Assembly (NCBI GenBank): GCA_017656235.1
Contig: JACDOF010000001.1
Location: forward strand, 868,001-932,000
Length of the DNA: 64,000 nt
Origin: Brevibacillus sp.
Lineage (GTDB): Bacteria; Bacillota; Bacilli; Brevibacillales; Brevibacillaceae
Reading direction: 5' to 3'
Shown: positions 1-64,000 of the stretch, one piece after another
Layout of the letters: each line of letters opens with the position of its first letter
Numbering within the stretch: the first letter of the stretch is position 1
Translations under genes and position numbers: made by a program
Notes under the pieces: generated by a model
Databases searched by the model: none
What the model was told of the DNA's origin: nothing
What the model saw: the letters and a program-made list of their open reading frames with translations, nothing else

Positions 1-646
1 GCGCGATGGTATCCGTTGCCCGTACGCAGTACCGCAAGCGGTTGGCAAAGCCCTGCAGGAATTCGTCCCCAACCTCATGACCCATGGTATCATTCACCGT
101 CTTGAACAGATCGCAGTCCAGATAGAGAACGGCAAGCGGCTGTCCAGTTTGGCGAGCCGTGGCCAGCGCCTCCGTGAGACGTTCCTGAAACAGACGCCGA
201 TTGGGCAAGCCGGTCAGCGTGTCATGGTAGGCCATAAACTGAAGCCGGTCTTCCAGCCGTTTGCGCTCGGTGACGTCCCTGGTCAGAGACAGCACATGCG
301 TGCAAACCCCATTAGCATTCATGATCGGGGTTAGAACCGACTCTCCGCAGGTTTCGTCAGTCGACACAAACGAGACTGGCCCCCGCCGCTCTACCGCCTC
401 CTGGTATTTGCTGTTTAACAGGTCGGCCTTCTCCGGATTGGTGGCATAGACCTCGTCAATCAGTTTTCCGCAGGCATCCTTCGTCAGCCCGGCAAACTGC
501 ATCGCCGCCGGATTAATCAGCACGTAGCGGAACTTTCGATAACCAGCCACTTCCATTAAAAACACCATGTCCGCGACGTGATCAAAAAAACTGGCAAGAA
601 CCTCTCCGTGACGTTGGATCAGCTCGGAAACATCATGTAGTGACAT
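1..646 (-). CDS. PAS-GGDEF protein, probable diguanylate cyclase (C-terminus beyond window)
   Basis: About 215 residues are visible. The first ~120 look like a PAS sensor domain and end in the usual PAS exit motif DVTERKRLEDRL. A GGDEF domain follows directly, with HDTLTGLPNRRLF and then DCDLFKTVNDTMGH, the Mg-binding and nucleotide-pocket region. The GGDEF signature itself lies left of the window, so catalytic activity cannot be judged. A family member would make cyclic di-GMP in response to a ligand or redox signal on the PAS domain. No membrane segment or signal peptide is visible, so the sensor is probably cytosolic. The ATG at 646 has GGAG 6 bases upstream. Confidence 0.88.
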   Translation of the reverse strand, partial: MSLHDVSELIQRHGEVLASFFDHVADMVFLMEVAGYRKFRYVLINPAAMQFAGLTKDACGKLIDEVYATNPEKADLLNSKYQEAVERRGPVSFVSTDETCGESVLTPIMNANGVCTHVLSLTRDVTERKRLEDRLQFMAYHDTLTGLPNRRLFQERLTEALATARQTGQPLAVLYLDCDLFKTVNDTMGHEVGDEFLQGFANRLRYCVRATDTIA

Positions 647-758
647 ACGTATGCTCCTTACGTGAAATCCGTCTCACACTAATCGTCCCATTATTCTCTA
701 CTATACCATTACTTGTGGTATGACAAACAAGAGACTAATATTGTCGAATTTTCGGAAC

Positions 759-1892
759 CTAACTCGTTTTACTCTTTTTCGTCTCCGCACACCTTCCCTC
801 ATCCGGCTGTAGGGAGGAATGCTTTCTGGATGCCAGTGTGAGGGCATACTGAAGGGGCCTGCGCACCGCCAGCCTGTACAAATCAGGCTGCCCCATCTCG
901 CGAAAAATGTCGCGGCCCGGTTTGGGATTGATTTCGATCAACCAAACCCGCCCCTGCACATCAATCCCAATGTCCAGTCCCAGCTCCATCATGGAGCCAA
1001 AGTACGCTTCAATGGCGGCTGCCGTTTCGTACGCAAGCTGCTCACACTCTTCAATCAATTGTTTCGCTTTTTCTTCACTGAAACATTGCGTCAAAAAGTG
1101 GTCAGCAGCAACTGCTTTTCCCCCTCCGTGCAGGTTGGCCGTCGCACTGTTTTTCGGGCCGACCCGACATCCCATGCCGGTTACCAGCCATTCTGCATGC
1201 TCATCCTTTTGCATCAATAGACGGATATCGACTGATCGGCCAGGCAGCAGACCAAGCTCCAGGCCCTGCTGCATCAGGTACTTCTCCTGGCCAACCCACT
1301 GTCTGACCCGACTGATCAGCCCTGCACTTCCCTTTGCCACTGCCGCCTTCTTGACACGCTGTTTGTCACGCCCCAACAGATGATAGTGTTCGCCGCGCTT
1401 TTCGATGCGGAGGATGCCGCGGCCGCCCGTCCCATTGATCGGTTTTAGATAGATGATCCGGTGACGGGTAAGCATTTCCTTCAGCCTGCCCTTTTCACCT
1501 GTATAGGTGCAGGTCTCCGGCAGCCACTTTCGCATGTTTTCATTGCTGTACAACACTTCGTGAACACGCCACTTGTTGGCAAAGCGATTGTTGGCATACA
1601 AGAAATACGGCTGTTTGCGAAAAGAAACGTATTCTTGAAACACTGGCTTTGGGGTATACCAATACCGGTCGATCACCACATCGGGCCAGGAAAACCAGCG
1701 GCTGGCCCACCTGCCGCGATCAGTAAGCGTAATGCCTCTGATCCTCCTGCGCTTCACCTGCACGTCGCGAGGTGAAAACAAAAAAACGGTAACGCCCAAT
1801 TCCCGACCGGCCCGAAGCAGTTGACGAAAGTAGACAGGCTCCCTGAAGGTCATCCCCTCCCGCCAAGTCAAGATTCCGATTTTGGGCTTCAT
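759..1892 (-). CDS. YheC/YheD-family spore coat-associated ATP-grasp protein
   Basis: A protein of 377 residues opening with MKPKIGILTWREG, the usual YheC/D beginning. The C-terminal half is ATP-grasp-like: IIYLKPINGTGGRGI forms the nucleotide loop, and GLDIGIDVQGRVWLIEINPKPG carries the acidic metal-binding residues. Family members are found with the spore coat or as peptide ligases of unknown substrate. An upstream in-frame ATG at 1931 exists, but the ATG at 1892 matches the family start and has AAGGGGTG at a sensible distance, so I prefer it. It probably stands alone, because the neighbouring pseudouridine synthase gene ends 120 bp upstream. Confidence 0.85.
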   Translation of the reverse strand: MKPKIGILTWREGMTFREPVYFRQLLRAGRELGVTVFLFSPRDVQVKRRRIRGITLTDRGRWASRWFSWPDVVIDRYWYTPKPVFQEYVSFRKQPYFLYANNRFANKWRVHEVLYSNENMRKWLPETCTYTGEKGRLKEMLTRHRIIYLKPINGTGGRGILRIEKRGEHYHLLGRDKQRVKKAAVAKGSAGLISRVRQWVGQEKYLMQQGLELGLLPGRSVDIRLLMQKDEHAEWLVTGMGCRVGPKNSATANLHGGGKAVAADHFLTQCFSEEKAKQLIEECEQLAYETAAAIEAYFGSMMELGLDIGIDVQGRVWLIEINPKPGRDIFREMGQPDLYRLAVRRPLQYALTLASRKHSSLQPDEGRCAETKKSKTS

Positions 1893-2011
1893 GAATGGCA
1901 ACACCCCTTTTTTCGGTCTATTCCTTGGCATTCTATTCAGCCTAACCAGACAGGCGTGCGCCCAAGCTTATCAGGCTTGTCTCCGTGGAGGGGCACAGGA
2001 AGAAGGACGAT

Positions 2012-2926
2012 TCATGTTGCTGACAGCCTCATATGCAGTTGGAGCAAGTCATCAGGCCAGCCAGCCTCCACCCTCACGATATGTTCCCCAAACGGGTGCA
2101 GCAGTTGAAGAGAGACAGCGTGCAAGGAGACCCGGTCGATCAAGTGAATGGGTCCTCCGTAGAGCCGATCGCCCAGCAGCGGATGACCGATATGCTGGCA
2201 GTGCACACGGATCTGGTGGGTCCTGCCCGTATCCAGCGTACACGCCAACAAGGCCGCTTCCCGAAAACGATTCAGCACCCGGTAATGGGTCACGGCCGTT
2301 TCACCCCGCCTGGTTACTCTTCGGCGTACGGGGTGGTGTCGGTCGCGTCCGATCGGTTCGTCAATCGTACCGCGCTCACGCCGCGGTCGTCCGTTGACAA
2401 AAGCAATATACTGACGGGAGATGTGTCGCTGACGAAGCTGCTCGTCCAACAGGGCGCAAGCCAAAGCGTGCTTGGCATAGAGCACGGCTCCGGACGTTTC
2501 GCGGTCAAGGCGGTGGATATGGCGCACCTTGGCGGCTATACCCGTCCTGGCAAAGTGACCGGCCACAAGGTGATCCAATGTGAACCGATCATCATCTCCG
2601 GTGGGATGGAGCAGGCAGCCGGCCGGTTTGTTGACGACAAGCAGGTGGTCATCTTCATACAGGATCTCGAGCGGCGCATGGAATGGCTCCACCCCCAACG
2701 GCTCCGGTTGACAGGCATGAAGGCTGATCGCCTGGCCTGCTCTGACCGGCTGATTTTGGCTGCAAACCTCTCCGTCCACGCGAACCCCTTTTTCCTGAAA
2801 CAACAGGTGAACCGTCTTTCTTGGCAGCTTCCAGTATTCACGCAATAATGTGCCGGCTGTCAGTACGGGCATCCCGTGCGGCAGCGTTCCTGTCAGCCAT
2901 TCCCCCTGAACTTCCATAGCGATCAT
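2012..2926 (-). CDS. RluA-family RNA pseudouridine synthase
   Basis: Contains the catalytic motif HRLDRETSG at about residues 138-146, whose Asp attacks the uridine. NKPAG lies near residue 100, and GRTHQIRVHCQHIGHPLLGD is in the C-terminal half; all are diagnostic of the RluA/RluD family. Residues ~25-70 resemble an S4 RNA-binding domain (VHLLFQEKGVRVDG). The enzyme converts specific uridines in rRNA or tRNA to pseudouridine; the exact target cannot be told. A TTG at 2935 is also in frame, but GAGG sits 9 bases before the ATG at 2926, which decides the start. Confidence 0.92.
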   Translation of the reverse strand: MIAMEVQGEWLTGTLPHGMPVLTAGTLLREYWKLPRKTVHLLFQEKGVRVDGEVCSQNQPVRAGQAISLHACQPEPLGVEPFHAPLEILYEDDHLLVVNKPAGCLLHPTGDDDRFTLDHLVAGHFARTGIAAKVRHIHRLDRETSGAVLYAKHALACALLDEQLRQRHISRQYIAFVNGRPRRERGTIDEPIGRDRHHPVRRRVTRRGETAVTHYRVLNRFREAALLACTLDTGRTHQIRVHCQHIGHPLLGDRLYGGPIHLIDRVSLHAVSLQLLHPFGEHIVRVEAGWPDDLLQLHMRLSAT

Positions 2927-2970
2927 CTGACTCAACCTCGTTCCAGGTAAATATGTACTGTAACGCCGCG

Positions 2971-3738
2971 CTATCCCTTATATCCCAGGCGGCGGGAAAT
3001 GTTCCGCCCAACCTCCATTATTTTCCATTTGAGCTCACTCAGCCGCTGCTCGGTCATCCGGATGGTCGGTCCGGAAATGCTGACAGCCGCTGTTACTTTT
3101 CCGTTGAAGCCAAAGATAGGCGCAGCAATACAGGTAATGCCCTGTTCGTTTTCTTCATGATCCACCGCGTACCCGTTTTGTCGAATTTCCCGGAGGTGAC
3201 GTTGAAATGCGTCCAGTTCCGTAATGGTGTGTTCTGTATGACGGGCCAAACCCTTTTTCTCTACAATTCGCAGCATCTCCTCGCTTGGCAAGTGTGCGAG
3301 AATCACTTTTCCGACACTGGTGCAGTGCATCGGAGCCCGCTTGCCTACCTGCGAATGCATCCGCAATGTTTCGTTGCCGTCCAGTTTCTCGATATACACA
3401 ACCTCTCCCTGGTTGTAAACCACGAGATGAACGACCTCATTTGTCAATTGTTCCAATTCTTTCAGATAAGGACGGGCCTCGGCCCGCAAGTCGATCGACT
3501 CCAGCAGTCTTTCGCTCAGTTCCAGTAATTTATACCCCAGCTTGTAACGGCCGCTTTCCTGGTTTTGCTCGATGTAACCGTGGCTGGCCAATGTGGACAA
3601 GATACGATAGACGGAACTTTTGTTTAATTCGATTTGTCTGGCCAGCTCGCTTACTCCAAACCCTTCTTTTCTGGTGCTGACGATGTCGATGATCTGCAAG
3701 GCTCGATCAACTGATTTGATCATGTTTTCCTTTTCCAT
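2971..3738 (-). CDS. IclR-family transcriptional regulator
   Basis: About 255 residues. Residues ~5-60 form the winged helix-turn-helix (ALQIIDIVSTRKEGFGVSELARQI, then NKSSVYRILSTL). The rest is the IclR effector-binding domain, with HCTSVGKVILAHLP and an extended C-terminal part (AVDHEENEQGITCIAAPIF). It is divergent from malate synthase aceB, and E. coli IclR represses aceBAK. I therefore infer that it controls aceB, with a small acid such as glyoxylate as ligand; this is not shown by sequence. A GTG at 3750 and an ATG at 3723 are other possible starts; GGGGTGG 9 bases upstream favours 3738. Confidence 0.93.
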   Translation of the reverse strand: MEKENMIKSVDRALQIIDIVSTRKEGFGVSELARQIELNKSSVYRILSTLASHGYIEQNQESGRYKLGYKLLELSERLLESIDLRAEARPYLKELEQLTNEVVHLVVYNQGEVVYIEKLDGNETLRMHSQVGKRAPMHCTSVGKVILAHLPSEEMLRIVEKKGLARHTEHTITELDAFQRHLREIRQNGYAVDHEENEQGITCIAAPIFGFNGKVTAAVSISGPTIRMTEQRLSELKWKIMEVGRNISRRLGYKG

Positions 3739-3780
3739 GTCGGGAACCACCCCGCTACTCTGTCTTGGGTTAACTTTCCC

Positions 3781-3812
3781 ATTATATCACAATTCCCCCT
3801 GCCATTCAGGGG
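3781..3812 (-). promoter_or_regulatory. Extended -10 promoter of the iclR-type gene with an overlapping inverted repeat
   Basis: On the minus strand TGATATAAT (3781-3789) is an extended -10 element; no good -35 is visible. Immediately upstream, at 3796-3812, lies the inverted repeat CCCCTG-N5-CAGGGG. A palindrome in the -35 region would suit autorepression, which is common for IclR regulators. Assignment is by position only. Confidence 0.4.
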
Positions 3813-3915
3813 TTGGGAGATATTCCTATGCCATTTCGTTAGGTCTGTTCTACGCATGTCGTGGACTGACGTGAGAATGGGTCTTTTTTACACGCAGTAT
3901 TTTTTGTCTATTTTG

Positions 3916-3970
3916 AAAATGGGGAGAATTCCATTTTCTCCTTTACACGGCAACCTGCAAGTGGTATCAT
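3916..3970 (+). promoter_or_regulatory. aceB promoter with upstream inverted repeat
   Basis: TTTACA (3942-3947), a 17-base spacer and TATCAT (3965-3970) form a good housekeeping promoter about 60 bases before the aceB start. An inverted repeat AAAATGG-N8-CCATTTT (3916-3937) ends four bases before the -35. A second pseudo-palindrome, GTTGCATATTACGAAAC (3993-4009), lies just after the expected transcription start. Either could bind the divergent IclR regulator; the sequence does not say which. Confidence 0.6.
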
Positions 3971-4030
3971 TTCCTCACAAAATAGAAACAGTGTTGCATA
4001 TTACGAAACAAAAAGAGGAGGATGAGAGAA

Positions 4031-5632
4031 GTGAGTACCACAAGCCCCTTGTATCCTGCAGGAGTGACCATTACGGCACCTCTCCCCGAATCATATGCCG
4101 AAATTCTGACCCCCGATGCGCTCGAATTTGTGGCGAAACTTTCACGCTCCTTTGCGGTCAGGCGGAAAGAGCTCCTGCAAAGACGAGTTTCCCGGCAGCG
4201 GGAGATTGATCGCGGTGTGCTGCCTGACTTCCTGCCCGAGACGTCCCACATTCGCAACAGTGAATGGACAGTGGCATCCATTCCTGCGGACCTGCTGGAT
4301 CGGCGGGTCGAAATAACCGGGCCGGCCGGTGATCGAAAAATGGTGATCAACGCTCTCAATTCCGGAGCCAAGGTGTTTATGGCGGATTTTGAAGACGCCA
4401 ACTCCCCCACTTGGGCCAACACGATTCAAGGACAGATCAACATGCGCGATGCCGTCAATCGAACCATCCGCTACACCAGCCCGGAAGGAAAAGAGTATGC
4501 CCTTAACGAACAAACGGCCACTCTGATTGTCCGCCCCCGCGGCTGGCACCTGGATGAGAAACATGTCCTCATCGATGGAGAGCCGGTGTCCGGCAGCATC
4601 TTTGACTTCGCCCTCTATTTTTTCCACAATGCCAAGACCCTGCTGGCCAACGGCACCGGTCCGTACTTCTACCTGCCCAAACTGGAAAGCCATCTGGAAG
4701 CCCGCCTCTGGAACGACATCTTCGTCATGGCCCAAAAGGAACTGGGTATCCCCAAGGGGACGATCAAGGCGACGGTGTTGATTGAAACCATCCTCGCTAC
4801 ATTTGAAATCGATGAAATCTTGTACGAACTGCGCGACCACATCGTCGGCATGAATTGCGGCCGTTGGGATTACATTTTCAGTTACATCAAAAAACTGCGC
4901 AATCAGCCCGGGGTGATCTTGCCTGACCGTGCGCAGGTGACGATGACCGTACCTTTTATGCGCGCTTATACCCTGCATACGATAAAAACCTGCCATAAGC
5001 GGAAAGCCCTTGCCATCGGCGGAATGGCCGCCCAAATCCCGGTAAAAAACGATCCCGCCGCCAACGAAGACGCGATGAACAAAGTAAGGGCCGACAAAGA
5101 ACGAGAAGCGCGCGATGGACATGATGGCACCTGGGTGGCTCACCCCGCTTTGGTGCCGGTCGCGATGGAAGTGTTTGACCGGTTGATGCCCACGCCCAAT
5201 CAGGTGGATAAAAAACGGGATGATGTCAACGTGACGGCCGCTGACCTGCTTGCCGTCCCGGAAGGAACCATTACGGAGGCGGGACTGCGCAACAACATCA
5301 GCGTGGGTGTGCAGTATATCGCCGCCTGGTTAAATGGCTCCGGTGCCGTCCCGATTTTCAACCTGATGGAAGATGCCGCGACGGCGGAAATAGCACGCGC
5401 TCAGGTTTGGCAGTGGATTCGGCATCCCAAGGGCGTTCTGAACGATGGCCGCAAGGTGACGGAGGAACTGGTTCGCAGCCTGCTTGAGGAGGAATTGACC
5501 AAGATCGAAACGAACAGCGGAGATGAGCGGAAGGATACATTCCAAAAGGCCAGTGAATTGTTCGCTAACCTTGCCTTTGCCGATGAGTTCTGCGAATTCC
5601 TGACACTGCCCGGATATGCTTATCTCGATTAG
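4031..5632 (+). CDS. aceB: Malate synthase A
   Basis: Condenses acetyl-CoA and glyoxylate to malate, the second step of the glyoxylate shunt. The family signature [16 protein letters not shown] is at residues ~268-283, and [13 protein letters not shown] plus VRPRGWH are the expected active-site segments. At ~533 residues the length is normal for the A isoform. An ATG at 4022 directly abuts AGGAGG, leaving no room for initiation. The GTG at 4031 lies 9 bases after AGGAGG and is the likely start. Isocitrate lyase usually sits next to this gene but is absent here: a terminator follows, then a convergent gene. Confidence 0.96.
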
Positions 5633-5650
5633 AGGGGAAAGAAAGCCAGC

Positions 5651-5684
5651 AGCGGCTGTCCGATTCCATTTACGGACAGCCGCT
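5651..5684. terminator. Terminator hairpin between convergent aceB and the glycerophosphodiesterase gene
   Basis: A perfect 12-bp stem (AGCGGCTGTCCG with its complement) closes a 10-base loop, 18 bases after the aceB stop. The T tract is weak (TTCTTTA) on the plus strand. It probably serves aceB and perhaps both convergent genes. Confidence 0.75.
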
Positions 5685-5730
5685 TCTTTATGGAGGAGAA
5701 ATATGTTCGTGCTTGCGCGATCTGTTTGTC

Positions 5731-6465
5731 TTACGCTTCCCCCGCGACAAGCTGCAGCCAACGATCCGGGTGGTTGGTGCAGATTTGAATCCCTTCATGC
5801 AGCGAAGCAATCTGCTTCATATGCTCCGGGTCGTCGATGGTCCAGGCAATCAGTTCTACGCCTGATTCCAGAACTTCCTCCGCAAGCGCCTTTGACAGAT
5901 AGGGATAGGAAAGGGACAAAACGCCCGCCTGCAGGGCGGAGAGCTGTTCATGCAGGAAAACGGGCAGTCCGTATACAATTGGCCCGACGGTGATTTCCGG
6001 GGCCAATGATTTTACCCGCCGTACACTTTCTTGATCAAACGAAGTGACGATCACTTGCTCCTGCATGCAGCGGCGGCGAATTTGCGAGACCACCGCTTCT
6101 TCCAGGCCGACGTACCGGTTGGCCGCCTGTTTCAACTCGATGTTGAGTCGTTTTTTCCCCCGGCAGATCACCAGTATCTCTTCCAGAGAAGGAATGCGTT
6201 CCGCCGCATATTTGGGGGCAAACCAGCTTCCCGCATCCAACCTGCGGAGTTCGTCATACGTATGTGTCATGACCAGTCCGCTTCCGTTGGTGGTGCGGTC
6301 CAGTGTAGAGTCGTGGATCACAACCGGTACGCCATCCCGGGACAGCTGAACATCGATTTCGATTGCGTCCACATCAGGGTGATCCAGCGCAAGTCCGATG
6401 GCGGCCAACGTGTTTTCCGGGGCGGCACCTGACCAGCCGCGGTGGGCCATACACAGATTCTTCAT
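5731..6465 (-). CDS. Glycerophosphodiester phosphodiesterase
   Basis: Hydrolyses glycerophosphodiesters to glycerol-3-phosphate and an alcohol. The fold's catalytic residues are present: AHRGWSGAAPENTL near the start (His and Glu), AIEIDVQLSRDGVPVVIHDSTLDRTT (metal-binding Glu/Asp and the second His), and LNIELKQ (Glu/Lys). About 244 residues, the usual short cytosolic form without a signal peptide. The reading frame is open to 6519, but GAGGAGG lies 8 bases before the ATG at 6465 and the conserved sequence begins there. The leader upstream can fold strongly (see 6491-6606). Confidence 0.93.
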   Translation of the reverse strand: MKNLCMAHRGWSGAAPENTLAAIGLALDHPDVDAIEIDVQLSRDGVPVVIHDSTLDRTTNGSGLVMTHTYDELRRLDAGSWFAPKYAAERIPSLEEILVICRGKKRLNIELKQAANRYVGLEEAVVSQIRRRCMQEQVIVTSFDQESVRRVKSLAPEITVGPIVYGLPVFLHEQLSALQAGVLSLSYPYLSKALAEEVLESGVELIAWTIDDPEHMKQIASLHEGIQICTNHPDRWLQLVAGEA

Positions 6466-6490
6466 TTTGATCGCCTCCTCTTTCCCAAAG

Positions 6491-6606
6491 GGTAAAAAGG
6501 CTGTTCCCTCAAAGGTCACAGCCCTTTACCTGCGCAAAAGTGAAACCTATGAACACGCAACCGGATTGATCAATGCTGCTGCGTTCCATAGGTTTCGGAT
6601 ACCTCT
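6491..6606 (-). promoter_or_regulatory. Structured leader or terminator upstream of the glycerophosphodiesterase gene
   Basis: Read leftward, a 10-bp inverted repeat (CATAGGTTTC and its complement, 6542-6551 with 6597-6606, 45-base loop) is followed by a hairpin GGCTGT-N13-ACAGCC (6499-6523) and TTTTT. The second hairpin can extend through GGTAAA/TTTACC (6491-6530), which would bury the T tract in the stem. It lies 12-60 bases before the ribosome site. It may simply end the thioredoxin transcript, or be an antitermination leader such as the GlpP-controlled one known before B. subtilis glpTQ. I recognise no known riboswitch. Confidence 0.4.
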
Positions 6607-6703
6607 CTCCCCATGTCACGTGCTATCTCCCCATCACGATCCAGTGTACACGGGAGAGTTGAAGTTGTTGCGATCCATCCGTAAAAGAAATGTAAACACT
6701 TGA

Positions 6704-7051
6704 TCAAGTTTGCTTTAACGCTTCACTTACCTGCACGGTTCGATCGAGGAAATGTTCGATTTCTTCCCGACTTTTGCCCAGTTTGCTGACAAAGCGAATC
6801 AGTTCCTTTCCTTCCTGAAAGGAAATAAAACTGGGTATTCCAAACACATCCAGCTTCTCGGCCAGCTCCGGCAGATGGTCACGGTTTACCGCAACCATGT
6901 CCAGCTTCGATTGATAAGCTGCTTCTACTTCCGGCATGAACGGGTCAATCCGGTGACAATCCGGGCACCAGGTCGTATAAAACTTGACCACAACCGGTTT
7001 GGTGGACGCAATCGCCTGTTCAAATTCTGCTTGACTGGTAATTTCCCTCAT
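6704..7051 (-). CDS. Thioredoxin-family protein
   Basis: A single small thioredoxin fold of 115 residues. The redox motif WCPDC is at residues 28-32 after VVVKFYTT, and the cis-proline loop is GIPSF. WCPDC instead of WCGPC is seen in several Bacillota thioredoxin-like proteins of unknown partner. No signal peptide, so it acts in the cytosol. Its start codon overlaps the stop of the upstream LysR gene by four bases (ATGA), so the two are probably translated from one message. The remaining 238 bases before the next gene contain the hairpins described at 6491-6606. Confidence 0.92.
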
Positions 7052-8013
7052 CGTGATCCTTCCTTCCCTTCATCTTGTTCACAGTGTACCACATGGCTGC
7101 CGCCTTTGTCCTCATCGGCTGACACTTCCATGCCGCTTTCCTTCCCGACCAGTATGTCGATAAAGGCACGGACCGGCCGAGAAAGATGGCGATCTTTCCG
7201 ATACGCAACGACCAGCGTCCGCTCGGGTCGCGAGCGCAGCCGTACATAGGCTGGTGCGTTGTCTGTCCAGGTGGAGCGGGTAATCATCTCCGGCGCAAAC
7301 GAGATGCCCATACCGGCGGCAACCAGTGATTGTACGGTCTGGATGTTGCTGCTCTCAAACACGATACGCGGCGTAAATCCGGCCTGCTCGCAAAGTGAGA
7401 GCGAGATCTGCCGAAAGCCCTGCCCCTCCTTGAGCAGAATGAACGGTTGATCCGACAAGTCGGCCAGATCGACAATCTCGCGGCAGGCAAACGGATGGGC
7501 TGGCGGGAGCGCCAGATAGATCTCTTCCTGAATGGCCGGCTCGATCGCAAGCATCGGCTCACTGATCGGCATCGTCAACAGGCTGACATCCAGCTTTCCA
7601 TTGACGAGCAGCTGCTCCAGTCGGCTGGACGTTTCTTCGATCAGCTGCAGTTCTACCCCCGGAAACCGCTGTGTAAAGACAGGAATAACCCGCGGCAGCA
7701 CGTAAGCCCCGGTTATCGGCAGGCTGCCCACCAGCACCTTTCCAATCTGGCCGGAGGCGTACTGGCGCATTTCCCGTTCCAATCCTTCTGCCTGATCCAA
7801 CAGCTTCCCGGCCACTTGAACGAACCGTTCGCCGGCATCCGTCAATTCCACCTGCTGGGGTAAGCGGTGAAACAGCAGGATACCCAACGTTTTTTCCAGT
7901 TTGGCAATTTGCTGACTCAGTGACGGCTGGGCCAAATGAAGACGGGCTGCCGCACGGGAAAAGCTGCGTTCTTCGGCTACAGCCACAACGTAGCGAATTT
8001 GTCGCAATTCCAC
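7048..8013 (-). CDS. LysR-family transcriptional regulator
   Basis: Residues 1-60 form the LysR helix-turn-helix ([35 protein letters not shown], given here in two parts of the same helix region). The substrate-binding domain follows ([34 protein letters not shown]). It is divergent from leuCD, so control of leucine synthesis is a fair inference; the inducer cannot be read from the sequence. Two GTG codons compete: 8022 is only one base from GGAGG, while 8013 lies 9 bases away and gives the family start MELRQIRYV. The downstream thioredoxin gene overlaps its stop, so LysR and thioredoxin form one unit. Confidence 0.93.
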
Positions 8014-8066
8014 CGTTATCACCCCTCCAATAGCAATTTCCTATCAAACGTATAATTATTATATCT

Positions 8067-8095
8067 TTGACCTATCTAAGATCCCATGATACAAC
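8067..8095 (+). promoter_or_regulatory. Candidate leuC promoter
   Basis: TTGACC (8067-8072), a 17-base spacer and TACAAC (8090-8095) lie about 60 bases before the leuC start, in the 138-bp gap shared with the divergent LysR gene. The -10 is weak, as expected for an activator-dependent LysR target. No leader peptide or T-box is visible in this short gap. Confidence 0.45.
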
Positions 8096-8151
8096 CAATA
8101 CATATAAGAAGCAACGCACCGAATGCTGTTGGAAAAAGGAGGGCATCCACC

Positions 8152-9570
8152 GTGAAACCACGCACGCTGTTTGAAAAAATCTGGGATGAACATGTGATCC
8201 ATGAAGAGCCGGGCAAACCCAGCCTGCTGTACATTGACCTGCACCTGATCCACGAGGTAACGTCGCCGCAGGCATTCGAGGGACTGCGTTTGGCCGGGCG
8301 AAAAGTTCGCCGTCCTGATCTCACCTTTGCCACGATGGATCACAATGTTCCGACAAAGGACCGCTTTAACATCACGGATCCGATTTCCCGTCAGCAGATG
8401 GAGACCTTGACCAAAAACTGCGCCGAATTCGGCATTCCGCTGGCCGATCTGCACAGTCCCGATCAGGGTATCGTGCACGTCATCGGACCGGAATTGGGAC
8501 TGACCCACCCCGGTAAAACAATCGTTTGTGGGGACAGCCACACTTCCACCCATGGGGCTTTCGGCGCACTGGCCTTCGGGATCGGGACCAGCGAAGTGGA
8601 GCATGTCCTGGCCACCCAGTGCCTGCAGCAGTCGAAACCAAAGACGCTGGAAGTCCATGTAAAGGGCGAACTTGCGCCCGGTGTCACGGCAAAAGACCTG
8701 ATCCTGGCGATCATCGCCAAATTCGGAACTGATTTTGCTACGGGATACGTCATCGAGTACACCGGGGACGCGATCAAAAAGCTGACGATGGAAGAGCGGA
8801 TGACCGTCTGCAACATGTCAATTGAAGCAGGCGCACGAGCCGGTCTGATCGCTCCCGACGAAACCACGTTCGCCTATTTGAAAGGACGCCGCTACGCACC
8901 GCAGGGTGAAGATTTCCTCGCTGCCGTAGAGAAGTGGAAACAACTGGTGACCGACCCCGGGGCCAGCTACGATCACCGGGTAGAAATCGACGCCAGCGAG
9001 ATTGCTCCGCAGGTTACCTGGGGAACCAGTCCGGGCATGGGTACGGATATTACTGGTGTTGTTCCCGATCCGGAGTCCTTCCCTACACCGGCACAGCGCA
9101 AAGCGGCAAAAGACGCTCTCGCCTACATGGGACTTACGCCGGGCACGCCGATGAGCAGCATCAAGATTGACCGCGTCTTCATCGGCTCCTGTACAAACGG
9201 CCGCATTGAAGACCTTCGCAAGGCTGCGGCTGTGGCGAAAGGGCGCAAAGTGGCTCCGCACGTACAAGCGATGGTTGTGCCCGGGTCACAGTCGGTCAAG
9301 GAGCGGGCCGAGCAGGAAGGGCTGGACAAAATCTTTATCGAAGCCGGGTTTGAATGGAGAGAGTCTGGCTGTTCCATGTGTCTGGCCATGAACCCTGACG
9401 TCCTCAAACCGGGTGAACGCTGCGCCTCCACCTCGAACCGCAACTTTGAGGGACGGCAGGGACGTGACGGCCGTACCCATCTGGTCAGCCCGGAGATGGC
9501 TGCAGCAGCCGCGATTGCCGGACACTTTGTTGATGTTCGCGAGTGGCTCCGCGAGACGACAACCGTATAG
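8152..9570 (+). CDS. leuC: 3-isopropylmalate dehydratase large subunit
   Basis: Works with LeuD to isomerise 2-isopropylmalate to 3-isopropylmalate in leucine synthesis. It is an aconitase-type iron-sulfur enzyme: the cluster ligands are in GSCTNGR and in [10 protein letters not shown] near the C-terminus. [22 protein letters not shown] is the usual substrate/cluster region. 472 residues, normal for the family. The frame is open from 8086, but AAGGAGG sits 9 bases before the GTG at 8152, and [14 protein letters not shown] is the conserved beginning. leuD follows after 67 bp, so the two are co-transcribed. Confidence 0.97.
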
Positions 9571-9637
9571 TACAGCCCAGACGCAGCTCTCGGCCAGTCA
9601 TGCGAACGAACCGATTCATTCACAAGGAGGAAAAAGA

Positions 9638-10237
9638 ATGGAACCGTTTGTCATCCATAAAGGGATTGCTGCTCCGCTTGACCGCGTCAACGTCGACACG
9701 GACGCGATCATTCCCAAACAGTTTTTAAAGCGCATCGAGCGGACCGGATTTGGCCAGTTCTTGTTTTACGAATGGCGCTTTACGCCGGAAGGGAAGCCAA
9801 TTGACACCTTTGTGCTCAACCTCCCCCGTTATGCCGGTTCGACCATTCTGCTCGCTCGCAACAACTTTGGCTGCGGCTCTTCCCGTGAGCACGCCCCCTG
9901 GGCACTGCTCGATTACGGGTTCCGCGCCATTATCGCGCCGTCGTTTGCCGACATCTTCTACAACAACTGTTTCAAAAACGGCATTTTGCCGATCAAGCTA
10001 AGCGAAGAGCAGGTACAAGAGCTGTTTGAGCGAACCGAAAAATATGAGGGCTATCAATTGACGATCGACCTGAACGAACAGGTCGTAAGTGATGAATACG
10101 GCCTTTCCTATTCCTTTGAAGTGGATGAGTACCGCCGTTACTGCCTGCTCAACGGCCTAGACGACATCGGGATCACCCTTCAGTACGAGGACAAGATCGC
10201 AGCCTATGAAGCGAAGCGGGGATTGCTGTCCCGCTGA
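9638..10237 (+). CDS. leuD: 3-isopropylmalate dehydratase small subunit
   Basis: The swivelling subunit that pairs with LeuC, 199 residues. Conserved segments are [17 protein letters not shown] and [16 protein letters not shown], followed by [19 protein letters not shown]. An in-frame extension upstream to 9413 overlaps leuC and lacks family sequence. AAGGAGG lies 7 bases before the ATG at 9638, so that is the start. leuA and leuB are not in this window, so the leucine genes are split in this genome. A strong terminator follows 46 bp after the stop. Confidence 0.97.
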
Positions 10238-10283
10238 CGCTAAGAACCTTCAATCCGACAACCGGGATTTGTCCGGAAAGGAA

Positions 10284-10315
10284 AAACCGTCAGGGTCCCA
10301 TCTCCCTGACGGTTT
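10284..10315 (+). terminator. leuCD terminator
   Basis: A perfect 12-bp stem (AAACCGTCAGGG with its complement) with an 8-base loop, ending in TTTCATAT. It lies in the gap between leuD and the convergent small ORF at 10373-10540 and may work in both directions. Confidence 0.85.
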
Positions 10316-10372
10316 CATATTGGTGCGATTTGATAACTGATCCGACACGTAACGAAACGAATTGACTATCTC

Positions 10373-10540
10373 CTACTTCACCAGCCATCCTGGCAAATGA
10401 AGCGGTGCTGTACGGTTTCCTGCAGCCCGGACAACCTGCTTCAAGGTCATGTCTGCCAAGGAAGAACGGAGCTGGCGGTTATTTGCCGCCGCCTGTTTTT
10501 TATCCTTTATCTTCATCACCGTTTCATACAGCAGTCCCAT
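10373..10540 (-). CDS. Small basic protein of unknown function (55 residues)
   Basis: I do not recognise this protein. It begins MGLLYETVMKIKDKKQAAAN, continues RQLRSSLADMTLKQVVRAAG and ends in HLPGWLVK. The first half should be helical and lysine/arginine-rich. No membrane segment or signal is seen. The ATG at 10540 has AAGGTG 8 bases upstream, and codon use resembles the neighbours, which supports a real gene. A 26-bp palindrome lies 28-53 bases upstream. Apart from this ORF, the leuD terminator and the palindrome, I see nothing in the 443 bases between leuD and the acyl-CoA ligase gene. Confidence 0.5.
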   Translation of the reverse strand: MGLLYETVMKIKDKKQAAANNRQLRSSLADMTLKQVVRAAGNRTAPLHLPGWLVK

Positions 10541-10567
10541 TACGCTTCACCTTCATTTCCTTCATCG

Positions 10568-10593
10568 TTTGCATGATCAGCTTATCATGCAAA
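10568..10593. promoter_or_regulatory. 26-bp palindrome, operator-like
   Basis: TTTGCATGAT-N6-ATCATGCAAA, perfect 10-base arms. It lies just upstream of the small ORF ending at 10373. No T tract follows on either strand, so it is more like a protein-binding site or RNA stem than a terminator. The binding protein is unknown. Confidence 0.5.
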
Positions 10594-10680
10594 TGTAAAC
10601 AAGATGCGTACATACGGTGAAAAAATTGTGAGCATTCCGTTACGGTTTGTTTTCTATTCCTCTATCGGCTATCGGTGCTG

Positions 10681-12342
10681 CTAGGCGGTTTCAATCCCAT
10701 CTGCCGCTTGCAGTCCGAAATGAGCGATGGCCTGTTCCCGCAGCTTGAACTTTTGAATCTTGCCGGAAGCTGTCATCGGGTATTCGCTGACAAACTGAAC
10801 GTAGTGCGGAATCTTGAAGCGAGCGATTTTCCCCTCACAGTACTGTTTCACTTCCTCCTCGGTCAGGGTCTCTCCGTCGCGTACCTTGATACAGGCCAAT
10901 ACCTGCTCTCCGTACTTGGGATCTGGCACACCAACGACCTGCACATCCAGGATTTTGGGATGGGTGTAGAGGAATTCCTCGATTTCTCGCGGGTAGATGT
11001 TTTCGCCGCCACGGATTATCATGTCCTTCAAGCGGCCGGTGATGCGGTAGTAGCCTTCTTCATCCACCGTAGCCAAATCACCGGTGTGCAGCCAGCCGTC
11101 GCTGTCAATTGCGCTTTGCGTTGCCTCCGGCATGTTGTAGTACCCTTTCATGACCAAATATCCGCGCGTGCACAATTCGCCCTGTACACCCGGTCCCACC
11201 TCTTCACCCGTAACGGGATCGACGATTTTTACCTCGACGCCATCATGAGCCCGGCCAACCGTTGAAACCCTGCGCTCAATACTGTCTTCCGGTCTGGTCT
11301 GGGTTATCACAGGCGAGGCTTCGGTCTGCCCATAGGCGATGGTGATGTCGCGAATGCCCATTTGCTCAACCACTCGCTTCATTACTTCAATCGGACATGG
11401 AGAGCCGGCCATAATGCCCGTACGCAGCGAGGACAAGTCGCGCCGCGGGAAGCTGGGATGGTTCAGCTCGGCAATAAACATCGTCGGTACCCCGTAAAGC
11501 GCGGTGCAGCGCTCTTCTTCCACTACTGTCAACACCTTCTCCGGGTCAAATGTTATCAACGGCACCATCGTCGCACCTGTTGCCACACACGCAAGCGTCC
11601 CCATTACGCAGCCAAAGCAGTGAAAAAACGGAACTGGTATGCAGAGGCGATCCCCTTGGTGCAATCCCATCGCTTCGGCAACCTTGATCGCGTTGTTGAC
11701 GATATTGACGTGAGAGAGCATGACCCCTTTTGGAAAGCCGGTGGTGCCAGAAGTGTACTGCATGTTGATCACGTCGTCAGGCTGAAGCGACCGCTGACGG
11801 TTGGCCAGTTCTTCATCCGAGACGGAGGCTGCCCGCTCCAGGAGATCGGACCAAAGAAACATGCCCGGCTGCGGCTCGCTCCCAATGAAAATGACGTTGC
11901 GAAGTTTAGGCAGCCGCTTCGATTGAAGCTGTCCCGGTTGACACGCATCCAGTTCGGGGCAGATCTCCCTGATCATTTCCAGGTAGTTCGCATCCCGGTA
12001 GGAGTCGATCAGGATCAGAGTGCTTGATTCGGACTGACGCAGCAAATACTCCAATTCATGGACGCGGTAACTGGTGTTGACAGTGACCAGGACTCCTCCC
12101 ATCTTGGCTGAAGCAAACTGGGCGGTTACCCACTCCGGAACATTGGTGGCCCAGATGGCGATGTGCTCCCCTGCCCTTATGCCCAGTGACATCAACCCTT
12201 TCGCCACCTGATTGCACAAATTGCGAAACTGGGCAAAGGTATACCGCAGCCCGAGCTCCTGGTACACCACCGCTTCCTGATCAGGAATCCGTTCGGCGGT
12301 CTCGTCCAGCAAGTCACCGATGGTAATCGTGCGAATGGTCAT
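10681..12342 (-). CDS. AMP-forming acyl-CoA synthetase (AMP-binding family)
   Basis: 553 residues of the adenylate-forming family that activates fatty or other carboxylic acids to acyl-CoA. The P-loop-like motif [11 protein letters not shown], the adenine motif YGQTEASPV, the hinge [16 protein letters not shown], and the C-terminal catalytic Lys in MTASGKIQK are all intact. The arrangement resembles B. subtilis YngI and other medium/long-chain acyl-CoA ligases; the substrate is not evident. GAGGTGAGCGCGAG precedes the ATG. It stands alone: 600 bases of non-coding DNA lie upstream and a small ORF downstream. Confidence 0.93.
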
Positions 12343-12432
12343 CTCGCGCTCACCTCGTATGATAATTCGTATGATTCATATATTTTTGTCATTTTATTCG
12401 ATAAAACGCTTTCACTTTCCTGCTGAACGAAA

Positions 12433-12452
12433 GCGTCCCGCAAACGGGACGC
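12433..12452 (-). terminator. Hairpin, possible terminator for leftward transcripts
   Basis: GCGTCCCG-CAAA-CGGGACGC, an 8-bp stem with a 4-base loop; reading leftward it is followed by TTTCGTT. It could end a transcript that covers the inverted-repeat region 12475-12902. Confidence 0.45.
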
Positions 12453-12474
12453 CCTATCGTGTAGAGAAAGGGTG

Positions 12475-12655
12475 CCATTTTCCTCTTCACTCCATTGCCA
12501 ACCCCCAAGGGAGCCGGACTGTCCGCGTCGCTCTCCCGAAGCGGGCTGGCGCAAAAGCAGCGCTGCTCCGCTGTTTGTCCAGGTTGTGCCCGTAGGCCTC
12601 CGCTTCGGTCGTGCTCCGCTTGGAAGGTTGGCAAAGTCGTTCGTGTGGAAAATGG
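12475..12655. repeat. Nested inverted repeat, element 1 (structured RNA or MITE-like)
   Basis: Three stems nest in order with nearly equal side distances. Outer: CCATTTTCC (12475-12483) with GGAAAATGG (12647-12655). Middle: TTGCCAACC (12495-12503) with GGTTGGCAA (12626-12634). Inner: CCAAGGGAGC (12505-12514) with GCTCCGCTTGG (12613-12623, one bulge). The result is a ~180-base imperfect hairpin. No convincing gene lies here; the long open frames lack ribosome sites and family sequence. I recognise no known RNA family. Confidence 0.6.
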
Positions 12656-12761
12656 CCGCTCTCCTGTCCAAACTCGCTTTGCATTTAATCTGAAGGATGT
12701 CAAGCGTATCTTGGGGTGAGCAGGGACAGCGAGTGGGCGGTTTTTCGCCAGCGAACGGGTT

Positions 12762-12902
12762 TGGCCAACCTGCCAGCGAAACGGCGTATTCGCAGGGAAA
12801 TCGCAGCGGCAACAGCTTCGCGTCGCTGCGGGACATCGTTTTGCCGCTGCCCCTGCGGATCGACGTGAAGCGATCCTGGATTGCTTCTTTGCTGGTTGGC
12901 CA
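12762..12902. repeat. Nested inverted repeat, element 2
   Basis: Outer stem TGGCCAACC (12762-12770) with GGTTGGCCA (12894-12902); middle CGCAGGG (12791-12797) with CCCTGCG (12851-12857); inner GCAGCGGCAA (12803-12812) with TTGCCGCTGC (12841-12850). The outer arm differs from the middle arm of element 1 by one base (TGGCCAACC against TTGCCAACC). With element 1 it fills most of the 600-bp gap 12343-12942, which has no supported gene. Confidence 0.55.
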
Positions 12903-12942
12903 CCTTACGTGAGCGCGAAAAACGCCTTTGCCGCAAGAACGA

Positions 12943-13416
12943 CTAATCGACTTGGATGATCTTAACCGCTTCCACTTTATAGGGAAGATGATTGCTGTAG
13001 TTCAGTTCCACGCGGATTTCGTGTTCGCCTTCGGGAAGCTGCTTGATTTTGAACTCCGGTCCGTACAGCATCTGCCAAAATTTCCCATCCAGATAGAGAT
13101 GGGCGTGTCCCTCTCCATGCGCTGGCTGCGGGCTCTCGCTGCTGTCGCTGCCAACGAAGCGGAAGTTTTGTGTCAACATCTTTACATGTGCCTCATTTCC
13201 GTTCACATCCACATCCAGTGTCAGCGTGGGTTTGGGCGACCCGTACAACTCAGCGCCGGCCGATGCGGGTACAGCCTCTGAATCAGCATCCCATTGATAG
13301 GATTGCGAGACATCCAGCGGATCGCTCAACAGCAGCACAATTCCGGTGATCAACACCAGCAGAAAAATGGCTCCGCCGATGATTAGGTTGCGAAGGCTGA
13401 TTACAATCACTCTCAT
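12943..13416 (-). CDS. Membrane-anchored protein of unknown function
   Basis: 157 residues. Residues ~8-30 form one hydrophobic helix (LIIGGAIFLLVLITGIVLLL), so the rest is probably outside the membrane. The outer domain looks beta-rich and carries HAHLYLDGKFWQMLYGP followed by LPEGEHEIRVELNYSNH. This pattern resembles small extracytoplasmic domains in which a dressed beta strand ends in a GEHEI-type turn. I do not assign a function. The nested inverted repeats lie directly after its stop; yajQ lies 85 bp upstream and may share a transcript. Confidence 0.75.
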   Translation of the reverse strand: MRVIVISLRNLIIGGAIFLLVLITGIVLLLSDPLDVSQSYQWDADSEAVPASAGAELYGSPKPTLTLDVDVNGNEAHVKMLTQNFRFVGSDSSESPQPAHGEGHAHLYLDGKFWQMLYGPEFKIKQLPEGEHEIRVELNYSNHLPYKVEAVKIIQVD

Positions 13417-13501
13417 CGCTCGACTCTCCCTTACAAGCCTATTTGTACATGCTTACGCAGGAAGAATCGAAGATAGAATCTGATCTTGCAGATTTTGCTC
13501 G

Positions 13502-13993
13502 TCAGCGATAGTTGACAAACTGTACGTCAATGGGCAGATCTGCCTCCTTGATGGCGGCAATTACCTTCTGCAGATCATCCTTGCTTTTGCCGGCGACCCG
13601 CAGTTGGTCATCCTGTATCTGTGTTTTCACCTTTACTCCTGTCTCTTTGATTATGGCACTGATCTTCTTCGCATTTTCTTTGTCAATACCCTGTACCAGC
13701 TTTACGCGCTGCCGGACAGTACCTCCAGCGGCCGGTTCGATCTTGCCGTACTCCAGATTCTTGATCGAAACGCCGCGCTTGATCAGTTTCCCCAGCAGCA
13801 CGTCTTTCAGTTGGGCCAGCTTGTATTCGTCGTCAGAAAGCAGAACAATCTCCTCTTTTTCCAGCGTGATGCTGCTTTTGCTTCCCTTGAAATCGAAGCG
13901 GTTTTCAATTTCCTTGGTGGCGATATGAATCGCGTTGGTTACTTCAGCCAAGTCTACCTTGGAGACGATGTCAAACGAACTTTCCTTACTCAT
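13502..13993 (-). CDS. YajQ-family nucleotide-binding protein
   Basis: 163 residues, the normal length. Begins [18 protein letters not shown] and contains [27 protein letters not shown] and [22 protein letters not shown], all typical of the two RRM-like halves of YajQ. Family members bind cyclic di-GMP in some bacteria or nucleotides/tRNA in others. A GGDEF protein at the left edge of this window shows that the cell probably makes cyclic di-GMP, but a link between the two is only inference. Confidence 0.95.
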
Positions 13994-14056
13994 TTTCTTC
14001 CTCGCTTTCCACTACACCATTTTCCATCTGTTTCCCTCTTATTGTACTTGTTTCTC

Positions 14057-14455
14057 TTACCAAATCAAGCTTGGGCTGATCACGTTGGATACGGCAACTG
14101 CAAACACGGCAAACAACAAGGCCGGCTCCAGTTCACCTGCTTCAATCAGTTTGGAAAATCGCTGCTTGTAGAAAACCTTGGCAGCCATCCACTCTACGAG
14201 GAGAAACAACACGATTTGCCAAAGGACGGCCAGCGCTCCAAACAGAAGAAAATCGGGAATACTGATACTGTTGGCAATCGCCGAGTAAAGATTGTTGGAG
14301 ATGGCGTAAATCTGCCCGCCAAACACAATCACCGCTGCCCGATTTTTCTCTCTGATCAATTTCCATTCGTTGTGCGGGGTGACCAGCGGAATCAGCAAAA
14401 TACTAGCAATCAACAGTAAAAAACCGACAAAGGAATAAAGCAAAAATGCAACCAT
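14057..14455 (-). CDS. DUF350-family membrane protein
   Basis: 132 residues with four hydrophobic helices (about 2-25, 43-65, 70-95 and 110-130). The polar stretch EWKLIREKNRAAVIVFGGQIYAIS is typical of DUF350 (E. coli YjfL). DUF350 genes often lie beside glutathionylspermidine-synthase-like genes, as here: that gene ends 51 bp upstream on the same strand. AAAGGAGG is 8 bases before the ATG. Role unknown; I infer it is a membrane partner of the cluster. Confidence 0.85.
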   Translation of the reverse strand: MVAFLLYSFVGFLLLIASILLIPLVTPHNEWKLIREKNRAAVIVFGGQIYAISNNLYSAIANSISIPDFLLFGALAVLWQIVLFLLVEWMAAKVFYKQRFSKLIEAGELEPALLFAVFAVAVSNVISPSLIW

Positions 14456-14506
14456 AATTAGGCCTCCTTTTCCCTCTCCATCTTTTCACGAGATTTCAAA
14501 TGTACC

Positions 14507-15763
14507 TCAACGCTCCATCGCCGCTGGTGTAAAATACGCAAGATTATCGGTGATTTTGCCACCTATGCGGGGAAGGATGCCGGCAAAGCGGCCGCCAATG
14601 CAAAAAGCACCCAACAGCAGATAGCCGGTAAACGCTCCCTCTTCAGTGGACAGCGTAACCTCCGGCAGGTCGACCCGCTCCTGATAGAGCATCGGCTGAT
14701 CCCAATACGCTTGTTCACGATCTCGCTCTTCTACTCCCCCCTTGGGGGTATAGAGCGTGACGGCTCCCCCCTCCCTTCCAAAAAAAGGCTTGGACACATA
14801 GGCGATGCCTTGCCGCAGGAAAGGGTCGGGATCAAATCGGCTGGGCAAAAAATTACGGAGGATAAACTGTCGCTCCGTTTCGTCGAACAGGGGATGGCGA
14901 AGTTCAGCCAACTCCCAGATAAACCCTTGCAGACCTTTGGATTGCATGATCACTGCGTGCGGCGGTGAAATGGTGGCCAGCTTCCCTTCGGCAATCAGCT
15001 GGATCAGGTATTCGCCTGTCGGAAAACCGTCCGAATCTTGATCAAGAGGCAGGTGCTCCCAGGGATACAGTCGGTACCAGATTGACACCTTTCGATCAGC
15101 AGCGTACAGCCCATCTGCCGCTACGCGCAGCTCTTCGAGCGGAACGAAGCTGCTTTCCAGCGCCGCCCGAAAGCGGGTATAGGCGACCGTGCCGCGATCT
15201 TCTTCATGATCTTTTGCTGCACTGAATACCACTTCCCCGCCAAAACCGTGTTTGCGGTAATGGTCACACAGCACCCGGATGGCTTCACCGATCGCCTCGT
15301 CCATCCCGGCAGAAGGATTTCCAAAAGATGAATAGCGACGAATCACCGATGCCGCAACGTATGCCGTCTCCACCACGCCTGTCGGCGTATCGGCATTGTA
15401 CTCCAGAATCCGCACACCTTCCTCGGCGACGCTCAGGTCGAAACGGGTGATCCCGTCGTACGGCACATACTGGCGAGCCACATCACACAAGGAAGGCGGA
15501 ATCCCCAACTGGTGGACCAGATAACTGTCCGGTACCTCCCGCTGCAGGTAGCGCAGCGCTTTGCGAACGACGCGATAGGCCGATTCCGTCACATGAGCCA
15601 GTTCCTTAACCAGCTGCCGCGACAACAATGTAAACGCCGGTACCAGATATTCCTTGCCATACATGCGGTTCCAGGTGCACCAATCGCGGGTCGGGCCATA
15701 TACTTCATCGTGCGCAGCAGCGATCGGAAGCACCCTAACCCCCGAAACTTCGCGAGGCGCCAC
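14507..15763 (-). CDS. Glutathionylspermidine synthase-like ATP-grasp ligase (YgiC/YjfC type)
   Basis: 418 residues. Family segments include RFDLSVAEEGVRILEYNADTPTGVVETAYV near residue 110, WYRLYPWEHL, and VSKPFFGREGGAVTLY in the ATP-grasp core. E. coli Gss joins glutathione and spermidine; the short YgiC/YjfC type keeps only the synthetase fold and its substrate is not known to me. This organism makes bacillithiol rather than glutathione, so the true glutathione reaction is unlikely. The TTG at 15769 is two bases from GGAGG; the GTG at 15763 is eight, so I use that. Its start overlaps the end of the lipoprotein gene upstream. Confidence 0.88.
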   Translation of the reverse strand: MAPREVSGVRVLPIAAAHDEVYGPTRDWCTWNRMYGKEYLVPAFTLLSRQLVKELAHVTESAYRVVRKALRYLQREVPDSYLVHQLGIPPSLCDVARQYVPYDGITRFDLSVAEEGVRILEYNADTPTGVVETAYVAASVIRRYSSFGNPSAGMDEAIGEAIRVLCDHYRKHGFGGEVVFSAAKDHEEDRGTVAYTRFRAALESSFVPLEELRVAADGLYAADRKVSIWYRLYPWEHLPLDQDSDGFPTGEYLIQLIAEGKLATISPPHAVIMQSKGLQGFIWELAELRHPLFDETERQFILRNFLPSRFDPDPFLRQGIAYVSKPFFGREGGAVTLYTPKGGVEERDREQAYWDQPMLYQERVDLPEVTLSTEEGAFTGYLLLGAFCIGGRFAGILPRIGGKITDNLAYFTPAAMER

Positions 15764-16145
15764 CGCCAATGCCTCCTTTGGTAGAGGTGCTGATCTTGCT
15801 CATTTGATACTGGTAGTAACTAGAGGTACTTGGAATTTTCTGTTTTTTGCTTTTGTACCCGTTTTTGACGTAAAAGGGGCTGTCATCATCGTCGCAGTCG
15901 TATTCCAAGCCGTTTTTCTCCACTTCCCACTTGCACTCCTCGTATGCGGTAAACTCCGGCTCATCATCGGCACAGCCTGTCAAGGCTGCGGTCAGGGATA
16001 TGATACCGCTTACCGCCAGTGCTTTGCGATGAAACGGCACTTGAGCGGCTCTTTGCTTGAAAGCACGAGACTCTTGTGACGTACCCGCCGCCAGATGTTC
16101 GCACTGCTGTGAAAATGTACGCTCTACCCAACCCTTCCAATCCAA
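15735..16145 (-). CDS. YgiB-like (DUF1190) lipoprotein
   Basis: 136 residues. A basic leader of ~40 residues precedes a hydrophobic helix ending in the lipobox LTGC, then an acidic, cysteine-containing domain (YEECKWEVEKNGLEYDCDDDD). The protein ends ASRSFGG, close to the SRSMGG end of E. coli YgiB, which also lies directly before ygiC. I therefore call it YgiB-like; the similarity is short and should be checked. It starts with TTG, 9 bases after AAGGAG. Its last 29 bases overlap the ligase gene, so the two are translationally linked. Confidence 0.7.
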   Translation of the reverse strand: MDWKGWVERTFSQQCEHLAAGTSQESRAFKQRAAQVPFHRKALAVSGIISLTAALTGCADDEPEFTAYEECKWEVEKNGLEYDCDDDDSPFYVKNGYKSKKQKIPSTSSYYQYQMSKISTSTKGGIGGGASRSFGG

Positions 16146-16183
16146 CTCTGCACACTCCTTTCCTTTTGCTGATTTGTGAGAGA

Positions 16184-16615
16184 TTACTCCGGTTCCATGA
16201 AGATCAGCACCACACCCCGATTCTCATCCAATATGCTGTAAGTCAGCCGGTAGTCTCGTCCTCTCAGCACCGTATAGTGGTCGAGCAGTCTCGTCGCCAT
16301 CTCAGCAAAATCGGCATAGCTTTGAGTGACCACCAGCCGCGAATGGCCGGAAGAGATGTCGTAATACTCTACCGTGCAGCCGTAGACAGCGACCGTTTGC
16401 TGCGGCAGCAGATGAAGTCGCTGGGCGTTCGGCTCCACGTAGATCACTTCGTAATCTTCCCAAGCATTCGACGTATGTTCGTAGAGGGTGCCGTCAAACA
16501 GACTGGCATCCACCAGCTTGCGCACGTGCAGTTCCTCACGGGATACGTCTGCCGTGCGAATGACCGGAGAATCTTCCACCCGATCGCGGTTTAGCTGTTT
16601 GTAGAGAAGCAGCAT
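16184..16615 (-). CDS. Protein of unknown function, first gene of the ygiBC-like cluster
   Basis: 143 residues, no signal peptide or membrane helix. It starts MLLLYKQLNRDRVEDSPVI and is rich in aromatic and acidic residues (AWEDYEVIYVEPNAQRLHLL, VEYYDISSGHSRLVV). I recognise no domain. GGAGG lies 7 bases before the ATG. It sits 38 bp before the YgiB-like lipoprotein on the same strand, so it is probably co-transcribed with it, the ligase and DUF350. Confidence 0.75.
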   Translation of the reverse strand: MLLLYKQLNRDRVEDSPVIRTADVSREELHVRKLVDASLFDGTLYEHTSNAWEDYEVIYVEPNAQRLHLLPQQTVAVYGCTVEYYDISSGHSRLVVTQSYADFAEMATRLLDHYTVLRGRDYRLTYSILDENRGVVLIFMEPE

Positions 16616-16749
16616 GGGAGGTCCTCCTCTGCATCAAAGCTTACCCTATCATTGTAATACGAATCTTCTGGCAGTCCTGCTCCCGCTGCTGCCTGACCAG
16701 CAAAGAAGCAGAGCTGCCCGCTGCGAAAACGATCTGATTAACGAACCAG

Positions 16750-16776
16750 GCCCCGTTTCTCATCAGAAAACGGGGC
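16750..16776 (-). terminator. Hairpin after pepF, probable terminator
   Basis: GCCCCGTTTCT pairs with AGAAAACGGGGC (one bulged A) around a 4-base loop, 40 bases after the pepF stop. The T tract is weak (TGGTTCGTT). Confidence 0.5.
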
Positions 16777-16815
16777 GGCAGCTAAAAAACGTGCTGATGT
16801 GCAAGTGGTCCACCG

Positions 16816-18624
16816 CTATTGTGCAACCAACTGCTCCATCTGGGTAAGCAGATCCTGAAACACGGACAGAGCTTCGCGAATCGGCTCGGCAGAAGTCATG
16901 TCCACACCGGCCCGTTTCAATAGATTGATGGGATAGTCGGAGCCACCGCTTTTGAGGAACGTAAGATAACGCTCCACGGCCGGTTCTCCTTCCTCGATAA
17001 TTTGTTTGTAGAGTGAGGTGGCTGCAGAGAAACCAGTCGCGTACTTGTAGACGTAAAAGTTGTTGTAGAAGTGGGGAATCCGCGCCCACTCCAAGTCTAC
17101 CTCCCTGTCCACGACCATCTCCGGCCCGTGATACGCGACATTCAGCTCGCGGTAGAGAGCGCTGAGTGAATCAGCGGTAAGAGCCTCTCCTGCTTCCACC
17201 CGTTCGTGAATCCGCTTCTCAAACTCGGCGAACATCGTTTGACGGAACACCGTACCGCGAAACTGCTCCAAATAGTAGTTGATCAAGTACATCCGCTGAT
17301 GTTTTTCGTGAGTCGTCTCCAAAAGATGGTGCATGAGCAGAGCCTCGTTCAGCGTGGAAGCCACCTCCGCGACGAAGATCCGGTACTGGGCATAGGTGTA
17401 CGGCTGATTCGTGTCCGAGAAGTAGCTGTGCAGGGCATGCCCCATCTCATGAGCCAGTGTGAACATGTTGTTTACGTTTTCCTGGTAGTTCATCAGAACG
17501 TACGGGTGGGTTGTATAGGCTCCCCATGAATAAGCCCCACTGGTTTTTCCTTCGTTTTCGTAGACATCAATCCATCCGGACGTAAATCCCTTTTCCAGCA
17601 CTTGCCCATACTCCTCACCGAGCGGCTTGAGGGCCTCCTTGATGGTAGCCACCGCCTGTTCGTAGGGAATCTTCATTTCCACATCTGCGACAATCGGGAC
17701 GTACAGGTCGTACATGTGCAGCTCGTCAAGGTTGAGCATTTTTTTGCGCAGGCTGACGTAGCGGTGCATCAGCGGCAGGTGTTCCCGAATGGTCGCAATC
17801 AGGTTGTCGTAAACGGACGGATCGATGTTATCGGCGAAGAGTGCGGCGTGCAATGCAGACGGATAGTTGCGGACGCGTGCGTAAAACACATCCCGCTTGA
17901 CTGCAGACGTCAGGGTAGCCGCAATCGTGTTTTTCTGCTTGCCATAGGTTTCGTACAGCGCCTGAAACGCCTCTTTCCGGACGCGTCGATCTCTCGACTC
18001 CATAAACTGGATGTAACGTCCCTTGGTCAGCTCCACTTCTTCTCCATGCTCGTCAGTAATCATTGGAAACTTGATGTCGGCATTGTTCAACATGCTGAAG
18101 ATGGTTGATGGTGCGGCGGTCACCTCACTGGCCTGGGCGAGAATAGCCTCTTCCGCAGCAGACAGGGTGTGTGGTTTTTGTCTGGTGATTTCCTCCAGCA
18201 GAAAACGGTAATGGGCAAGACCTGGTTCACTTTCTTGCAGCTGTCGCAGCTGCTCGTCAGGGATGGCCAGAATCTCCGGCTGTATGTAGGCCGTTGCGCT
18301 GTACACCAGCGTACTGAGACTGGTCGCTCTGTCTGTCAGTGCCTGGTAGGTGGGGTTGGTGTTGTCCTCATCACGGCGCATCCTGGCATAGACGTACACC
18401 CGTTCCAGCAGCTTGTTTACCTCATCCTGCAGAATCAACGCTTCCAGCAAGTGTTTCCCGGATTGGGCCAAGCTGCCCTGTCTGGCTTTCACCTGATCGA
18501 TCAATTCTTTTATCTTGGCTACGTCTTGCTCCCATTCGGCGTCACTGGGATAAATGTCCTCGAGTCTCCATTTGAATTGGTCAGGAATCTCCGAACGCTT
18601 CGGCAAGGTTTTGCTGTTGTTCAT
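16816..18624 (-). CDS. pepF: Oligoendopeptidase F
   Basis: About 602 residues of the M3B zinc peptidase family. The zinc motif is in MFTLAHEMGHALHSYFSDTNQPY (HEXXH), and the C-terminal part carries the third ligand region and the conserved hydrophobic tail. It cleaves short peptides in the cytosol; no signal peptide is seen. A GTG at 18633 and ATGs at 18627 and 18624 are possible starts; AAAGGG is best spaced (8 bases) for 18624. It is monocistronic, flanked by a terminator and a 120-bp gap. Confidence 0.95.
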   Translation of the reverse strand: MNNSKTLPKRSEIPDQFKWRLEDIYPSDAEWEQDVAKIKELIDQVKARQGSLAQSGKHLLEALILQDEVNKLLERVYVYARMRRDEDNTNPTYQALTDRATSLSTLVYSATAYIQPEILAIPDEQLRQLQESEPGLAHYRFLLEEITRQKPHTLSAAEEAILAQASEVTAAPSTIFSMLNNADIKFPMITDEHGEEVELTKGRYIQFMESRDRRVRKEAFQALYETYGKQKNTIAATLTSAVKRDVFYARVRNYPSALHAALFADNIDPSVYDNLIATIREHLPLMHRYVSLRKKMLNLDELHMYDLYVPIVADVEMKIPYEQAVATIKEALKPLGEEYGQVLEKGFTSGWIDVYENEGKTSGAYSWGAYTTHPYVLMNYQENVNNMFTLAHEMGHALHSYFSDTNQPYTYAQYRIFVAEVASTLNEALLMHHLLETTHEKHQRMYLINYYLEQFRGTVFRQTMFAEFEKRIHERVEAGEALTADSLSALYRELNVAYHGPEMVVDREVDLEWARIPHFYNNFYVYKYATGFSAATSLYKQIIEEGEPAVERYLTFLKSGGSDYPINLLKRAGVDMTSAEPIREALSVFQDLLTQMEQLVAQ

Positions 18625-18744
18625 CATAAGCACCCTTTCTGTTCATAAAACTTATGTTAAAAACGCGGTCTGCATATCATCATACCATCCATAACGGTAA
18701 ACCATAATCTTCCTGCCGTCAATGCTGCATGTCGAACGGTTTCG

Positions 18745-20031
18745 CTACCTGCCCACACCGGTATAGGCAAATCCGAGCGCAAGCAACTGCTGTTTGGGCC
18801 AGGCATTGCGTCCGTCAAACAAGACCGGGCGGGCCATGACTTCCCGTACACGAACCCAATCCAGATCGGTTACTTCCGGCCATTCCGTAAGCAGAATGGC
18901 TGCTTCCGCATCTGCCAAGGCTTCGTAGGGATCGGCAGCCAGCGGAAGGGACGGAAACAAGCGGCGCACCGCATCCATTGCCGCCGGGTCATATGCGCAC
19001 AGACGGGCGCCGGCTTCAAGCAGCTTCGAGATGATGGTGAGCGATGGAGCCTCCCGGATATCGTCCGTACCCGGCTTGAAAGAAAGACCCAGGAGGGCGA
19101 TCTGTCTGCCGCCCACTCCCTGCAGCCGCTCCTCTACCAAACGGAAAAACCAGTGGGGCTGACTTTCGTTCACCTCCCGAACCTGCTTGATAATGGCGAG
19201 CTCCACATCTGCCTGCTGCGCAGCCCACAGGATTGCCGCTGTATCTTTGGGAAAACAAGAACCGCCAAAGCCGACTCCAGCCTGCAAAAAATGCGGACCG
19301 ATCCGCACGTCCAGTCCCATCCCGGCTGCTACTTCACTTACATCCGCGCCAATCTCGTGACAGTAGCGGGCCAACTCGTTCATAAAAGAAATGCGTGTGG
19401 CCAAAAACGCATTGGCGGCGTACTTGATCATTTCCGCGTTGCGCGGCCGGGTGATGACAAAAGGAGCGTCGAACGGGCGAAACAGCTCCTGCAGCACTTG
19501 AATCGCCCGAGCAGAATCGGAGCCAATGACGATCCGGTCAGGTTTGAGCGCATCAGCCAGCGCACTCCCTTCCCGCAAGAACTCCGGGTTGACCGCCAGT
19601 GAGATATGCGGATAGGCAGCGAACCGGATTGCCTCTCTCTCGGTCGTACCGGGCGGAACCGTACTTTTGATGACGATCACGCGCGGCTTGTCTGAATGTG
19701 CGGCCAGCGCCCGCAGTTGCTCCAGCACCTCATCCAACTGGGTTAAGTCAGCTTGTCCATCACTTGATGACGGCGTGCCGACGCAGAGCAGGATGACGTC
19801 CGCTGGCCCGACTCCGTCGAGAAGCGAGTCGTGAAAACGGACGTCTCCTCTGGCCAGCAATTGGCGAAGCGCTGATTCCAGTTCCGGCTCGTAGAAGGGG
19901 AGCTTTCCCTCTCGCAGCAGCTCCAGTTTATGCCGAGCCCTGTCGATCCCGGTCACGGCGAACCCTTTTAAACCAAGCGCAGTCAGCGTAGCAGCCCCCA
20001 TGTATCCTATGCCGACGACTGCGATGTTCAT
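18745..20031 (-). CDS. UDP-glucose/GDP-mannose dehydrogenase-family enzyme
   Basis: 428 residues. The N-terminal Rossmann motif is IAVVGIGYMGAATLTALGLKG, and the catalytic cysteine sits in GVGFGGSCFPKDT near residue 260. The C-terminal UDP-binding domain ends with LLTEWPEVTDLDW. Such enzymes oxidise UDP-glucose (or a similar nucleotide sugar) to the uronic acid for surface polysaccharides. No glycosyltransferase or other sugar gene is nearby, so the pathway is open. The frame is open to 20184, but AGGAG 8 bases before the ATG at 20031 and the Rossmann start decide it. Confidence 0.93.
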   Translation of the reverse strand: MNIAVVGIGYMGAATLTALGLKGFAVTGIDRARHKLELLREGKLPFYEPELESALRQLLARGDVRFHDSLLDGVGPADVILLCVGTPSSSDGQADLTQLDEVLEQLRALAAHSDKPRVIVIKSTVPPGTTEREAIRFAAYPHISLAVNPEFLREGSALADALKPDRIVIGSDSARAIQVLQELFRPFDAPFVITRPRNAEMIKYAANAFLATRISFMNELARYCHEIGADVSEVAAGMGLDVRIGPHFLQAGVGFGGSCFPKDTAAILWAAQQADVELAIIKQVREVNESQPHWFFRLVEERLQGVGGRQIALLGLSFKPGTDDIREAPSLTIISKLLEAGARLCAYDPAAMDAVRRLFPSLPLAADPYEALADAEAAILLTEWPEVTDLDWVRVREVMARPVLFDGRNAWPKQQLLALGFAYTGVGR

Positions 20032-20054
20032 TCCATCAACTCCTGTCAGGGGAC

Positions 20055-20357
20055 CTACCTCTCTCGTCGGGACTCCCATTCTTTTTTGAGCGACAACACC
20101 ACTTGATACAAGTGTTCCCTCTCTTTTTCCATCTCTTCCTGAAATTGCTCCCACTCCTGTTGATAACGTTCCAGTTCCGAGCAAACTTGTTGAAGCTGCT
20201 CCTCCATCCGGCGAATTCTTTCCTCCTGGGTCGTTTCCTCTTCGGGCATCTTTTTGACAAACGCCGTCTGTCCAACAGCATGCTCGACTTCAAATGATCC
20301 GCGAAACACCCCTGGAGTAATCCAATAACCGGTCTGGCTGTGCTTCTGTCTAGCCAT
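20055..20357 (-). CDS. Coiled-coil protein of unknown function
   Basis: 100 residues. The first ~40 are globular (RQKHSQTGYWITPGVFRGSF); residues ~42-100 form a glutamate/arginine-rich helix with heptad spacing (RIRRMEEQLQQVCSELERY, then EEMEKEREHLYQVVLSLKKEW), a likely coiled coil. GGAGG is 8 bases before the ATG at 20357; the longer open frame lacks a better site. It ends 23 bp before the dehydrogenase start and follows dnaD, in the position where B. subtilis has nth. No function assigned. Confidence 0.8.
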   Translation of the reverse strand: MARQKHSQTGYWITPGVFRGSFEVEHAVGQTAFVKKMPEEETTQEERIRRMEEQLQQVCSELERYQQEWEQFQEEMEKEREHLYQVVLSLKKEWESRRER

Positions 20358-20454
20358 GGATCCTACCTCCCTGACGGTCATTTCCCTATATGCTATGACG
20401 CATGGTGCGCCAAGGTACATTTCAACGAAGAAAAAGCCGTCGTGATCACCAGGA

Positions 20455-21138
20455 TCATAACGGCTGTCGCTGATCGCTCGGGGCGATATGGCGTCGAAAA
20501 CGCAAGCTGTAATTTCGTGCTTCCTCGGCACTGTTGATCTTTTGCCGCTGCCACTCCAACAAGATGCGGTCTATGTAGCGAATGTACAGCTTCCCCACTG
20601 CTTGAGCCTCGCGCAAAGCGGTCAGAATCAACTCTTCCGGGTACTTGTCCTCCTCTACCCAAATGTGCAGGGTTTCGATTTCAAACGGCGAAAGCGGACG
20701 ACCAAAAGTCTGTTCAAAATGGTTGTACAAGCCTTTGCTGCAGATAGCTCCCGCAGCCGCTCCCCGCGGACTGGACACCGATTCCATCACCGCAAGCTGT
20801 TCCTCTTTCAAGCACTGGGCCAGCCTGCGGTAAAGCGGCTCCAAATTGTAGCTTTCATAGCGCATGCCGGTCTGTCGGTCCACTTCCTCATCGATGGTCA
20901 ACCACTCTTCCTTGATCAGTTTCTGCAGCAGTTGAATCAACCGCATGCTTGGCATCGACAAGCGTTCTTCCAACTGTTGAATGGTGGGAAAGTAATTTCC
21001 TACCTGCTGGAAAGACAAGAGGTGGATGATCAGCATCATCTCTTCGTCTGTAAGCGACATACGTTTATACGTTTTTAGCAGCAGATTGGAGACAGACGTT
21101 GCCCCTTCTTTCAGTATTTGAAAAATTTGTCGATCCAT
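20455..21138 (-). CDS. dnaD: DnaD-domain primosome protein
   Basis: 227 residues. Residues 1-100 are the winged-helix DnaD N-domain (MSLTDEEMMLIIHLLSFQQ, then PTIQQLEERLSMPSMRLIQ). Residues ~125-210 are the DnaD/DnaB-like C-domain (FEQTFGRPLSPFEIETLHIW; YIDRILLEWQRQKI). In B. subtilis, DnaD helps load the replicative helicase at oriC and at restart sites. The gene follows asnS on the same strand, as in B. subtilis, though a terminator lies between them. Confidence 0.93.
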   Translation of the reverse strand: MDRQIFQILKEGATSVSNLLLKTYKRMSLTDEEMMLIIHLLSFQQVGNYFPTIQQLEERLSMPSMRLIQLLQKLIKEEWLTIDEEVDRQTGMRYESYNLEPLYRRLAQCLKEEQLAVMESVSSPRGAAAGAICSKGLYNHFEQTFGRPLSPFEIETLHIWVEEDKYPEELILTALREAQAVGKLYIRYIDRILLEWQRQKINSAEEARNYSLRFRRHIAPSDQRQPL

Positions 21139-21209
21139 GACGTCTGTTCACCTCTCACTACATTATAGCAACTGCAGCCATAAAAGCCCATACAAAGAAC
21201 GACCAGGAC

Positions 21210-21257
21210 GTAAAATAAAAAATAAAATAGGACAGCCCGCAGACGGCGGGACTGTCC
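21210..21257 (-). terminator. asnS terminator
   Basis: Leftward, GGACAG-T-CCCGC pairs with GCGGG-CTGTCC (21230-21257; 11 pairs, one bulge) and is followed by TATTTTATTTTTTATTTT. It lies 22 bases after the asnS stop. Confidence 0.85.
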
Positions 21258-21279
21258 GGTCAACGAGTCAGTCGGCTGC

Positions 21280-22569
<1,290 letters not shown>

Positions 22570-22651
22570 TTCCCTTAACCTCCATTCCGGTCAATCGCCT
22601 AATCCATTATACTATCCGGACCAGTCCGATTCAAACGCAAATAAAAGGAAC

Positions 22652-22696
22652 CCCCTCCGATCGGAAAAGGATTTCTCTTCCTTCCCGCTGGAGGGG
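22652..22696 (-). terminator. aspB terminator
   Basis: CCCCTCC/GGAGGGG forms the outer stem and GGAAGGA/TCCTTTTCC an inner stem; leftward it ends in TTCCTTTTATTTG. It lies 32 bases after the aspB stop and separates aspB from asnS. Confidence 0.75.
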
Positions 22697-22727
22697 ACTC
22701 GTTCACAAAACGGGCAGCCAGGCCTGT

Positions 22728-23906
22728 TTACCGACCCTCTACGAATCGCTTGATCCGGCCGATTCCTTTTTCCAATTGTTCCATGGAAGCCGCGTATGAA
22801 ATGCGGATGTTGTCCTTCACACCAAAGCCGCTGCCAGGAACGACGGCAACCTTTTCCTGTTCCAACAGCGCTTCGCACCATTTGTCCACGTCGGTGTACC
22901 CCATTTTTTGCATGGCCCTGGATACATTGGGAAAAACGTAAAAGGCCCCTTCCGGTTTCAGGCAGCTTATCCCGTCAATTTCATTGAGCAGTTCAACGAC
23001 ACGATCACGTCTTTTGACAAATTCCTGCTTCATCTTCTCCAAAGGTTCCTGCGTACCGGCAAGCGCAGCCAGTGCGCCGTACTGGGCAAAAGAGGTAGGA
23101 TTGGAGGTACTGTGACTGGACAGGTCGACCATAGCCTGAATCAACTGCTCATTACCGGCGGCATACCCCATTCGCCAACCGGTCATCGAATAAGGCTTTG
23201 ACATACCGTTGATGATGACGGTGTTTTCGTACGCTTCCTTGCTGAACGTGGCGACACTGACGTGGCTGTGACCATCGTAGATGAGTTTCTCATAGATCTC
23301 ATCGGAAACCATCAGAACCCCATGCGAGAGGCACACGTCGGCAATCGCTTCCAGTTCCTTGCGGGTATATATGCTGCCGGTCGGATTGCTGGGAGAATTG
23401 ATCACGATCGCTCGCGTACGGGGTGTAATGGCCGCTTTCACCTGATCTGCGGTCACTTTGAACCCATTTGTTTCGGCCCCTTCTATAAACACCGGCACAC
23501 CATCTGCTACCTTGACCATTTCCGGGTAACTGACCCAGTAAGGAATTGGAATGATAACTTCGTCACCAGGGTTGAGCAGTGCCATGAACAAATTGTACAA
23601 TGCGTGCTTGCCCCCGTTGGTGACGATGATCTGTTTGGCGCTGTAGGAAAGGCCGTTGTCCCGCTCAAACTTGTCGCGAATCGCCTGGATAAGCTCGGGA
23701 ATCCCTCTAGCTGCCGTATATTTGGTCTTCCCTTCGCGCATGGCCTGCTCAGCCGCTGCGATGATGTGCTCCGGTGTATTGAAGTCAGGTTCACCCGCTC
23801 CCAAACCTACCACGTCAACCCCCTGCCGCTTCAGCTCGTTGGCTTTCGCCGTGATGGCCAACGTCGGGGAAGGGGAAAGAACTGTGACTCGCTTCGCTAG
23901 TTTCAT
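22728..23906 (-). CDS. aspB: Aspartate aminotransferase
   Basis: 392 residues of the class I/II PLP transaminases. The PLP lysine is in GMSKPYSMTGWRMGYAAG. Other conserved parts are VGLGAGEPDFNTPEH, INSPSNPTG and SDEIYEKLIYDG. It interconverts aspartate and oxaloacetate. The frame is open to 23981, but GAGGAGG stands 11-12 bases before the ATG at 23906, where the family sequence MKLAKRV begins. Gene order ypmB-aspB-asnS is conserved in B. subtilis; here a repeat protein and an FtsH-like pair are inserted between ypmB and aspB. Confidence 0.96.
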   Translation of the reverse strand: MKLAKRVTVLSPSPTLAITAKANELKRQGVDVVGLGAGEPDFNTPEHIIAAAEQAMREGKTKYTAARGIPELIQAIRDKFERDNGLSYSAKQIIVTNGGKHALYNLFMALLNPGDEVIIPIPYWVSYPEMVKVADGVPVFIEGAETNGFKVTADQVKAAITPRTRAIVINSPSNPTGSIYTRKELEAIADVCLSHGVLMVSDEIYEKLIYDGHSHVSVATFSKEAYENTVIINGMSKPYSMTGWRMGYAAGNEQLIQAMVDLSSHSTSNPTSFAQYGALAALAGTQEPLEKMKQEFVKRRDRVVELLNEIDGISCLKPEGAFYVFPNVSRAMQKMGYTDVDKWCEALLEQEKVAVVPGSGFGVKDNIRISYAASMEQLEKGIGRIKRFVEGR

Positions 23907-24042
23907 GGAAACGTAAACCTCCTCTGAAAAGGTAACGTAAGTATTATTATGTAATCTCAATCCATATCCAATTATACGCATAGCCTACCACACCTTTACG
24001 TGCTTGTATAGGTAGGTTTTCTCCTTCAGCAGAAAAAACAGA

Positions 24043-24078
24043 TCGCCCCCCTGTTCTCATGCCCGCTAGGGGGGGCGA
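24043..24078 (-). terminator. Terminator of the decapeptide-repeat gene
   Basis: A 9-bp G/C-rich stem (TCGCCCCCC with GGGGGGCGA) and an 18-base loop, followed leftward by TCTGTTTTTTC. It begins four bases after the stop codon. Confidence 0.85.
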
Positions 24079-24082
24079 CTGC

Positions 24083-26032
24083 TCAAACCTCCGTCTGTTG
24101 GTCATCTGTTCCAACATCTGGCGTTTGTTTACGGGATTCCTTTGTTTGTTTTCCAAAGGCAATCCAGTATATCATTCCTTCCTGGTGGCTGCTTTCTCCC
24201 TGACGAATCACCGTCAGCATTGCTCTATCCGCGGTCTTCCATTTCAATGTCGCAAATGATCGGTACAGATTGGTCATTGCCACGATCCCGTACTCAGCGT
24301 CGGCAAACGGTTCATCCAGTTGGACCAGCACGTCGGTCGACATTTCACTCTCTTCCACGTTAAAGAGTACCATTCCAAACTGTTGCATTGTATTCTCTCT
24401 TGCTTTTACCGTCTGAACCGGAACAAACGACAGCTTTTCCGGCGTAATGGAGGAATCTTGCAGTTTGCTGCCGGAGACAGCCTGGTTCTGAATGTGAACC
24501 GTGCTGACAGATTCAGGAGCGATGTGCTGGGTGTATACAGATCTGTCGGCAAGCTTCTCCTTGGTCACGGAGCCATGACTGAGATGTTGGCTTTTGACGG
24601 ATTCCATCGCCAGCTTCTGGGAAGTGACGCTGTAATCAGCCAATTTGCCGCTCGTGACGCAGAAATCGGTCAATTTGTCGGTAGAAACCGATTCAGGGGC
24701 CAGCTTGGAGGTGGTCACAGCATGCTCGCCAATCTGGTTGGTTTGCACCGCTCCGTCTACCAAATGTCTGCGGTCGATGGAGCGATCCTTGATGTGCTCT
24801 GTGGTGACCGCTCCCTTGTTCAGTTTTTCAGCCGTAATCACCCCGTCTTGGAGGTGATGGGCCATGATCGCATCCTCGGAAAGATGGGCGGAATAAATGC
24901 TTTGTTCGGCGATTTTTTCCGAGGTCACGGCATTGTTGGCGATTTTGCTGGTGGTCACCTGTTGGTCCCCGATCTTTTTGTGAGTGATCAGGTAGTCGTG
25001 CAGATGACGTGTCTGTATCGAAAACGGCTGCAGGTGCAAATCTGACACGACTTCCCTCGCAAGCTTCGTCGCCGTCACCGACTGATCGGCGAGATGTTCA
25101 CTGGTCACACTCTGCCGGGCCAGAATATCGCTGGTCACCACACCATTCTTCAAATGTCGGGTATCAATCCCATCTTCGGCCAGGTGTTCGCCCGAGATGG
25201 CTCTGGCCGCGATATGCTCCCGCAGGACAGCTCCCTCCGCAAGATGGAACGACTGTACGACATGGTGCTTCAGGTGTTCCTGTCCTACCGAGCCACTGGC
25301 CAGTTTATCAGCGGTGACGGCTCTGTCCCGGATTTTGTCGGTCGTAACCACTTCAGGAGCCAGTTTGGCGTTGTTAATAATCCCGTTGGCAAGGTGATGG
25401 GTCTGAATGTTTCCCGGCTTGATTTTCTCGGCAGTGACCGACTGTTCTTGCAATAGATCGGTTGTGATGCACTGTGGATGGAGATGCTTTGTGCCAATCG
25501 ATCCTTCCGCAATTTTCATGGAGTCAATCGTCTTGTCGGCCAGCTTCTCCGAGGTGATGCTGTTGTTCATCAACTTCTCGCCAGAAATGGTCCGATCCTG
25601 AATTTTTACGCCCGAGATGGCGTAGTTGGCGATATGCTGTTCTTCTATGGCCATCGCCGCAATCTTGCTGGAAGTAACGCTGTGATTCGCCAATTTGTTG
25701 CTGTTGACGGCGTAATCCTTGAGCGCTTCCGTGTCGATGCTCCCGGTTTTCAGTTTGGACGAATCGATCGCCCGGTTGGCAATCTTCTCTGTTGTCACAG
25801 CCTGATCGGTAATGTCGTCCGTATAGATAAAAGCGACTTGTTGCTCTCCCTTTCGTTCCTTGACCACTTTGCTATAACTCTTTTGATTAGAAGCTGCTGG
25901 CCGGGGCGAGGACATCTGTGACGGCTCACTAGCGGAGTCATCAATTTCTTCGAGCCACTCCAGATCGATCGGCTTGCGCGCTACTGCTGCCTTTTTGCGC
26001 TTTGCGGTTGACCTTCCGTTTTGCTTGGCCAT
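24083..26032 (-). CDS. Large decapeptide-repeat protein, WIAG-tail type
   Basis: 649 residues in three parts. Residues 1-75 are basic, then linker-like, with no signal peptide. Residues 76-535 are 46 ten-residue repeats with no insertion or deletion. The pattern is x-x-[SA]-[VI]-[TS]-[TS]-x-[KH]-[LI]-A, e.g. DQSVTATKLA and NNAVTSEKIA. The last 114 residues are globular and contain MIYWIAFGK, close to the signature of 'WIAG-tail' proteins of spore-formers. The repeats suggest a beta-helix or rod. A strong terminator follows, so it is its own unit. Function unknown; a spore-surface or structural role is only a guess. Confidence 0.85.
   Translation of the reverse strand: MAKQNGRSTAKRKKAAVARKPIDLEWLEEIDDSASEPSQMSSPRPAASNQKSYSKVVKERKGEQQVAFIYTDDITDQAVTTEKIANRAIDSSKLKTGSIDTEALKDYAVNSNKLANHSVTSSKIAAMAIEEQHIANYAISGVKIQDRTISGEKLMNNSITSEKLADKTIDSMKIAEGSIGTKHLHPQCITTDLLQEQSVTAEKIKPGNIQTHHLANGIINNAKLAPEVVTTDKIRDRAVTADKLASGSVGQEHLKHHVVQSFHLAEGAVLREHIAARAISGEHLAEDGIDTRHLKNGVVTSDILARQSVTSEHLADQSVTATKLAREVVSDLHLQPFSIQTRHLHDYLITHKKIGDQQVTTSKIANNAVTSEKIAEQSIYSAHLSEDAIMAHHLQDGVITAEKLNKGAVTTEHIKDRSIDRRHLVDGAVQTNQIGEHAVTTSKLAPESVSTDKLTDFCVTSGKLADYSVTSQKLAMESVKSQHLSHGSVTKEKLADRSVYTQHIAPESVSTVHIQNQAVSGSKLQDSSITPEKLSFVPVQTVKARENTMQQFGMVLFNVEESEMSTDVLVQLDEPFADAEYGIVAMTNLYRSFATLKWKTADRAMLTVIRQGESSHQEGMIYWIAFGKQTKESRKQTPDVGTDDQQTEV
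24428..25807 (-). repeat. 46 tandem 30-bp coding repeats
   Basis: The DNA behind the 46 decapeptides, exactly 1380 bp. The repeats are diverged at DNA level (many synonymous and surface changes) while the hydrophobic positions 4 and 9 and the Lys/His at position 8 are kept. This points to old, selected repeats rather than a recent slippage expansion. It is not a CRISPR array. Confidence 0.9.
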
Positions 26033-26204
26033 TCCTCTCGCCTTCCTTCTCTAAAATCTTCGTACCATGTCATTTCATAACATATTCATTTGCTCCTATT
26101 GCGGGCACTGCTACCGCGACAATTAGGTACATGTATCATGCGAGGGGTTACACGATTACACGGACTCAACCTGAGTGGATGCTCTTTGCATTTCTCCTCT
26201 GCAC

Positions 26205-26240
26205 AAAAAAACCGCCAGAGCCAATATCATGCCCTGGCGG
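26205..26240 (-). terminator. Terminator of the FtsH-like gene
   Basis: CCGCCAG/CTGGCGG stem (26212-26240) followed leftward by TTTTTTT, 15 bases after the stop at 26255. The remaining ~165 bases up to the repeat gene show no other feature I can support. Confidence 0.85.
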
Positions 26241-26254
26241 ATCTCCTATCGTGC

Positions 26255-27763
26255 TTACCCGATCAATTCTGCTGCCGGTTCTGCCTGTTCAAGCAGGCGG
26301 CGGAAAACATCTCCGCTGAGGACCTCCTGCTCCAGCAAGATTTGCAGACTACCCGTAAAGACCGAGTCGAACTGCCGCAGCAGGCGGCGTGTCCGGTCAA
26401 GCAGTTCTTCTATTATCCGGTTCACTTCTTCGTGCACCTGTGATTTGGCGATGTACGAGAGATGGACAATTCCCAACCGGGACATCCCGCTTTGCACAAT
26501 TTCGTGGGCCATGGCCAAAGCCTGCTCAAAATCGTTTTTGGAACCTGTGCTTCGTCCGCCGTAGTAGATTTCTTCGGCAACGGCACCACCCAGGCAGACC
26601 ATGATCTGCTCCTCCAACGCTTCTTTGGTGTAGAGATAGCGATCCTCCAACGGATTTTGCCGCACATACCCCAACGCTTGTCCACGCGGTGTAAGCGTAA
26701 CCTGGGATACCGAGCCAGGCCGGATGAATTCGCTGACGATCGCATGGCCCAATTCATGAATGGCTACGCGCCGTTTCTCTTCATCAGATGCTTCCCGGTC
26801 CGTTTGTTCCCCCATCATTACCTTGTCCACGGCCATTGCAAAGTGGCGCTTTTCGATCCGTTGGGCCTGTTCTCGCATCGCGTAGATGGCGGCCTCGTTC
26901 ACCACGCTTTCCAACTGGGCACCGGAGAACCCGAACGTCTCCTGCGCGATTTTTTCCAGCTCGACCTCATCGGCCAGCGGCTTGTTGGCAGTGTGTATCC
27001 GCAGGATCTGCTCCCGCGCCTGTTTGTCAGGCAGATCGACGACAATATGCCGATCAAACCGGCCAGGCCGAAGCAGAGCAGGATCCAGCATATCTTTGCG
27101 GTTGGTAGCCGCGATCAGCAGGATGCGCGGTTTTTCCTCGGCCACAATCCCGTCCATCTCCGTCAGCAGCTGGTTCAGCGTCTGGTCGTACTCACGCTGC
27201 TGCTGTCCATCCCGCTTGCCTCCGATCACATCAATCTCGTCGATAAAAATGATCCCGCTGTCCTGGCCGTTTTTTTCCGCAAGCTGCTTTACCTCACGAA
27301 ACAGTTCACGGACACGCTGGGCTCCCACGCCGACATACATCTCCACAAACTGTGAGCCGGATGCGGCCACAAAAGCGGAATTGGTATAGTTGGCCGCTGC
27401 TTTGGCCATCAGCGTTTTCCCGGTTCCGGGCGGACCGGTCAACAGCACTCCCTTGATCGGCCGGATTCCGTAATGAGCAATTTGGTCCTTCCTTATCAGA
27501 AAGTCAAGCGCCTCCATTAACTCACGCTTGGCACGCTCCTGACCGCCAATGTCGGCAAACTGCACATTGCTCTTGGGCACGACATGTTGCGAGCGCTTGC
27601 GCCGTCCTCCAGTGCCCAAACCCGTACCAGACTGCCGTGAAAGCAGAAAGTAAATCCCGACCAATACGGCCGCAAAGACAAGAAATGGCCCCACATTGAC
27701 GTTGAGAAAAAGCAGGAAGAGAATTACGCTAGGGACAATCCCATAGAGAATTTCCTTAACCAT
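26255..27763 (-). CDS. FtsH-like membrane AAA+ zinc protease lacking the extracytoplasmic domain
   Basis: 502 residues. Two membrane helices (about 7-22 and 25-42) are joined by only a few residues, so the usual ~70-residue outer domain of FtsH is missing. The AAA+ core is intact: GPPGTGKT at 110-117, pore loop FVEMYVG at 139-145, IIFIDEID at 171-178, and second region of homology ATNRKDMLDPALLRPGRFD. The protease has HELGH (336-340) and the third zinc ligand Asp in KNDFEQA (~411). It should degrade membrane or cytosolic proteins. The upstream gene overlaps it by 8 bases. It is separate from the housekeeping FtsH, and resembles YjoB-like or mitochondrial i-AAA forms. Confidence 0.92.
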   Translation of the reverse strand: MVKEILYGIVPSVILFLLFLNVNVGPFLVFAAVLVGIYFLLSRQSGTGLGTGGRRKRSQHVVPKSNVQFADIGGQERAKRELMEALDFLIRKDQIAHYGIRPIKGVLLTGPPGTGKTLMAKAAANYTNSAFVAASGSQFVEMYVGVGAQRVRELFREVKQLAEKNGQDSGIIFIDEIDVIGGKRDGQQQREYDQTLNQLLTEMDGIVAEEKPRILLIAATNRKDMLDPALLRPGRFDRHIVVDLPDKQAREQILRIHTANKPLADEVELEKIAQETFGFSGAQLESVVNEAAIYAMREQAQRIEKRHFAMAVDKVMMGEQTDREASDEEKRRVAIHELGHAIVSEFIRPGSVSQVTLTPRGQALGYVRQNPLEDRYLYTKEALEEQIMVCLGGAVAEEIYYGGRSTGSKNDFEQALAMAHEIVQSGMSRLGIVHLSYIAKSQVHEEVNRIIEELLDRTRRLLRQFDSVFTGSLQILLEQEVLSGDVFRRLLEQAEPAAELIG

Positions 27764-28286
27764 GGCTCGTCACCTCGCCATCCGCAACCTGGCGCGGCAC
27801 TACTTTAAAAAAATCGTCATCTCCGCGCTGCAAATAGATAAACACATGCTTCTCGTCCATTGCAGCCTTGGCCTTATCCAGTTGGTACATCTGCTGCCAG
27901 TTGTGCATCAACGCAGGAATCTTGCTGTACTGGTGAAGTTCGACCGCTTCCGTCAACGCAAAGATCCCATCCTGCCAGATGGCTTCCAGTTCGGGAGCGC
28001 GATTGGAGGTCTCCACGGTTACCTGCTTGTTGGGGGCAATCTGTTTCAGTTCCTCCATCAGTTGGCTGTATTCCAACGAGAACGCTTCCGGATTGATTAC
28101 TCTCAAAACGACACGTACCTGATCCTTGTTTACCTGTAAAGCGGCCAGCTCGGCCGACTTCAACTGCGTAATATGGTTTCGCAGCGGCTCTTCCACCTGC
28201 ATCTTCTGATACAGGAACCAACCGCCAAACAGGAGTGTGAACGTGGCTAGCATCGAGAGTAAAATCGGTACTACGCGCACTTTCAC
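27756..28286 (-). CDS. Single-pass membrane protein, probable partner of the FtsH-like protease
   Basis: 176 residues. One N-terminal helix (~6-27, VPILLSMLATFTLLFGGWFLY) and an outer domain of ~145 residues (LKSAELAALQVNKDQVRVVL ... WQDGIFALTEAVELHQYSKI). I recognise no family. The GTG start follows AGGAGGAGAATCT. Its last codons overlap the first of the FtsH-like gene (ATGGTTAA), so their translation is coupled. Since that protease has no outer domain, I infer that this protein supplies one or presents substrates. A terminator separates the pair from ypmB upstream. Confidence 0.8.
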   Translation of the reverse strand: MKVRVVPILLSMLATFTLLFGGWFLYQKMQVEEPLRNHITQLKSAELAALQVNKDQVRVVLRVINPEAFSLEYSQLMEELKQIAPNKQVTVETSNRAPELEAIWQDGIFALTEAVELHQYSKIPALMHNWQQMYQLDKAKAAMDEKHVFIYLQRGDDDFFKVVPRQVADGEVTSHG

Positions 28287-28455
28287 AGATTCTCCTCCTA
28301 TCTACCTGAGATCATATCATCCATCATTGTCTGTCGAATAGGGATCGACTTACAGTATATCACAATCGTATAGCATCCGTTGCATGTAGATCTTGGATGG
28401 TGTCTCCTGAGCTTCTCCTGTTTTCGCGTTTGTTTCAGCTGCCACAAAAGCAAAA

Positions 28456-28477
28456 AGAGAACCGGTTTCGGTTCTCT
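28456..28477 (-). terminator. ypmB terminator
   Basis: AGAGAACCG-N4-CGGTTCTCT, a perfect 9-bp stem followed leftward by TTTTGCTTTTG, 15 bases after the ypmB stop. Confidence 0.85.
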
Positions 28478-28491
28478 CAGATTGCAGCATC

Positions 28492-28968
28492 TCAAAGCAG
28501 CTTGAGACGGTATGCTTTCAGCAGCTCCCCTGAATAAAAATCGTAGTAAACGTAGTTGTATCGCTGCTCCCCGTCGATGAAGAGGACCTCCCAAAAGCGC
28601 TTGTCCCCGTCAATTCCCGGTACGATGTGCCGGATCTCGGCATCGGGCTGGTTTTTCAACACCGCTTCCCGTACGCTTTCCTTGGAAACACTGCCTTCCA
28701 GCACATCATAAACTACCTGATCGGGAGTCATCCAGGCAATCACCGGCGTTCCTACCCGATTTTTGCCAATCACCACCGTATACGACTGCCTGCCGCGGTA
28801 TTCGGTGATCTCCTCGATCTCGGTAATGGCGGTACGTTCCAGCGCCCACTTGCGAGCCTGTTCAATAAAGGCCTCGCGCTCTGCCACCACCGCCGACGTA
28901 AGGTGATACGACGCGGCAGCACCCACTAACAGCACACCTGCCAAAAGAAACACGATTCGCAACCACAT
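28492..28968 (-). CDS. ypmB: YpmB-like membrane protein (DUF5590)
   Basis: 158 residues. An N-terminal helix (RIVFLLAGVLLVGAAASY) anchors an outer domain of two PepSY-like repeats; YNYVYYDFYSGELLKAYRL is the typical end. B. subtilis ypmB lies between dinG and aspB, as here, though other genes have been inserted. Function unknown. GGAGAACGGC precedes the ATG. Confidence 0.88.
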   Translation of the reverse strand: MWLRIVFLLAGVLLVGAAASYHLTSAVVAEREAFIEQARKWALERTAITEIEEITEYRGRQSYTVVIGKNRVGTPVIAWMTPDQVVYDVLEGSVSKESVREAVLKNQPDAEIRHIVPGIDGDKRFWEVLFIDGEQRYNYVYYDFYSGELLKAYRLKLL

Positions 28969-29033
28969 GCCGTTCTCCTGTTCCTCGTTCTGTATTGAAT
29001 CCGTATGGATTGTTCCCGATTCTTCTTGTCATT

Positions 29034-29741
29034 TTACATCCGAAAAAGAAGCTGGTCCACTTTTTGGCCGGAGGGAGAGACCACCTTCAAGGTGACAAGC
29101 AGCCTGCGCAGCGTAAGCGAACGTTGTTCGTACCACATCTGGTAGGTAAGGCTGACATCGCGTAAAGACTGATCCATTACCTCGTCAGCCGGAAAGCCGG
29201 GCCCCAGCCACAAAGCGAGCATCGCCTTTACTTCTTCTGCCGGAAGTGTAAACTGGTATCCACTTAACCCCTCGCCTTCGGCACGGTGCAGCACAATCGG
29301 AACGATTGACTGCAGTTCTCCCTTGATCAGCATCAAGTGATCGTATGGAGTATACAGGGCAAAGGGAAGCAGCAGCGGCTCTTTGGGTTCGCCGTCCACG
29401 GTCAGTGCAAGGGCATCCCCTTCCCGCTGTACGGTCACCTGATGGCCGCCGACGTCGCCCGACAGTTGAAACGATTTTCCCTGCAAGGTACCGCGAAACT
29501 GCTTTTCGCCGACGTCCACCTGAAACGACCTGTTTGCGTTGGTTTCCCACTGTTGAATCAACGCGGCAATCTCTTTCCTTTGTTCGCGCATCTGTTCCGC
29601 CGGGTCAACAGGCTGCTCCTGCTGACTTCCCTCTTCATGCGCAGTGGATTCGTCTGTCCAATGGGCAATCAGGCCTCCAAGCAGAAACAGCGACAGCATT
29701 ATTGGCAGCAGCCACCAAAGCTGCTGCGGCCGGATAACCAT
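29034..29741 (-). CDS. Membrane-anchored protein of unknown function
   Basis: 235 residues. One helix at ~9-26 (LLPIMLSLFLLGGLIAHW) and an acidic linker (HEEGSQQEQPVDPAEQ) precede an outer domain containing LSGDVGGHQVTVQREGDALAL and LPFALYTPYDHLMLI. I do not recognise the domain. The position just upstream of ypmB (gap 65 bp) suggests one transcript. B. subtilis has ypmA, a different small gene, at this place. Confidence 0.8.
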   Translation of the reverse strand: MVIRPQQLWWLLPIMLSLFLLGGLIAHWTDESTAHEEGSQQEQPVDPAEQMREQRKEIAALIQQWETNANRSFQVDVGEKQFRGTLQGKSFQLSGDVGGHQVTVQREGDALALTVDGEPKEPLLLPFALYTPYDHLMLIKGELQSIVPIVLHRAEGEGLSGYQFTLPAEEVKAMLALWLGPGFPADEVMDQSLRDVSLTYQMWYEQRSLTLRRLLVTLKVVSPSGQKVDQLLFRM

Positions 29742-29875
29742 CCACGCCCCCTCCTGTCCTTTTATGGCTAAAGGATATGAAGGCGGGGAAGGTTTTAGAA
29801 CCGGGCGGAAAACTTACCGAACATAGTGCCGTTACGGGCGGTCATACTACAGATACACCCCGAGGAGGTGAGCGC

Positions 29876-30046
29876 GTGAATCCGCCCGACCGGACGACCT
29901 CTCCTGACGTCTACATGCTGTGGCAACAGGAATACCGCGCATCCTGGGCAGGATTGTCATCGCCGCTGAGATCCTTGCCCACACCTGTCCGCTTGTCGTT
30001 CCGACATACGTCGCTCACAGAAGTGTGGCGAGCGTTCAAATCATGA
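29876..30046 (+). CDS. Possible small gene (56 residues) on the plus strand
   Basis: Starts with GTG five bases after GAGGAGGTG and encodes a protein beginning MNPPDRTTSPDVYMLWQQ, continuing EYRASWAGLSSPLRSLPTPV and ending EVWRAFKS. No domain recognised. Support: a strong ribosome site, a terminator-like hairpin at 30087-30108, and the only plus-strand position between two leftward units. Against it: short, no clear coding bias in the second half, and no strong promoter seen. Confidence 0.4.
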   Translation: MNPPDRTTSPDVYMLWQQEYRASWAGLSSPLRSLPTPVRLSFRHTSLTEVWRAFKS

Positions 30047-30086
30047 ACGCATCAATAATATTCCCTACCTGCGCCTTTCCACATCT

Positions 30087-30108
30087 CTCCTGTTCAAAAC
30101 AACAGGAG
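30087..30108. terminator. Terminator-like hairpin in a convergent gap
   Basis: CTCCTGTT-N6-AACAGGAG followed by CTCTTTC on the plus strand; 54 bases before the mtaD stop (minus) and 41 bases after the small plus-strand ORF. It could serve either side. Confidence 0.5.
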
Positions 30109-30161
30109 CTCTTTCATGCCGTGGGCAATAACGACGTCAATCGGTGCGGATTCCATAAAAA

Positions 30162-31460
30162 TCAGCGCTTCAGCTCGGAAAAAACTCGATTGGATTCGTA
30201 AATTACCCTTTCCTCGTCAATTGTGAGCAATTCCCGATTTCTCATCAGAAAACGTCCGGCTACAACCGTGTCCGTTACATCGCGGCCATTGGCGGCGTAG
30301 ACGATGTGGGATACCGGGTGGTTATGGGCCGGTTGGAAGTGAGCCTGGTTGGCATCCAGCATGATCAGATCCGCTTGTTTTCCCACCTCCAGGGAACCCA
30401 ACTGATCCGGCTGGAAAACACAATCTGCCCCATAGCGGGTAGCCATTCGCAGCGCTTCCTGGGCCGGTACGGCGACAGGATCGTAGTTGACTCCTTTGTG
30501 CAGAATGGCAGCCAGCCGCAATTCCTCGAACAGATTGACGTTGTTGTTGCTGGCCGAACTATCGGTGCCAAGCGAGACGCTTATACCACGCTTCAGCATG
30601 TCCGGTACGCGGGCTACCCCGCTGGCCAATTTCAGATTGCTGATGACATTGTGTGACACCTTCACTTGATAGCGTGCCAAAATATCCAGCTCTTCATCCG
30701 TCAGATGTACGGCGTGCGCCACCAGCGTCGGCCGTGCGAACACCCCGATCGTTTCCAAATGTTGTACAGGCCGTACGCCATAATCCTTCACATTTTGTTC
30801 CACTTCCCAGGCCGTTTCGGACATGTGGATGTGAATGGGCAAATCCAGTTCTTCAGCCCGTTCCACGATTTGAGCGATATAAGCGGGCGGGCAGGTATAC
30901 GGGGCATGCGGAGCCATCATGGTGGTAATTCTGCCGTCTGCCTGGTTGTGCCATTCGCGTGCAAACGCCGTGGACTCTTCCAGCTTTTGTCTTTGTTCTT
31001 CCGGAGAACACAATCCGATGACCCCGCGGCAAAGCCTTGCTCTCAGGCCGGCTGTTTCGACCGCCTTTGCCACCTCGCCCATGTGGTCGTACATGTCGAC
31101 AAACGTGGTGGTGCCGGTGCGGATCATTTCCGTCAGGGTAAGGTAGGTTCCCCACTTGACGTGCTCCGCCGAAAATTGGGCCTCCATCGGCCACATCTTC
31201 TCTTCCAGCCACTGTTTAAGCGGCAAATCGTCGGCATATCCGCGCAGGAGGGACATGGCGGCATGTCCATGCGTATTAATCAATCCCGGCAGGACGTACT
31301 TGCCCCGCCCGTCAATGACCTGCTCGTAACCGGAGAGGTCTTGGGGTGTTGGCCCCACATAGGATATTTGTGCACCTTCGAATGCTACGGCTGCGTCAAG
31401 AAGCACATCATTTTGTTCGTTAACCGTAATGACGGTGGCATGGGTAATAATGGTTTTCAT
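30162..31460 (-). CDS. mtaD: 5-methylthioadenosine/S-adenosylhomocysteine deaminase (amidohydrolase)
   Basis: 432 residues. Metal ligands and substrate loops are intact: GLINTHGHAAMSLLRGYADD near residue 60, MAPHAPYTC, IHIHMSETAWEV and LGTDSSASNNNVNLFEEL. This set fits the MtaD/SAH deaminase group, which removes the amino group from the adenine of methylthioadenosine or S-adenosylhomocysteine. One loop reads VSHNVISNLKLASG where Pro is more usual after Asn. The start overlaps the rex stop by four bases, so it belongs to the dinG-lipoprotein-rex-mtaD run. Confidence 0.92.
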   Translation of the reverse strand: MKTIITHATVITVNEQNDVLLDAAVAFEGAQISYVGPTPQDLSGYEQVIDGRGKYVLPGLINTHGHAAMSLLRGYADDLPLKQWLEEKMWPMEAQFSAEHVKWGTYLTLTEMIRTGTTTFVDMYDHMGEVAKAVETAGLRARLCRGVIGLCSPEEQRQKLEESTAFAREWHNQADGRITTMMAPHAPYTCPPAYIAQIVERAEELDLPIHIHMSETAWEVEQNVKDYGVRPVQHLETIGVFARPTLVAHAVHLTDEELDILARYQVKVSHNVISNLKLASGVARVPDMLKRGISVSLGTDSSASNNNVNLFEELRLAAILHKGVNYDPVAVPAQEALRMATRYGADCVFQPDQLGSLEVGKQADLIMLDANQAHFQPAHNHPVSHIVYAANGRDVTDTVVAGRFLMRNRELLTIDEERVIYESNRVFSELKR

Positions 31461-32113
31461 TTGTTTCTACTCCCATCCGAGTTCAGTTTGGTTCTGTTCA
31501 GATAGTAAGCCAGGCTTTGCAGGCTGGATGTTACGTCGGCGTGGTAAATTTTGACGTCGGCATCTGTGCGGATGTTGACCGGTGCAAAGTTGAGAATTCC
31601 CTCAATTCCTGCTTCAATCAGCTGGTCGGCCACTGCCTGCGCCGCTGCTGCCGGTACCGTGATGATGGCCAGGCGAATCTGACGCTGTTTTACGGTATCC
31701 TTCAGTTCCTCAAGCGGCTGAATCACCAAACCTGCAATTGTTTTGCCTTGTTTGGCCGGATCGTTGTCAAAAATGGCCACGATTCGCATGTTGTCCCGCA
31801 AATAAGCGTTGTAATTGCTGATTGCGTGACCGAGATGACCGGCACCTACCAGAGCTACGTGTATTTCCTGGTCCAGTTTCAGGATTTGCCGTATTTTTTC
31901 AATCAGATAGTCGACGTCATAGCCGATTCCTTTTTTTCCAAAATCGCCAAATGAGGACAGATCTTTACGGATTTGCGCCGGGTTAATGTCAAGTGTTTTG
32001 CCCATCTGTTGAGACGAGACGGTCTTCACCTGCATCTGCTGCAAATGGATCAGATACCGGAGGTACACCGGGAGCCGTCTGACCACCGCCTCAGATATTT
32101 TGGGTGCCTTCAA
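31457..32113 (-). CDS. rex: Redox-sensing transcriptional repressor Rex
   Basis: 218 residues. The N-terminal winged helix (ISEAVVRRLPVYLRYLIHL; INPAQIRKDLSSFGDFGKKG) is followed by a Rossmann domain with VALVGAGHLGHAISNY. Rex binds its operators when NADH is low and releases when NADH rises, controlling fermentation and respiration genes. I found no obvious Rex operator in this window. TTG at 32113 is the start: GGAGG lies 9 bases upstream and there is no suitable ATG. It follows the MBL-like lipoprotein gene by 18 bp and overlaps mtaD. Confidence 0.95.
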   Translation of the reverse strand: MKAPKISEAVVRRLPVYLRYLIHLQQMQVKTVSSQQMGKTLDINPAQIRKDLSSFGDFGKKGIGYDVDYLIEKIRQILKLDQEIHVALVGAGHLGHAISNYNAYLRDNMRIVAIFDNDPAKQGKTIAGLVIQPLEELKDTVKQRQIRLAIITVPAAAAQAVADQLIEAGIEGILNFAPVNIRTDADVKIYHADVTSSLQSLAYYLNRTKLNSDGSRNK

Positions 32114-32131
32114 ATACGCATCCCTCCCCCT

Positions 32132-33037
32132 TTAGCCCCTTTTTTTCTCCTTCAAGACCTTGTAGTCTTTTCCATTCGAGAGCACCGTGATCGTCCCATG
32201 CTGACCGGTAATGTAGGTTTCCGCCCACGATTCACCCAACCGCTCCACGATTTCGGCCTGACCGGCATTCATTTTTTCTTGGGAAAGGCCTGTTTGGATC
32301 ACTGCCACCTGAGGATCTACCTTGTTAAGAAACGGCGCGGAAGATGCCTGGTTGCTTCCTTGATCCGCCACTTTCAGCACCTGTGAACGCAGTTGTGAGG
32401 CATAACTGGCCAAGAGGCGCTCTTCAGCCTTGGCGCCGATCCCGCTGGTATAGAGAAAGCGCAGATCGCCCTGCCGCAGCTGCACCACCAGCGAATTGTC
32501 CTGCGGCGACAAAAACAACTGCTCGCTGGGGTTAAGGACGGTAAGCGAGATGTCCTCGTCAAGGTCAAGGTTGTCCCCCTCAGCCAACAGCACCACTTTT
32601 TTGTCCGCGCTGATCGGAATGAAGCGGCGGATGGTATAGGCAGTCAGCTTGGGCAGGAGTACCGTGTCGATTTGCAGATTTTTTTCCAGAAACGGGTATC
32701 CGCTGGCATAAACGGGCAGGTCATTGCTGATCAGTACGTAGTCCAGTTTGGTGACATGCCGTTCCTGCAAAAGCTTCAACAGCGTCCGCACATCATCTAC
32801 CCGCCCGGTATCAATCAACAGGTTCTTGCCGTTGGGGAAGCGTATCAGCGTGCTTTCCCCTCCAGGGAGCGCAAAAAACGAGGTGATCATGCCGTGAAAG
32901 TCTCGTTCATCCTCGCTGATGAGCGGATCATCTATTTTTACTGCATCCTGCAGATGACTGTCGATGGTACAACCTGCGGCCAGATACATCAGACATGCGA
33001 CGAGCAGCAGAAGAGAGAGATTCCCATGCTTTCGCAT
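32132..33037 (-). CDS. ComEC-type metallo-beta-lactamase-like lipoprotein without metal ligands
   Basis: 301 residues. Signal peptide LSLLLLVACLMYLAAGC gives a lipobox cysteine near residue 23. The rest follows the ComEC C-terminal MBL domain: GGESTLIRFPNGKNLLIDTG, LDYVLISNDLP, and QVLKVADQGSNQASSAPFL. In ComEC these would read TH/SHxDxDH and PHHGS; here those histidines and aspartates are gone, so a zinc enzyme is unlikely. A binding or scaffold role outside the membrane is possible. It lies between dinG and rex, with an 18-bp gap to rex. Confidence 0.83.
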   Translation of the reverse strand: MRKHGNLSLLLLVACLMYLAAGCTIDSHLQDAVKIDDPLISEDERDFHGMITSFFALPGGESTLIRFPNGKNLLIDTGRVDDVRTLLKLLQERHVTKLDYVLISNDLPVYASGYPFLEKNLQIDTVLLPKLTAYTIRRFIPISADKKVVLLAEGDNLDLDEDISLTVLNPSEQLFLSPQDNSLVVQLRQGDLRFLYTSGIGAKAEERLLASYASQLRSQVLKVADQGSNQASSAPFLNKVDPQVAVIQTGLSQEKMNAGQAEIVERLGESWAETYITGQHGTITVLSNGKDYKVLKEKKRG

Positions 33038-33080
33038 TTTATTGTATCACCTAAATCCTGACCAGACTATTGCTACATTC

Positions 33081-35966
33081 TTATGAATGGCCATCAGGTT
33101 GCATACCGTCGAGAAACGGGCGAATCCGCTCACGCAATGTGGTCCATGCCCCGGTTTCGATGCGGTAGGGCGGAAGGGATAACAGAAACGCTTTTCCATA
33201 ACGGGATTCCACGATTCGCGAATCAAGGACGACGATTACGCCGCGGTCGGTCTGGTTGCGGATCAATCGTCCCAGTCCCTGTTTGAAGCGGATGACCGCA
33301 TGCGGAAGCGACAGCGAGAGAAACGGATTTTTTTGCTCCGCCTTCAACTTCTCGGAGCGTCCTTCCAACAGGGGTTGAGTAGGGGGCTGAAATGGCAGCC
33401 TGACAATCACCACACAACTTAGTGCTTCTCCAGGGATGTCCACTCCTTCCCAAAAGCTGTTGGTCCCCAACAGGACTGTTTTCTCCTGCCGTTGGAACTT
33501 GCGCACCAACTTGCTGCGGTTGCCGCTGTCAATACCGTGGCCCAACAATTCGTAACCTTCGTCGGCCAAAAGCTCCTTCATCGCCTCGTACACCTGGCGC
33601 AGCATCGTGTAGGAAGTAAACAGAATCAATGTGCGCCCCATCGCCGCACGGACGGTGTCAACACAGCCCTGGATCACGGCAGAAAGGAACTCCGCTTCTG
33701 TCTCCCTGCCCAGCGCGGGAAGGTCGTCAGGAAGCAGGAGCAAACCCTGCTGTTCGTAAGCAAACGGCGACGGCAGCATCAAGGTGCGTACCCGGCCCTC
33801 GCTTTTGTCCAGGCCATACCGTTCCATGTAGTAGGTAAAACTGTTTTTTACGGTGAGCGTTGCTGACGTGAGCGTGACGCTCCGTTTGTCCGCAAACAGA
33901 CGATCAGCCAAAGCAGCAGATACATCCAGCGGTGCGGAGAACAAATAGATGTGCTTGCGCGGAGAACGTGTCTCAATCTCCATCCAGAACACGTATTCAT
34001 CCGAGCCATTTACAAGCAGGAAGTGCAGCGTATTGGCAGCCTGCTGCAGTTCGTCGAGCAGTCCTTCAGCGTCAATCAACAGACTTCGCACTGCAAAAGG
34101 TGGAGTTTCCTCCGTTGTTCTCAGCTTGTCAAGGAAGCGCTTCAGTGCATCACCCAGCAGTGCCAGGGCATGGACCAGCTTGCTTGAGGCACGCTGCAGG
34201 CGTTCCCCCTTGTCTTGAAACGCCCCAGGCCGATAACGCACAGCGGCCCGTCCTCCCTCCGTCTGCTCGCCAGCGCGAACCTTGGCCCAGTTGTACAGAT
34301 GGTTCCACCACTGCTGCAGCAATTCGCGTGTTTCCAGCCACCTGTCATCGAACACATCCAGATGATGAACCGCTTCCTCCGCCATTTGCGGCATCCACTC
34401 CCCTGCAGCCAGAACCAATTGCTGCAGCATGTCCTGTTTTTCCCTTGTTGACAGTCGATCCAGCAGATGGCTCAATCGGGGAGTTGAATAGAGTACCCCC
34501 AGCTGCTGACTGGCCACATCTTCCAATTGGTGGGCCTCATCAAGGACAGCTACTTCGTAGGAAGGCAGGATGCGGTTTTCTGTTGCCAAATCGTTGATGA
34601 GCAAAGCGTGGTTGACGATCAGGATGTCGGCTTCTTTGGCCCGTTCCCTGGCCCGAAAGTAATAACAGCGGCTGAACCAGGGACAATGGCGGTGCAGACA
34701 AGAGTTCGCGTCGCTTTTGACCTCCTGCCAGAACATCTGCCCGACTGGTGAGAGGCTCACTTCCTCCACGTCTCCAGTCGTGGTTTGGGTAAGCCAACTA
34801 ACCAACTGTGCTTTGGTAAACTGCAATTCGTGACTGTCTGCCTGCACCGAGTCCTCCAGGTGCTGCTCCAACTTCCGCAGGCACAGGTAGTTGCCTCTGC
34901 CTTTCAGCAAGGAGGCCGTAAACGAGAATGGCAGCGCCTCACGCAGCATGGGCAGGTCTTTTTGGAACAACTGATCCTGCAAGTGAATGGTATTGGTGCT
35001 GATGACGACCTGCTCGTTCTGCCGCTTGGACCATAGGACAGCGGGAATCAGGTAGCCCATCGATTTACCCGTACCTGTTCCCGCTTCAACAAGCAGGTGT
35101 GTACCGTCCGTCATCGCCTTGTAGACGGCACGTATCATCGCCTCCTGCCCCTCCCGCCGTTCATAACCGGGGCGGACGCAGGCAATCAGACCGCCTGGAG
35201 CCAGCAACTGCTCCAGAAAAAGGTCCAGCTCAAAAGCAGACCAGTCCATCGTCACGGGCTGCCGTTCGGGCTCCGGCCGCCTCCGCAGAGCCAAGCGCCG
35301 GTAAATATCCCATTGGTCATCAGACTGTTCTGCGTCAGCAGCACTTTGTTCATAATCGGCCAGTTTGTTCATCTCAATGGCGCGCAACAGCGGCCCCAGA
35401 TCCGATCGAAATGAAGTGACCAGCATCTGCAGCCGCTGGATCGTCACCAGGGGCAGTTGGTTCAAATACTGCAGCATTTTCAAAAAAAGGTGCGCAGTCG
35501 CCATGGCATCACTATCCGCCTGATGCGGATGCTCGTGGCGAATGTCAAAATCATCTGCCAACTCCACCAGTCGGTAGCTGCCTTGGGTCGGAAACAAGAA
35601 ACGGGCCAGCTCCACTGTGTCCAGCACATAGCCGTCGAACGTATAATAGCCCTGACTGAGCAGGGCTTCTTGCAAAAACGTAAGGTCAAATGACGCATTG
35701 TGAGCGACAAACGTCCGCTGGTCAAGAAGTCGCAGCAAACGGGGCAGTACTTCCTCCAGCGTCGGTGCGTCTGCTACCATCTCATCGGTAATTCCCGTCA
35801 AGGACGTGATCATCGGCGGAATCGGTCGACCGGGGTTGACGAAGGTGGAAAAGTGTTCGGTGATCACGCCGTCATCAATCGTCACCGCACCTATCTGAAT
35901 GATGCTGTCTCCCTGACGGGGATGATTTCCTGTTGTCTCAAAATCTACTACGATAAATCGATTCAA
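33081..35966 (-). CDS. dinG: DinG-type helicase with N-terminal DEDDh exonuclease
   Basis: 961 residues. The exonuclease opens NRFIVVDFETTGNHPRQGDSI and ends with HQADSDAMATAHLF (all DEDDh acids visible). The XPD/DinG-like helicase has LLVEAGTGTGKSMGYLIPA near residue 300, VAVLDEAHQLED, and VLLGTNSFWEGVDIPGEAL. Cysteines in GNYLCLRKL and SCLHRHCPWFSRC fit an iron-sulfur site. The B. subtilis homologue acts as a 3'-5' exonuclease. A GTG at 35978 is one base from the ribosome site; the TTG at 35966 lies 9 bases after AGGTG and gives the usual MNRFIVVD start. Confidence 0.94.
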   Translation of the reverse strand: MNRFIVVDFETTGNHPRQGDSIIQIGAVTIDDGVITEHFSTFVNPGRPIPPMITSLTGITDEMVADAPTLEEVLPRLLRLLDQRTFVAHNASFDLTFLQEALLSQGYYTFDGYVLDTVELARFLFPTQGSYRLVELADDFDIRHEHPHQADSDAMATAHLFLKMLQYLNQLPLVTIQRLQMLVTSFRSDLGPLLRAIEMNKLADYEQSAADAEQSDDQWDIYRRLALRRRPEPERQPVTMDWSAFELDLFLEQLLAPGGLIACVRPGYERREGQEAMIRAVYKAMTDGTHLLVEAGTGTGKSMGYLIPAVLWSKRQNEQVVISTNTIHLQDQLFQKDLPMLREALPFSFTASLLKGRGNYLCLRKLEQHLEDSVQADSHELQFTKAQLVSWLTQTTTGDVEEVSLSPVGQMFWQEVKSDANSCLHRHCPWFSRCYYFRARERAKEADILIVNHALLINDLATENRILPSYEVAVLDEAHQLEDVASQQLGVLYSTPRLSHLLDRLSTREKQDMLQQLVLAAGEWMPQMAEEAVHHLDVFDDRWLETRELLQQWWNHLYNWAKVRAGEQTEGGRAAVRYRPGAFQDKGERLQRASSKLVHALALLGDALKRFLDKLRTTEETPPFAVRSLLIDAEGLLDELQQAANTLHFLLVNGSDEYVFWMEIETRSPRKHIYLFSAPLDVSAALADRLFADKRSVTLTSATLTVKNSFTYYMERYGLDKSEGRVRTLMLPSPFAYEQQGLLLLPDDLPALGRETEAEFLSAVIQGCVDTVRAAMGRTLILFTSYTMLRQVYEAMKELLADEGYELLGHGIDSGNRSKLVRKFQRQEKTVLLGTNSFWEGVDIPGEALSCVVIVRLPFQPPTQPLLEGRSEKLKAEQKNPFLSLSLPHAVIRFKQGLGRLIRNQTDRGVIVVLDSRIVESRYGKAFLLSLPPYRIETGAWTTLRERIRPFLDGMQPDGHS

Positions 35967-36054
35967 ACCGAGCTTCACCTCAATAGTGCGTCCCTCGCAT
36001 GGCTGGTCACGACTCTCCCTGCAACATTCGGCAAAAGCCTCGAAAATCCTGCTT

Positions 36055-37554
36055 CTAGTACGTCAAGAGAGTCTCTGTCGGCACCGCGTCAGATCGTCCC
36101 AGTTTGTCGGCACACAGCTTCAGAAAAAGCGGAACTTCCCAGAACCCGCTTGCAGCAGACTGCGACGCCCGAAAATGTTGTTCGGCTTTTTGCCATTGTT
36201 CAGCAGCCACGGCGATCCTGCCCAGATGATAATGGCCCAGTGCGCGTACGTACGCGCTTTTCGCGTGGAGCAGGTGTCGGGCCAACCGGCTCGCTTCCCC
36301 CCATCCTCCCTGTTTCAGACGAACACTGATCAAACCGGAGATGGAGAGAACATGGTCACTGTTCTGGCGCAAATTTGCCTCAAAAATGGCCCCAGCCTCA
36401 TCTACTTGTCCCTCAAACAACTGGATCCAGCCGTAACTAAATACGAAATCAAGGTTTTCCGGAGACAGGGAGATCGCTTTCTTGATCAAGGGGATCGCTG
36501 CTTTTGCCCCTGCAAGCAGCCAGGTGTTCCAGCCCAGTCCGTGCCAGACCCACCCTTCCCGCGGTATCAGCTCCAGAAGATAGCGATAGCAAAGTTGTGC
36601 GCGGCGAATTTGACCGGTCTCTTCACACACGTTGGCCATTTCCCAAAGGGCGTTGACATCCAGTTTACGTGACGGCACCGTCAGCATGGAAGGAGGTACT
36701 CTTAGGCTCTCCGGATCAGTTTTCCGCAGTAGGTTGTAACCTCTCAGCCACAGTACCTGTGCCTCCCAGTCATCGGAAAAACGTTCAAGGTAAGGCTCAA
36801 TGGTTTCCAGAGCTTCCTGCTCTTCTCCCCCATTCAGATAGCAAAGAGCCAAATTAAAGGCAGCCTCCGGGTGAGTCGGGATCGTTTCCAGCGCTGCTTT
36901 GAACGCCTGACCCGCTTCCAGCCAGTGCCCTTCCTCTGCTATCATACACCCGATCGCATTGTGACTGATGGCGACAATCTTGGGTGAGGCGGCTGTCCGC
37001 GCGAGCAGTCGAAACTCACGCATGGCCGCTTCCCGCTCTTCGCAGAACAACAAACTATACCCGTAATAGAGACGACCGCTCTCCCAGTCAGGAGATTGCT
37101 TTAACAGTTCAGCAAAATGATGTTTGGCATCGTCAAACAGCCGAAGGTGATAGAACCCTTCTCCTTTGCGAAACAGCAGCGAGTAGGCAGGAGAATCGGC
37201 TGTTTCACCCGGAATCGCCACACCTGCCTCTCCATCCAGCGGGTAGGGGGCCGTCCCGTCACCTGCTTTCTCCATTTCCAGCTGCGCCGGTTTGCCCCAT
37301 GCCGTTTTCACCAAGGAGAGCCCCGCAGCCTGTTTCGCCTCGTCCTTCTGTTGCGTCGCTTTTACCGCCTTGATCACAGATGAGAGCTTTTCCTCCAGGC
37401 TGATCCAGGCGTCAACGATGTGGTCACTTACCTGCCGCAGATATACGAGCTGTTCCGCCATTCTTCTTTTTTCATCCTCGTCCGCATCCGGCCAGTTATC
37501 CTCAATAGATTGCAGTTGGTCGTGTAGGTGTTTGAACCACTCGTCGACATGCAT
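36055..37554 (-). CDS. Tetratricopeptide-repeat protein
   Basis: 499 residues. A helical N-terminal part (~1-100) with PDADEDEKRRMAEQLVYLRQ is followed by about ten TPR-like units (e.g. GEGFYHLRLFDDAKHHFAELL; HPEAAFNLALCYLNGGEEQEAL; AYVRALGHYHLGRIAVAAEQW). Cytosolic, no signal. TPR proteins hold complexes together; no partner is evident. AGGAGG with 10 bases to the ATG. It lies between panD and dinG, both leftward, with gaps of 122 and 88 bp. Confidence 0.88.
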   Translation of the reverse strand: MHVDEWFKHLHDQLQSIEDNWPDADEDEKRRMAEQLVYLRQVSDHIVDAWISLEEKLSSVIKAVKATQQKDEAKQAAGLSLVKTAWGKPAQLEMEKAGDGTAPYPLDGEAGVAIPGETADSPAYSLLFRKGEGFYHLRLFDDAKHHFAELLKQSPDWESGRLYYGYSLLFCEEREAAMREFRLLARTAASPKIVAISHNAIGCMIAEEGHWLEAGQAFKAALETIPTHPEAAFNLALCYLNGGEEQEALETIEPYLERFSDDWEAQVLWLRGYNLLRKTDPESLRVPPSMLTVPSRKLDVNALWEMANVCEETGQIRRAQLCYRYLLELIPREGWVWHGLGWNTWLLAGAKAAIPLIKKAISLSPENLDFVFSYGWIQLFEGQVDEAGAIFEANLRQNSDHVLSISGLISVRLKQGGWGEASRLARHLLHAKSAYVRALGHYHLGRIAVAAEQWQKAEQHFRASQSAASGFWEVPLFLKLCADKLGRSDAVPTETLLTY

Positions 37555-37676
37555 AAAAAAGCCCCCCTCCTGTGGTGCAGTGAGTTACTCTCATTGTCTC
37601 ACAAGCAGAGTGGCTCTATTCAGCGGCGCTGCCTTCACACCAGGATGGGAGAGACGATCGCATCCATTTTGGAACA

Positions 37677-38060
37677 TTACAGAATCTCTGCGTGCAGCTC
37701 TTGGCCAAGCATTTGTACAATCTTGTTGCCTTCGCCCATAACGGCAATGCGCGGCTTGTGCTGTCGCGCTTTCTCTTCGGGAACCAGCGCGTACGACATG
37801 ATGATCACCGTATCTCCCGGCTGAACCAGACGGGCGGCGGCCCCATTCAGACAGATGACACCACTGCCCGGTTCTCCCTCGATTACATAGGTCTCAAAGC
37901 GGGCGCCGTTGTGATTGTTAACAACCTGTACCTTCTCATTTGGCAAAATGTCGACGGCATCCAGAATTTCCTTGTCTATGGTTATGCTGCCTACATAGTG
38001 GAGATTGGCCTCGGTGACCTGGGCGCGATGGATTTTTGCCTTCATCATCGTACGAAACAT
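37677..38060 (-). CDS. panD: Aspartate 1-decarboxylase
   Basis: 127 residues. Makes beta-alanine from aspartate for pantothenate. The self-processing site is [15 protein letters not shown] (cleavage at Gly-Ser to form the pyruvoyl group). [20 protein letters not shown] is also conserved. The ATG at 38060 gives the family start [13 protein letters not shown]; the ATG at 38069 is too close to the AAAGGA site. Last gene of the panB-panC-panD unit, 24 bp after panC. Confidence 0.97.
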
Positions 38061-38084
38061 TGTCCGCATCGTCCTTTCATCCAG

Positions 38085-38942
38085 TCATTGGATCGTGCTG
38101 ATCAGGTTGTCGATCAGTCTGGTGCGGCCAAATTTGACGGCTAGCGCAACAAGCACCTGATCACCCTTGTTCAACTCTGTCGCTTCTCGCATGGAGGGAT
38201 AGTGGACCACTTCCACATAATCGATGACAGCCAGCGGTTCCGCTTCAATCATCTGTTTCAGCTCTTTGCGGATAACTGCCGCCCGTCGCTCCCCGGCTGC
38301 GAGCAAATGTTTGGCCCGCTCCAGACTGCGGTAGAGTACGGTTGCCTGTTTTCGCTCCTCCGCCGACAGGTAGACATTTCGGGAACTCATCGCCAACCCG
38401 TCCGCTTCCCGTACGATTGGACACGGCACGATTGTTACCGGAATGGACAAATCTTGCACCATCCGCTGAATGACGGCAAGCTGCTGCGCATCTTTTTGTC
38501 CAAAGAAGGCAAAGTCGGGCTGAATGATATGAAACAGTTTGGCCACGACCGTCGCCACACCCTCAAAGTGTCCGGGGCGGGACCGTCCGCAAAGCGGCTC
38601 AGCCACCTGCGCAACCGACACGGTCGTCAAGATTTTTTGCGGGTACATCTCCTCCACCGTCGGCGCGAACAACAAATCGACACCGGCTGATTCAGCCAAT
38701 GCACGATCCCGTTCGAAATCGCGCGGATAGCGGGAGAAATCTTCCTGAGGCCCAAACTGAAGGGGATTAACAAAGATACTCATCACCACGATATCACTAC
38801 AGCGGCGTGCAGCTTCCACCAGACTGAGATGCCCGGCGTGCAGGTACCCCATCGTCGGTACAAAACCGATGCGCTTGTCCATCCTGCGGGCCTGGCCAAT
38901 CCGCTCGCGGATTTCCGCAATCGTTGCAACAACCTGGATCAT
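38085..38942 (-). CDS. panC: Pantothenate synthetase
   Basis: 285 residues. Joins pantoate and beta-alanine using ATP. The class signature GFVPTMGYLHAGHLSLVE (HxGH) is near residue 30; FGQKDAQQLAVIQRMV and MSSRNVYLS (KMSKS-like) follow. The start overlaps the panB stop by four bases (ATGA). Confidence 0.97.
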   Translation of the reverse strand: MIQVVATIAEIRERIGQARRMDKRIGFVPTMGYLHAGHLSLVEAARRCSDIVVMSIFVNPLQFGPQEDFSRYPRDFERDRALAESAGVDLLFAPTVEEMYPQKILTTVSVAQVAEPLCGRSRPGHFEGVATVVAKLFHIIQPDFAFFGQKDAQQLAVIQRMVQDLSIPVTIVPCPIVREADGLAMSSRNVYLSAEERKQATVLYRSLERAKHLLAAGERRAAVIRKELKQMIEAEPLAVIDYVEVVHYPSMREATELNKGDQVLVALAVKFGRTRLIDNLISTIQ

Positions 38943-39793
38943 GACTTGACTCCTTCTCCGTACAAGGCTTGAATCGTTTCCTCCGAAGCATGAAAGGAAT
39001 GTTCCTTCGCCGGGAATCGCCCTGTTCTTACATCGTCGATGTATGCGGAAACCGCCTGGCTGATCACGCTGCCGACATCGGCGTAGCGCTTGACAAACTT
39101 GGGTTTGATCGTCGAGGCGTAAGACAAAACATCATGAAAGACCAGCACTTGTCCGTCACAGCCGGCACCCGCGCCAATGCCGATCACGGGAACGGAGACG
39201 CTCTCGCTGATTTTGGCTGCAACCTCCTCCGGCACGCACTCCAGAACCAAAGAGAACACGCCTGCCTCCTCCAATTCCTTCGCCTCTTTCAGCAGTTTCG
39301 CCGCAGCCTGGGCGTCTTTCCCCTGTACCTTGTAGCCGCCAAGCTGGTACACGGATTGGGGGGTCAGACCGATGTGCCCCATGACGGGGATTCCGGCCTG
39401 CACGCAGCGTTTGACAACAGGCACGATCTCGGTTCCCCCTTCCATCTTGACCGCTTTGGCCAATCCTTCCTGCATCAGCCGTCCGGCGTTTTTCAAGGCT
39501 TCTTCCAGCGATCCGTGATAACTCAGAAACGGCATGTCGGCAACGACCAACGCCCGCTTGGCTGCCCGGGTTACCGCTTTGGTGTGGTGGAGCATTTCTT
39601 CCATCGTAACAGGAATGGTCGAATCGTAGCCAAGTACGACCATGCCAAGCGAGTCACCAACCAGAATCACGTCCACTCCGGCTTCGTCGACAAGTTTGGC
39701 CGACGGATAATCATACGCGGTAATCACGGCAATCGGCTGCCGGTCCTGCTTACATTTGCGCAGGTCGGCGGTGGAGACAGGTTTTTCCCTCAC
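38939..39793 (-). CDS. panB: Ketopantoate hydroxymethyltransferase
   Basis: 284 residues. Transfers a one-carbon unit from methylene-tetrahydrofolate to 2-oxoisovalerate. Conserved parts are VITAYDYPSAKLVDEAGVDV, VGDSLGMVVLGYDSTIPVT, and VPVIGIGAGAGCDGQVLVFHD. GTG start with AGGTG 8 bases upstream. First gene of panBCD; the birA terminator lies 68 bp upstream, so the unit has its own promoter in 39794-39860, not clearly visible. Confidence 0.97.
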   Translation of the reverse strand: MREKPVSTADLRKCKQDRQPIAVITAYDYPSAKLVDEAGVDVILVGDSLGMVVLGYDSTIPVTMEEMLHHTKAVTRAAKRALVVADMPFLSYHGSLEEALKNAGRLMQEGLAKAVKMEGGTEIVPVVKRCVQAGIPVMGHIGLTPQSVYQLGGYKVQGKDAQAAAKLLKEAKELEEAGVFSLVLECVPEEVAAKISESVSVPVIGIGAGAGCDGQVLVFHDVLSYASTIKPKFVKRYADVGSVISQAVSAYIDDVRTGRFPAKEHSFHASEETIQALYGEGVKS

Positions 39794-39860
39794 GTGTGTT
39801 CACCTCACCCGTGCTCTACAACCCGTAATCGCGGAGCAACCGTCCATCCTTTATACAGAA

Positions 39861-39888
39861 AAGACCTTCCCGCTACGGAGAAGGTCTT
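39861..39888 (-). terminator. birA terminator
   Basis: AAGACCTTC-N10-GAAGGTCTT, a perfect 9-bp stem followed leftward by TTTCTG. It separates the cca-birA run from panBCD. Confidence 0.75.
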
Positions 39889-40019
39889 CCATACCTACAC
39901 AAAAGATGCCGGTCCCCTTTCGGAATGACCCGATCATCCGGATTTCCTTCTGTCTCGGTCCTTACAGGCTCAGAGCAGATTGTTCATTTTTCAAAAAAAA
40001 TGCATAAAGGCAGGAGTGC

Positions 40020-40053
40020 TGTTCATCACTGATACAGCCTCATGAACATCAGT
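40020..40053. repeat. Two overlapping inverted repeats after birA
   Basis: TGTTCAT (40020-40026) pairs with ATGAACA (40042-40048), and ACTGAT (40028-40033) with ATCAGT (40048-40053). The pairings interlock, so RNA could form one of two hairpins. It lies 13 bases after the birA stop. Not a known biotin operator. Confidence 0.35.
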
Positions 40054-40065
40054 ATACCAGAGATT

Positions 40066-41049
40066 TTACCGGTTTGCACCCTGTTCTATATCAGCAGAGT
40101 ACACTTTGTGCCGTACGCCGTCACGATCCTCCACCACGAGAACACCATCGGGGTCAAGCCCGACAGCCCGCCCTTCAATGGTTGTGTGCTGCGTACGTAC
40201 GGTCAGCATTTTGCCCAAGGTCGTGGCGTACGCTTCCCATCTTGCCTTAATGGGGGCAAACCCGTGCTCCAGGTATTCCCGGTAGAGCTGTTCAAACTGC
40301 TTGCAAAACGTTTGGATCAGCATGGCCCGGTGGAACGGTTGGCCCGCTTCGATGCGAAGCGAGGTGGCAGTGGAACGAAGCTCGGGTGGATAATCCTGTG
40401 GCTGCTGATTTACGTTGATGCCGATGCCGATGACCAGATAGTTGATCCGATCCGACTCGGCATTTAGTTCGGTAAGAATCCCGCACACTTTTTTTTCGTT
40501 GATCAAAATGTCGTTCGGCCATTTGATCTGCGCTTCCAATCCAGTCTCGCTCTGCACAGCCCGGGCCATTGCCACTGCCGTCAACAAGGTCATTTGCGGA
40601 GCGCGCGTAAGTTCTATATGAGGACGCAGGATCAGACTCATCCAAATACCCGTCCCTTTTGGGGAATGCCAGACACGGCCAAGCCGTCCTCTTCCGCCAG
40701 TTTGCTGATCAGCGACGACCAGTGTTCCCTCCGGTGCCCCTTTTCCGGCTGCTTCATGCGCCAATTGCTGCGTGGTGACGACCGTATCGTATGCGTAAAC
40801 AGTATGTCCGATCGTTTCGGTTTCAAGACCGGCCGCAATCTCTTCAGCGGCTATCCGATCCGGAGCGGTCACCAGCCGGTAGCCCGACCGGCGTACAGCC
40901 TCGAACTCGTAACCCTCCTGCCGCAGTTCCTCGATATGTTTCCAGACAGCCGTTCGCGAACAATGGCATAGCTGACTGAGGTGTTCCCCAGAGATAAACT
41001 GGTCGGGATGCTCACGAAACGCTTTGAGAATTTCCTGCTTAATATTCAT
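40066..41049 (-). CDS. birA: Biotin-protein ligase/biotin operon repressor
   Basis: 327 residues. Residues 1-60 form a helix-turn-helix (FISGEHLSQLCHCSRTAVWKH), and the ligase follows with GGRGRLGRVWHSPKGTGIWMS (biotinyl-AMP loop) and IKWPNDILINEKKVCGIL. It attaches biotin to carboxylase proteins and represses biotin genes when charged. Its start lies inside the last codons of cca (11-base overlap), so the two are translated together. Confidence 0.96.
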   Translation of the reverse strand: MNIKQEILKAFREHPDQFISGEHLSQLCHCSRTAVWKHIEELRQEGYEFEAVRRSGYRLVTAPDRIAAEEIAAGLETETIGHTVYAYDTVVTTQQLAHEAAGKGAPEGTLVVADQQTGGRGRLGRVWHSPKGTGIWMSLILRPHIELTRAPQMTLLTAVAMARAVQSETGLEAQIKWPNDILINEKKVCGILTELNAESDRINYLVIGIGINVNQQPQDYPPELRSTATSLRIEAGQPFHRAMLIQTFCKQFEQLYREYLEHGFAPIKARWEAYATTLGKMLTVRTQHTTIEGRAVGLDPDGVLVVEDRDGVRHKVYSADIEQGANR

Positions 41050-42262
41050 GTCTTTCTAACTCCTTCATCGCGGCCTCCAGCAAATCCTCACGCCTGTTGG
41101 GCAGCCCGTGCAGCGCGGTCTGCTCCAACAAATAAGCGAGCAGATCTCCAATCCAACTTCCGGCCTGTCGCGAAAAGGCCTGCATCAGATCTTTTCCCGA
41201 CACCGCCAGATCTTTCGTTGACTTAACCGGCAGGGCTGCATACGTATCAATCAGGCACTGTGAGACGCTGCGGTCCCTGTTCTTCCACCAAACAGCCTGC
41301 AGCAGCATATCAAGTCCCATGCAGGTATCCCACCCATGCGTCAAAAGCAGCGGTGCCCAGTCGATTGGCTGCGGACGGTCCCACTGCGGCTGCAGTGAAA
41401 GAAGAAGTTGTGCATAGCGGTGAATCGCCTCCCGTTCCCGCTTCGACATACGCAGCAGGGCGGTGAATTCACGCACCTGTTCCTCGTTTCTTGAGGCGGC
41501 ATAACAGAGGAGGCTCCACTTGAGCAGAGAAGAGCCAAGTTGGGGCAGCCGCCACGCTTCACTCGACGCCCGGGCAAATGTTTCCTCAAGCAGCGGATAA
41601 GCCGAAAGGAGTCTCGTATGCTCCAACACGGCAAATCCCACCTGCGGGTGATCGCTGTCGATCAACTTGTGCAGTTCTCCGCGAATCCGTTCCACAGCGA
41701 TGTGTTTCAGCAGAGGGGCGGTCTCTTGAATCGCCTGTTTGGTCCTGGTCTCGATGGAGAACTGAAGCTGAGCGGCAAAACGGGCGCCTCGCAAGGGACG
41801 CAGCGCGTCTTCACGGAATCGCGACTGCGCTTCTCCCACTGCCCGAATTAGACGATCGTTTAAATCTTTTTGTCCATAAAACGGATCGACCAGTCTTCCC
41901 TCGCGACTGAGCGCCATGGCGTTGATCGTAAAATCTCTTCGCGCCAAATCGGACTCCAGATCAGAGACAAACTTCACCTCAGTGGGGCGGCGATACGATT
42001 CGTACTCCGCTTCCAGCCGGTAGGTCGTCACTTCAAACAGGTAAGGCCCCTGTTTCACTGAGACCGTACCATGCTTGACTCCGGTCGGAACGTGTTCGGG
42101 AAACAGTGTCATTACTTCCTCCGGCCGTGCATTGGTACAGATGTCAATATCATGAACCGGCCTCCCCAACAGCCAGTCGCGAACGCAGCCCCCGACGAAA
42201 TAGGCTTCGAACCCGGCGTTCTCCAGCCGTTCCAAAACAAGCGTGGCATGCTCTTTCAGCAT
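41039..42262 (-). CDS. cca: CCA-adding tRNA nucleotidyltransferase
   Basis: 407 residues. The nucleotidyltransferase head has YFVGGCVRDWLLGRPVHDIDICTNA (GG and DxD motifs), and RRDFTINAMALSREGRLVDPFYGQ follows, with the RLLR-type segment AVGEAQSRFREDALRPLRGAR. It completes tRNA 3' ends. Same place as in B. subtilis, between bshA and birA. The C-terminal ~200 residues are the less conserved helical neck and tail. Confidence 0.95.
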   Translation of the reverse strand: MLKEHATLVLERLENAGFEAYFVGGCVRDWLLGRPVHDIDICTNARPEEVMTLFPEHVPTGVKHGTVSVKQGPYLFEVTTYRLEAEYESYRRPTEVKFVSDLESDLARRDFTINAMALSREGRLVDPFYGQKDLNDRLIRAVGEAQSRFREDALRPLRGARFAAQLQFSIETRTKQAIQETAPLLKHIAVERIRGELHKLIDSDHPQVGFAVLEHTRLLSAYPLLEETFARASSEAWRLPQLGSSLLKWSLLCYAASRNEEQVREFTALLRMSKREREAIHRYAQLLLSLQPQWDRPQPIDWAPLLLTHGWDTCMGLDMLLQAVWWKNRDRSVSQCLIDTYAALPVKSTKDLAVSGKDLMQAFSRQAGSWIGDLLAYLLEQTALHGLPNRREDLLEAAMKELERHEY

Positions 42263-42310
42263 CTGTCCCGCCCCCCTTGTCTGTCCAAGCTCCGCCGCTT
42301 CCCGCAGCGC

Positions 42311-43468
42311 CTAGACGTTGGCGGGAAAGTGTCCCGCACTGTTCTTACGGTTCCGGTCCAGCAGCCGCCTATACAACGTTTCGTACTGACTGGTGATCGT
42401 CTCGTGGCAAAATGTGTGATAGGAACGTTCCACGGCTGCCAGGGAAAAACGACGATACCGTTCCTCATCATGCAGTAAACGGAGGGTATTGGCCGCCATC
42501 TGTTCCACGTCCCCTACTTCACTCAGGTAGCCGCACTCTCCATCCCGAACCACCTCGGGAAGTCCGCCTGTTCTTGTGGCAATGACCGGCACCCCGCAGG
42601 CCATCGCCTCCAGGGCGACCAGACCAAAACTCTCTTTCTCCGATGGGAGCAGCATCACATCAGCCATGGAAATCACTTCGGCTACATCATCCTGTTTGCC
42701 CAGAAAGCTGACATCCTCATTCAAGCCGCGGTCACACACCATTCGGCGGATATTGGCAAGTTCCGGTCCTTCCCCAATGAACACCAGTTTGGAGGGTATC
42801 TGCTGGCGTACCCGGGCAAACACTTCTACAACATCGTGAACCCGCTTGACCGGTCGGAAATTGGAGATGTGCATCAGCACCTTTTCATGTTCCGACGCAA
42901 AACGCTTCCTGATCTCGCTTGCGTCCCGCCGGTAGTAGCGCCTTTTATCCACGAAGTTGTATACCAGTTCAATCTTCTTGGTTACATGCAGCAGCTCTTT
43001 GGTTTCCCGGATCAGATCACCGGATACGGCCGTTACCAGGTCGCTTTGCTCGATCCCGAACCGAATCATTTCGCTTAAGCTGGAGTCGTAACCGAGAACG
43101 GTGATGTCTGTTCCGTGTAAGGTTGTCACCACTTTTAGCTGATCCCCCACCATTTGTTTGGCCAAATAGGCGCACAGGGCATGGGGAACCGCGTAATGGA
43201 CGTGCAAGATGTCCAGCTGTTCGTCCCGCGCCACTTGTGCCATCCGGTTGGCCAGGGTCAGGTCGTAGGGCGGATACTTAAACACATCGTACTGATTCAC
43301 TTCCACCTCGTGGTAAAACAGATTGGGGTGAAAGGTACCCAGGCGAAACGGCATGCTGGAAGTGATGAAATGCACCCGATGCCCCCGCTCGGCCAACAGC
43401 TTGCCTAACTCGGTGGCCACCACGCCGGAGCCGCCCAACGAGGGATAGCAGGTGATACCGATATTCAT
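42311..43468 (-). CDS. bshA: N-acetyl-alpha-D-glucosaminyl L-malate synthase
   Basis: 385 residues, GT4 glycosyltransferase and first enzyme of bacillithiol synthesis. The start MNIGITCYPSLGGSGVVATE and later VHYAVPHALCAYLAK, LMHISNFRPVKRV and LLPSEKESFGLVALEAMACGVPV match BshA closely. It transfers GlcNAc from UDP-GlcNAc to L-malate. bshB1 lies just upstream (30 bp) on the same strand. Confidence 0.96.
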   Translation of the reverse strand: MNIGITCYPSLGGSGVVATELGKLLAERGHRVHFITSSMPFRLGTFHPNLFYHEVEVNQYDVFKYPPYDLTLANRMAQVARDEQLDILHVHYAVPHALCAYLAKQMVGDQLKVVTTLHGTDITVLGYDSSLSEMIRFGIEQSDLVTAVSGDLIRETKELLHVTKKIELVYNFVDKRRYYRRDASEIRKRFASEHEKVLMHISNFRPVKRVHDVVEVFARVRQQIPSKLVFIGEGPELANIRRMVCDRGLNEDVSFLGKQDDVAEVISMADVMLLPSEKESFGLVALEAMACGVPVIATRTGGLPEVVRDGECGYLSEVGDVEQMAANTLRLLHDEERYRRFSLAAVERSYHTFCHETITSQYETLYRRLLDRNRKNSAGHFPANV

Positions 43469-43498
43469 TGGGTACGCCTCTCCTTTCTTTTCACGCCG

Positions 43499-44227
43499 TT
43501 ACAGAAGCGAGGGCAAGCTGAGCGGAACGGCGCTGACGAAACCTTCGGCATGGGCAACGCCGACCTGCTGTCCAAACAGTTGTTCGCGAGCTGCCACATT
43601 TTCCAGGTACCCATTGTTCAGCGGTGTGCTGACACTGCCCTCTTCCCGTTCAAACTGACTTTTGTAGCAGCGAAGCACTTCCATCTTTTCTATGTATACG
43701 TCGCTTATGTCAACAACAAAGGTTGGGGCTGCTGTACTGTTGATAAAGTAATAGTACAGCCGGGCGGGACGGTGAGCGGGCAGGAGCGCTTCCGTACGGT
43801 ATCTGCCAATTCCGGCGGTAAAGACCGCTTCTTTGACCAGACGGGAGACCGACTCGTGATCAGGGTGGCGGTCCTGCCAGTAGGGGGCCAGTACAATCTG
43901 CGGCCGTGTCTTGCGAATCAGCTCCACGATCATGTCATGCGCCTGCTTGTGCACGAACTGCAGGCCGCGATCCGGCAGGCCAAGGTTGAACCTGGCCTTA
44001 AGCCCAAGCAGGCGGGAAGCTGCTGCTGCCTCCTCCTGCCGCCGCTCAACCGTTCCGTTGGAAGAAAGCTCGGCGCAGGTCAGATCGGCAATTCCCACTC
44101 GTCTCCCCTGCCGGGAAGCCAGAATGAGTGTGCCCGCCGCACCAATCTCCACATCGTCGGGATGGGCGCCAAAGGCCAGAATGTCCAGTGAACCTACTTC
44201 TCCTGCCCGCGCACCACGTTGCGCCAT
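43499..44227 (-). CDS. bshB1: Bacillithiol biosynthesis deacetylase BshB1
   Basis: 242 residues, LmbE/PIG-L fold. Zinc motif [16 protein letters not shown] near residue 20 (AHPDD) and [12 protein letters not shown] supply the ligands and catalytic Asp. It deacetylates GlcNAc-malate, the second step of bacillithiol synthesis. The only ATG (44227) lies inside mgsA, giving a 34-base overlap and ~15 extra N-terminal residues; GGGGAG is 5 bases upstream. No usual start codon exists closer to the conserved sequence, apart from a CTG near 44191. Confidence 0.94.
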
Positions 44228-44601
44228 GCCAACTCCCCTCTTTCCAGCGCTTTTAGCAGGATTTCCGCTGTGCCCATGTTGGTGGCAAACGGAATACGAT
44301 GGACGTCACACAGCCGAAGCAGGGCGATGATATCTGGTTCATGGGGCTGGGCAGTAAGCGGGTCCCGGAGAAAGATGATCAGATCCATCTCATTGCGGGC
44401 GATCATGGCGCCGATCTGCTGGTCGCCACCAAGCGGACCGGACAAGAAACGGGTAATCGAAAGAGACGTGTTTTCCATGATTTTCGTTCCTGTCGTACCG
44501 GTGGCGTACAGTTCGTGTTCCTTTAATATGGATTCATAGGCGGTCGCCAGTTGGACCATTTCCTCCTTTTTCCTGTCGTGGGCAATCAGCGCGATCCTCA
44601 T
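44194..44601 (-). CDS. mgsA: Methylglyoxal synthase
   Basis: 135 residues. Converts dihydroxyacetone phosphate to methylglyoxal. Key parts are [51 protein letters not shown] and [14 protein letters not shown], with the catalytic Asp in GGDQ and RDPL. Its 3' end overlaps bshB1; dapB ends 22 bp upstream of its start. Methylglyoxal is detoxified with bacillithiol in bacilli, so the neighbourhood makes sense. Confidence 0.97.
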
Positions 44602-44623
44602 CCGTTTCTCCCCCTTGTCTCTG

Positions 44624-45439
44624 TCAATCCAACAAGTGTTCCAAACCGTACACCAGGGTATCCAGGTTCATCACGGCTTTGATCGCCATGCTGACACCAG
44701 GCATAAAGGACTCCCGACTGATGGAATCGTGGCGAATCGAAAGCGTCTGTCCGGTTGCGCCAAACAATACCTCTTGATGAGCCACCAGTCCCGGCAGGCG
44801 TACGCTGTGAATGCGGAAGCCATCAAACGCAGCACCGCGAGCCCCTGTGAGGCTTTCTGTTTCCTCCGGATGTCCCTGTACAAACGAGCGGCGTGCCTCC
44901 GCAATCAACTCCGCGGTTTTTATGGCTGTTCCGCTTGGTGCGTCCAGTTTCCGGTCATGGTGCAGCTCGATGATTTCCACATGCGGCATGTACTTGGCCG
45001 CTATTGCGGCAAACTTCATGCAGAGAATGGCGCCAATCGCAAAATTTGGCGCGATGATTGCGCCCAGTTGTTTTTCTCGGCACCGCTCACGCAGCGTATC
45101 CATCTGCTCGGGGGTAAATCCGGTTGTTCCCACAACCGGCCTCACCCCACGTTCAATTGCCACTTCCATATGGCGGTATCCCGTGTGTGGGGTAGTAAAG
45201 TCGACCAACACATCCGGCCGTTCTGTATCGAGTGCCTCTTCCAACGAGTTAAAAAACGGTACACCAATCGGTTTTCCGCTGATCACCTCGCCCACGTCGA
45301 CACCGCTCAGCCTGGAGTCAATCCCGGCTACAAAGGCGAGTGAATCGTCTTGCAACAACATCTTTACCACTTCTTGGCCCATGCGGCCTTTTGCCCCGGC
45401 GACGGCCACCCTGATTGTCTGCTGTGTTTGTGTCGTCAT
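44624..45439 (-). CDS. dapB: 4-hydroxy-tetrahydrodipicolinate reductase
   Basis: 271 residues. NAD(P)H-binding [18 protein letters not shown] and the active-site motif [15 protein letters not shown] are present. It makes tetrahydrodipicolinate for lysine and, in spore-formers, dipicolinate. It starts 8 bp after the ypjD stop. B. subtilis has the same order ypjD-dapB-mgsA-bshB1-bshA. Confidence 0.97.
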
Positions 45440-45447
45440 CTCTTGAT

Positions 45448-45780
45448 CTACTCCTCTATCCTTGTCCAGCGATCCTTGTCGCGCGTTTGAAACTTGTGCA
45501 TGATCCGGTCAAATGCCTGCTGCAAGTCGATACCCAAAGAGTTGGCAAAGCAGAGCACGATGAAAAACACATCACCCAACTCTTCTTCCACTGTCTTCTC
45601 CTGCTCATTCTGCTTTTTCGGTTTTTCGCCGTAGTAATGGTTGATTTCACGGGCCAGTTCTCCCACTTCTTCGGTCATCCGTGCCATCATCGCCAACGGC
45701 GAAAAATATCCTTCCTTAAACTGCCGTATGTACTGGTCCACTTCCTGCTGGATCTCGTGCAGCGTCTTCTCCTTGCTCAC
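45448..45780 (-). CDS. ypjD: MazG-type nucleotide pyrophosphohydrolase
   Basis: 110 residues. A short all-alpha MazG fold with the metal motif EEVGELAREINHYY and EEELGDVFFIVLCFANSLGID (E-x-x-E and D ligands). Such enzymes hydrolyse NTPs or modified dNTPs. Homologue of B. subtilis YpjD by sequence and position. Leads the run to bshA and beyond. Confidence 0.93.
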   Translation of the reverse strand: MSKEKTLHEIQQEVDQYIRQFKEGYFSPLAMMARMTEEVGELAREINHYYGEKPKKQNEQEKTVEEELGDVFFIVLCFANSLGIDLQQAFDRIMHKFQTRDKDRWTRIEE

Positions 45781-45860
45781 AGTGCCGTCTCCCCCCAGCG
45801 CAGTGCAACTGTTTCACATTCTAATATCATCGTACCGCAAGGCGGCCGATTTGCCAAATC

Positions 45861-45884
45861 GTGATGCACTGAAAAGTGTATCAC
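45861..45884. promoter_or_regulatory. Inverted repeat between divergent ypjD and the YitT-type gene
   Basis: GTGATGCACT-GAAA-AGTGTATCAC, ten-base arms with one mismatch and a 4-base spacer, in a 199-bp divergent gap. No T tract on either side. It could be an operator for either unit; the regulator is unknown. Confidence 0.4.
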
Positions 45885-45979
45885 AAAATGGACAAGCGGG
45901 AAAACCTCCATTATAATTGCACTGGTATTGTCCATGTAACTTCTACCAATGTTGTGACGGGTAAGGAGAGCGAACGCGA

Positions 45980-46843
45980 ATGAAAATGCGTCTCAAAAGT
46001 ATAGCGGCGATCATCGTTGGCACAGCGATCATGGGATTCGGCATCAATACCTTCAACATCCCCAACAACCTGGCAGAAGGCGGAATTACCGGGATCAGCA
46101 TTATCATCAAGCTGCTTCTGCCGCAGGTGGATCAGGGGATCGTCTACTTTGCGCTGAACGTTCCGCTGTTTTTCATTGGATGGAAGGTTCTGAGCAGAGC
46201 AGCCTTTCTCTATACCATTATTGGCACATTCTCATTGTCGGCTTTTCTCTCCCTGTTTGACTGGCTGCTTGATCCGTCTCCACTGGAAGACACGCTCCTG
46301 GCTTCCCTCTATGCAGGCGTCACCCTTGGTATTGGCCTTGGCATTATCTTCCGTTTTGGCGGTACCACCGGCGGCGTCGACATCATTGCACGTTTGCTGA
46401 ACAAGACAGCTGGTATCAGTATGGGACGCACCCTGTTTTTTGGCGACATGCTGGTTATCGGCGCCTCGCTGATCTATTTAAGCCTGGAAAGTGCAATGTA
46501 TACGCTGGTAGCCGTCTTTATTGCCGCCCGGGTCATCGATTTCGTGCAGGAAGGGGCATACGCCGGTAAAGCGTTGACGATCATTTCCGATAAAACGTCG
46601 GACATCGCCAACCAGATCCTTGAATTGGGGCGAGGCGTGACAATGCTGTCCGGCAAAGGGGCCTTTTCCGGGAGCAAGAAAGAGGTACTCTACTGTGTGG
46701 TTAGCCGGAACGAGGTCATGCGGATGAAAACCATCGTGCAGGAGATCGACCCTCATGCCTTCGTGGTGGTAAACGATGTCCATGAGGTATTGGGAGAAGG
46801 GTTTACGTTTGATGAAAACAGACAGCCGCTTAGAGAAGAGTAA
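45980..46843 (+). CDS. ypjC: YitT-family membrane protein (YpjC-like)
   Basis: 287 residues. Four to five membrane helices in the first ~190 residues (IVGTAIMGFGINTFNIPNNL; VTLGIGLGIIFRFGGTTGGV), then a cytosolic DUF2179 domain (LTIISDKTSDIANQIL; GVTMLSGKGAFSGSKKEVLYC). Function unknown. It is the only plus-strand gene in this block, in the ypjC place of B. subtilis. AAGGAG is ~12 bases from the ATG. Confidence 0.93.
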   Translation: MKMRLKSIAAIIVGTAIMGFGINTFNIPNNLAEGGITGISIIIKLLLPQVDQGIVYFALNVPLFFIGWKVLSRAAFLYTIIGTFSLSAFLSLFDWLLDPSPLEDTLLASLYAGVTLGIGLGIIFRFGGTTGGVDIIARLLNKTAGISMGRTLFFGDMLVIGASLIYLSLESAMYTLVAVFIAARVIDFVQEGAYAGKALTIISDKTSDIANQILELGRGVTMLSGKGAFSGSKKEVLYCVVSRNEVMRMKTIVQEIDPHAFVVVNDVHEVLGEGFTFDENRQPLREE

Positions 46844-46854
46844 GGAGAACAAAA

Positions 46855-46893
46855 CATCCCGCACCGATCGACGACATCCGATGGTGCGGGATG
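46855..46893. terminator. Bidirectional terminator between ypjC and ypjB
   Basis: CATCCCGCACC pairs with GGTGCGGGATG (11 bp, 17-base loop), flanked by CTTTGTTT on the right and AACAAAA on the left, so it can work on both strands between convergent genes. Confidence 0.9.
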
Positions 46894-46905
46894 CTTTGTT
46901 TCCCA

Positions 46906-47715
46906 TTACGCATGCTGTTCCGCCCTGTATTTCTTCCATCCAACATAGGTAAGAGTCAGTACGACAGCGGCCGTTACGCTAAATATCAGCATGTACGGCG
47001 AAGCCGGTACATACGGTCCACCCATCGCAGTCCGTTCCTCTCCTCCAAACGCCGCCTGCATGGCGGCGCTCAACTGGCGCAGTCCGTCGCGAATCACCTG
47101 CCAGTCGGGGGCAGTATGGCGCAATGCTCGGATTACGCTGTCATAGGCGGAGTCGATGGTGTTCATCTGCTGATCCTTCACGTGAATGCCCATCCCCGGC
47201 CGAATGACCAGGTACAAATAGTAGTTTTCGTCAAACTGGGCCCGAAACTGGTTCAAATCCTGTTGAACAGCAGCTTCCATCAAATGATGCAGTTGATTCA
47301 TGTAGGAAGACTGGTATTGTTTCCAAAGCGGCTGATGGAGGTGATGCAGGGCATCGATAGCGATACGCACCTGCGTCGCGTGCCACAGCAGTCTTTCTTC
47401 ATTGACACGGGGAGAAGCAAACATCTGCTTTGCCGCCAGAATGGATTGGGTCACTGCATTTAAACTTTCGATGCGAATGGTCACGGGGAGGGTTATATTG
47501 GGAAAGAGTTCGGCAATTTTGTCGATCTGCTGTCGGGATCGTTCGACATCACCCTGCTTGGTTGATTGGTAAAAATCTTCCGCCAACTTATCCAGTTGCT
47601 GCATATGCTGATGTTCCGGCTCCGTTTCCAATTGACCCATCAACAGGCGGATCGGCCATGCCAACAACACACCCAGGATAAGCAGAAGCAAAAGCAGCCT
47701 GGTACTCTTCTTCAA
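46906..47715 (-). CDS. ypjB: Sporulation protein YpjB
   Basis: 269 residues. N-terminal signal/anchor LLLLLLILGVLLAWPI, a helical outer domain (EHQHMQQLDKLAEDFYQS; DVERSRQQIDKIAELFPNI), and a C-terminal helix LIFSVTAAVVLTLTYVGWKKY. The B. subtilis homologue is linked to sporulation; its molecular role is unknown. ypjA lies 51 bp upstream on the same strand. Confidence 0.9.
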   Translation of the reverse strand: MKKSTRLLLLLLILGVLLAWPIRLLMGQLETEPEHQHMQQLDKLAEDFYQSTKQGDVERSRQQIDKIAELFPNITLPVTIRIESLNAVTQSILAAKQMFASPRVNEERLLWHATQVRIAIDALHHLHQPLWKQYQSSYMNQLHHLMEAAVQQDLNQFRAQFDENYYLYLVIRPGMGIHVKDQQMNTIDSAYDSVIRALRHTAPDWQVIRDGLRQLSAAMQAAFGGEERTAMGGPYVPASPYMLIFSVTAAVVLTLTYVGWKKYRAEQHA

Positions 47716-47765
47716 CGTAAAAAACCTCCTTTCCCATAGTACAGCCTATGGACAGGAGGACAAGA

Positions 47766-48368
47766 TTAGACCTTGAATTGATTCGCTTTCACGTTCAGAT
47801 ACCAGATGAGGGAGATGGAAATCAAGCTGAGCAGAACCGTGAAAAGACCAACGATTCCGGTATAAGGAACCAGTTCATCCGGCAGCCAGGGGTGTATGTC
47901 CATCACATAATCAAGAAAGTCGTTATTAAGCGTCCACAAAGCCGCAATCCCTACCGGCAGCCAGCTTAGCTTGTAGAAGCGCGTGTACAGCAGCGACTCA
48001 ACGGCCATGCCGGCATGAGAAAAAAGCAGCATCAGATCGGTTGCTCCCACCTCGTTCCCCAAAGACCAGCCAGCCAGGATGACGGCAACAGCCCAGACGC
48101 CGTATTTAAAATTGGTGATACCGGCGAGTGCCTCCAAAACCGGGATGTGGCGCCCCAGTATGTACGTAAGCAGCACCAGGGTAAACAGGCCGCTTCCGGT
48201 CGGACTGTCGGGCACGAAAATACGAAAGAAGGCAGGATGCGTATCGGCCAGTTGATTTTTGTACCAGTAGAAACCGTAAATTGTCCCCAAGAGATTGACA
48301 AAAAACAGCGTCCAGAGAAACCATGACTTCCCTAGCGAGTCACAAAACCACTCCCACATCTGTCTCAT
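47766..48368 (-). CDS. ypjA: YpjA-like membrane protein (DUF1405)
   Basis: 200 residues with five to six membrane helices (WFLWTLFFVNLLGTIYGFYW; LFTLVLLTYILGRHI; DLMLLFSHAGMAVESLLY). Typical DUF1405 with an aromatic-rich C-terminus (YTGIVGLFTVLLSLISISLI). Function unknown. The frame is open to 48461, but GGGAG 8 bases before the ATG at 48368 decides the start. It follows qcrC by 160 bp. Confidence 0.9.
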   Translation of the reverse strand: MRQMWEWFCDSLGKSWFLWTLFFVNLLGTIYGFYWYKNQLADTHPAFFRIFVPDSPTGSGLFTLVLLTYILGRHIPVLEALAGITNFKYGVWAVAVILAGWSLGNEVGATDLMLLFSHAGMAVESLLYTRFYKLSWLPVGIAALWTLNNDFLDYVMDIHPWLPDELVPYTGIVGLFTVLLSLISISLIWYLNVKANQFKV

Positions 48369-48527
48369 CGCATCGTCTCCCATATTTGTACAACCGTGAC
48401 AAAGCACGTCTTTTGGTCGTGATCGCGAAGCGCCCACCGCTCCATGATGGTTGAGCCCCAAGCCGCGTCACCTGGAAAAGGAAAAGCTGACCGAGTTGTC
48501 AGCCAGCTTTTCGCTTCCACAGCAAAA

Positions 48528-49319
48528 TTACTTCAATGTTGCCATATATTCGGCCAGTTCCTTGATCGCCTGTTCGTCCTTGATCATGCCACCCGGCATG
48601 AGCGGCGGTTTCCCGTTCTTGATAATCTCGGCAATCTCCTCGGCAGAGTACTTCTCGCCAACCTTCTGCAGATTGGGCGCTGCCGCGGTACCTTCCATGT
48701 TGTTTCCGTGACAGCTTATACAGCTCTGTTGAGCGGTCCAGATATCGGCCGCCTTGAAAGCGGGATCCGCCTCCTCTGCAGGTGCAGGCGCGGCACCGTG
48801 GGAACCTCCGCCAGCCGGGCTGGGGTGATTCCGGTGGTGTTCATCCATTGCTGCCCAAGTTAGGTAGAAGATCCCGACCAGGGAGAGCAGCATGATTCCG
48901 GATGCAATCGGCCGACGAATCGCCCGGCGCTCCGGACCGGCATCCAGCCATGGCGCCAGCAGTAGTGCACCGAAGGCAATTCCCGGAATAATCACCGTTC
49001 CGAGGACAACCCAGTCACCGGAAGCCCAGGGATACTTGAGCAGTTGGTACAAGAACAGGAAGTACCAGTCGGGCAGCGGTACGAACGATGTGTCATTGGG
49101 GTTTGCCTTCGCCGTTAACGGAGATTCGTGCGAAACCGTCAGGACGAGAAAACCGACCAATCCTACAGCTGCTACCATCCACTCTTTCAGCAGGAAGTTT
49201 GGCCAAAACGGCTCCGATTTTCCCGGAAAGTCGGAGTAAGACGGGGCAACATTCGGGATGCGCTTCGCAGGTACCCGAGAGTCTCCGACGAAGGTAGCAT
49301 CTTTATCGTGTTTTGCCAT
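48528..49319 (-). CDS. qcrC: Menaquinol:cytochrome c reductase, cytochrome b/c subunit
   Basis: 263 residues. Residues ~44-155 are the C-terminal half of cytochrome b (three helices; PLPDWYFLFLYQLLKYP is the quinol-site region). Residues ~185-263 are a cytochrome c domain with heme motif CISCH at 200-204 and an axial Met in LMPGGM. This fusion is typical of Bacillus-type bc complexes. Third gene of qcrABC, 24 bp after qcrB. Confidence 0.97.
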   Translation of the reverse strand: MAKHDKDATFVGDSRVPAKRIPNVAPSYSDFPGKSEPFWPNFLLKEWMVAAVGLVGFLVLTVSHESPLTAKANPNDTSFVPLPDWYFLFLYQLLKYPWASGDWVVLGTVIIPGIAFGALLLAPWLDAGPERRAIRRPIASGIMLLSLVGIFYLTWAAMDEHHRNHPSPAGGGSHGAAPAPAEEADPAFKAADIWTAQQSCISCHGNNMEGTAAAPNLQKVGEKYSAEEIAEIIKNGKPPLMPGGMIKDEQAIKELAEYMATLK

Positions 49320-49343
49320 GCTAATTCCTCCTTATCGAAGACA

Positions 49344-50015
49344 TCATAATGGTCCAGAAATGCCCTGCCGACGAATCATGATAAAGTGAGCGCCAAGCAG
49401 GCCCAGCAAGGCGGCCGGCAGGAAGAAGACGTGAATGGCGAAGAAGCGGGCCAGCGTCTGCGCACCGACAATGTCTCCACCGGTCAGCAGTGCTTTGGCA
49501 TACGGACCGATCAGCGGTACGGTCTGCGCGATTTCCAGACCTACCTTGGTTGCGAAGTACGCCGTGTTGTCCCAAGGCAGCAGGTAACCGGTAAACCCTA
49601 AGCCGAGCATGACGAAAAAGATAAGCATGCCGACAACCCAGTTCATCTCACGCGGTTTTTTGTACGAACCGGTGAAAAAGACGCGCAGCGTATGGAGGAA
49701 CATCATCACGATGACAAGACTTGCTCCCCAGTGGTGCATACCGCGTACAATGACACCGAACGCCACTTCGTTTTGTAAGTATTTGACGGATTCATACGCG
49801 TTATTGATATCTGGAACATAGTACATGGTCAAAAACATTCCAGATAGGATTTGAATAACAGTAATGAAGAACGTCAGGCCCCCGAAACAATAGACGAACG
49901 CGGAGAAGTGGTGTGCCGGGTTCACGTGTTCTGGAACTTCGTGGTCCGCCAAATCACGCCACATCGGGGTGATATTCAGGCGCTCGTCGACCCAATCGTA
50001 CATCTTCTGCAGCAT
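49344..50015 (-). CDS. qcrB: Menaquinol:cytochrome c reductase, cytochrome b subunit
   Basis: 223 residues, the N-terminal half of cytochrome b with four helices. VRGMHHWGASLVIVMMFLHTL and HVFFLPAALLGLLGAHFIMI carry the heme histidines. It takes electrons from menaquinol and passes them to QcrA/QcrC. The ATG begins directly after the qcrA stop. Confidence 0.97.
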   Translation of the reverse strand: MLQKMYDWVDERLNITPMWRDLADHEVPEHVNPAHHFSAFVYCFGGLTFFITVIQILSGMFLTMYYVPDINNAYESVKYLQNEVAFGVIVRGMHHWGASLVIVMMFLHTLRVFFTGSYKKPREMNWVVGMLIFFVMLGLGFTGYLLPWDNTAYFATKVGLEIAQTVPLIGPYAKALLTGGDIVGAQTLARFFAIHVFFLPAALLGLLGAHFIMIRRQGISGPL

Positions 50016-50534
50016 CTACATTTCCACCCCCGGTCGTGGATTTGGAATGATTTTACCCAGATAAAGCTTTCCATCCTTGATTTCCGTCTCGTACATGTCA
50101 AGCGACTTCAACGGCGGCGTGCCAATGACATTTTGGCCGTCGATGTTGTAGCGCCCCATGTGACACTGACAGAAGTACTGCTCTGGATGGTCGGGACTAA
50201 TGTTCCAGTCCACGGTACAGCCCAGGTGTTTGCAAATCGGAGAAAGCGCGAGGATCGAACCGTCATCCAGTTTGCGCACCCAGGCGACAAGTGTGGATTC
50301 AGATTCGTACCAGCCGTCCTTGGTATGAAGTTTGAATTCCACACGTTTCGGCTCTGAACCAAAATCGTCAACGCTTCCTACCGCTACTTTATCTCCACCG
50401 CCCGTTGCTTTCAGCATCGGGTCAATTGCAAACCGTACCATCGGGGTGATCATGCCTGCAGCAAGGAAACCGCCAGTCCCCATCAGAGCATAATTAAGGA
50501 AAGTACGTCTGGAAATTTCCCGTTTCTCACTCAA
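50016..50534 (-). CDS. qcrA: Menaquinol:cytochrome c reductase, Rieske iron-sulfur subunit
   Basis: 172 residues. Starts with a twin-arginine signal (REISRRTFLNYALMGTGG) that also anchors it. The Rieske boxes are CKHLGC (101-106) and CQCH (122-125), binding the [2Fe-2S] cluster by two Cys and two His. It accepts the first electron from menaquinol. First gene of qcrABC with a consensus promoter 78-106 bases upstream. Confidence 0.97.
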   Translation of the reverse strand: MSEKREISRRTFLNYALMGTGGFLAAGMITPMVRFAIDPMLKATGGGDKVAVGSVDDFGSEPKRVEFKLHTKDGWYESESTLVAWVRKLDDGSILALSPICKHLGCTVDWNISPDHPEQYFCQCHMGRYNIDGQNVIGTPPLKSLDMYETEIKDGKLYLGKIIPNPRPGVEM

Positions 50535-50611
50535 CCTGTCTTCCCCTCCTTATCCTGTAAAATGACGTAACGAAGGTACTACATACGCTTTCTTACACTA
50601 GGTCAAGACCA

Positions 50612-50640
50612 ATCATAGCTAACGCCCCTTTAGATGTCAA
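50612..50640 (-). promoter_or_regulatory. qcrABC promoter
   Basis: On the minus strand TTGACA, a 17-base spacer and TATGAT. Transcription should start near 50605, leaving a ~70-base leader before qcrA. No operator is obvious in the leader. Confidence 0.75.
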
Positions 50641-50757
50641 GAATGTCCACAGGCCAAGCCGGGGCGCAATCCCTGCAAAAAAAGAGATTGTTGAGATTTT
50701 GTCAAATATGGACATAAGGTCATCCGTAGTATGACCAAAAAAGGAAACTTCTATCTG

Positions 50758-51186
50758 TCAACGGTTCTCCCGCATCGCTCGCCAAATGTCTGTGACTGCC
50801 TCGTACAAGACCTGGACGGCCACCTCAAACCGAAGCGGATCGGTCAGATCCTCTTCCCACACGGAGAGTGTGTGTACGACCGCCGACTCCCGCTCGTACT
50901 GCAACTGCCATTCGTCCCCGGCGTACCGGAGAATGATGTAAACGGGAAAGCCGGTTGGCAGAGCAAACAGGTTGTTCCCTTCCCCCTGATAAGCAAGCGG
51001 AAACTGCAGTACCCTGCCCCTGAGCCGTTGTTCGATGCCGGAAGCGGCATTGGCCAGTGCAGTCATCCGGTTTACGTGCTGCGGAACGGACAGTTCCTGC
51101 CTGTACAAATAAAGAGGGAGCAGCGCAGTATCCACGTATGGACGCAGCTCCTCCCAGTTGTTCACTTGCTCGCTTCTCCACTGCAT
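50758..51186 (-). CDS. ypiF: YpiF-like protein (DUF2487)
   Basis: 142 residues. Starts MQWRSEQVNNWEELRPYVDTALLPL and contains LPTGFPVYIILRYAGDEWQLQY, matching DUF2487/YpiF, which lies directly upstream of qcrA in B. subtilis as here. Cytosolic, function unknown. The 223 bp before qcrA contain only the qcr promoter that I can support. Confidence 0.87.
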   Translation of the reverse strand: MQWRSEQVNNWEELRPYVDTALLPLYLYRQELSVPQHVNRMTALANAASGIEQRLRGRVLQFPLAYQGEGNNLFALPTGFPVYIILRYAGDEWQLQYERESAVVHTLSVWEEDLTDPLRFEVAVQVLYEAVTDIWRAMRENR

Positions 51187-51250
51187 GCCAGATCCCCTTT
51201 TCCTGCTCAGAGTCTGGGTCTAGCTTACCACGGCCGCCACCGCCTGACAA

Positions 51251-51460
51251 TCAGCCAGTCTCGGACTGTTCGTATTCCATGATGGCCCGTAATTCCGCCG
51301 TCAGGATCAGAAAACGTTCCTTGTTCTTCATTGCGAGTGCCCTGTCAATCTCTTCATATAATGTTTTTTTGCGAAACGAACGCATTTCCTGATCAATCAC
51401 GATCTCCGACAGCAAACCAGCCAGCACATTTTGTTGTTGCATGTAGTTGGAACTTTCCAT
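51251..51460 (-). CDS. Small IDEAL-domain protein (YpiB-like C-terminal part)
   Basis: 69 residues. The motif LYEEIDRALAMKNKERFLILTAEL fits the IDEAL domain seen in ComK, SspP-like and YpiB proteins. The UPF0302 domain that precedes it in B. subtilis YpiB is absent, so this is a short version. AGGG lies 6 bases before the ATG at 51460; the ATG at 51466 is too close. Begins 9 bp after the stop of the upstream gene. Confidence 0.8.
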   Translation of the reverse strand: MESSNYMQQQNVLAGLLSEIVIDQEMRSFRKKTLYEEIDRALAMKNKERFLILTAELRAIMEYEQSETG

Positions 51461-51469
51461 TCTCATCCC

Positions 51470-52585
51470 TCACTTTAACAAAATCGTGGTTTCGGCAAAG
51501 CCATTCCACTCCCTTAGCCACGTCCGGCAGGCGTAGGTTGCAGCATATTGCCATTCACCATCTGTCTGCCCCACTTTTAAAAGCCCCAGATGAACCATCA
51601 TTTTTAATACTCGGTTATGTAAAATACTCAGCGGGTCGTCGTAGTAAAAAGGAGTAATGAAAGGGAGGAGGGAATCCTCCAGCTCGTGCCGGGCAATCCA
51701 TCCGCTCGCAGCCATCAGGGGGATCAACTGAACCAACATCGGCAGGTTGGGTACGGCCCTCTTGTACAAACGCAGCCAAAACCGGATCAGCTGGTGGTAC
51801 GTTTCGTCGGTGTAACCGGTTTTTAGCCACTCGCTCCCCCGTTCGGTGATCGCGACATGGCCTGGCCGTTCTTCAATCCAGTGTTGGTAATAGCAGAAGT
51901 CATACAAGAGCGAAAACCTGTCCGGGTACTGATCAAAGTGAAGTCCGTACCCAAACCGCCACCTTTCTTTCGCCACCGGTTCTTCCTTGATGTGAAACTG
52001 TCGGAACAATTGAACCTGATAGCGTTTATACATGCTGCCCTCAGCAGTAAGCGGGACCGGTTCCTTCTGCAAAAAGGACAGGAACAGATAGAGATCGTCG
52101 CAAGCAGCGGTACCTTCATCGCGGTAGGCTGCGGGCTGAGTGGTCGCAGTGGTGTCGCCCTCGCACCTGTTTTTCAGCCACGCCGCCAGGAAAGGCTCAC
52201 GCAAATCAACCGGCACTTGAAACTGCTCGCTGTACGCTCCTTTTAGCGGAAACAGCCAGCCCCGCTTCAGTGCGCCGCTCACCAACTTGCGGGAGGCGTC
52301 CCGTGACTTTTCCGCCGCTTGACCGAGCGCCACTCCTGCCTTGGCCAGCAGATCCTCAAGCGTAAACTTGAACCGCTTGTCCAAAAACAGCAGGAGGGAA
52401 AAGTGGATATCTTCCTCTGTCAGACGCTTCACTTCCTCCTGAATCGTCTGGCGCAGACGCAGACCGGCCAACAAGGTGGTGATCAGCTCGTTTTTGGAGT
52501 GATGATTACACTCGTACCCGTAGTACCCGGCAATCTGGTTCAACTGCCTGATATCCGTAAAGACCAGAATTTCTGCCAAGTTCAT
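51470..52585 (-). CDS. Protein of unknown function, helical, possibly XPB/Ssl2-N-like
   Basis: 371 residues, no membrane helix or signal. The first ~100 residues read like stacked winged-helix segments (FTDIRQLNQIAGYYGYECNH; FKFTLEDLLAKAGVALGQ); the rest is aromatic and helical (WFLR-like stretches, HWIEERPGHVAITERGSEWL). The pattern recalls the N-terminal domain of bacterial XPB-type proteins, without the helicase, but I am unsure. It sits in the ypi run where B. subtilis has no equivalent. Confidence 0.7.
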   Translation of the reverse strand: MNLAEILVFTDIRQLNQIAGYYGYECNHHSKNELITTLLAGLRLRQTIQEEVKRLTEEDIHFSLLLFLDKRFKFTLEDLLAKAGVALGQAAEKSRDASRKLVSGALKRGWLFPLKGAYSEQFQVPVDLREPFLAAWLKNRCEGDTTATTQPAAYRDEGTAACDDLYLFLSFLQKEPVPLTAEGSMYKRYQVQLFRQFHIKEEPVAKERWRFGYGLHFDQYPDRFSLLYDFCYYQHWIEERPGHVAITERGSEWLKTGYTDETYHQLIRFWLRLYKRAVPNLPMLVQLIPLMAASGWIARHELEDSLLPFITPFYYDDPLSILHNRVLKMMVHLGLLKVGQTDGEWQYAATYACRTWLREWNGFAETTILLK

Positions 52586-52651
52586 GTGGACATCCCTTCA
52601 ATCCCCGATTCCTTTACTCTCATTCTTACCAAGATCGCCCAAGCTAAAACA

Positions 52652-52683
52652 AACAGGAAGCTGCGCTTGCGCAACTTCCTGTT
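52652..52683 (-). terminator. Terminator after the TPR gene
   Basis: AACAGGAAG-T-TGCGC pairs with GCGCA-G-CTTCCTGTT (one mismatch), followed leftward by TGTTTTAG, 38 bases after the TPR stop at 52722. Confidence 0.75.
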
Positions 52684-52721
52684 CAACGGAACATCTCTCG
52701 CCGTTCATGCACTTGACTGCC

Positions 52722-53675
52722 TTACTCCCCCTGCTCTTCACTCCGCTCCCACTGATCGTACAGAGCCTGATATTCTTTGGCCTCTTCGTAGCGGCCGGAC
52801 TGCCTGAGCAGGGCAATCAAGCGGGCGATCTGGCTGGTATCGAAGCCGGACAGCTTGACATACTGGATCAGCGCGTCAATCGCTTTGTCCGTCCGTCCTG
52901 AAGCCAGCCAGACATCGGCCAGCAGCGGGTATGCCGTTACGTACTCCTCATCCAGGGCCAACAGCATCTGAAGGTATTCTTTTGCTTCTTCCAGCCTCCC
53001 CAGGTGAAACGCCATCATGCCGCAGCCGAACAGGACCTCCGGCAGTTTGTCTATCTCCAGTGCACGCCGGTACAACTGATACGCCGCCTCGAAGTCACCA
53101 CTCTGCGCCAATGTGCGCGCTCTCATCACCAGGGACCCGAGATCAGAGTGATCTGCTTTCTGCATGCAGGCGATTGCCTCGCTGTTTCGCCCCAAACGCA
53201 TGTACAATTCACTCAAGGCAGCAAGCAGCTGCTCGTTGTCAGGTTCCAGCTGACGTGCTTGTTCGACGTACTTCATCGCCACTTCATCAAGTCCCTGCAG
53301 GGCGTAAAGGTCCCCCAACAGCAGGTACAAACGGGTTTCGTCACAGCCCTCCTCTTTCAGCCGGTACAATATCGCCTGGGCCTCGTCATACCGATCCTCG
53401 TCCAGCGCGATTTCGGCCAGCAGCAGCTCCCCTTCCCGGTGGAGCTCCGATTTCTGTGACGCAGCAGCGACAACCAACTGCGCCGTCTCTCTGGCTTCCT
53501 CCAGATGCCCCAACTGATACCACACGTCTGCCAGGTAGAGCATCACTTCCGGGATCGCCTTTCCATGTTCCTGTACTTTTTTCAGCACGGTGATGCCCAG
53601 TTCCACTTCGTTTTCCTTGATTTTGGCGACTCCCTGATCAATCACCTGCAACCACTTTTGATGCAACCATAACAC
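52722..53675 (-). CDS. TPR-repeat protein (YpiA-like)
   Basis: 317 residues made of about eight TPR units (VMLYLADVWYQLGHLEEARE; TRLYLLLGDLYALQGLDEVAM; LLAALSELYMRLGRNSEAIA; VTAYPLLADVWLASGRTDKAI). Same place as B. subtilis ypiA. It starts with GTG, AGGA 7 bases upstream. Probably a scaffold; no partner known. Confidence 0.88.
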   Translation of the reverse strand: MLWLHQKWLQVIDQGVAKIKENEVELGITVLKKVQEHGKAIPEVMLYLADVWYQLGHLEEARETAQLVVAAASQKSELHREGELLLAEIALDEDRYDEAQAILYRLKEEGCDETRLYLLLGDLYALQGLDEVAMKYVEQARQLEPDNEQLLAALSELYMRLGRNSEAIACMQKADHSDLGSLVMRARTLAQSGDFEAAYQLYRRALEIDKLPEVLFGCGMMAFHLGRLEEAKEYLQMLLALDEEYVTAYPLLADVWLASGRTDKAIDALIQYVKLSGFDTSQIARLIALLRQSGRYEEAKEYQALYDQWERSEEQGE

Positions 53676-53709
53676 CCCAGTTTCCTGTCATATTATGCGA
53701 CCAAGCGCA

Positions 53710-53735
53710 AAAAGACCGTCCGCAGACGGTCTTTT
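53710..53735. terminator. Terminator of the sigma/anti-sigma operon
   Basis: AAAAGACCGTC-CGCA-GACGGTCTTTT, a perfect 11-bp stem with A and T flanks on both sides, 12 bases after the anti-sigma stop. Confidence 0.9.
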
Positions 53736-53746
53736 CCACCACGTCG

Positions 53747-54367
53747 TCAGGCCCGTGTCAACCAGCTCATGCCCAGGACGGTAACCAGTATGCCAAAAAA
53801 TCCAAGAATCAAACCATAGTTTGGCTTCAACCCTGCCGGTGGAAGACTGCTTTCGTACGCAATCCCAGCCGCGGCGGAGGCAAACTGTTTGCTGTCCGGC
53901 GCCTCTTCAGCAGAAGACAGCTCTTCAATCTGCGGCGTGATTTCGATGGACGCAGAAATCACCTCCGTTTTGGTCGGGGTGACGATGGTTCCGGCCGCAA
54001 GCGATTCATCACCCGATTCCGTATACAATGCGAACGAACAGAGCGCCAGCAGCAGGACAGCGGCAACAGCCCCCATTCTCCGCATGCGGGCCGTGACCGT
54101 AAACACCTTGCGTCCAATCGGAATCGCCCACTTCTCCTCTGAGAGGATGCGCGCCATCACCGCATCGACAATGGAGCGCGTCGATTGCACCGTGCCGTAC
54201 TTTTCTTTCTCCGCCTGAATCCACCTGCTGCTGTCTTCCCACATCTGCTGCTCCGTCCGGCACGTGAGACAGGATTCCAGGTGCTGTTCCAGACGGCGGC
54301 GGGTGATCTCGGGCAAAAGATCATCCCTGTATTCAGTTAACAGTTGTTGCGCCTCTTCGCATTTCAT
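53747..54367 (-). CDS. Membrane anti-sigma factor with zf-HC2 domain
   Basis: 206 residues. The N-terminal zinc-binding anti-sigma domain has Cys3 and HLESCLTCR (H-x3-C-x2-C) at ~29-36. Membrane helices lie at ~93-113 (MGAVAAVLLLALCSFALY) and ~183-203 (YGLILGFFGILVTVLGMSWL), so the loop between is outside. It should hold the adjacent ECF sigma factor until a signal causes proteolysis or release. Start overlaps the sigma stop by four bases. Confidence 0.92.
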   Translation of the reverse strand: MKCEEAQQLLTEYRDDLLPEITRRRLEQHLESCLTCRTEQQMWEDSSRWIQAEKEKYGTVQSTRSIVDAVMARILSEEKWAIPIGRKVFTVTARMRRMGAVAAVLLLALCSFALYTESGDESLAAGTIVTPTKTEVISASIEITPQIEELSSAEEAPDSKQFASAAAGIAYESSLPPAGLKPNYGLILGFFGILVTVLGMSWLTRA

Positions 54368-54960
54368 CGTTTCGTCATCCCTTCGGCTTCTTCCAGATAA
54401 GCATCCATCATGTAGGACTCCAACTGCACTCTGATGCTTTGACGTGCCCGAAACAGCAGGGATTTCACCGAGCTTACAGTCAAATCAAGAATTGTAGCAA
54501 TCTCGTTGTAGTCCATTTGTTCGTATTCTCGCAAAATCAGCGCCGAGCGCTGCTTTTCCGGCAGGTTGTTGATCGCTCTTCGTACCAGCGCTTCCCGCTC
54601 CACGCGCAGCAGCTGCTGCTCCGGCATCCGTTCGTACGATGCCACCGGAACCTGAACCGTGTCCTCGAGATACACGTCGGCGTTTCGGCTCTTGCGCAGT
54701 TCGCTCAGCACCGTGTTTCTGGCGATCGTATAAAGCCAGGTGGAAAACGTCGCTTCGATATCGCGGAAGGAGTGGATGCTCCGATACGCTTTGTAAAAAG
54801 TCTCCTGACAAATGTCCTCTGCCATGTGCTCCAGATGGGCTTGGCGCAGCATGTGAACGACAAACGAGAAGATCTTCTTTTCGTATCGGGAAATCAGTTC
54901 GGCATAACATTCAATGTTGCCTTCCTTGATCTCGCGTATCAATTGGGAGTCGGTCATCAT
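54364..54960 (-). CDS. ECF-type RNA polymerase sigma factor
   Basis: 198 residues. Region 2: ELISRYEKKIFSFVVHMLRQ, DICQETFYKAYRSIHSF; region 4: LPEKQRSALILREYEQMDYNEIAT, SVKSLLFRARQ. No region 1.1 or 3, so an ECF (group 4) factor of the SigW/SigX kind. Its anti-sigma follows, coupled by overlap. GAGGGGG lies 8 bases before the ATG. Regulon unknown; a weak ECF-like promoter precedes it. Confidence 0.94.
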   Translation of the reverse strand: MMTDSQLIREIKEGNIECYAELISRYEKKIFSFVVHMLRQAHLEHMAEDICQETFYKAYRSIHSFRDIEATFSTWLYTIARNTVLSELRKSRNADVYLEDTVQVPVASYERMPEQQLLRVEREALVRRAINNLPEKQRSALILREYEQMDYNEIATILDLTVSSVKSLLFRARQSIRVQLESYMMDAYLEEAEGMTKR

Positions 54961-55019
54961 CAGGTATACCCCCTCAGCGATTCCGATCCCCCCGACGGTT
55001 TCCCGCGTTTATCTAGTTA

Positions 55020-55043
55020 TACCGTCAGGGCGGCCAAAAAGTT
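55020..55043 (-). promoter_or_regulatory. Candidate ECF-type autoregulatory promoter
   Basis: On the minus strand GCAACTTTTT (AAC at 55041-55043), a 16-base spacer and CGGTA (55020-55024). This spacing fits ECF promoters of the form AAC-N16-CGT, but the -10 is CGGT, not CGTC. It lies 60 bases before the sigma gene. The remaining ~180 bases of the 261-bp gap show nothing I can support. Confidence 0.35.
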
Positions 55044-55221
55044 GCGCTGTCTTGCCCTCATTTTTTCGCATCTTTACGACAAGTTGATAGCAGACCGGGT
55101 CGGATTCAACCGAAAACGGCACACTTTCAATGGTTCACGCAGACCTGTGCCTGTTCTTTCCCATCGAAAGACGGCGTTCACATGAAAAGGCGACTTAGAA
55201 AAAAAACCCTCGAAAACGGGG

Positions 55222-56346
55222 TCACATCACGTAGTTATAGCATCGTACATCCCGCAAGCAGCGGCCTGATCCGACAGCATCCATGTATGTACCTTGTCGA
55301 TAGATCCAGCGGCCTTTCGACATCACGTAGGCTGGCTGGCATACTTCACTAAGGTTGAGCATAGTAGAAACATCAAAATTTGTCAACCATTCTGCCTTTT
55401 TTAGCAGCCAAAGATCCGCATCGGCCCCTGGTGTCAAACTACCCTTCTGCGGGTACCAACCAATCGCCTTGGCAGCATTTGTCGAAGCGAGTCGAATATA
55501 CAGGGAGAGCAGGCGTTCCGGATCACTCCCTCTGGTATCGAGCGGTGCGTTCCAGCGATCATACGGGCAAAACGCTGGCAGATATCCGTACCAGTCCCTC
55601 TGCAGTCTGCGCAGCACCGACGGTAATCGGGCCGTACTGATTAGCGCAACCCGATAAAACAGGTCTGGTTGATACAAGGTACGCGGTTCGGCACCATCGA
55701 TGCAGGTGCGAATCTGTCCGTACTGGCAGTCAGCCGTCCACAACTCAATGATATCGCTGCGTTCCGCTCTGCTGATCACGGCCTCCGGTGAAATCCTCAA
55801 GTGAAAGGCAAGCTGTGCACCATATGCGAGTTGATAAAGCGGTGTCCAATCGATTTGCCTGATATCGGCATGTCGGTATATGGTCACTTCAATCAGACGA
55901 AATCCAGAGTCCCGTAACAGCCGCAGGTAAGCAGACGTGAACTGGTTGACGTCAACACCGATGCGGATGCCGTAATCAAGCGAACTGTTAAAGTGCGGGG
56001 TGAGCAGGTAACCGATCTCTTCTTCCGTCATCCACGGTTCCGCCTTAAGCGTATGCAAAATAGTGGTAACCCCGCTTGCGATCAGCGACCTGATGTAACG
56101 TTTATACTGTTCATGGTGAAGCTGCCCAGAAGAGGTTGTCCGGGCAAATTTGATCAAACCAGGCAGTACGTAATACTCGCTGGCGTCAAACACTTTGAGT
56201 CGTTGACCGCTGCCCGCCCTTCGCACCGCCAGCGTATCCTTCCCGATGCGGCGGATGATGCCGTCTTCAATCCACAGATCGGCCTGCATCGTTCGGTATC
56301 CCGTCACCAACGTCCCACCGCGTATTACCACGATCTGCCCTGCCAC
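55222..56346 (-). CDS. Amidohydrolase-like protein lacking metal ligands
   Basis: 374 residues. The beginning (IVVIRGGTLVTGYRTMQADLW; EYYVLPGLIK) and the end (GSLTPGADADLWLLKKAEWL) are those of a dihydropyrimidinase/dihydroorotase-type amidohydrolase. Where those have GLIDxHxH, this reads GLIKFARTTSSGQLHHEQY; the later His and Asp ligands are also not evident. It is probably not a metal hydrolase. GTG start after AAGGAGG. The ABC-class ATPase gene ends 107 bp upstream on the same strand, so the two may be co-transcribed. No function assigned. Confidence 0.8.
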   Translation of the reverse strand: MAGQIVVIRGGTLVTGYRTMQADLWIEDGIIRRIGKDTLAVRRAGSGQRLKVFDASEYYVLPGLIKFARTTSSGQLHHEQYKRYIRSLIASGVTTILHTLKAEPWMTEEEIGYLLTPHFNSSLDYGIRIGVDVNQFTSAYLRLLRDSGFRLIEVTIYRHADIRQIDWTPLYQLAYGAQLAFHLRISPEAVISRAERSDIIELWTADCQYGQIRTCIDGAEPRTLYQPDLFYRVALISTARLPSVLRRLQRDWYGYLPAFCPYDRWNAPLDTRGSDPERLLSLYIRLASTNAAKAIGWYPQKGSLTPGADADLWLLKKAEWLTNFDVSTMLNLSEVCQPAYVMSKGRWIYRQGTYMDAVGSGRCLRDVRCYNYVM

Positions 56347-56453
56347 AGCTTGTACCTCCTTGATCCGTGATTGCGCAAAACGAATCCTCTAGTACGAGCA
56401 TATGTGGCAAGTACGTGAAAAGATGACTGGCAGAATGGATCTGCGGCAGGAAA

Positions 56454-58157
56454 TTACGCTTTGATGCGAAGAGAACGCAAGCGATTGACTGCAGCCGCCA
56501 CTTCAAACCTGCGCGGGAGAGCCAAATCGCCGGGATGTTTGCCAACATGGCGGGATATCGCTTCCACGCCGTGTTCTTCCATCATCTCATACAATTCCTC
56601 CATCAGCTCTGCCAACGTTTTGGTACCATCCACTCGGGCAGCTATCTGCATCAGCATGTCGGCGATCGCCCGGCATTGACTCTCATCAACCAACTGCTCC
56701 ACCGCGGACAAGTCGATCCGCTCATCGCCGAAAAGTACCGTCGCCATCCCTTTTGCTTCCACCTTTCCCCTGTTCCCGCGCCGCATGTCGAAGCTGTCCG
56801 GCAGCGGGACGCGGTGGGTAACAGGCCCAAATCCGGAAGTACCTCCCTCACACTGTCTATCGTCATGCTCCCCCGCAATCGTCTTTGCTCTCGCCGTCAC
56901 ATCCAGCGCCCGGTATTCATCCATCATAATGACCCGGTCTGCAACCCGAAAGTAATCGCCGGAACCCCCCAGAACCAGCACGGTGGATACGCCATATGAG
57001 TCGTACAACTGCCGCACCTTGTCAATAAAAGGGGTAATCGGCTCCTTTTCCTTGTGAACCAGCTGCTGCATTTTCGCATCCCGCACCATAAAGTTGTTGG
57101 CACTGGTATCCTCATCAATCAACAAGAGTTTCGTCCCCATTTCCAATGCTTCCATGATGTTGGCCGCCTGTGAGGTACTGCCGCTGGCATCACGCGTGGA
57201 AAATCGCTCAGTCGTTCGTCCGAACGGGAGGTTTTGGATAAACGGCGAGATGTTTACCCCCTCGACGCTCCGGCCGTCTTCTGCCCTGATCTTTACTGCC
57301 GTCTCATCGGTGATGACGAATTCTCGGCCATCCCCGGCGATGTGATTGTACACACCTCGTTCGATGGCGTGAAGCAGTGTGCTTTTTCCGTGGTAGCCGC
57401 CGCCGGCAATCAGCGTGACACCCGCAGGAATGGCCATTCCCCGGATGGGTTCCTGCTGATGTGGAACGGGGATGGCAATCTCAAGTGACGGCGGCGATTG
57501 AAACGGAATCACCCGGCCTTGGCGCAGCGGACGGTTGCTTGTGCCCGATTCCCGCGGCAGAACAGCCCCATTGGCGATAAACGCCACATACCCGTGCTCG
57601 TCCAGAAAACGGCGAATCGCCTGCTGCTGATCGGCCAGTTTAAGATGACGACGCAGCCCTTGTTGATCCATCTGCACGACTCCTTGTTTCACCACTGCCG
57701 GCACGGTCGCGCCCAGCAGCCGGGCAGCATCCTGGCCCAGAATTGTCCGTCCGGTAGCGGGCAAACCTACCGACAAGCGGATTTCAATCGCCTCGTTGGT
57801 CACCTTGACCGCAGTACGCGGTAAGATTTCCTGACCGGGGGCATCGATGGCGATCAAACCACTTTTTCCGCTCCCTTGCTTGCGTGATCCTGTCTGCCGG
57901 ATGGCTGCCGCAACCTGTCTCGCCAGATAGTCTTCCACTGCAATCCGCCGCCACTTCGAATCCAGCCATTCGTCGGCTATATGCCGGCAATCGCGGGGGA
58001 GGATCACGCGGATTCGTGAAGGGGCCGCAAACGGGTCGCCCTGGACGTGATCGATATGTAAGTGATACCACTCCCCTTGATAGCTGCCGCGCAGTTCTTG
58101 ATACGCTTTGTAACCCCTGCCGTCCAATCGGGTTAGCAAGGTACGGAGTCGTTCCAC
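56454..58157 (-). CDS. Predicted ATPase of the ABC class (PF09818-type)
   Basis: 567 residues, cytosolic. Walker A is LIAGGGYHGKSTLLHAIERG near residue 250; an ABC-type signature-like SGSTSQAANIMEALEMG and Walker B TKLLLIDEDTSANNFM follow. This is the PF09818 family of ABC-like ATPases in many bacteria, with unknown function. No transmembrane part is present. The GTG at 58157 (MERLRTLLTRLDGRGYKAY) fits the family start; the frame is open further to 58217. A consensus promoter lies 167-195 bp upstream. Confidence 0.88.
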   Translation of the reverse strand: MERLRTLLTRLDGRGYKAYQELRGSYQGEWYHLHIDHVQGDPFAAPSRIRVILPRDCRHIADEWLDSKWRRIAVEDYLARQVAAAIRQTGSRKQGSGKSGLIAIDAPGQEILPRTAVKVTNEAIEIRLSVGLPATGRTILGQDAARLLGATVPAVVKQGVVQMDQQGLRRHLKLADQQQAIRRFLDEHGYVAFIANGAVLPRESGTSNRPLRQGRVIPFQSPPSLEIAIPVPHQQEPIRGMAIPAGVTLIAGGGYHGKSTLLHAIERGVYNHIAGDGREFVITDETAVKIRAEDGRSVEGVNISPFIQNLPFGRTTERFSTRDASGSTSQAANIMEALEMGTKLLLIDEDTSANNFMVRDAKMQQLVHKEKEPITPFIDKVRQLYDSYGVSTVLVLGGSGDYFRVADRVIMMDEYRALDVTARAKTIAGEHDDRQCEGGTSGFGPVTHRVPLPDSFDMRRGNRGKVEAKGMATVLFGDERIDLSAVEQLVDESQCRAIADMLMQIAARVDGTKTLAELMEELYEMMEEHGVEAISRHVGKHPGDLALPRRFEVAAAVNRLRSLRIKA

Positions 58158-58242
58158 CTCTTCTTCACATCCTCTCGATATAGTCTTCCTGAATAGAATA
58201 CATCCTGCCAACAACAAAAAAAAGACCGCTGTTCCGCGCTAT

Positions 58243-58256
58243 TGTAAGCGCATACA
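58243..58256. promoter_or_regulatory. cre-like site (downstream copy)
   Basis: TGTAAGCGCATACA matches the CcpA-site consensus TGWAANCGNTNWCA at 13 of 14 positions. The surrounding 11 bases (ATTGTAAGCGC) recur exactly at 58334-58344. It lies in the leader of the ABC-class ATPase gene. Confidence 0.5.
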
Positions 58257-58265
58257 AACAGCGGC

Positions 58266-58279
58266 AGCACATATGTGCT
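58266..58279. promoter_or_regulatory. Perfect 14-bp palindrome in the leader
   Basis: AGCACATATGTGCT, between the promoter at 58324-58351 and the gene start. Operator-like; the regulator is unknown. Confidence 0.4.
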
Positions 58280-58323
58280 CATATATATGGATAGGAGTGG
58301 AGAGAAACCATACTGTACTTTTA

Positions 58324-58351
58324 ATTATATTCAATTGTAAGCGCTTGTCAA
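58324..58351 (-). promoter_or_regulatory. Consensus promoter of the ABC-class ATPase gene, with a cre-like site over it
   Basis: On the minus strand both hexamers are perfect: TTGACA (58346-58351), a 16-base spacer and TATAAT (58324-58329). A LacI/CcpA-like core AAGCGCTT sits in the spacer (58339-58346), within TGTAAGCGCTTGTC (three mismatches to the cre consensus). A repressor there would block RNA polymerase. Transcription should begin near 58317, giving a ~160-base leader. Confidence 0.8.
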
Positions 58352-58392
58352 ACCTTTTTTGCTCATTTTGTTTATTTTTTGGGATGTGCCGG

Positions 58393-58432
58393 CACCTGTC
58401 CAACCTGTCACAGTTGGCATGTCGGACAGGTG
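58393..58432. repeat. Nested inverted repeat after aroA
   Basis: CACCTGTCC (58393-58401) with GGACAGGTG (58424-58432); CCAAC (58400-58404) with GTTGG inside. No T tract leftward, so a weak terminator at best for aroA (stop 58450). Confidence 0.45.
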
Positions 58433-58449
58433 CACTGTGCATGATGTGG

Positions 58450-59730
58450 TTATTTCGTGATCCGCGCCAACAGATCGGCGAATCCCGGAAAGGACACATT
58501 GATCGCTTCCGCATTTGCTATCGTCGTTTCACCCGTGGCTGCCAGTCCGGCCACGGCCATTGCCATCCCGATCCGGTGATCCCCCAGGCTGTCGATCTCC
58601 GCGCCTGAAAGCGGGGTCCCCCCCTCGATGATCATCCCGTCGTCAGTCGGTGTCACTTTGGCGCCAAATTTGGTCAGTTGGGAAACGACTGTCGCGATGC
58701 GATCCGTCTCTTTCACCTTCAACTCCTGAGCATCCCGGATAACGGTTGTTCCCTTGGCCTGAGTCGCCATGACCGCAATCACCGGGATTTCGTCGATCAA
58801 ACGGGGAATCAGTTCACCTTCGATCACGGTCCCGTTCAGTTCGGAATGGAAGACGTGCAGATCAGCGACTGGTTCTTCATTTACCAGGCGTTCGTTGACA
58901 ATTTCCAGACGTCCCCCCATCGCCCGCACCACGTCAATAATGCCCGTCCGCGTCGGATTAATGCCTACTTGTTCAATGACAAGCGAGCTGTTTGGAACCA
59001 TCATCACGGCGGCAATCAAAAAGGCTGCCGACGAGATGTCGCCCGGTACGACAATCTCACGCCCCTGCAGCGTTTGACCACCAGACACCGACACACGGGT
59101 TCCCTCGCATCGAACGTCTATCCCAAAAGCTTTCAGCATCCGCTCTGTATGATCCCGGGACACATGCGGTTCCACCACGCTGGTCGTCCCTTCAGCCTGC
59201 AGTCCGGCCAACAAAATGGCTGACTTGACCTGCGCACTTGCTACTGGCGAACGGTAATCAATCCCTTTTAATTTACCTCCGCGGATGGCCAGTGGCGTGA
59301 ATTCACCGTTTTGCCGGCCATCAATCCTTGCGCCCATCTCCCGCAGCGGACCGACGACGCGGCGCATGGGCCGTTTGGCGATCGATTCGTCCCCTTCCAA
59401 TACGGCGTGGAACGGCTGTGTCGCCAAAATTCCGGCCATCAGCCTGATGGTGGTACCGGAGTTGCCGACATCGAGCCGTTGATGGGGTTCGCTAAGCCCG
59501 TACCATCCCTTTCCCTCCACGGTGACGGAGTCGCCATCCTGCTCAATGGAGATGCCCATCCGGCGGAAACAACTGATCGTGCTGAGGCAGTCTGCTCCTG
59601 GCAAAAAACCGCTGATTCGCGTTGTTCCCTCTGCCAAAGCACCAAACATCACCGCGCGGTGGGAAATGGACTTGTCACCTGGTACGCGGATCGTCCCTTC
59701 GATTTGCTTCGCTTTCGACACGCGCAACAC
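58450..59730 (-). CDS. aroA: 3-phosphoshikimate 1-carboxyvinyltransferase (EPSP synthase)
   Basis: About 426 residues. PEP/shikimate-3-phosphate site residues are in [37 protein letters not shown] and [28 protein letters not shown] and [14 protein letters not shown] are also conserved. Sixth step of the shikimate pathway. The GTG at 59739 is too close to GGGGAG; the GTG at 59730 is 8 bases away and preferred. In B. subtilis the gene is called aroE and ends the same run. Confidence 0.96.
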
Positions 59731-59748
59731 ATCTTCCACTCCCCTCTC

Positions 59749-60849
59749 TCAATCTCTGCGATAAACGTTGTACTCGAAAAAGCGCAGCAGTTCTTCTCCT
59801 TTTTCCAGCTCTTCCTCGTTGCGAAACGTGATCCGCAGCACACCCATGATATCTTCTCTGCTTTCCATGATGCGGATGTTGGTAATGCTGATCTGTTTGG
59901 CACCCAGCAGGGTGGTGATGCGGCCGATTTCTCCGGGATGATCGGGGATGTCCAGATACAAATCGTAGAGCGGCTGCATCGCTCCCTTGCGACGTTCCGG
60001 CAGTTGTTCACGGAAATCGCGGGCAGTTTGAAAGAACTGCTCAATTCCCTCCTCGTTGCCGTCAGCCACCAGCTGCATCACGCGATCCAGACCGGACCGC
60101 CACTGTTCGGCAATGTCCAACAGATAGTCCCTGTTGTTGAGCAGGATGTCCCGCCAAAGACGGGGGTTGCTGGAAGCGATGCGGGTAATGTCGCGAAACC
60201 CGCCCGCCGCCAGCAGCTGGTACCAGCCGTTTTGCTCGTTGTAGGCGCTCACCAGGTTGACCAGGGCCGCAGCGATGATGTGCGGAAAATGGCTGACTGC
60301 TCCAACGATACGGTCGTGTTCGGCCGGATCAAGTTCGATGACCTTTGCCCTTGTCGCGGCAAGGACCGCGGTCAGCCGGTCCACATCCGCCCTGCTCACT
60401 TCTTCGGTTGGCGTCAGCACGTAATAGGCATTCTCGAACAGCCTTTCGTTTGCCGCTTCCACGCCTGATTTGTGTGAACCGGCCATGGGATGTCCGCCAA
60501 TGAACGTTACCTGCTTGTCCGCCAGCCGTTTTCCGTAGCGGACGATCTTTTGCTTGGTGCTGCCCACGTCGCTGACGATGGCGCCTGCTTTCAGTTCCAC
60601 AACCGCCAATTGATCGATAAGCGGGTAAATCTGTTCGACCGGCGCTGCCAAAAAGATAAAATCCGCTTCCCGCACAGCCGTCTGCAGATCGGTTGTTCCC
60701 GCATGGAGTATCCCCTTGTTCAGTGCCTTGTCAAGGTATTCTTCCCGGACATCATACCCGATCAGCCGATGACGGGCGTCTGATTTCAAGGCCAGGGCCA
60801 GCGAACCTCCGATCAGTCCGACGCCCAATACTGCAATTGTCGTTTTCAT
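59749..60849 (-). CDS. tyrA: Prephenate dehydrogenase with C-terminal ACT domain
   Basis: 366 residues. NAD-binding IAVLGVGLIGGSLALAL; catalytic GGHPMAGSHKSGVEAA and VSHFPHIIAAALVNL. The last ~80 residues form an ACT domain (LYLDIPDHPGEIGRITTLLG) for feedback by tyrosine. It oxidises prephenate to 4-hydroxyphenylpyruvate. The frame is open to 60975, but AAAGGG 8 bases before the ATG at 60849 and the Rossmann start decide it. aroA follows after 18 bp. Confidence 0.96.
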   Translation of the reverse strand: MKTTIAVLGVGLIGGSLALALKSDARHRLIGYDVREEYLDKALNKGILHAGTTDLQTAVREADFIFLAAPVEQIYPLIDQLAVVELKAGAIVSDVGSTKQKIVRYGKRLADKQVTFIGGHPMAGSHKSGVEAANERLFENAYYVLTPTEEVSRADVDRLTAVLAATRAKVIELDPAEHDRIVGAVSHFPHIIAAALVNLVSAYNEQNGWYQLLAAGGFRDITRIASSNPRLWRDILLNNRDYLLDIAEQWRSGLDRVMQLVADGNEEGIEQFFQTARDFREQLPERRKGAMQPLYDLYLDIPDHPGEIGRITTLLGAKQISITNIRIMESREDIMGVLRITFRNEEELEKGEELLRFFEYNVYRRD

Positions 60850-60914
60850 CTCCACGTCCCTTTCTCTCTGCTTTCTCAAGAAAGCTCTTCTGCCAGACGC
60901 CGCAGACGCGCAAA

Positions 60915-60938
60915 AGATGCCGGCCGAAGCCGGCATCT
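60915..60938 (-). terminator. Hairpin between hisC and tyrA, possible terminator or attenuator
   Basis: AGATGCCGGC-TTCG-GCCGGCATCT on the minus strand: a perfect 10-bp stem with a UUCG loop, two bases after the hisC stop. Only TTTTG follows, so some transcripts may read through into tyrA-aroA. Confidence 0.65.
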
Positions 60939-60940
60939 CT

Positions 60941-62038
60941 CTATTGTTTGAGAGCTTCCAGTACGACTGCCTCAAGTGCAGCCAGCAGTTTGTTGTTCTG
61001 TTCAGCCGTTCCTACCGTAATCCGCTGATAGCCCGGAAAGCCGAGCGCGGCGCCGGAACGAACAATAAGTCCTTTTTCCAGCAGCTTGCCAAACACCACG
61101 TTGGAATCCTGCCTGATGTCAACCAAAACGAAGTTGGCTTGTGACGGGAAGTAGGTCAAGCCCAGCTCATCAAACCTGTCGGTCAGGAGTTTCATGTTGG
61201 TCCGGTTTTGCTCCCGGCATCCCGCCACGAACTCCTGATCCGCCAGCGCCGCCCGGGCAGCCGCCTGTGCCAGCGTACTGGTGTTGAACGGTTCGCGTAC
61301 ATGGTTCAGGTGTTCAATCACCTCCGGACGGGCAATCCCGTAGCCAATGCGCAGTGCAGCCAATCCGTAGATTTTGGAAAAAGTACGTAAAACGATAAGA
61401 TTCGGATATTTGGCCAGCAGGGGAATCGTTTGCGGATAATCCTCCGCCACAACGTACTCGTAATACGCCTCATCCATCACGACCAGGACATCTCTTGGCA
61501 CCTTTTCCAGAAAGCTGAGCAGTTGGCTTTCTGTCACGATGGTGCCGGACGGATTGTTGGGATTGCAGACCCAAACCACGCGTGTCTTCTCGTTAATCGC
61601 CTGGGCCATTGCATCCAGGTCGTGTACGCCTTCCTTGAGCGGCACTTCGATCAACTCCGCTCCTTCGATAATGGCATTGGATCGGTACTGCGGAAAGGTG
61701 GGTGTGGCCATCACCGTATTGGTTCCTTCGGACAGGAACGTACGGGCGATCATCTGCACGATCTCGTCAGAACCATTGCCAAAGATCAATTGATTCGGCT
61801 CCACCTGCAAAAACTGAGCCAGTTCCCAGCGAAGCTGCATGCTTCCGCCATCCGGGTATATGGCCAACGTATCCAGGTGCGCTGCCAGCGCTTCCTTTAC
61901 TTTCGGTGAACAACCAAACGGGTTTTCATTGGATGCCAGTTTAATTACTTCCGTAAGCCCCAGCTCACGCTTTACTTCTTCAATTGGCTTTCCTGGCTGG
62001 TACACGGGCACATCTAGGATGCGCTGCTTCGGAATCAT
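60941..62038 (-). CDS. hisC: Histidinol-phosphate aminotransferase
   Basis: 365 residues. PLP lysine in RTFSKIYGLAALRIGYG; substrate/PLP residues in IKLASNENPFGCSPKV, FGNGSDEIVQMI and VWVCNPNNPSGT, DEAYYEYV. It serves histidine synthesis and in bacilli also aromatic transamination, which explains its place between trpA and tyrA, as in B. subtilis. trpA ends 29 bp upstream. Confidence 0.96.
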   Translation of the reverse strand: MIPKQRILDVPVYQPGKPIEEVKRELGLTEVIKLASNENPFGCSPKVKEALAAHLDTLAIYPDGGSMQLRWELAQFLQVEPNQLIFGNGSDEIVQMIARTFLSEGTNTVMATPTFPQYRSNAIIEGAELIEVPLKEGVHDLDAMAQAINEKTRVVWVCNPNNPSGTIVTESQLLSFLEKVPRDVLVVMDEAYYEYVVAEDYPQTIPLLAKYPNLIVLRTFSKIYGLAALRIGYGIARPEVIEHLNHVREPFNTSTLAQAAARAALADQEFVAGCREQNRTNMKLLTDRFDELGLTYFPSQANFVLVDIRQDSNVVFGKLLEKGLIVRSGAALGFPGYQRITVGTAEQNNKLLAALEAVVLEALKQ

Positions 62039-62067
62039 TCCATATCACTCCAGAACGGTTTTTCCTG

Positions 62068-62886
62068 TTATTTTAACGCAGAGAGCAAGTTTTGTACAAA
62101 CGTTTTTATGTTGCTGATTCCTTCCTCTCGCCGTGCGCTGTCCTTTAACAACGGTAGATTCCGTTCAATTTCCTGCACAATGGCACTCCCGACGATCACC
62201 CCGTCTGCGTGTGCGGCCACCTGCCGCACTTGCTGCGGCGTGGAGATGCCAAAGCCAACAGCGATGGGGATGGAGGTACTGGCTCGTACTTTGGATAAAA
62301 ACTGAGCCAGATCATCCGGCAGCTCTTCCCTCGCCCCGGTAACACCAAGCGAAGAGACACAATAGAGAAATCCGCTGGCCCTCTGCCCGATCCGGGCAAT
62401 CCGCTGCTCCGATGTGGGGGCGACCAGTGAAATCACATGCAGTCCGTTGGCACGAGCTGCCTGAACCGCCGCTTCGTTTTCCTCCACCGGGAGGTCGGGA
62501 ATGACCACGCCATCCGCTCCATGCTGGCGCAGGTCGGCAAAAAAGGCATCGATGCCGTATTGCAGCACCGGATTGTAATAGCTGAACAACACCAGCGGAA
62601 CCTCTATCCCTGCTTCCCGCAAGCGCCGGACAAAATCAATGACGTCGCGGATCGTCGTCTTGGACGCAAGCGCCCGCAGTGAAGCACGCTGTATGGTCGG
62701 CCCATCGGCCAGCGGATCGGAATACGGCACGCCCAGTTCAATCAGCGAAGAACCGGCCTCAACCAGCGCCTTAACCAGTTGGAAGGAAACCTCAAGAGAC
62801 GGGTCTCCCACCGTGACGAAAGGCATGAAATGCTTCCTGCTTCGATCGGCAAACAGGAGGTCTATCCGATTGCCCGCTTGGATCAC
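62068..62886 (-). CDS. trpA: Tryptophan synthase alpha chain
   Basis: 272 residues. Catalytic Glu in [21 protein letters not shown] and Asp in [14 protein letters not shown]; phosphate loop [26 protein letters not shown]. It cleaves indole-glycerol phosphate and passes indole to TrpB. Start overlaps trpB's stop by four bases. Confidence 0.97.
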
Positions 62887-64000
62887 CGCTTCTCGCCCCC
62901 TTGTTCGAGATAGTGCTGGATCGCTTCGACATCCTTGTCACCACGCCCGGACAAACAAACAACGATCACCTGATCCGTTCCCATTTGCGGAGCGATCTTC
63001 ACCGCTTCGGCCAAGGCATGGGCGCTCTCCAGTGCGGGAATGATTCCCTCCGTCTCAGAAAGCAGCTGCAATGCGGCCAGGGCTTCCTCGTCAGTAACAG
63101 CGGTGTAGCTGACGCGGCCGATTTCCTTGAGATAGGCATGCTCCGGACCGACGCCGGGGTAGTCCAGTCCCGCCGAAATCGAATGCGCTTCCTGTACCTG
63201 CCCCCATTCATCCTGCAGGAGGTAGGTGAGCGCCCCATGAAGCACGCCAGGTGTGCCCAGTGACAAGGTGGCGGCATGTTTGCCGCTCGCAAGTCCGTGT
63301 CCGGCGGCTTCTACACCGCGCAGGTTCACCTCATCCCCGATAAACGGGTAAAACATGCCCATCGCATTGCTGCCTCCCCCGACACAGGCAATCACTACGT
63401 CCGGCAGCCGGCCAATCTGGGCCATGCACTGCTCTCTGGTCTCTTCGCCGATTATCTTTTGAAACTCGCGCACCATGTACGGATAGGGATGGGGACCGAC
63501 GACAGAACCAATCACGTAAAAAGTATCGTCAACGTGGGACACCCAGTAGCGGATCGCTTCATTGGTCGCATCCTTCAGCGTCCGGGTCCCGGAGGTGACG
63601 GGAACGACCTCGGCGCCGAGCAGTTTCATTCGAAACACATTGAGCGCCTGCCGCTTGATGTCTTCCTCACCCATAAACACTTTGCAGGACAAGCCCAGTT
63701 TGGCCGCCACGGTGGCGCTGGCCACACCGTGCTGACCGGCGCCTGTTTCGGCAATAATCGCCTTTTTGCCGAGACGTTTGGCCAAGAGCCCTTGGCCCAG
63801 TGCGTTATTCAGCTTGTGAGCTCCGGTGTGGTTCAGATCTTCCCGTTTCAGGTAGATCTGCGCTCCTCCCAGCGTCTCCGACAGTCGTTCTGCCTCGTAA
63901 AGCGGCGTCGGTCTTCCAGCGTAATGGCACAGCAGGTGGTTCAACTGCGCGAGGAACTGCGGGTCCCGCCTGGCTTCTTCAAAAGCTGTCTCCAGTTGGT
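62883..64000 (-). CDS. trpB: Tryptophan synthase beta chain (5' end beyond window)
   Basis: About 372 residues visible. PLP Lys in [13 protein letters not shown], loop GAGQHGVAS, phosphate-binding [10 protein letters not shown], and a usual C-terminus. An internal ATG at 63944 could mislead, but the frame continues upstream as [22 protein letters not shown], the family N-terminus, to the window edge. So the true start is outside. trpA follows, coupled by overlap. Confidence 0.97.

Follow-up and report, generated by a model that had tools for sequence, protein, structure and literature searches.

What fills the large, strongly folded gap between two genes of a Brevibacillus strain, a structured RNA or mobile DNA? 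The gap (600 bp, positions 12343-12942 of the window, by which we mean the whole 64-kb stretch of DNA analysed here) separates two leftward ORFs. Downstream of it lies an AMP-binding (acyl-CoA synthetase-like) gene at 10681-12342 (minus strand), assigned from the ORF list and Pfam, and upstream of it in the direction of transcription there is a 157-aa ORF at 12943-13416 (minus strand) without a Pfam match. A 165-aa reverse ORF (12339-12836), for which no Pfam match was found either, crosses the folded gap.

Architecture of the folded gap

An earlier note on this DNA had described two nested and ordered inverted repeats in the gap, and they are indeed there. The arms TTGCCAACC/GGTTGGCAA and TGGCCAACC/GGTTGGCCA are present in ordered nesting, and the repeat listing pairs 12525-12544 with 12600-12619 at 75% and 12762-12773 with 12891-12902 at 92%. 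Folding of 12430-12910 on both strands, as that note had proposed, gave z = -5.72 for the plus strand and z = -4.92 for the minus strand, and on each strand 0 of 100 shuffles were as good. The nesting stood, but the extents given to the two elements (12475-12655 and 12762-12902) proved too short. Unit A, made of nested inverted repeats around a conserved core (12474-12669), occupies 12454-12693 on the plus strand (∼240 bp). It begins with a degenerate left terminal inverted repeat, CTATCGTGTAGAGAAAG (12454-12470, plus strand), which matches the ends of two insertion sequences described below at only 13 of 17 positions (IS-1) and 12 of 17 (IS-2), and it finishes with a degenerate right terminal repeat, CTTTGCATTTAATCTGA (12677-12693, plus strand), recognised by sequence comparison. 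A linker (12694-12722, plus strand) joins A to unit B (12723-12926, plus strand; ∼205 bp), which also consists of nested inverted repeats and has neither a right terminal repeat nor a right target hairpin. Read by eye, units A and B have a common layout with a third type, named C (L096, L097, and L100), and this is why the two arm sets of the window element are alike. The degenerate left end is directly preceded by an intrinsic-terminator-like hairpin, GCGTCCCGCAAACGGGACGC (12433-12452), recognised from the sequence and from homologous hairpins in two congeners, G001 (where it is single) and G002 (where it is duplicated).

Copies and distribution of the repeat family

When the 600-bp gap was used as query, 58 matches were found in the own genome of the strain, that of the window included. 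Besides the window, 15 of the 58 span the query from ∼120-132 to 584 (12474-12926 in the window), and the remainder are parts of that stretch. The search for copies suggested in the earlier note was thus productive: once the loci were fetched, at least 61 places could be counted in this genome, the window's included, of which 26 contain A and B, 20 only A, and 15 only B. This count, which takes pieces longer than 60 bp, joins those less than 300 bp apart and would count twice a copy split over two contigs, is a lower bound because only 40 of 101 candidates for A and 40 of 108 for B were scored. The arrangement A-linker-B is frequent in the own genome, and one locus (L021:2001-2956, on contig C10 of G000) holds the composite element as a tandem A-B-A-B array.

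Among the 29 genomes searched, the own one included, matches were confined to the own genome and the congeners G001 and G002; the other 26 had none. The matches in G001 and G002 concern the A part, with 69-79% identity, and unit B was not found in either of them by DNA similarity. A search for the A core as a DNA pattern retrieved 0 stretches from a genome contig collection that may omit near genomes.

Structured RNA or mobile DNA

The strong fold on both strands and the conservation of the A core across three genomes would also be expected of a multicopy functional RNA, regulatory or small, that is not a transposable element, and a structured RNA transcribed leftward was one of the two readings offered in the earlier note. 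The covariation that it had proposed to look for gave a divided answer. In an alignment of 49 near-full-length A copies, from which the window copy was excluded and in which some row ends were set by hand, 96.2% of the pair cells were kept and 11 of 37 pairs showed compensatory change; this concerned 75 cells, where shuffles averaged 18.0 and 0 of 500 reached that value, and slid versions were far worse. However, in the number of further pair types unit A did not stand out from shuffles (276 of 500 reached its number), and most of the compensatory changes distinguish the three genomes from one another and therefore amount to few events. Moreover, a palindromic DNA element would give the same compensatory signal. 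Unit B had hardly any compensatory pairs (2 of 54), too weak a result to be used as evidence. No Rfam 15 family matched the folded gap (12343-12942) at gathering score; elsewhere in the 64-kb window there is a single Rfam match above that score, a pan motif (RF01749) at 39946-40041 on the minus strand with 57.9 bits. Furthermore, the dispersed copies, their terminal repeats and target duplications, and the existence of an IS with the same ends, which are described in the following sections, all argue against a functional RNA, and we consider it improbable. The hairpin at 12433-12452, which the note had taken as the possible end of that RNA, is best read as the host terminator for leftward transcription from gene 12943-13416 and as the surviving left copy of an insertion target; as mentioned, G001 and G002 have homologous hairpins at the orthologous place.

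Hairpin duplications at the element ends

Unit A measures ∼265 bp in G001 and G002 and has 17-bp ends there, TCAGnnTGnnGACAAAG. The end pattern CAGnnTGnnGACAAAG was found at 33, 33, and 31 sites in G000, G001, and G002, respectively, compared with 1, 2, and 2 sites for the reversed pattern. Ends were paired when their mismatches summed to no more than 4 and their spacing was 235-680 or 1490-1560 bp; with identical elements taken once, this yielded 51 elements, 40 MITE-sized and 11 IS-sized. The end-paired copies are mostly of 250-615 bp, the MITEs being gene-less. The better-kept ones sit between two copies of one hairpin of 20-31 bp, usually terminator-like, which differs from locus to locus and is the same on both sides within a locus. 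In fact, a flanking direct repeat with a score of at least 12 was present in 28 of the 51 elements (22 MITE-sized and 6 IS-sized) as opposed to 1 of 2550 mismatched flank pairs. Most of these 28 duplications fold: 24 of them reach -4 kcal/mol or lower, and 23 have a better fold than 95% of the shuffles of the same letters. Under a strict definition, in which the duplication abuts both ends within 2 nt, 21 of the 51 elements retain one, of 20-31 bp, and in 20 of these 21 it corresponds to one hairpin with no more than 2 unpaired nt on each side. The 23 elements of the 51 that lie outside the 28 show no clear duplication, which for some of them would reflect an accidental pairing of ends or the age of the copy.

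Type C elements (L096, L097, and L100) have the same kind of hairpin duplication. The composite A+B also moves as a unit, for example in L011, where 615 bp are found inside a hairpin duplication of 26-27 bp. At another locus (L131:1737-2274, in G002), two different MITEs adjoin with a hairpin between them that is found again after the second MITE. The family shows target duplication, and the window copy, which lacks its right end, does not. To judge from its sequence features, a short, transposase-less, many-copy family with shared terminal repeats and duplications is a family of MITEs. The second reading of the earlier note, a pair of MITE-like elements, is accordingly borne out by the many copies, by the terminal repeats and duplications of the better-kept ones, and by the autonomous partner that is present in a congener.

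Partner IS1182-family elements in G001

G001 contains IS of 1539 and 1547 bp (∼1.54 kb) whose ends are the same as those of the MITEs. The transposase of these partners matches the IS1182 model NF033551 with 478.5 bits (cut-off 270) and the Pfam domains DUF772 and DDE_Tnp_1_6, and the two types, IS-1 and IS-2, share 69% amino-acid identity. The IS1202 group, suspected first from the long duplications, was discarded, as among six NCBIfam models only IS1182 was matched above cut-off. The 17-bp ends of four better-kept MITEs agree with those of the two IS types at 14-17 of 17 positions; between IS-2 and the MITE of L075, 16 of 17 positions agree on each side.

Hairpin duplications flank five of ten G001 IS copies (L109, L114, L117, L120, and L122), and two more copies with such a duplication were found at L248 and L249. 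L107, L112, and both IS of L118 have no duplication of their own, and the copy at L110:1975-3513 has a shifted repeat only, its flanking hairpins having a common stem and unlike loops. No pair of ends was found at L251, and L250 represents the L120 locus a second time. At L109:301-1743 and L114:361-1806 (both minus strand), the transposase frame crosses the terminal repeat and the last bases of the IS provide its TGA stop codon. L118:612-8031 carries two IS-2 copies with an IS-3 copy between them, and its outer flanks, left of the first and right of the second, match with a score of 26. These flanks are the sole high pair among the 2550 mismatched ones, which therefore looks like a two-IS compound unit rather than noise, possibly a compound transposon of ∼7.4 kb inside one hairpin duplication. 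IS-3 itself (L242-L246; five copies of 1780-1782 bp with ends GAGGGTGTCCC) is a different IS1182-family IS in which target duplication was seen in 0 of 5 copies; its other ends and its lack of duplications suggest that hairpin duplication belongs to a subgroup of IS1182.

In the own draft genome there are 0 IS1182-family transposases above cut-off, with 3 weak matches, and the partner model has 0 hits; G002 has fragments only. Hence, either mobilisation is not current in this strain or the IS has been lost or was left unassembled, and the MITEs of the draft genome look orphaned. This absence would be in line with MITEs that are passengers of an unrelated transposase and share their ends with the IS1182-type IS by coincidence. 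We find such a coincidence very improbable, however, given how closely the ends of MITEs and IS agree, that both make the same unusual hairpin duplication, and that IS-3, in the same genome as the partners and with other ends, makes none.

The orthologous place in the congeners

The place orthologous to the gap contains in G001 one homologous hairpin and no element. In G002 it contains a MITE in the opposite orientation, located between two copies of GGCGTTCCCCGCCGGGAACGCC, a hairpin duplication of 22 bp. This opposite orientation points to two independent insertions into the same terminator, one of the window copy and one of the G002 MITE, and a later inversion is a possible alternative. That the flanking hairpins are not target duplications and instead are the element's own terminator at both ends, or belong to a site-specific integrating element, is hardly credible: they do lie exactly at both ends of the elements, but they vary by locus yet match from left to right within each (28 of 51 against 1 of 2550), and in G001 a single one stands where there is no element.

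Related IS in other genera

Related IS were also inspected in other genera, where 36 of 70 loci were hand-picked, before inspection of their flanks, for a long match with flank on both sides; some of the 34 left out also had usable flanks. A direct repeat of 18-33 bp was found at the ends of 24 of the 36 (22 exact and 2 with one mismatch), all 24 repeats being hairpins with at most 2 dangling nt, and the other 12 had no repeat longer than 13 bp. The 24 IS with a duplication come from 16 genomes, although 7 of them are from a single one, Lachnospiraceae GAM79; the other hosts are Bacillus, Cytobacillus, Ureibacillus, Priestia, Peribacillus, Vagococcus, Gemmiger, and uncultured Clostridia and Bacilli. 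Over both sets, the duplication measures 18-33 bp, and in 44 of 45 cases (20 of 21 in the genus and 24 of 24 elsewhere) it ends no more than 2 nt from the stem foot.

A terminator-style A/T run accompanies 39 of the 48 hairpin duplications, namely 18 of 24 within the genus and 21 of 24 outside it; at random positions the figure was 548 of 2400, in a loose test whose control positions were not restricted to intergenic DNA. The orientation of the genes around these 48 duplications, based on a crude ORF call, was codirectional in 24, convergent in 15, and divergent in 9, near the naive 2:1:1, and it is therefore uninformative as support for terminator targeting. That the relatives also duplicate hairpins suggests that the transposase picks its target by shape and not by sequence.

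Proposed mechanism and comparison with known systems

The window element is thus very probably a decayed and truncated MITE of a hairpin-targeting IS1182-type subgroup, inserted in the terminator of gene 12943-13416. This reading comes from sequence comparison, namely from the family and its ends, the partner IS of the congener, the hairpin duplications, and an orthologous place that is empty in one congener and apparently occupied separately in the other. We propose that the transposase would recognise a stem-loop, usually an intrinsic terminator, that the element would be joined at, or within ∼2 nt of, the stem foot, and that gap repair would leave the entire hairpin on each side of the element. 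Cutting could be guided by the folded target, either as a cruciform or single-stranded, and the MITEs would be mobilised in trans by the partner IS. In the window, the target would have been the terminator of gene 12943-13416, one copy of which (12433-12452) would have been kept beside the left end, whereas the right end and the second hairpin were probably lost later. The duplicated terminator may keep the insertion harmless.

We are also mildly inclined to a broader view, that a widespread branch of IS1182-type DDE transposases makes duplications whose length is set by target shape, and that terminator hairpins of 18-33 bp are copied whole because an extruded stem-loop is joined at its 5' feet, which would provide the MITEs with a safe haven. 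If this is true, a terminator would remain on each flank and non-coding MITEs could settle at gene ends by the dozen without causing read-through or destroying genes. The exact hairpin duplication, of variable length and ending at the stem foot, is evidence at the sequence level that the cut is guided by structure, and the G001 IS copies represent an apparently intact system in which such a cut could be tested. Furthermore, hairpin-targeting MITEs explain a class of large, folded intergenic repeats that could pass for new RNAs.

Several known systems share some of these properties. Group IIC introns insert beside intrinsic terminators, as the present elements do, but they are retroelements with a ribozyme and a reverse transcriptase and are not known to make a target duplication. 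The IS1202 group is similar in its unusually long target duplications, of 16-28 bp, and its description reports that no target was found for the long-duplication group (PMC10132070); it differs in its transposase, from which the present one was set apart by the NCBIfam profile match. The MITEs derived from ISMac2 in Methanosarcina acetivorans (160 and 169 bp, with 14 and 7 copies; PMC3852290, Table 4) are, like ours, short derivatives of an IS1182-family IS, with terminal repeats of 25-26 bp. However, their duplications are given as 4 and 0 bp, and the accessible sections of that article mention no terminator targeting (PMC3852290).

Another close system is IS1272 / TnSha1 of staphylococci, which also belongs to the IS1182 family by its transposase and is directed to stem-loops, often terminators, with no primary sequence consensus (PMC4923244, PMC5678879). 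IS1272, in contrast to the present elements, which carry the whole hairpin on both sides, loses it: the target hairpin is reported to be deleted or replaced and duplication to be absent (PMC4923244, PMC5678879). Joining at the 5' feet, which would duplicate the whole stem-loop, is given there as a possible pathway only (pathway b; PMC5678879), and duplications of 18-33 bp that end at the stem foot fit this pathway. The same article states that Siguier et al. 2015 refer to some IS1182 members as having palindromic targets but give no detailed data (PMC5678879). In the available portions of the literature on IS1182-type elements and MITEs, no observed duplication of a whole terminator is described, although ISfinder or Siguier et al. 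2015 may list long direct repeats. As far as these sources extend, hairpin targeting by IS1272 and IS1182-derived MITEs in Methanosarcina were already known, and what the present elements add is the observed duplication of the whole hairpin.

Follow-up and report, generated by a model that had tools for sequence, protein, structure and literature searches.

What would a spore-forming bacterium do with a protein that is, over most of its length, a run of ten-residue repeats? The question is raised by a Brevibacillus sp. gene in the window analyzed here (the whole 64,000-nucleotide stretch of contig JACDOF010000001.1), the only one in its genome to match the NCBIfam WIAG-tail model NF012201 in a profile search. 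The family is conserved in Brevibacillaceae and Paenibacillaceae and almost always single-copy, and it is named but has no described function; NF012201 itself supplies a name only. Our literature search found no paper on WIAG-tail function, and the sole paper found to name WIAG-tail concerns an algal virus annotation (PMC12085832). The domain is thus already known from NCBIfam and the repeat from PHROGs, while a sporulation role and a lectin-type head were not found described.

Architecture of the gene and conservation of its repeats

The features of the locus, all on the minus strand, are as follows.

24044-24077, minus: likely intrinsic terminator, a G+C-rich inverted repeat followed by a T run (read from the sequence, no terminator scan)
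24083-26032, minus: WIAG-tail fibre protein ORF, 649 aa, ATG start
24086-24148, minus: C-terminal tail, residues 629-649, polar
24149-24388, minus: WIAG-tail domain, residues 549-628, predicted all-beta, with H-type-lectin / tail-fibre-tip fold
24428-25807, minus: shaft, residues 76-535, 46 decapeptides of the form xx[SA][VI][TS][TS]x[KH][LI]A, no indel, with matches to PHROGs tail-fibre families
25808-26032, minus: N-terminal segment, residues 1-75, with a very basic start (MAKQNGRSTAKRKKAA) and then a short acidic stretch
26041-26049, minus: likely ribosome-binding site, GAAGGAAGG, read straight from the sequence
26078-26108, minus: conserved promoter-like element GTGCC-N16-GAATATGTTA, sigma-K type by architecture (-35 at 26104-26108, -10 at 26078-26087)
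26255-27763, minus: short FtsH paralogue, 502 aa, with an HELGH motif, directly upstream, a neighbor conserved in the family

Hairpins with T runs, as read from the sequence, suggest that the gene is likely monocistronic. The N terminus had been called basic in a preliminary description of the sequence, which holds for the first residues and only roughly for residues 1 to 75 as a whole (14 K/R versus 11 D/E). The motif TDDITDQ, immediately ahead of unit 1, is conserved. When the sequence of residues 1 to 75 was examined, no hydrophobic signal or membrane segment was found, as expected for mother-cell proteins laid on the forespore, and we regard this segment as a candidate anchor. At the other end, several Brevibacillus relatives (L039, L041, L042, L049 to L051, L054, L055, and L059) extend beyond the WIAG domain in long low-complexity Asp/Glu repeats (DDEDTDDEDT...), and the window protein differs from them in having no such extension. 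All NF012201 relatives examined resemble it in combining variable ten-residue repeats with a C-terminal WIAG domain.

Residues 76 to 535 divide into exactly 46 units without insertion or deletion, as had been described. Every unit has Val or Ile at position 4 (V 26, I 20) and Leu or Ile at position 9 (L 31, I 15), a combination with a chance of 0.020 per unit and ∼1e-79 over 46 units, given the composition of the protein. Position 8 is, as also described, nearly always Lys or His (42 of 46 units; K 24, H 18; exceptions A, L, I, and Q). The repeat pattern as first written is slightly too tight at other positions, with S/A at position 3 in 32 of 46 units and A at position 10 in only 22. The units are diverged in DNA, as claimed, with a mean pairwise nucleotide identity of 0.42 (0.42 also for adjacent units) and a maximum of 0.73.

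The further claim that length has been kept by selection agrees with a dN/dS of ∼0.04 to 0.08 in the shaft (three congeners compared, with dS near saturation) and with shaft lengths in 35 relatives that differ only by whole tens; indels relative to the window shaft in the alignment measured 10, 20, 90, 100, 110, 130, 170, 190, 200, 320, 330, 670, and 680 residues. The shaft is under strong purifying selection. Orthologous units were 51 to 83% identical versus 27 to 28% for nonorthologous units, which indicates that each unit has its own identity. The decapeptide array is old in the host genus, and the absence of recent copying, as previously stated, is accurate there but not in Paenibacillus, where several shafts contain multiunit blocks 92 to 100% identical in DNA, so that arrays grow through the copying of whole-unit blocks.

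The number of units is 46 in three members of the genus, mostly ∼55 in a neighboring genus, and >110 elsewhere, and it reaches ∼250 in Paenibacillus with the period unchanged, a range between species of at least 5-fold. In three genomes of one genus (G029 to G031; L035 6844-7998, L036 6847-7896, and L037 7028-8149), the N terminus and WIAG domain are retained, nearly all decapeptides are lost, and the protein is 349 to 384 aa long. Their congener G028 has ∼47 units.

Position 8 and the folds of shaft and head

The preliminary description took the Lys/His residues at position 8 for a ladder of positive charge that could bind an acidic polymer. The composition of that position does not agree with this view. 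Across Brevibacillaceae shafts, position 8 is K 1,058 times, H 756 times, and R only 6 times in 2,274 units, whereas the other nine positions have a K:R ratio of 752:695; this near-exclusion of Arg, set against a ratio of ∼1:1 elsewhere, indicates that a positive charge as such is not what position 8 calls for. In relatives, His at position 8 drifts to Asn or Gln rather than to Arg, and the shaft overall is slightly negative (50 K/R versus 56 D/E).

Position 8 is also the most conserved of the ten, the commonest residue averaging 94% compared with 59 to 78% at the others, and not one difference separates any two of three congeners there over 46 units. Lys and His are fixed unit by unit and are not interchangeable. 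The choice between them is coupled to position 5, which is T, S, D, or N in 24/24 K units versus 7/18 H units of the window protein (Fisher P = 7e-6), and the same coupling is present across the Brevibacillaceae and Paenibacillus groups. We infer that the Lys/His residue probably has a specific, hydrogen-bonding or ion-binding, buried role. Decapeptide fibre shafts are common in phages, and the unit-by-unit conservation of Lys versus His offers a good starting point for learning how they are constructed.

A likely beta-helix had been proposed for the shaft, and the structural models gave this no backing. AlphaFold2 produced no solenoid for the full-length protein (12 sequences; pLDDT of ∼30 to 35 over most of the shaft) or for residues 66 to 305 (32 sequences; mean pLDDT of 50), although both runs were of low confidence over the shaft and, being of monomers, neither prove nor exclude a homotrimer. 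In sequence, the shaft matches phage tail fibres: phrog_892 at an E value of 2.5e-93, a further five tail-fibre PHROGs with E values below 1e-9 (scores that repeats inflate), and 403 phage records by tblastn. The decapeptide shaft has two more features in common with phage and pyocin tail fibres, the recurrence of V/I and L/I at five-residue intervals and the placement of K. A Pfam search of the protein returned no fitting model and no collagen family, and weak matches to DotG/IcmE were set aside as probably compositional. Among solved structures searched by sequence, only PDB 9eg4 contains a few such decapeptides ("orf16"; E value of 1e-5 with a consensus query). They lie in chain H, residues 77 to 134, of this seven-chain structure, amounting to three to four units of the shaft type, and the structure may reveal the shaft fold.

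For the C-terminal domain, the "WIAG-like tail" of the preliminary description is confirmed by NF012201, which matches residues 549 to 628 over its full length (profile positions 1 to 80 of 80) with 85 bits against a cutoff of 33. AlphaFold2 models residues 548 to 632 as all-beta, with pLDDT mostly 80 to 91. Fold searches, from which the low-confidence shaft models were left out, placed this head closest to the LKA1 tailspike gp49 (VIA-align Z of 11.0 over 82 residues, 2.2 Å), followed by the R1 pyocin fibre (9.5), the AP22 tailspike (9.4), discoidins (9.2), and Helix agglutinins (9.1 to 8.9). H-type lectins overall (Helix pomatia agglutinin, discoidins, and SLL-2) scored 7.6 to 9.2 and unrelated folds ∼4.5 to 6; Foldseek agreed, matching the model to the lectin SLL-2 at an E value of 7.5e-4. 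The head is therefore predicted to have an H-type-lectin / tail-fibre-tip fold, a likeness to H-type lectins that goes with just 11 to 17% identity. A shared fold is no proof of sugar binding.

In sequence, the Pfam tail-fibre C terminus Gp53-like_C (PF21882) matched 5 of 10 WIAG tails (best E value, 5e-5), the window's own not among them. The WIAG domain matched none of 50,697 phage records at E values up to 1, and its profile had no match among PDB sequences. Heads of the H-type-lectin and tail-fibre-tip type are homotrimers in known proteins, and by analogy we propose that the WIAG-tail protein may form a homotrimeric fibre.

Distribution, locus, and upstream region

The WIAG-tail gene was found in 38 of the 39 genomes of the host family, covering 7/7 genera; it was single in 37 genomes and formed a tandem pair in one. 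That pair, in Brevibacillus massiliensis (G032; L045 7837-11421 and 5387-7609), has ∼91 and 47 to 48 units. Named relatives come from Brevibacillus, Paenibacillus, and Fontibacillus, along with one record labeled Bacillus sp. In a phylum-wide sample of 398 genomes, it was present, apart from the genome of the window itself, only in five genomes of a single other family. In nearly every Brevibacillaceae genome the gene lies between the ftsH paralogue and aspB/asnS/dnaD, and in Paenibacillus it has a different location.

A link to spores had been suggested for this protein, together with a search for its tail in other spore-formers. In a class sample of 399 genomes, the gene was present in 109, and all 109 carry SpoIVA, compared with 269/399 overall, a co-occurrence confounded by phylogeny in that carriers cluster in families and many spore-formers are without the gene. 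Genome G143, from the family of Paenibacillus-type carriers, has neither SpoIVA nor the WIAG-tail gene. Genome G027 belongs to a spore-former of the host family and to the same genus as G028 to G031; it has no WIAG-tail gene, so the gene is not needed for sporulation.

Besides SpoIVA in every carrier of the class sample, the link to spores is supported by the promoter-like element, of apparent sigma-K type, that is conserved ∼33 to 45 bases ahead of the start codon. In Brevibacillaceae upstream regions, the form GTRCC-N16-GAATAYNNTA occurred in 28 of 39 and in none of the shuffled controls. Upstream of Paenibacillus-type genes, GTG[AT]C[AC]-N12-17-GCATATG[AT]T occurred in 23 of 28, again with none in shuffles; the spacing was 15 in all parsed cases, the forms being GTGACA, GTGTCA, or GTGACC, N15, and then GCATATGAT or GCATATGTT. 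The Brevibacillus element can also be written GTRCC-N16-GAATATNNTA, and its -10 is one base off (A where the consensus has C) from the sigma-K/sigma-E form, which we take to be GCATANNNTA. In B. subtilis, the ten-base -10 is common to sigma-K and sigma-E; the -35 of sigma-K promoters is five bases long and has C as its fourth base, where sigma-E has T, and the gap is 14 to 16 (PMC517825). By this B. subtilis yardstick, both elements fit the sigma-K architecture, the Brevibacillus one with its single -10 mismatch, and their sequences would be consistent with sigma-K control. A genome scan with the element at one mismatch gave 8 matches versus 6 in the reversed control, a lack of enrichment indicating that the element in this exact form is not shared across a whole regulon. 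We dismissed the idea that the GAATATNNTACA block encodes a conserved upstream leader peptide, as its frame is stopped in many relatives.

The sigma-K gene of the host genome is itself seemingly split between contigs (G000:C4:143199-143621, L146, and G000:C6:117558-117830, L147). The two parts cover model positions 3 to 144 and 137 to 227, and a large serine recombinase ORF adjoins the first. An element resembling the skin element of B. subtilis probably accounts for the split.

Proposed function and comparison with known spore filaments

From the repeat, the domains, the promoter-like element, the purifying selection, the restriction to SpoIVA-bearing genomes, and the predicted head fold, we propose, with a probability of roughly 0.6, that a phage-tail-fibre-type protein is used here as a homotrimeric spore-surface fibre made by the mother cell. 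Late in sporulation, the sigma-K-type promoter would direct synthesis of the protein in the mother cell. Having no export signal, the protein would be deposited on the outer side of the developing spore by means of its basic N-terminal segment. The fibre would consist of three associated chains, with trimerization starting from the C-terminal head formed by the WIAG domain. The decapeptide shaft would then be a thin trimeric rod or spacer, its length depending on how many units it contains (46 in this protein, ∼250 in some Paenibacillus), with the V/I and L/I residues of positions 4 and 9, respectively, as its core and the position-8 Lys/His as a structural residue facing a neighboring chain or the axis rather than as a charge ladder. 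The head may bind a surface sugar or another partner and so bring about spore adhesion or clustering. The WIAG domain with almost no shaft in some relatives of one genus speaks against the spore-fibre proposal.

Three other explanations share part of this evidence. The protein could be made by the mother cell but remain unexposed, as a structural spacer or scaffold lying either between layers of the coat or between the coat and the forespore membrane. This has the same promoter and sporulation evidence behind it, and a basic start paired with the acidic C-terminal tail of many relatives could join layers; a lectin / fibre-tip head at the C terminus nevertheless suits a free outer end better, and the wide variation in shaft length fits poorly with a layer of fixed thickness, so we consider a place inside the coat rather unlikely. 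Lower still is the chance we give to a monomeric beta-helix rod that binds DNA, teichoic acid, or a spore surface polymer through its Lys/His face. The abundance of Lys and His at position 8, both in the window protein and in Paenibacillus (H 35%, K 17%), is what such a rod would have, but the scarcity of Arg, the exchange of His with Asn or Gln, the fixing of Lys and His by unit, the slightly negative net charge, and two low-confidence monomer models without a solenoid all count against it.

The likeness of both shaft and head to phage fibre parts might instead mean that the gene is a domesticated or remnant phage or tailocin tail-fibre gene serving a phage-like particle, or an adhesin of vegetative cells. 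Unlike the genes of phage tail fibres, this one is chromosomal, has a sporulation-type promoter, and lies at a housekeeping locus that is fixed, with the ftsH paralogue and aspB/asnS as flanks, throughout almost the whole family, and the window contains no phage genes beside it. Strong purifying selection, a WIAG domain unmatched in phage records, and confinement to genomes with SpoIVA likewise disagree with a phage role, which we regard as very improbable.

The closest functional parallels to the proposed spore-surface fibre are BclA and the anchor and tip fibrilla proteins of F-ENA (PMC11952670), which resemble it in having an N-terminal anchor, a repeat stalk of a length that differs between strains, and a trimeric C-terminal head, and also in being made late in sporulation without an export signal. 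It differs from BclA in both main parts: the stalk of BclA is a Gly-X-Y collagen rather than a decapeptide array, and its head is C1q/TNF-like rather than of the lectin / fibre-tip fold predicted for WIAG. Pfam found no BclA_C match in the window protein, and the host genome contains neither the F-ENA domain DUF4183 (PF13799) nor a CotZ/ExsY family protein. The WIAG-tail protein as proposed works like BclA and the F-ENA anchors but is not a member of either group. Described coat proteins of B. laterosporus are other proteins, and the literature search found no paper on spore appendages covering both Brevibacillus and Paenibacillus. In a recent study of spore appendages in Paenibacillus, the fibres are reported to have no tip fibrillum (PMC11952670), and a stalk-plus-head protein is for that reason directly testable there.

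More tentatively, and with somewhat less than even odds in our estimation, these proteins may make up a previously undescribed class of spore-surface fibre in Brevibacillus and Paenibacillus, a sigma-K-made homotrimeric rod of 40 to 250 decapeptides with an H-type-lectin head, in which the order of Lys and His is a structural code (for example, of axial ion or hydrogen-bond sites) and which fills the role that BclA has in the B. cereus group. Should the spore-fibre reading be right, the protein represents a second route to spore "hair," with phage-tail-fibre parts in place of collagen and a length tuned in ten-residue steps.
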